Origin: Patescibacteria group bacterium
GTDB lineage: Bacteria; Patescibacteriota; Minisyncoccia; Phycocordibacterales; PALSA-1337
Direction: 5' to 3'
NCBI GenBank assembly: GCA_023487965.1
Contig: JAMDBV010000027.1
Span: 1-9,425, forward strand
Length of the DNA stretch: 9,425 nucleotides
Translations under genes and position numbers: made by a program
The notes under the pieces: model-generated
The model's input: the letters and a program-made list of their open reading frames with translations, nothing else
Told to the model about the DNA's origin: nothing
Database searches by the model: none
In this document: piece after piece, positions 1 to 9,425 of the stretch
Layout: each line of letters opens with the position of its first letter
How positions within the stretch are numbered: the stretch's first letter is position 1

Positions 1-197
1 TCAAATATGTGCACCATCTCGAAACCGCAGTACGCGCCAAGGCGCTTTACCATCGTGACAAAGAATACGTCGTGCGCGACAATGCCATAGTCATTGTCGA
101 TGAATTCACCGGTCGCATGCAACCGGGACGTCGTTGGTCAGAAGGTCTGCATCAAGCGATCGAGGCAAAGGAGGGCGTCAATATTCAGCAAGAAACT
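1..197 (+). pseudogene. secA: secA internal fragment (5' and 3' truncated)
   Basis: This is an internal piece of SecA, the ATPase that drives preproteins through SecYEG. The frame is open from base 3 and reads Lys-Tyr-Val-His-His-Leu-Glu, followed by the very conserved stretch [20 protein letters not shown], then [14 protein letters not shown]. It corresponds to the C-terminal part of nucleotide-binding domain 1 after the preprotein cross-linking insertion. The match stops at Thr (195-197). The frame stays open to 341, but those residues are only the antisense of the secA N-terminus on the other strand. An apparent start at base 9 is an internal GTG, not a true start. The left end is cut by the window. 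Identity as SecA is secure. Whether the gene is truly broken, or is an assembly or amplification chimera, cannot be decided from the sequence. Confidence 0.88.
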
Positions 198-761
198 GGC
201 ATTGTCATTGATGACGCCAACAGTCAATCCAAGGAAATCATATATTTGTCCCATCCATACTGCATCGCGTCTCGAGAGATAATCGTTAACTGTAACGATG
301 TGAACACCTTTTCCGGTAAGCGCATTGAGATATGCCGGTAATGTAGCGACTAGCGTCTTGCCTTCACCTGTTCGCATTTCCGCTATGGCACCGGAATTGA
401 GTACCATGCCACCCAAAAGCTGTACGTCAAAATGTCTCTGTCCCAATGTGCGTCGCGACGCTTCACGGACCACCGCAAAAGCTTCCGGCAAGATATCGTC
501 CAACGTCTCGATCTTTCCAATATTATCGTTCTTCTCTTGTCCTATTGTGCCATTATTGCTTTCATTCGTGTCATCCTCGCGAAGGCGAGGATCCAGGTCA
601 ACGCCCAACCTACGACGAAACTCCACCGTCTTCGCCTTCAATTCTTCATCCGAAAGGGCCCCAATGGATGGCTCCAAAGCATTTATTTTGCCCACAAATG
701 GCTCAAAACGCTTGACGCTCTGCGTGTGGACATTTCCAAATATTTTACTAAAAAATGACAT
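138..761 (-). CDS. secA: SecA preprotein translocase ATPase, N-terminal part only
   Basis: This is the N-terminus of SecA, the motor of Sec-dependent protein export, as far as the start of NBD1. Counting from the ATG at 761, the protein begins [10 protein letters not shown]. It carries the Q-motif region [10 protein letters not shown] (about 110-119), Walker A MRTGEGKT (about 129-136) and [11 protein letters not shown] (about 157-167). True SecA sequence ends at about base 192 after [10 protein letters not shown]. The last 18 codons down to the stop at 138 are antisense of the other secA fragment. An in-frame ATG at 773 adds four residues. I prefer 761 because SecA proteins usually begin at this point. 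About 30 residues between EFRRRL and [15 protein letters not shown] are extra relative to the family and include a palindromic repeat. The gene lies 33 bases after the murB stop, so co-transcription with murB is likely. Identity is certain; the truncation may be artefactual. Confidence 0.9.
570..595. repeat. Short palindromic repeat inserted in frame in secA
   Basis: A perfect 8-bp palindrome, ATCCTCGC (573-580) and GCGAGGAT (585-592), encloses the 4-base loop GAAG. On the secA strand it encodes the Asp-Pro-Arg-Leu-Arg-Glu-Asp-Asp peptide. Such 'DPRLRxDD' or 'IPAKAGI' type coding palindromes are known as dispersed repeats in many bacteria, including Rickettsia-like and candidate-phyla genomes. 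Here it sits in the variable segment of the SecA N-terminus and preserves the reading frame. Membership in a dispersed family is inferred from its form, since the window holds only this full copy. Confidence 0.7.
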
Positions 762-775
762 ATTTCGTGTCATCC

Positions 776-784
776 ACTATACCA
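776..784 (-). promoter_or_regulatory. Possible extended -10 element before secA
   Basis: On the - strand TGG is followed by TATAGT (-10 at 781-776), which fits an extended -10 element. No convincing -35 is present. Transcription would start near 769, just upstream of the ATG at 761 and downstream of the alternative ATG at 773, so this site also favours the 761 start. This is a pattern match only. Confidence 0.3.
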
Positions 785-794
785 TATTTTGAGA

Positions 795-1907
795 CTAATT
801 CACCCACTGCACCTCCGATTCCAATTCGATGCCCGTCTTCTCCTTTACACATTTCATTATATTATTTGCTAGACTGACGATCTCCGAAGCCACCGCTCCC
901 GGTTTCGCCACCAAAACTAATGCCTGTTTATCATAAACGCCGACATTGCCGGCCATCAAACCTTTCATCTTGCAGACATTCTCGATAATCCATGCAATGT
1001 GAATTTTCATCTTTTCGCCATATTCAAAAGCGCTCAGTTCAGGATATTTACCTTTGAGGTCAATATACTTTTCCCGACTGACAACCGGATTCTTGAAATA
1101 CGATCCGGCAGTACCCCAATGTTTCCAATCAGGCAGTTTATTTGCGCGTATCTCTATAATCGCATCACGCACGTCGGCAATACTCGGTTCGTACTTCCGG
1201 ACAACCAGATCCGCCTTATCATTCCTGGCATGGAACCAGTTCAACGGATTGAATAATGATATTTTTTCCGTCTTAGGTTCGCTGCCATGACTTTGTCGGC
1301 CGGCAAAGTATTCGCGCAAATCACGATACGAAATATTGGGCTTTCCACCGACCGTGAGTTCGAACGAAACCGCCGTAATGATATACCTGCCCTTTTCCTT
1401 CTTGAACAAACTGTCGCGGTATTCGAATTGACATTCCTTATTGCCGAATTCGACAAATTTCATCTCTTTGGTATCGAGAGCGCGCACCAGTTTTATAACC
1501 GAGGAAACGTCGACACCATAGGCGCCGATATTCTGGACAGGCGCCGCCCCGACAGTACCGGGAATAGCCGATAGGTTTTCCAGGCCGCACAGATTGTGCT
1601 CGACGGTGTATTTGACCAGATCATCCCAATTCTCTCCAGCGGCAGAAGCGATGATATTGCCACTACCGGCTCCGCCCATACCACGCATCTCATTCCGGAT
1701 CACAAGACCACTGAATCCATTATCAGAAACCAAAACATTGGAACCACCACCGAGAATAAAGATCGGTAATTTCTTCTTTTTTGCAAATTTTACCGCTTCA
1801 ACCAGCTGTTTTTCGTCACTGACGCTACAAAAAAATCGCGCCGGTCCGCCGATTTTGAATGTCGTATATTGGGCTAATGGTACATTCTCGATAAATTTCA
1901 TGAACAT
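795..1907 (-). CDS. murB: UDP-N-acetylenolpyruvoylglucosamine reductase MurB
   Basis: MurB is the cytoplasmic flavoenzyme that reduces UDP-GlcNAc-enolpyruvate to UDP-MurNAc with NADPH, the second committed step of peptidoglycan synthesis. The 370-residue protein shows the FAD-binding pattern TTFKIGGPAR (15-24), ILGGGSNVLVSDNG (51-64) and IPGTVGAAPVQNIGAYG (115-131). It has the YRDS motif (163-166), with Arg164 matching the substrate-binding Arg, and GSYFKNP (268-274), where Ser269 is the expected proton donor. The catalytic Glu lies in the C-terminal ESEV (363-366). Type I architecture is retained. An extra segment of about 30 residues (roughly 205-239, containing SLFNPLNWFHARND) lies between the SYRDLREYF and DVRDAI regions and makes the protein longer than usual. 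An ATG at 1901 (MKFIENVPLA) is an equally good start. Neither start has a Shine-Dalgarno sequence. The gene is followed by secA on the same strand, and a structured leader lies upstream. Confidence 0.96.
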   Translation of the reverse strand: MFMKFIENVPLAQYTTFKIGGPARFFCSVSDEKQLVEAVKFAKKKKLPIFILGGGSNVLVSDNGFSGLVIRNEMRGMGGAGSGNIIASAAGENWDDLVKYTVEHNLCGLENLSAIPGTVGAAPVQNIGAYGVDVSSVIKLVRALDTKEMKFVEFGNKECQFEYRDSLFKKEKGRYIITAVSFELTVGGKPNISYRDLREYFAGRQSHGSEPKTEKISLFNPLNWFHARNDKADLVVRKYEPSIADVRDAIIEIRANKLPDWKHWGTAGSYFKNPVVSREKYIDLKGKYPELSAFEYGEKMKIHIAWIIENVCKMKGLMAGNVGVYDKQALVLVAKPGAVASEIVSLANNIMKCVKEKTGIELESEVQWVN

Positions 1908-1910
1908 ACA

Positions 1911-1962
1911 CGAATATACATAATACGAATCTACGAATTATGCGAATGCTACGAATGCGAAT
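1911..1962. repeat. Degenerate tandem CGAAT repeat in the murB leader
   Basis: Six copies of CGAAT start at 1911, 1926, 1934, 1943, 1952 and 1958. Spacing is 15, 8, 9, 9 and 6 bases, so the middle copies keep an 8-9 base period. Most copies are preceded by TA or TG (for example TACGAAT and TGCGAAT). On the transcribed - strand the units read ATTCG. The array ends four bases upstream of the murB ATG at 1907, so it occupies the position of the ribosome-binding region. Its function is unknown. Confidence 0.65.
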
Positions 1963-1970
1963 ATTTGGCC

Positions 1971-2058
1971 TTGTACCAAATGATGGCCGCGGGTGTGAGC
2001 TCCAAAAAAATATGTCTAAATATTATGTGAGTACAGCCGCGGCCGTCACTTGGTGCAA
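1971..2058. repeat. 22-bp imperfect inverted repeat with 44-base spacer
   Basis: The arms lie at 1971-1992 and 2037-2058 and match at 19 of 22 positions when one is reverse-complemented. All three differences are transitions. The inner 8 bp (GGCCGCGG / CCGCGGCC) are perfect and GC-rich. The 44-base spacer (1993-2036) is AT-rich and contains no ORF. The element lies in the predicted 5' leader of murB and begins about 3 bases after the predicted start of transcription. It could fold into a long leader hairpin, or be a remnant of a miniature inverted-repeat element. No target-site duplication is evident. Confidence 0.6.
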
Positions 2059-2067
2059 TCCTGTGTA

Positions 2068-2096
2068 ATTATAATATGAACCTGCGAAAGCTACAA
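2068..2096 (-). promoter_or_regulatory. Predicted promoter for murB-secA
   Basis: On the - strand there is a perfect -10 TATAAT (2073-2068). It is separated by exactly 17 bases from a weak -35 TTGTAG (2096-2091, three of six consensus positions). Transcription would start near 2061, giving a leader of about 150 bases that contains the inverted repeat and the CGAAT array. The promoter lies downstream of the terminator of the preceding - strand gene, as expected for a separate transcription unit. Confidence 0.5.
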
Positions 2097-2107
2097 ATCT
2101 GCCATAA

Positions 2108-2180
2108 AACGCAAAAACCCGCCGAGGGCGGGACTTTGCGTTAGACATTTTGGAGAGTGCCCACTTTTGGGTACTCACAC
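2108..2180 (-). ncRNA. Candidate small RNA (promoter-hairpin-terminator unit)
   Basis: An extended -10 TGC-TATAGT (2195-2187) on the - strand would start an RNA near 2180. That RNA would fold a hairpin of 9 bp (2176-2168 with 2163-2155, one G-U pair, loop AAAG) and then meet the intrinsic terminator at 2132-2113, giving an RNA of about 70 nucleotides. There is no ORF in it. No clear -35 is present. The alternative is that the hairpin and terminator are just the 3' untranslated end of the ligase mRNA. It matches no RNA family that I recognise. Confidence 0.25.
2109..2141 (-). terminator. Intrinsic terminator after the ligase gene
   Basis: Read on the - strand, the stem CCCGCC (2132-2127) and GGCGGG (2123-2118) encloses the loop CTC and is followed directly by TTTTT (2117-2113) and then GCGTTTT. 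An outer 7-bp pairing, ACGCAAA (2109-2115) with TTTGCGT (2135-2141), can extend the stem. The + strand side lacks a comparable T-run, so this is mainly a - strand terminator. It lies about 100 bases beyond the stop of the ligase-like gene and before the murB promoter. Confidence 0.8.
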
Positions 2181-2186
2181 GTCACT

Positions 2187-2197
2187 ACTATAGCACA
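2187..2197 (-). promoter_or_regulatory. Extended -10 element TGTGCTATAGT
   Basis: The 11-base sequence TGTGCTATAGT on the - strand fits an extended -10 (TGn plus TATAGT). The identical 11-mer recurs on the - strand at 4722-4712, before the ligase gene. The repeat of a whole element in two intergenic or gene-end positions suggests a promoter type used in this genome. No good -35 hexamer is visible at 15-19 bases upstream. Confidence 0.35.
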
Positions 2198-2230
2198 TTT
2201 TGCTAAAAAACAAATCGTTTGCTGTGGATA

Positions 2231-4621
2231 TCACTGCAGAGACTTGATCGCCGCCTCGATCTGATCCTTGTACAATGGGAAGTCTTCTTTCGCCTTTCTT
2301 AGAATTTCTATTGCTTGCCATTTCCTGCCGGCGGCTATCTCTACCTGTACCAACCCGGAAACGTAGTTGATATTGTTCTTATCTTTCTTCATCAAGTCCT
2401 GATATATACTTATCGCTTTGTCGAACTGTTTTATCGAAGCATAAACCGCCCCCATCTGTTCGATCTTGAATATGTCGGGATTGTCGCCGAACAATTCATG
2501 CGCTTTCGATTCTTGGCCGGAAAGAACAAGCGAAATGGCAAGCAATATTCGCGCGCCATCGTATGTTGTATCCAGATTGTATGCTTGTTCGAGCAAGTCA
2601 ACCGATTTTTCCAACTGCCCAGTGCTCAGATAACTCTGCGCCAATTCTAGATCTACAGTTTGCTTTCTCGGCGAGAGCAAGTGGGCTTTTTCGAGGAGTG
2701 GCAATGCCTGAGCGGACTGTCCGACCGCATTCATGAACATACCGCCCAAAACATACATACGCGCGTCTTTGGGTGCGGCCGCAATCTGATCCTCTATCGC
2801 TTTGTTAGCCAGTGAATAATAAGACATCTTGGTCGGTCCGGCATACTGTCGACCGGAAATGATGCCTCCGGCGCAGGACAGTATCTGTTCGCGAATCTCC
2901 TGATTGGCGACGTATGCGCCTACATCGAGAGCGCTATCGAACAGTGTCGCGTCAGGCGTTGTTTGCTGACACGAACGAAGCGCTGTGATAAGACGCGTAT
3001 TGGCATTCAGAGGACGTATCTGGAAGAAATACACAAGCACTATAAAGGCTATGATCGTTATCGGCGCCACAACGTATTCGGTCGATTCAACTGAAAATTC
3101 TCGTTTGCCGAACAGTACCGGATGATTCTCATTGTATCGATTGCGGATCGAGGCGATGAAAGCGAGTAAAGCGAAGAACAAAACATAGCTAGCCAAGTTA
3201 TCGAATACGAAGACATTGTGGATGGCGTAGCCGACAACGAGACCGGTCAGTATCACCTTCTCGGCCATGGTGAAATGGCTCTTTCTATGATGATCTTCTC
3301 TCGGCATTTTCCATATACCCAGAAGCAGAAGTACATACAAGGAAATATACGATACAAAGCCGACCAGACCACCGGCAACCAACCAGTCTAGATATACGCT
3401 ATGTGCTCGATCGAACCATTGCTCCTGCGACCACATTCTAGGATCATAATTTGCATTGAATATATAGTTGAAATTCTCTTGACCCCAACCGAGTATCGGC
3501 CTTTCTGTCCAACCTTTCAAGGCCATCGGCCAGATATAAGCGCGGGCTTGGGTTTTCGTATCTTCCCACGATATCGACGCCATGCGACGAAGCGTTTCAT
3601 TATTCTGGACAAAAGAGGCGTTACGGTTGAACCAGAACAATAGGCCCAGAATAATTATGCCGCCCAAAACACTCGCGCTTACGATCCTGGACTTCTTGTT
3701 GTGGGTTCCGGCCAGAATGGCGTACAGGAATAGTGCCAGCATGATACCACCGACGAGGCCGAGCAATGTTCCGCGAGTCGCTGTTTCGTAGAGCAAATAC
3801 GTGAAGAATATCGGCAAGATATAGAGCGGATATACGAGTACAAGTACCGTGAATACGAGCAGTCCGAATGTCACAAATATGAAAGTGAGCTTGTGGGCCA
3901 AATATAATGCGCTTACACCTTCGTATCCAGCAAAGTGCTGAAATAAGCTCGCAATGAGGACCAGAACAGCAATGCCGAAGAAAGAAACGATAAATGGCCA
4001 AACGGCACCAAAATCAACTTTGAAATTCCACCTGGCAACCTTGCGCTCGGCCAATAGATACAAAGCAATGCCGATATTGATCAGCATATAGACGGCCATA
4101 TATGCGGCGTTACCAAGAGTTGCATCGACACGCGTCGAACCTTGATGGATTTCAAAAGCACCCAGAATCTGACAGAGGCCGTACATACCGATGAAAAAAG
4201 CAACGCCGAGACTTGCATACATCCAACGATGCCATAACCTCTTGCCATCCTCGCCGGAAAAGAGCGATGTCGCCACAATGAAGAAAGCCCATAGATGCAC
4301 GATCGTTATCCAACCTTCCATACGTTCGAAGTTGGACCACATACTGCGGATAGGATTGGCGCCGAACAGGTCTGCAATGAGAGTCACAAAGGCGAATACC
4401 GTCACGCCTACGGTAATATAGTTTATCCTTGGTCTGTACTTGGCGTCAGCAAAGGCCAGAATGAGATACGAGCCAAAGGCGATCTCGACAAGCAATCTAA
4501 AGAGAAATGCCTTGCCGGTAATGAACGGGAAGAAGAATCCATTCATGACAATAAGTGGCACAATCGGAACCAGAAACAGGGCCATAATGCTTATAGACCT
4601 AGATATTTTCTTGATATACAT
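2231..4621 (-). CDS. O-antigen ligase family (Wzy_C) membrane protein with C-terminal TPR repeats
   Basis: A 796-residue membrane protein that probably transfers or polymerises lipid-linked glycans on the outer face of the cytoplasmic membrane. Many hydrophobic helices span about 12-300, 312-331, 415-435, 455-490 and 517-534. Family motifs are visible: an Arg-containing ATRGTLLGL (281-289) after a helix, GWGQENF (378-384), and DRAHSVYLDWLVAGGLVG (404-421) with the conserved His407 of the large periplasmic-type loop. From about 600 to 796 the chain is helical and TPR-like, for example ALPLLEKAHLLSP (639-651), KSVDLLEQAYNLD (672-684), KAISIYQDLMKKD (735-747) and QAIEILRKAKEDFP (769-782). The ATG at 4621 follows AAAGGAAAAT, a good Shine-Dalgarno sequence. 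The neighbouring glycan-export genes support the role. The acceptor is unknown: if the host is a candidate-phyla bacterium without lipopolysaccharide, it could be a protein, teichoic-like polymer or lipid. A polymerase or protein O-glycosyltransferase is possible. Confidence 0.85.
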   Translation of the reverse strand: MYIKKISRSISIMALFLVPIVPLIVMNGFFFPFITGKAFLFRLLVEIAFGSYLILAFADAKYRPRINYITVGVTVFAFVTLIADLFGANPIRSMWSNFERMEGWITIVHLWAFFIVATSLFSGEDGKRLWHRWMYASLGVAFFIGMYGLCQILGAFEIHQGSTRVDATLGNAAYMAVYMLINIGIALYLLAERKVARWNFKVDFGAVWPFIVSFFGIAVLVLIASLFQHFAGYEGVSALYLAHKLTFIFVTFGLLVFTVLVLVYPLYILPIFFTYLLYETATRGTLLGLVGGIMLALFLYAILAGTHNKKSRIVSASVLGGIIILGLLFWFNRNASFVQNNETLRRMASISWEDTKTQARAYIWPMALKGWTERPILGWGQENFNYIFNANYDPRMWSQEQWFDRAHSVYLDWLVAGGLVGFVSYISLYVLLLLGIWKMPREDHHRKSHFTMAEKVILTGLVVGYAIHNVFVFDNLASYVLFFALLAFIASIRNRYNENHPVLFGKREFSVESTEYVVAPITIIAFIVLVYFFQIRPLNANTRLITALRSCQQTTPDATLFDSALDVGAYVANQEIREQILSCAGGIISGRQYAGPTKMSYYSLANKAIEDQIAAAPKDARMYVLGGMFMNAVGQSAQALPLLEKAHLLSPRKQTVDLELAQSYLSTGQLEKSVDLLEQAYNLDTTYDGARILLAISLVLSGQESKAHELFGDNPDIFKIEQMGAVYASIKQFDKAISIYQDLMKKDKNNINYVSGLVQVEIAAGRKWQAIEILRKAKEDFPLYKDQIEAAIKSLQ

Positions 4622-4647
4622 ATTTTCCTTTCTTATTGCCTTTAATT

Positions 4648-4676
4648 ATTAAAATCTCACACAAATCCTATCACAA
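4648..4676 (-). promoter_or_regulatory. Predicted promoter and RBS region of the ligase gene
   Basis: On the - strand, -35 TTGTGA (4676-4671) and -10 TTTAAT (4653-4648) are separated by 17 bases. The start would be near 4641, about 20 bases before the ATG, and is followed by the Shine-Dalgarno AAAGGA (4632-4627). This is the better placed of two candidate promoters for this gene. Confidence 0.45.
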
Positions 4677-4711
4677 ACCTCTCAGACTATTATTTAATGA
4701 CCTAGAATGGC

Positions 4712-4722
4712 ACTATAGCACA
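4712..4722 (-). promoter_or_regulatory. Second copy of extended -10 TGTGCTATAGT
   Basis: This 11-mer is identical to 2197-2187 on the - strand. It overlaps the final codons and the TAG stop of the kinase fusion gene. If it is active, transcription would begin near 4705 and give the ligase gene a leader of about 84 bases. The preceding -35 region is poor. Confidence 0.3.
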
Positions 4723-5804
4723 AACGGATTGCGAATATAAGGCTCTATAGCCTTTGTTCCACTCATCGTGGCTGCTGCTATGTCACGAGCTTTCCTGTTT
4801 TGGAATAAATACAATATATATCCACCATGCCCGCCGCCGAGATATTTCCATGCTTTACTTCCTTTCACTTTCGGTACTTCGTCCATTCCCTCTTTTATCT
4901 GAATCGCATAACTAAGTTTGATCGCCCGACACAGTTTCGAGAAATCTCCAGTTTTGACCGCATTCATAGCTATTTTGCCAGCGCGCAATATCATTTTGTA
5001 ATCACGTCTCTTATCAACAATATTCGGAGTTGAATGCGTCTTACCGCTCCAGAGTATCATCATGCGCCCGTTTAGCCATTCTGGGTCTGTCTTGAAATCG
5101 AGTATCGGTATCTTGCCGGATCGCCAGACACATAAACCAGTTTCTTCTATTATCGCCGGATCTTGCCAACCGACACCGAGGTTCAATTCAGATCGTGAAC
5201 CATTCTTCGCTTCAAGTATGGCAAATGCCGCCGAACCGCCAAGTCCCGCTCCCTTTTCGTATGGCCATTTATCCAGCGACACTAGTGGTGATATCGCACA
5301 ATTGACTATATACCCACCTTTTTTGGACAGTTTTGGAACATCGAGCCAACCACCCGCGAAATCAACCCTCAACGGCACTTGCGTTATGCCTTTGATGTTG
5401 TTACGGACCTGCGTCGTCGATGTTCTAGTTAATAAGTTACGTTTGGGAAGGATCACCAGCTCTATACTATATTTTTTGCAAAATTCTCTCTTTTTGTCTA
5501 TGTGTCTATCATCGTCAGTGACCGCTAGGATGTTCGGTTTAGTGGTCTTAATATGATCAACAAAATCAAATATCGGATGAGGATTTGAGCTCATGACAAC
5601 TTGATCGATATATTTGATTGATTCCAACAATTTCCGCTTATTATCTTCCGGCATAGATGGTTTGCGTCCTTTATACATCATCAGAACATCGTCGCTTGCA
5701 AAGCAGACGGTCAAATGATCTCCGAGCGCTTTGGCGTCCTCGAAAAACTGTATATGACCAGCATGGATGACGTCGTATGTGCCAGAGACAAAGACTCTTT
5801 TCAC
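4713..5804 (-). CDS. Fused cytidylyl/adenylyltransferase and GHMP-type sugar kinase
   Basis: A predicted cytoplasmic two-domain enzyme for making an activated sugar. Counting from a GTG at 5804 (363 residues), the first domain (about 2-135) is a HxGH nucleotidylyltransferase of the TagD/RfaE-C type. It has FVSGTYDVIHAGH (5-17, with His14 and His17 binding nucleotide) and RTSTTQVR (127-134). The second domain (about 143-363) is a GHMP kinase resembling the COG2605/fucokinase group: PLRVDFAGGW (144-153), GAGLGGSAA (185-193, ATP loop), GWQDP (212-216, with the likely catalytic Asp) and LGGGHGGY (322-329). Only about 30 residues separate the first two kinase motifs, far fewer than usual. I chose GTG 5804 because TagD-like proteins begin at this point. 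In-frame ATGs at 5849 and 5885 add 15 or 27 residues without family resemblance, and the latter overlaps the divergent gene's start. The sugar and the nucleotide are not predictable. The neighbourhood points to glycan precursor supply. Confidence 0.78.
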   Translation of the reverse strand: MKRVFVSGTYDVIHAGHIQFFEDAKALGDHLTVCFASDDVLMMYKGRKPSMPEDNKRKLLESIKYIDQVVMSSNPHPIFDFVDHIKTTKPNILAVTDDDRHIDKKREFCKKYSIELVILPKRNLLTRTSTTQVRNNIKGITQVPLRVDFAGGWLDVPKLSKKGGYIVNCAISPLVSLDKWPYEKGAGLGGSAAFAILEAKNGSRSELNLGVGWQDPAIIEETGLCVWRSGKIPILDFKTDPEWLNGRMMILWSGKTHSTPNIVDKRRDYKMILRAGKIAMNAVKTGDFSKLCRAIKLSYAIQIKEGMDEVPKVKGSKAWKYLGGGHGGYILYLFQNRKARDIAAATMSGTKAIEPYIRNPFVL

Positions 5805-5840
5805 GGTTTGATTATTGGCTATGTGTAATAAATGTACGAT

Positions 5841-5853
5841 TGGTATCATAGCA
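5841..5853. promoter_or_regulatory. Overlapping divergent extended -10 elements
   Basis: The same 13 bases read TGG-TATCAT (5841-5849) on the + strand and TGC-TATGAT (5853-5845) on the - strand. Each is a five-of-six -10 hexamer with the TGn extension. They would start transcripts about 28 bases before the wzm ATG at 5884 and about 34 bases before the GTG at 5804. No good -35 accompanies either. If real, the two operons share one compact bidirectional promoter. It also argues against the ATG at 5885 as the start of the fusion gene. Confidence 0.35.
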
Positions 5854-5883
5854 AAATCGAAAAAGAAATGGTAGTATGGCGTC

Positions 5884-6708
5884 ATGTCTAAGGCGTTAAT
5901 TGTTATAAGGCCAAAGAAAATATTCCGCCTATCTGATCTAAAGGAAATTTGGAATTACAGAGAACTTCTATATTTTTTTAGTTGGAGGGATCTGAAGGTG
6001 CGATACAAGCAAACCGTCGTCGGTATCTTGTGGGCAATAATACAACCATTTATTACAATGGTTGTATTCAGTGTCTTCTTTGGTAGTCTAGCCAAGGTTC
6101 CGTCCGACAACGTTCCTTACCCCATCTTTGTCTACACGGGTCTTCTATTCTGGCAATTTTTCTCAGATTCTCTGGGTGATGTAAGTAATTCTCTTATCGG
6201 CAATCAATCAATCATTACCAAAGTTTATTTTCCGAGACTGATTTTGCCAATATCATCTGTCATAACAAAATTAGTTGATTTATCAATAGGTGCAGTCATT
6301 CTGGCCGGGCTTATGATTTACTATCACATCACTCCTACCGTTACGAGTCTTGCGGTAATACCCGTCGTCTTGATTATAACTTTTATGTCAGCTGTCGGCC
6401 TTGGCCTTATATTGGCAGCAACAAATGTAAAATATCGAGACGTGCGCTATGCCCTACCATTTTTTATCCAACTTCTTATCTTTGTAACCCCTGTTATATA
6501 TCCCGCCTCTATTGCCGGTAAATATTCAAAAATCCTAGCATTGAATCCAATGATGGGTGTGGTACAGAATGCTCGTGCAGTTTTGCTTGGTACCACAGAA
6601 GTCAATTGGACTCTCATTGCCACTTCTCTTATCGGTTGCATAGTGCTTCTATTTGTCGGTATATACGTATTCAAAAAGGTCGAGAGGTATTTCGCAGATA
6701 TTGTCTAA
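5884..6708 (+). CDS. wzm: ABC-2 type polysaccharide export permease (Wzm/TagG-like)
   Basis: A 274-residue integral membrane permease that, with the next gene's ATPase, exports a lipid-linked polysaccharide across the cytoplasmic membrane. The length is normal for Wzm/TagG/RfbA. Visible family marks are RDLKVRYKQTVVGILWAIIQ (35-54, amphipathic entry into the first helix), NVKYRDVRYALPFFIQ (181-196), TPVIYP (202-207) and LNPM (220-223). About six hydrophobic helices lie near 47-68, 79-93, 127-147, 153-180, 190-207 and 245-263. The ATG at 5884 has no clear Shine-Dalgarno sequence, and no better start is present. Seven bases separate its stop from the wzt start, so the two are one operon. A perfect 12-bp hairpin lies inside the coding region at 6039-6068. 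Confidence 0.95.
   Translation: MSKALIVIRPKKIFRLSDLKEIWNYRELLYFFSWRDLKVRYKQTVVGILWAIIQPFITMVVFSVFFGSLAKVPSDNVPYPIFVYTGLLFWQFFSDSLGDVSNSLIGNQSIITKVYFPRLILPISSVITKLVDLSIGAVILAGLMIYYHITPTVTSLAVIPVVLIITFMSAVGLGLILAATNVKYRDVRYALPFFIQLLIFVTPVIYPASIAGKYSKILALNPMMGVVQNARAVLLGTTEVNWTLIATSLIGCIVLLFVGIYVFKKVERYFADIV
6039..6068 (+). repeat. Perfect 12-bp inverted repeat inside wzm
   Basis: AATACAACCATT (6039-6050) and its exact reverse complement (6057-6068) enclose a 6-base loop. It lies in the codons for the first transmembrane segment, about 155 bases after the start codon. The mRNA could form a stable stem-loop here. It has no T-run, so it is not an intrinsic terminator. Confidence 0.7.
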
Positions 6709-6715
6709 ATAATAC

Positions 6716-7978
6716 ATGGAACCAATCATTGAGATCAAAAATATAGGCAAGAAATATAACATCATCCATGAACGTGGTGGCTATGTCACATTTAGAGACG
6801 TGATTACAAACGTTATCATGCGACCCCTCTTATTTGCCAAAACCAAAGCTATGCGAGCGGTTGGTTTGGAAAAGAAGGAAGAGTATTGGGCACTCAGAGA
6901 CATATCCTTGAATGTGAATCGCGGTGAAGTCATCGGCATAATCGGCGCAAACGGTGCCGGCAAATCGACCCTGCTGAAGATACTATCGCAAATAACCCCT
7001 CCCACAGAAGGAGAAATAGTCATTCGTGGCACGATAGGTTCTCTACTGGAAGTTGGTACAGGATTTCATCCAGAACTCACCGGTCGAGAAAATATATTTT
7101 TGAACGGGGCTATATTGGGTATGACTCGTGCCGAAATCGCCAAGAAATTTGATGCCATCGTTGAATTCGCCGGTATCTCCAAATTCATAGACACGCCAGT
7201 CAAACGTTATTCAAGTGGTATGTATGTACGTCTAGCCTTTTCAGTCGCCGCTCATATGGAACCAGACATACTCCTAGTAGATGAAGTCTTGGCAGTTGGT
7301 GACGCCGAATTTCAGAAGAAATGTTTGGGCAAGATGGAGGAGGTCACAGAAAAGAATGGCCGAACAATAATTTTTGTGAGTCATAATATGGGTGCTATCG
7401 AACAGTTATGCGATCGTTCAATCTTATTGAAAAATGGACGAATATTAAGAAGTGGTCCAACAAGAGAGATTGTCTCTTTTTACATGAATAATGATAAAAA
7501 TTTAAAATCAGTCATAGAATATCCGCAAGCAACCTCAACCAAAGGTGTCTCGATAAAAAAGGTTTCTATTCTTGATGACCATGGTAACCCGTCATCAAAT
7601 TTATCTACAACAAATGAATTTTCATTTGAAATTGAATATGAGGTATTCCAAGAAACCTCAGGAGTTATGCTAAATTGCATTATATATAGTGAAGGTGAAA
7701 TTCTTTTAAATTGGTCAGATGCAGATTCTCACGGAAAATTGATCACTTATGATACTGGAATATATAAAACAAAAGTAACCATACCCTCTTTACTATTAAA
7801 TAATGGTTTTTATTATGCAGAAGTTTCAATCAAAAGACCCGGGATTGAATTCTTAGACAGAAAGCAAAATATTTCCTTTGAAATGAAATCTGAAAATGAT
7901 CCCAGAAATGAAATATATAACAACCAGATACCAGGAAAAATCATTCCTCCTTTAAAATCTACTACCCAAAAGATATAA
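6716..7978 (+). CDS. wzt: Polysaccharide ABC transporter ATP-binding protein with C-terminal substrate-recognition domain (Wzt-like)
   Basis: The ATPase partner of the Wzm-like permease, 420 residues, cytoplasmic at the membrane. The nucleotide-binding domain (about 1-255) has Walker A GANGAGKST (77-85), the Wzt-type EVGTGFHPELTGREN (112-126) in place of a standard Q-loop region, signature YSSGM (165-169), Walker B ILLVDEVLAVGD (185-196) and the H-loop His223 (VSHNM). Residues about 265-420 form an added beta-rich region (for example FSFEIEYEVF) that fits the Wzt C-terminal carbohydrate-binding domain. In characterised Wzt proteins this domain reads the modified chain terminus. The ATPase part is about 50% G+C while the C-terminal part falls to about a third, suggesting the recognition module was exchanged. 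The gene follows wzm by 7 bases, and its TAA is immediately followed by the next gene's ATG. Assignment of the C-terminal domain is by position and composition, so it is less certain than the ATPase. Confidence 0.93.
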   Translation: MEPIIEIKNIGKKYNIIHERGGYVTFRDVITNVIMRPLLFAKTKAMRAVGLEKKEEYWALRDISLNVNRGEVIGIIGANGAGKSTLLKILSQITPPTEGEIVIRGTIGSLLEVGTGFHPELTGRENIFLNGAILGMTRAEIAKKFDAIVEFAGISKFIDTPVKRYSSGMYVRLAFSVAAHMEPDILLVDEVLAVGDAEFQKKCLGKMEEVTEKNGRTIIFVSHNMGAIEQLCDRSILLKNGRILRSGPTREIVSFYMNNDKNLKSVIEYPQATSTKGVSIKKVSILDDHGNPSSNLSTTNEFSFEIEYEVFQETSGVMLNCIIYSEGEILLNWSDADSHGKLITYDTGIYKTKVTIPSLLLNNGFYYAEVSIKRPGIEFLDRKQNISFEMKSENDPRNEIYNNQIPGKIIPPLKSTTQKI

Positions 7979-8720
7979 ATGATTAAAAAGGTTAAAAAAT
8001 TACTTAGATCGACTGTATTAAAGTTATCAGGCTTTGATTTAAGTTCATTAAGAACGCAAGTTACCGATGATTTCGTGGATCAAAAAAAAATATTGCATGG
8101 ACGTAATGTAATCACAATTTTTGACGTTGGGGCCAACGTTGGACAAACTACAAAAAAATACAGGAAGCTGTTTCCCAAAGCAACTATTTACGGATTTGAA
8201 CCATATCCATCATATTTTTCATGAATACGCTAAAGATTTTAGCGCCGATAAAAGGATAAAACCGTTCAACATTGCACTGTCTAACAACAACGGCAAATCA
8301 TTGTTTTATATAAATGATAACCATTATACAAATTCATTAATGCCTATAAATAAGAATAATGGTAAAGACACTCTTTCAAACATTACTATAGATAAAATTG
8401 ACGTAACAACAGAAACTATTGATTCTTTCTGCTTTAGAAATGGCATAGATCAGATCGATATATTGAAGATCGACGTTCAAGGGGGAGAATTACTTGTCCT
8501 TGAGGGAGCAAAAGATAAACTAAAAAATGGCGAGGTAACGCTTATATACACCGAGGTTGAATTTTCCCCTCTTTACGTCAATCAACCTCTATTTAACGAT
8601 ATAGAAAAATATTTGCTAGAATTCGGTTTTAAGTTAAATAAGATATATTATGAAAAAAATAATGTCTCAGGAAAATTTATATCAGGAAATGCGATATTCA
8701 CAAAAGAGTTACTTAAATAA
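7979..8720 (+). pseudogene. FkbM-family SAM-dependent methyltransferase, interrupted by a one-base frameshift
   Basis: Two overlapping frames join into one 246-residue FkbM-type methyltransferase, which would O-methylate a sugar or similar substrate. Frame one (from the ATG at 7979) gives the SAM-binding motif TIFDVGANVGQTTK (46-59) and YGFEPYPSYF (71-80), then Ser and a TGA at 8222-8224. The other frame continues as HEYAKDFSADKRIKPFNIAL and later DILKIDVQGGELLVLEGA (160-177), the second FkbM hallmark. Removing one T from the T5 run at 8215-8219 restores a continuous protein. This may be a sequencing or assembly error, a real inactivating mutation, or homopolymer slippage. The start abuts the wzt stop with no gap. 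The gene is very AT-rich (14 of 60 G+C at 8641-8700). The second frame alone has an ATG at 8121, but that is an out-of-frame artefact of the first half. Confidence 0.85.
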
Positions 8721-8733
8721 ATTTCAATAAAAT

Positions 8734-9425
8734 ATGCAATACTTTAGTCAATATAATCAAGATCAGTTTCTAGATCGGAACGTATTCAAAGGCAAAAAAG
8801 GTGGATTTTTTATCGAACTTGGAGCCGATGACGGAGTAACGCATAGCAACACTTTGTTTTTCGAACGTGAACATGGGTGGAAAGGGATATGTATCGAACC
8901 AAGAAAAGAACCATACGAGCTATTGAAAAAAAACAGAAGGTGTTACTGCGAAAATGTTTGTGTGTCTGACAAACCAGAAAATGCGTCATTTCTCTCTATT
9001 GACGGCTTCGGAGGCCAACTTAGTGGTCTTGTTGATAAGCTGGAAAAAAAGCATCTTGATAGGATAAATAGCACCTCGCTCAACACAAATACATTCAAAA
9101 TCGACTGCGTCACGTTGGGATATCTAATGCATAAGTACCATACGGAATCTGTTGATTATTTGAGCCTTGATACCGAAGGCGGAGAGTTGGATATATTGAA
9201 AAGCTTAGATTTCAAAAATCACAATATTAAAGTTATATCGGTTGAAACAACTACGGTGAACAAAAAGATTGGACAGTTTATGCGAAAAGTCGGCTACAGG
9301 CTTGCAACAAAGATTAAAATCGATGAAATATACATACTTCGTGGATGTGAATATGATGAATATCATGACCCGTCAATCAAAAAAATGAAAAGGTTGTATA
9401 ACGACTTAAAAAGATACGTATCCCT
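8734..9425 (+). CDS. FkbM-family methyltransferase, 3' end outside the window
   Basis: An open frame from ATG 8734 to the window edge (230 codons, no stop) encodes a second SAM-dependent methyltransferase, different in sequence from the preceding one. It starts MQYFSQYNQDQFLD, the 'SQYxQDxFL' opening typical of one FkbM subgroup. It then has the SAM motif FFIELGADDGVTHSNTLFFE (25-44), GICIEP (51-56), FKIDCVTL (121-128) and VDYLSLDTEGGELDILKSLD (140-159). It lies 13 bases after the previous stop and has no Shine-Dalgarno sequence. Tandem FkbM genes behind wzm-wzt suggest methylation of the exported glycan, either internally or as a chain-terminating cap. The exact substrate cannot be told from the sequence. 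Confidence 0.9.
   Translation, partial: MQYFSQYNQDQFLDRNVFKGKKGGFFIELGADDGVTHSNTLFFEREHGWKGICIEPRKEPYELLKKNRRCYCENVCVSDKPENASFLSIDGFGGQLSGLVDKLEKKHLDRINSTSLNTNTFKIDCVTLGYLMHKYHTESVDYLSLDTEGGELDILKSLDFKNHNIKVISVETTTVNKKIGQFMRKVGYRLATKIKIDEIYILRGCEYDEYHDPSIKKMKRLYNDLKRYVS

Follow-up and report, generated by a model that had tools for sequence, protein, structure and literature searches.

Gene F, on the minus strand of the 9,425-nucleotide stretch of Patescibacteria DNA analysed here (the window, positions 1 to 9,425 of contig JAMDBV010000027.1), is one intact gene coding for an HxGH nucleotidyltransferase followed by a compact GHMP kinase of about 220 residues, as the initial annotation had described it. 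Judging from its motifs, its predicted folds and the residues it shares with the L-fucokinase/GDP-fucose pyrophosphorylase of Bacteroides fragilis (FKP), the most likely role of the product, to which we assign a probability of roughly two in three, is that of a two-step sugar-activating enzyme taking a free sugar to a sugar-1-phosphate and then to an NDP-sugar, in keeping with the one-protein activation route proposed at the outset. The C-terminal miniature kinase would phosphorylate the free sugar, presumably first and presumably at its anomeric (C1) hydroxyl; the N-terminal HxGH domain would then couple the sugar-1-phosphate to a nucleotide, and the resulting NDP-sugar would be used by a glycosyltransferase, with a surface glycan as its likely destination. 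The novelty of F is its HxGH partner and its miniature kinase. The transferase-then-GHMP order, put forward earlier as new, already occurs in FKP and in a zebrafish glucuronokinase/pyrophosphorylase, as far as the available parts of those reports describe them. No characterised protein of the same architecture, no HxGH-GHMP pairing, no GHMP kinase this small and no activity report for any member of the F family were found among the openly licensed papers listed.

Results

The reading frame of F has no internal stop (Table 1). Both halves of the protein gave confident predicted folds, and the kinase half shows the two-domain GHMP fold together with all three GHMP motifs (motif 1, the glycine-rich P-loop and GxGxGG); the ATP loop, GWQDP and GGGHGG that had been noted as retained were all located.

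Table 1. Position of gene F, its domains and motifs, and adjacent genes in the window
Feature	Coordinates	Strand	Remarks
Gene F, HxGH nucleotidyltransferase + compact GHMP kinase	4713..5804	minus	363 aa from GTG 5804; ORF open to 5885
Nucleotidyltransferase domain, residues 28-165	5391..5804	minus	
HxGH motif, H41-H44	5754..5765	minus	H41 in 118/120, H44 in 119/120 listed database relatives
Transferase STT motif, 156-158	5412..5420	minus	S156 in 120/120, T157 in 119/120 listed database relatives
Compact GHMP kinase domain, residues 170-390	4716..5378	minus	
GHMP motif 1, RVDFAGGWLD, 173-182	5340..5369	minus	R173, D175, W180 in 120/120 listed relatives; aligned with FKP motif 1
Reduced stretch between motif 1 and P-loop, 183-213	5247..5339	minus	31 residues vs 80-82 in three HddA-like kinases
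P-loop GLGGSAA, 214-220	5226..5246	minus	
E233, candidate metal/phosphate-site Glu	5187..5189	minus	234/234 aligned rows; putative counterpart of FKP E751
GWQDP, 239-243, catalytic-base candidate D242	5157..5171	minus	Q241, D242 in 234/234 aligned rows
GHMP motif 3, GGGHGG, 350-355	4821..4838	minus	
ABC-2 transporter membrane subunit (Wzm-like), divergent from F	5884..6708	plus	PF01061
ABC transporter ATPase with Wzt C-terminal domain	6716..7978	plus	PF00005, PF14524
O-antigen ligase-type protein containing TPR repeats, gene downstream of F	2231..4621	minus	PF04932, PF14559

The N-terminal domain carries HxGH and scored 45.5 bits against PF01467, for a gathering score of 21, which places it in the CTP_transf_like family. 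Scores for narrower classes lay close together for the cytidylyltransferase and HldE types and stayed far below the respective cut-offs, with 55.5 bits against 165.4 for the g3p_cytidyltrns model and 63.7 against 181.5 for the rfaE_dom_II equivalog (HldE/HldC transferase); the alignment with the HldE model NF008454 was limited to this half of F. The predicted fold resembles TagD (rmsd 1.7 over 126 residues), a glycerol-3-phosphate cytidylyltransferase that, unlike F, stands alone and uses glycerol-3-phosphate. The FKP-type pyrophosphorylase domain is absent from F, its place being taken by the PF01467 HxGH type.

A protein search with F returned 2632 relatives at E <= 1e-3, of which the 120 listed were analysed. 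A genome scan with two peptide patterns retrieved 340 loci encoding a relative of F. Of the best 80, which were kept, 72 yielded F with a simple gene caller, and these are the basis of all counts with that denominator. In IMG/VR, 43 viral contigs carry a gene for F, for part of F or for its kinase, with an ORF called in 42. The 120 listed proteins were aligned with the F copies of the 72 genome loci and of the 42 viral loci, 234 rows in all, and in this alignment the distance from motif 1 to the P-loop, earlier given as some 30 residues, is 31 in 120/120 listed relatives, 72/72 genome loci and 38 of 41 viral copies, the three viral exceptions having 29, 30 and 40. A pattern-based check found the same distance in all 69 genome loci showing both motifs, 3 of the 72 falling outside the pattern. 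The additional viral copy L229, 36% identical, reads GLGTSAA and has a segment of about 40 residues by eye, which makes it a mild intermediate. Residues of the kinase half are equally constant: E233, Q241 and D242 occur in every listed relative, genome locus and viral copy (120/120, 72/72 and 42/42), R173 and W180 in all listed relatives and genome loci and in 41/42 viral rows (one gap each, which leaves W180 in 233/234), D182 in 119/120, 72/72 and 41/42, and S218 in 119/120, 71/72 and 42/42, respectively. W207 is found in 120/120 listed relatives, 72/72 genome loci and 39/42 viral rows, and Y209 is likewise almost invariant. Because the kinase spacing is identical across relatives, F represents a conserved, unnamed family rather than a damaged gene.

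This kinase escapes the GHMP models of Pfam. PF01467 was reported in 119/120 listed relatives and a GHMP Pfam domain in 0/120; the GHMP Pfam models did not match F up to E 1, nor the stand-alone kinase P0121, the relative P0134 or the L228 kinase up to E 0.01. Among the NCBIfam models, that for fucokinase/FKP is the only one to pick up the kinase half, with a weak match at motif 1; the BFVD viral structures gave no match to the compact kinase at E <= 0.001. The Pfam miss reflects the reach of the models, not biology. When 14 F-bearing genomes were searched with a kinase profile at E <= 1, every one yielded F, the sole further match scored 13 bits, and no longer intermediates came up. No full-length version of the kinase appeared among the relatives examined, in which 40 residues was the longest viral spacing.

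The compact kinase is also found alone, in the form of kinases of about 220 residues with their own starts, and the structure model of one of them is confident (pLDDT 92, pTM 0.91); both observations point to an independent unit. Kinase-only phage contigs are L170 (7959-8771), L171 and L228 (5980-6762), and in L170 the lone kinase occupies the site held by the fusion in the related contigs L168 and L172. On the other side of the range of architectures, the 498-residue relative P0073 has two tandem HxGH transferase domains followed by the compact kinase.

The initial annotation regarded the substrate-loop region as nearly gone. The shortening stands: in three full-length kinases of F-bearing genomes (329-337 residues as cut), here labelled HddA-like, 80-82 residues separate motif 1 from the P-loop, 39 the P-loop from GxQD and 131-135 GxQD from GxGxGG, against 31, 19 and 107 in F by the same counting. 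These HddA/WcbL-type heptokinases, unlike F, are also stand-alone proteins. The attribution to the substrate does not stand in the same way, since F keeps both motif 1 and the GxQD loop, where the sugar contacts lie, and the lost stretch holds most of the ATP-base contacts in the kinases for which the available portions of the structural reports list them. In FKP the sugar is contacted by W599, D601, T602, Q761 and D762, R592 lies near O1, and the modelled contacts to the ATP base are D644, M645, P666, I669 and L722, with a P-loop at 712-720 (available portion of PMC11982464); the E751A and D762A variants had undetectable activity (same portion of PMC11982464). In the Aquifex IspE crystal structure, with motif 1 at 9-14 and motif 2 at 87-98, the adenine lies among residues 53-85 plus 89, 96 and 99 (PMC2655357, available portion). 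Most of the base contacts reported there for IspE (crystal) and FKP (model) fall in the stretch that F has mostly lost. Therefore, judging by sequence, it is the canonical adenine pocket, and not the sugar site, that appears to be missing from F, and F may have a new pocket.

Matching of the motif 1 residues by alignment and of all others by motif position pairs R592, W599, D601, Q761, D762 and E751 of FKP, as numbered in that portion of the report, with R173, W180, D182, Q241, D242 and E233 of F; four of the five FKP sugar residues are kept, T602 being replaced by V183. The sugar and phosphate sites of F thus look intact. The equivalence of E233 with FKP E751 is a guess from position: MAFFT did not align E233 with the Glu preceding GxQD in the HddA-like kinases, and the distance from this Glu to the catalytic Asp, counted by eye, is 9 residues in F and 12 in those three.

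The titles of the kept genome loci (best 80 of 340) name Patescibacteria, many Verrucomicrobiota and some Bacteroidota, Planctomycetota, Myxococcota, Fibrobacterota, Kiritimatiellota and others, and include Akkermansia glycaniphila Pyt (L049) and a Coraliomargarita isolate (L016). Of 60 genomes belonging to the same family as that of A. glycaniphila, 25 had a kinase match; in the phylum of the window such a match is rare, the one positive among 379 sampled genomes being the window's own, and at least a transferase match occurs in 75 of 145 genomes, the window's included. A tree of F from the quick LG method, in which the viral branches are long and some of them meet, was used for placing the window and for a rough count of changes between virus and bacterium: the window F groups with Patescibacteria (6 rows, 5 besides the window; support 95), and the virus label changes at least five times, three of these changes being forced by well-supported branches. 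Representative neighbours of viral F from six contigs matched PHROGs for DnaB-like helicase, single-strand binding protein, UvsX-like recombinase, DNA polymerase, major head protein and clamp loader; we label the viral group with such replication genes T4-like. Two other viral neighbour representatives, a glycosyltransferase among them, had no PHROG match. Given these matches, at least the contigs with PHROG-matching neighbours are phage DNA. The collections of phage and plasmid records contained no place covering 80% of F, and the matches listed, from 15 of 43 and 15 of 53 records, spanned 27-40% of it, all in the transferase half.

In the window, and in some of the bacterial and some of the phage loci, F is accompanied by genes for glycan assembly or glycosyl transfer. 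In the window, the Wzm/Wzt exporter and the O-antigen ligase-type gene next to F bear out the exported-glycan setting suggested earlier, and FkbM methyltransferases come after the exporter. Among the 72 genome loci (of the best 80 of 340), 5, all with Patescibacteria titles, have an O-antigen ligase-type cluster no more than two genes away from F. In 12 the gene directly after F belongs to a WecG/TagA/CpsF-type cluster (representative PF03808), and in 12 an NDP-sugar SDR cluster, whose members include gmd and GDP-fucose synthase, is found at most two genes upstream. In 12/42 viral loci the gene directly after F codes for a glycosyltransferase-like protein (representative PF13712), and in 11 of these the two genes share 10 nt; the 12 loci contain 9 distinct F, or 5 at 95% identity. 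On the other hand, many F loci, such as those near tyrosyl-tRNA synthetase, have no glycan partner, which counts against the sugar-activating reading.

Several other neighbours were recorded. Tyrosyl-tRNA synthetase, a housekeeping place, lies within two genes of F in 16/72 genome loci of the same set (L016, L019-L021, L037, L038, L072, L080 and others). Operon-like neighbours in genome loci include PEP mutase (2/99) and TPP-enzyme domains (2/99), a hint of phosphonate genes. Two viral loci have a HAD-type phosphatase/NTP_transferase fusion directly after F (L140:9092-10468 and L135:9082-10458), and a phage cassette just upstream of F in L142, L147, L148 and their kin encodes QueC-like, glutamine amidotransferase-like, GNAT and dGTP diphosphohydrolase-like proteins. 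In the window itself, an FkbM-type methyltransferase gene (7979-8720, plus strand) is apparently split over two frames, an 81-residue ORF without Pfam match (7979-8224) and a 199-residue ORF with PF05050 (8121-8720), and appears to reflect a frameshift or sequencing error. At the contig end a SecA_DEAD piece (138-773, minus) faces a SecA_PP_bind piece (3-341, plus), probably through a fold-back assembly error or an inversion.

Discussion

FKP is the closest parallel to F. It too has the transferase first and the GHMP sugar-1-kinase second, and F, going by motif position, keeps counterparts of its sugar-binding W, D, Q and D and of its catalytic residues, as far as these are described in the available part of the FKP report; motif 1 is nearly the same (RIDMAGGWTD in FKP, RVDFAGGWLD in F). 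FKP differs in its other type of pyrophosphorylase, which is much larger, and in a kinase of about 360 residues whose long motif 1 to P-loop segment bears the modelled base contacts D644, M645, P666 and I669 according to the same part. Similarly, the zebrafish glucuronokinase/putative UDP-GlcA pyrophosphorylase combines an N-terminal transferase with a C-terminal GHMP sugar-1-kinase, but its transferase is of GT-A type and its kinase has 357 residues (PMC3938481, in the portion available). Conservation of the FKP W-D-Q-D set suggests a fucokinase-like sugar site and, by extension, a substrate resembling fucose or D-arabinose. Since the adenine-pocket segment is mostly gone, binding of the phosphate donor would rest chiefly with the P-loop or with a new surface around W207 and Y209, which lie just N-terminal to the P-loop and could form a new platform for the base. 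Loss of the segment could also leave a weak or altered kinase.

GHMP_kinases_N had no match at E <= 1e-5 in the window's genome (about 74% complete), so F may be its sole GHMP-type kinase. None of the HldE kinase, GmhA and gmd accompanies F in every F-bearing genome searched. The gmd model was over its cut-off in 20/31 F-bearing genomes and in 0/6 of the Patescibacteria searched, five of them (the window's genome, G145, G146, G147 and G157) giving no match at E <= 1e-30 and G166 one below the cut-off; on this distribution the GDP-fucose pathway was rejected as an obligate partner of F.

The missing pocket segment and the fusion, taken by themselves, also give rise to an unlikely variant, in which a kinase devoid of a pocket for the ATP base uses the base-less donor PPi, drawing again on what the transferase step of the same protein sets free (sugar + PPi giving sugar-1-P + Pi, then sugar-1-P + NTP giving NDP-sugar + PPi). 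If this were true, one NTP would pay for the whole activation. No paper joining a GHMP kinase with the term "pyrophosphate-dependent" was found among the openly licensed papers searched. The same missing segment would suit a kinase half that has lost catalysis and senses sugar or phosphate to control the transferase half; we hold this to be improbable, given that the catalytic Asp, the invariant Glu, the P-loop and the sugar residues are almost invariant in the 234 rows and that the kinase is also found without a transferase, where it has nothing to regulate in cis.

Other substrates were also considered. A polyol or amino alcohol, to be converted into a CDP-alcohol as by the glycerol-3-phosphate and ethanolamine-phosphate cytidylyltransferases, is unlikely, the kinase having kept the W, D and QD residues of an anomeric sugar kinase such as FKP. 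HldE, a heptose-7-phosphate kinase/heptose-1-phosphate adenylyltransferase, also couples an HxGH-type transferase to an anomeric kinase. Its kinase is of the PfkB type and is placed first, whereas that of F is GHMP-type and second. That F replaces HldE, phosphorylating heptose 7-phosphate at C1 and then nucleotidylating it, seems very unlikely: GmhA was matched at E <= 1e-10 in 16/31 F-bearing genomes (above 100 bits in 12/31) and had no match in the other 15, which include the window's genome and A. glycaniphila Pyt (some of the genomes searched are incomplete), and the HldE kinase was matched in 10 of 30 F-bearing genomes other than the window's. As these genes are not regular companions of F, the heptose route was rejected as its general role. 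Finally, although the window's genome is a draft (61 contigs, about 74% complete) with another gene of the window looking frame-broken and one contig end chimeric, a local deletion, frameshift or assembly artefact behind the compact kinase is refuted by the uniform spacing in the listed relatives and genome loci and by the uninterrupted frame.

A two-step sugar-activating enzyme remains our preferred reading of F. The protein adds a family of about 220 residues to the GHMP kinases, whose solved members among the structure entries listed (two lists of 50) have at least 285, and raises the question of what these kinases need an adenine pocket for. If the activity is confirmed, a protein of 363 residues would do the kind of job for which FKP uses about 950 and might find use in the making of NDP-sugars; it could also explain how an unassigned sugar reaches the glycosyltransferases in several bacterial phyla and in some phages.
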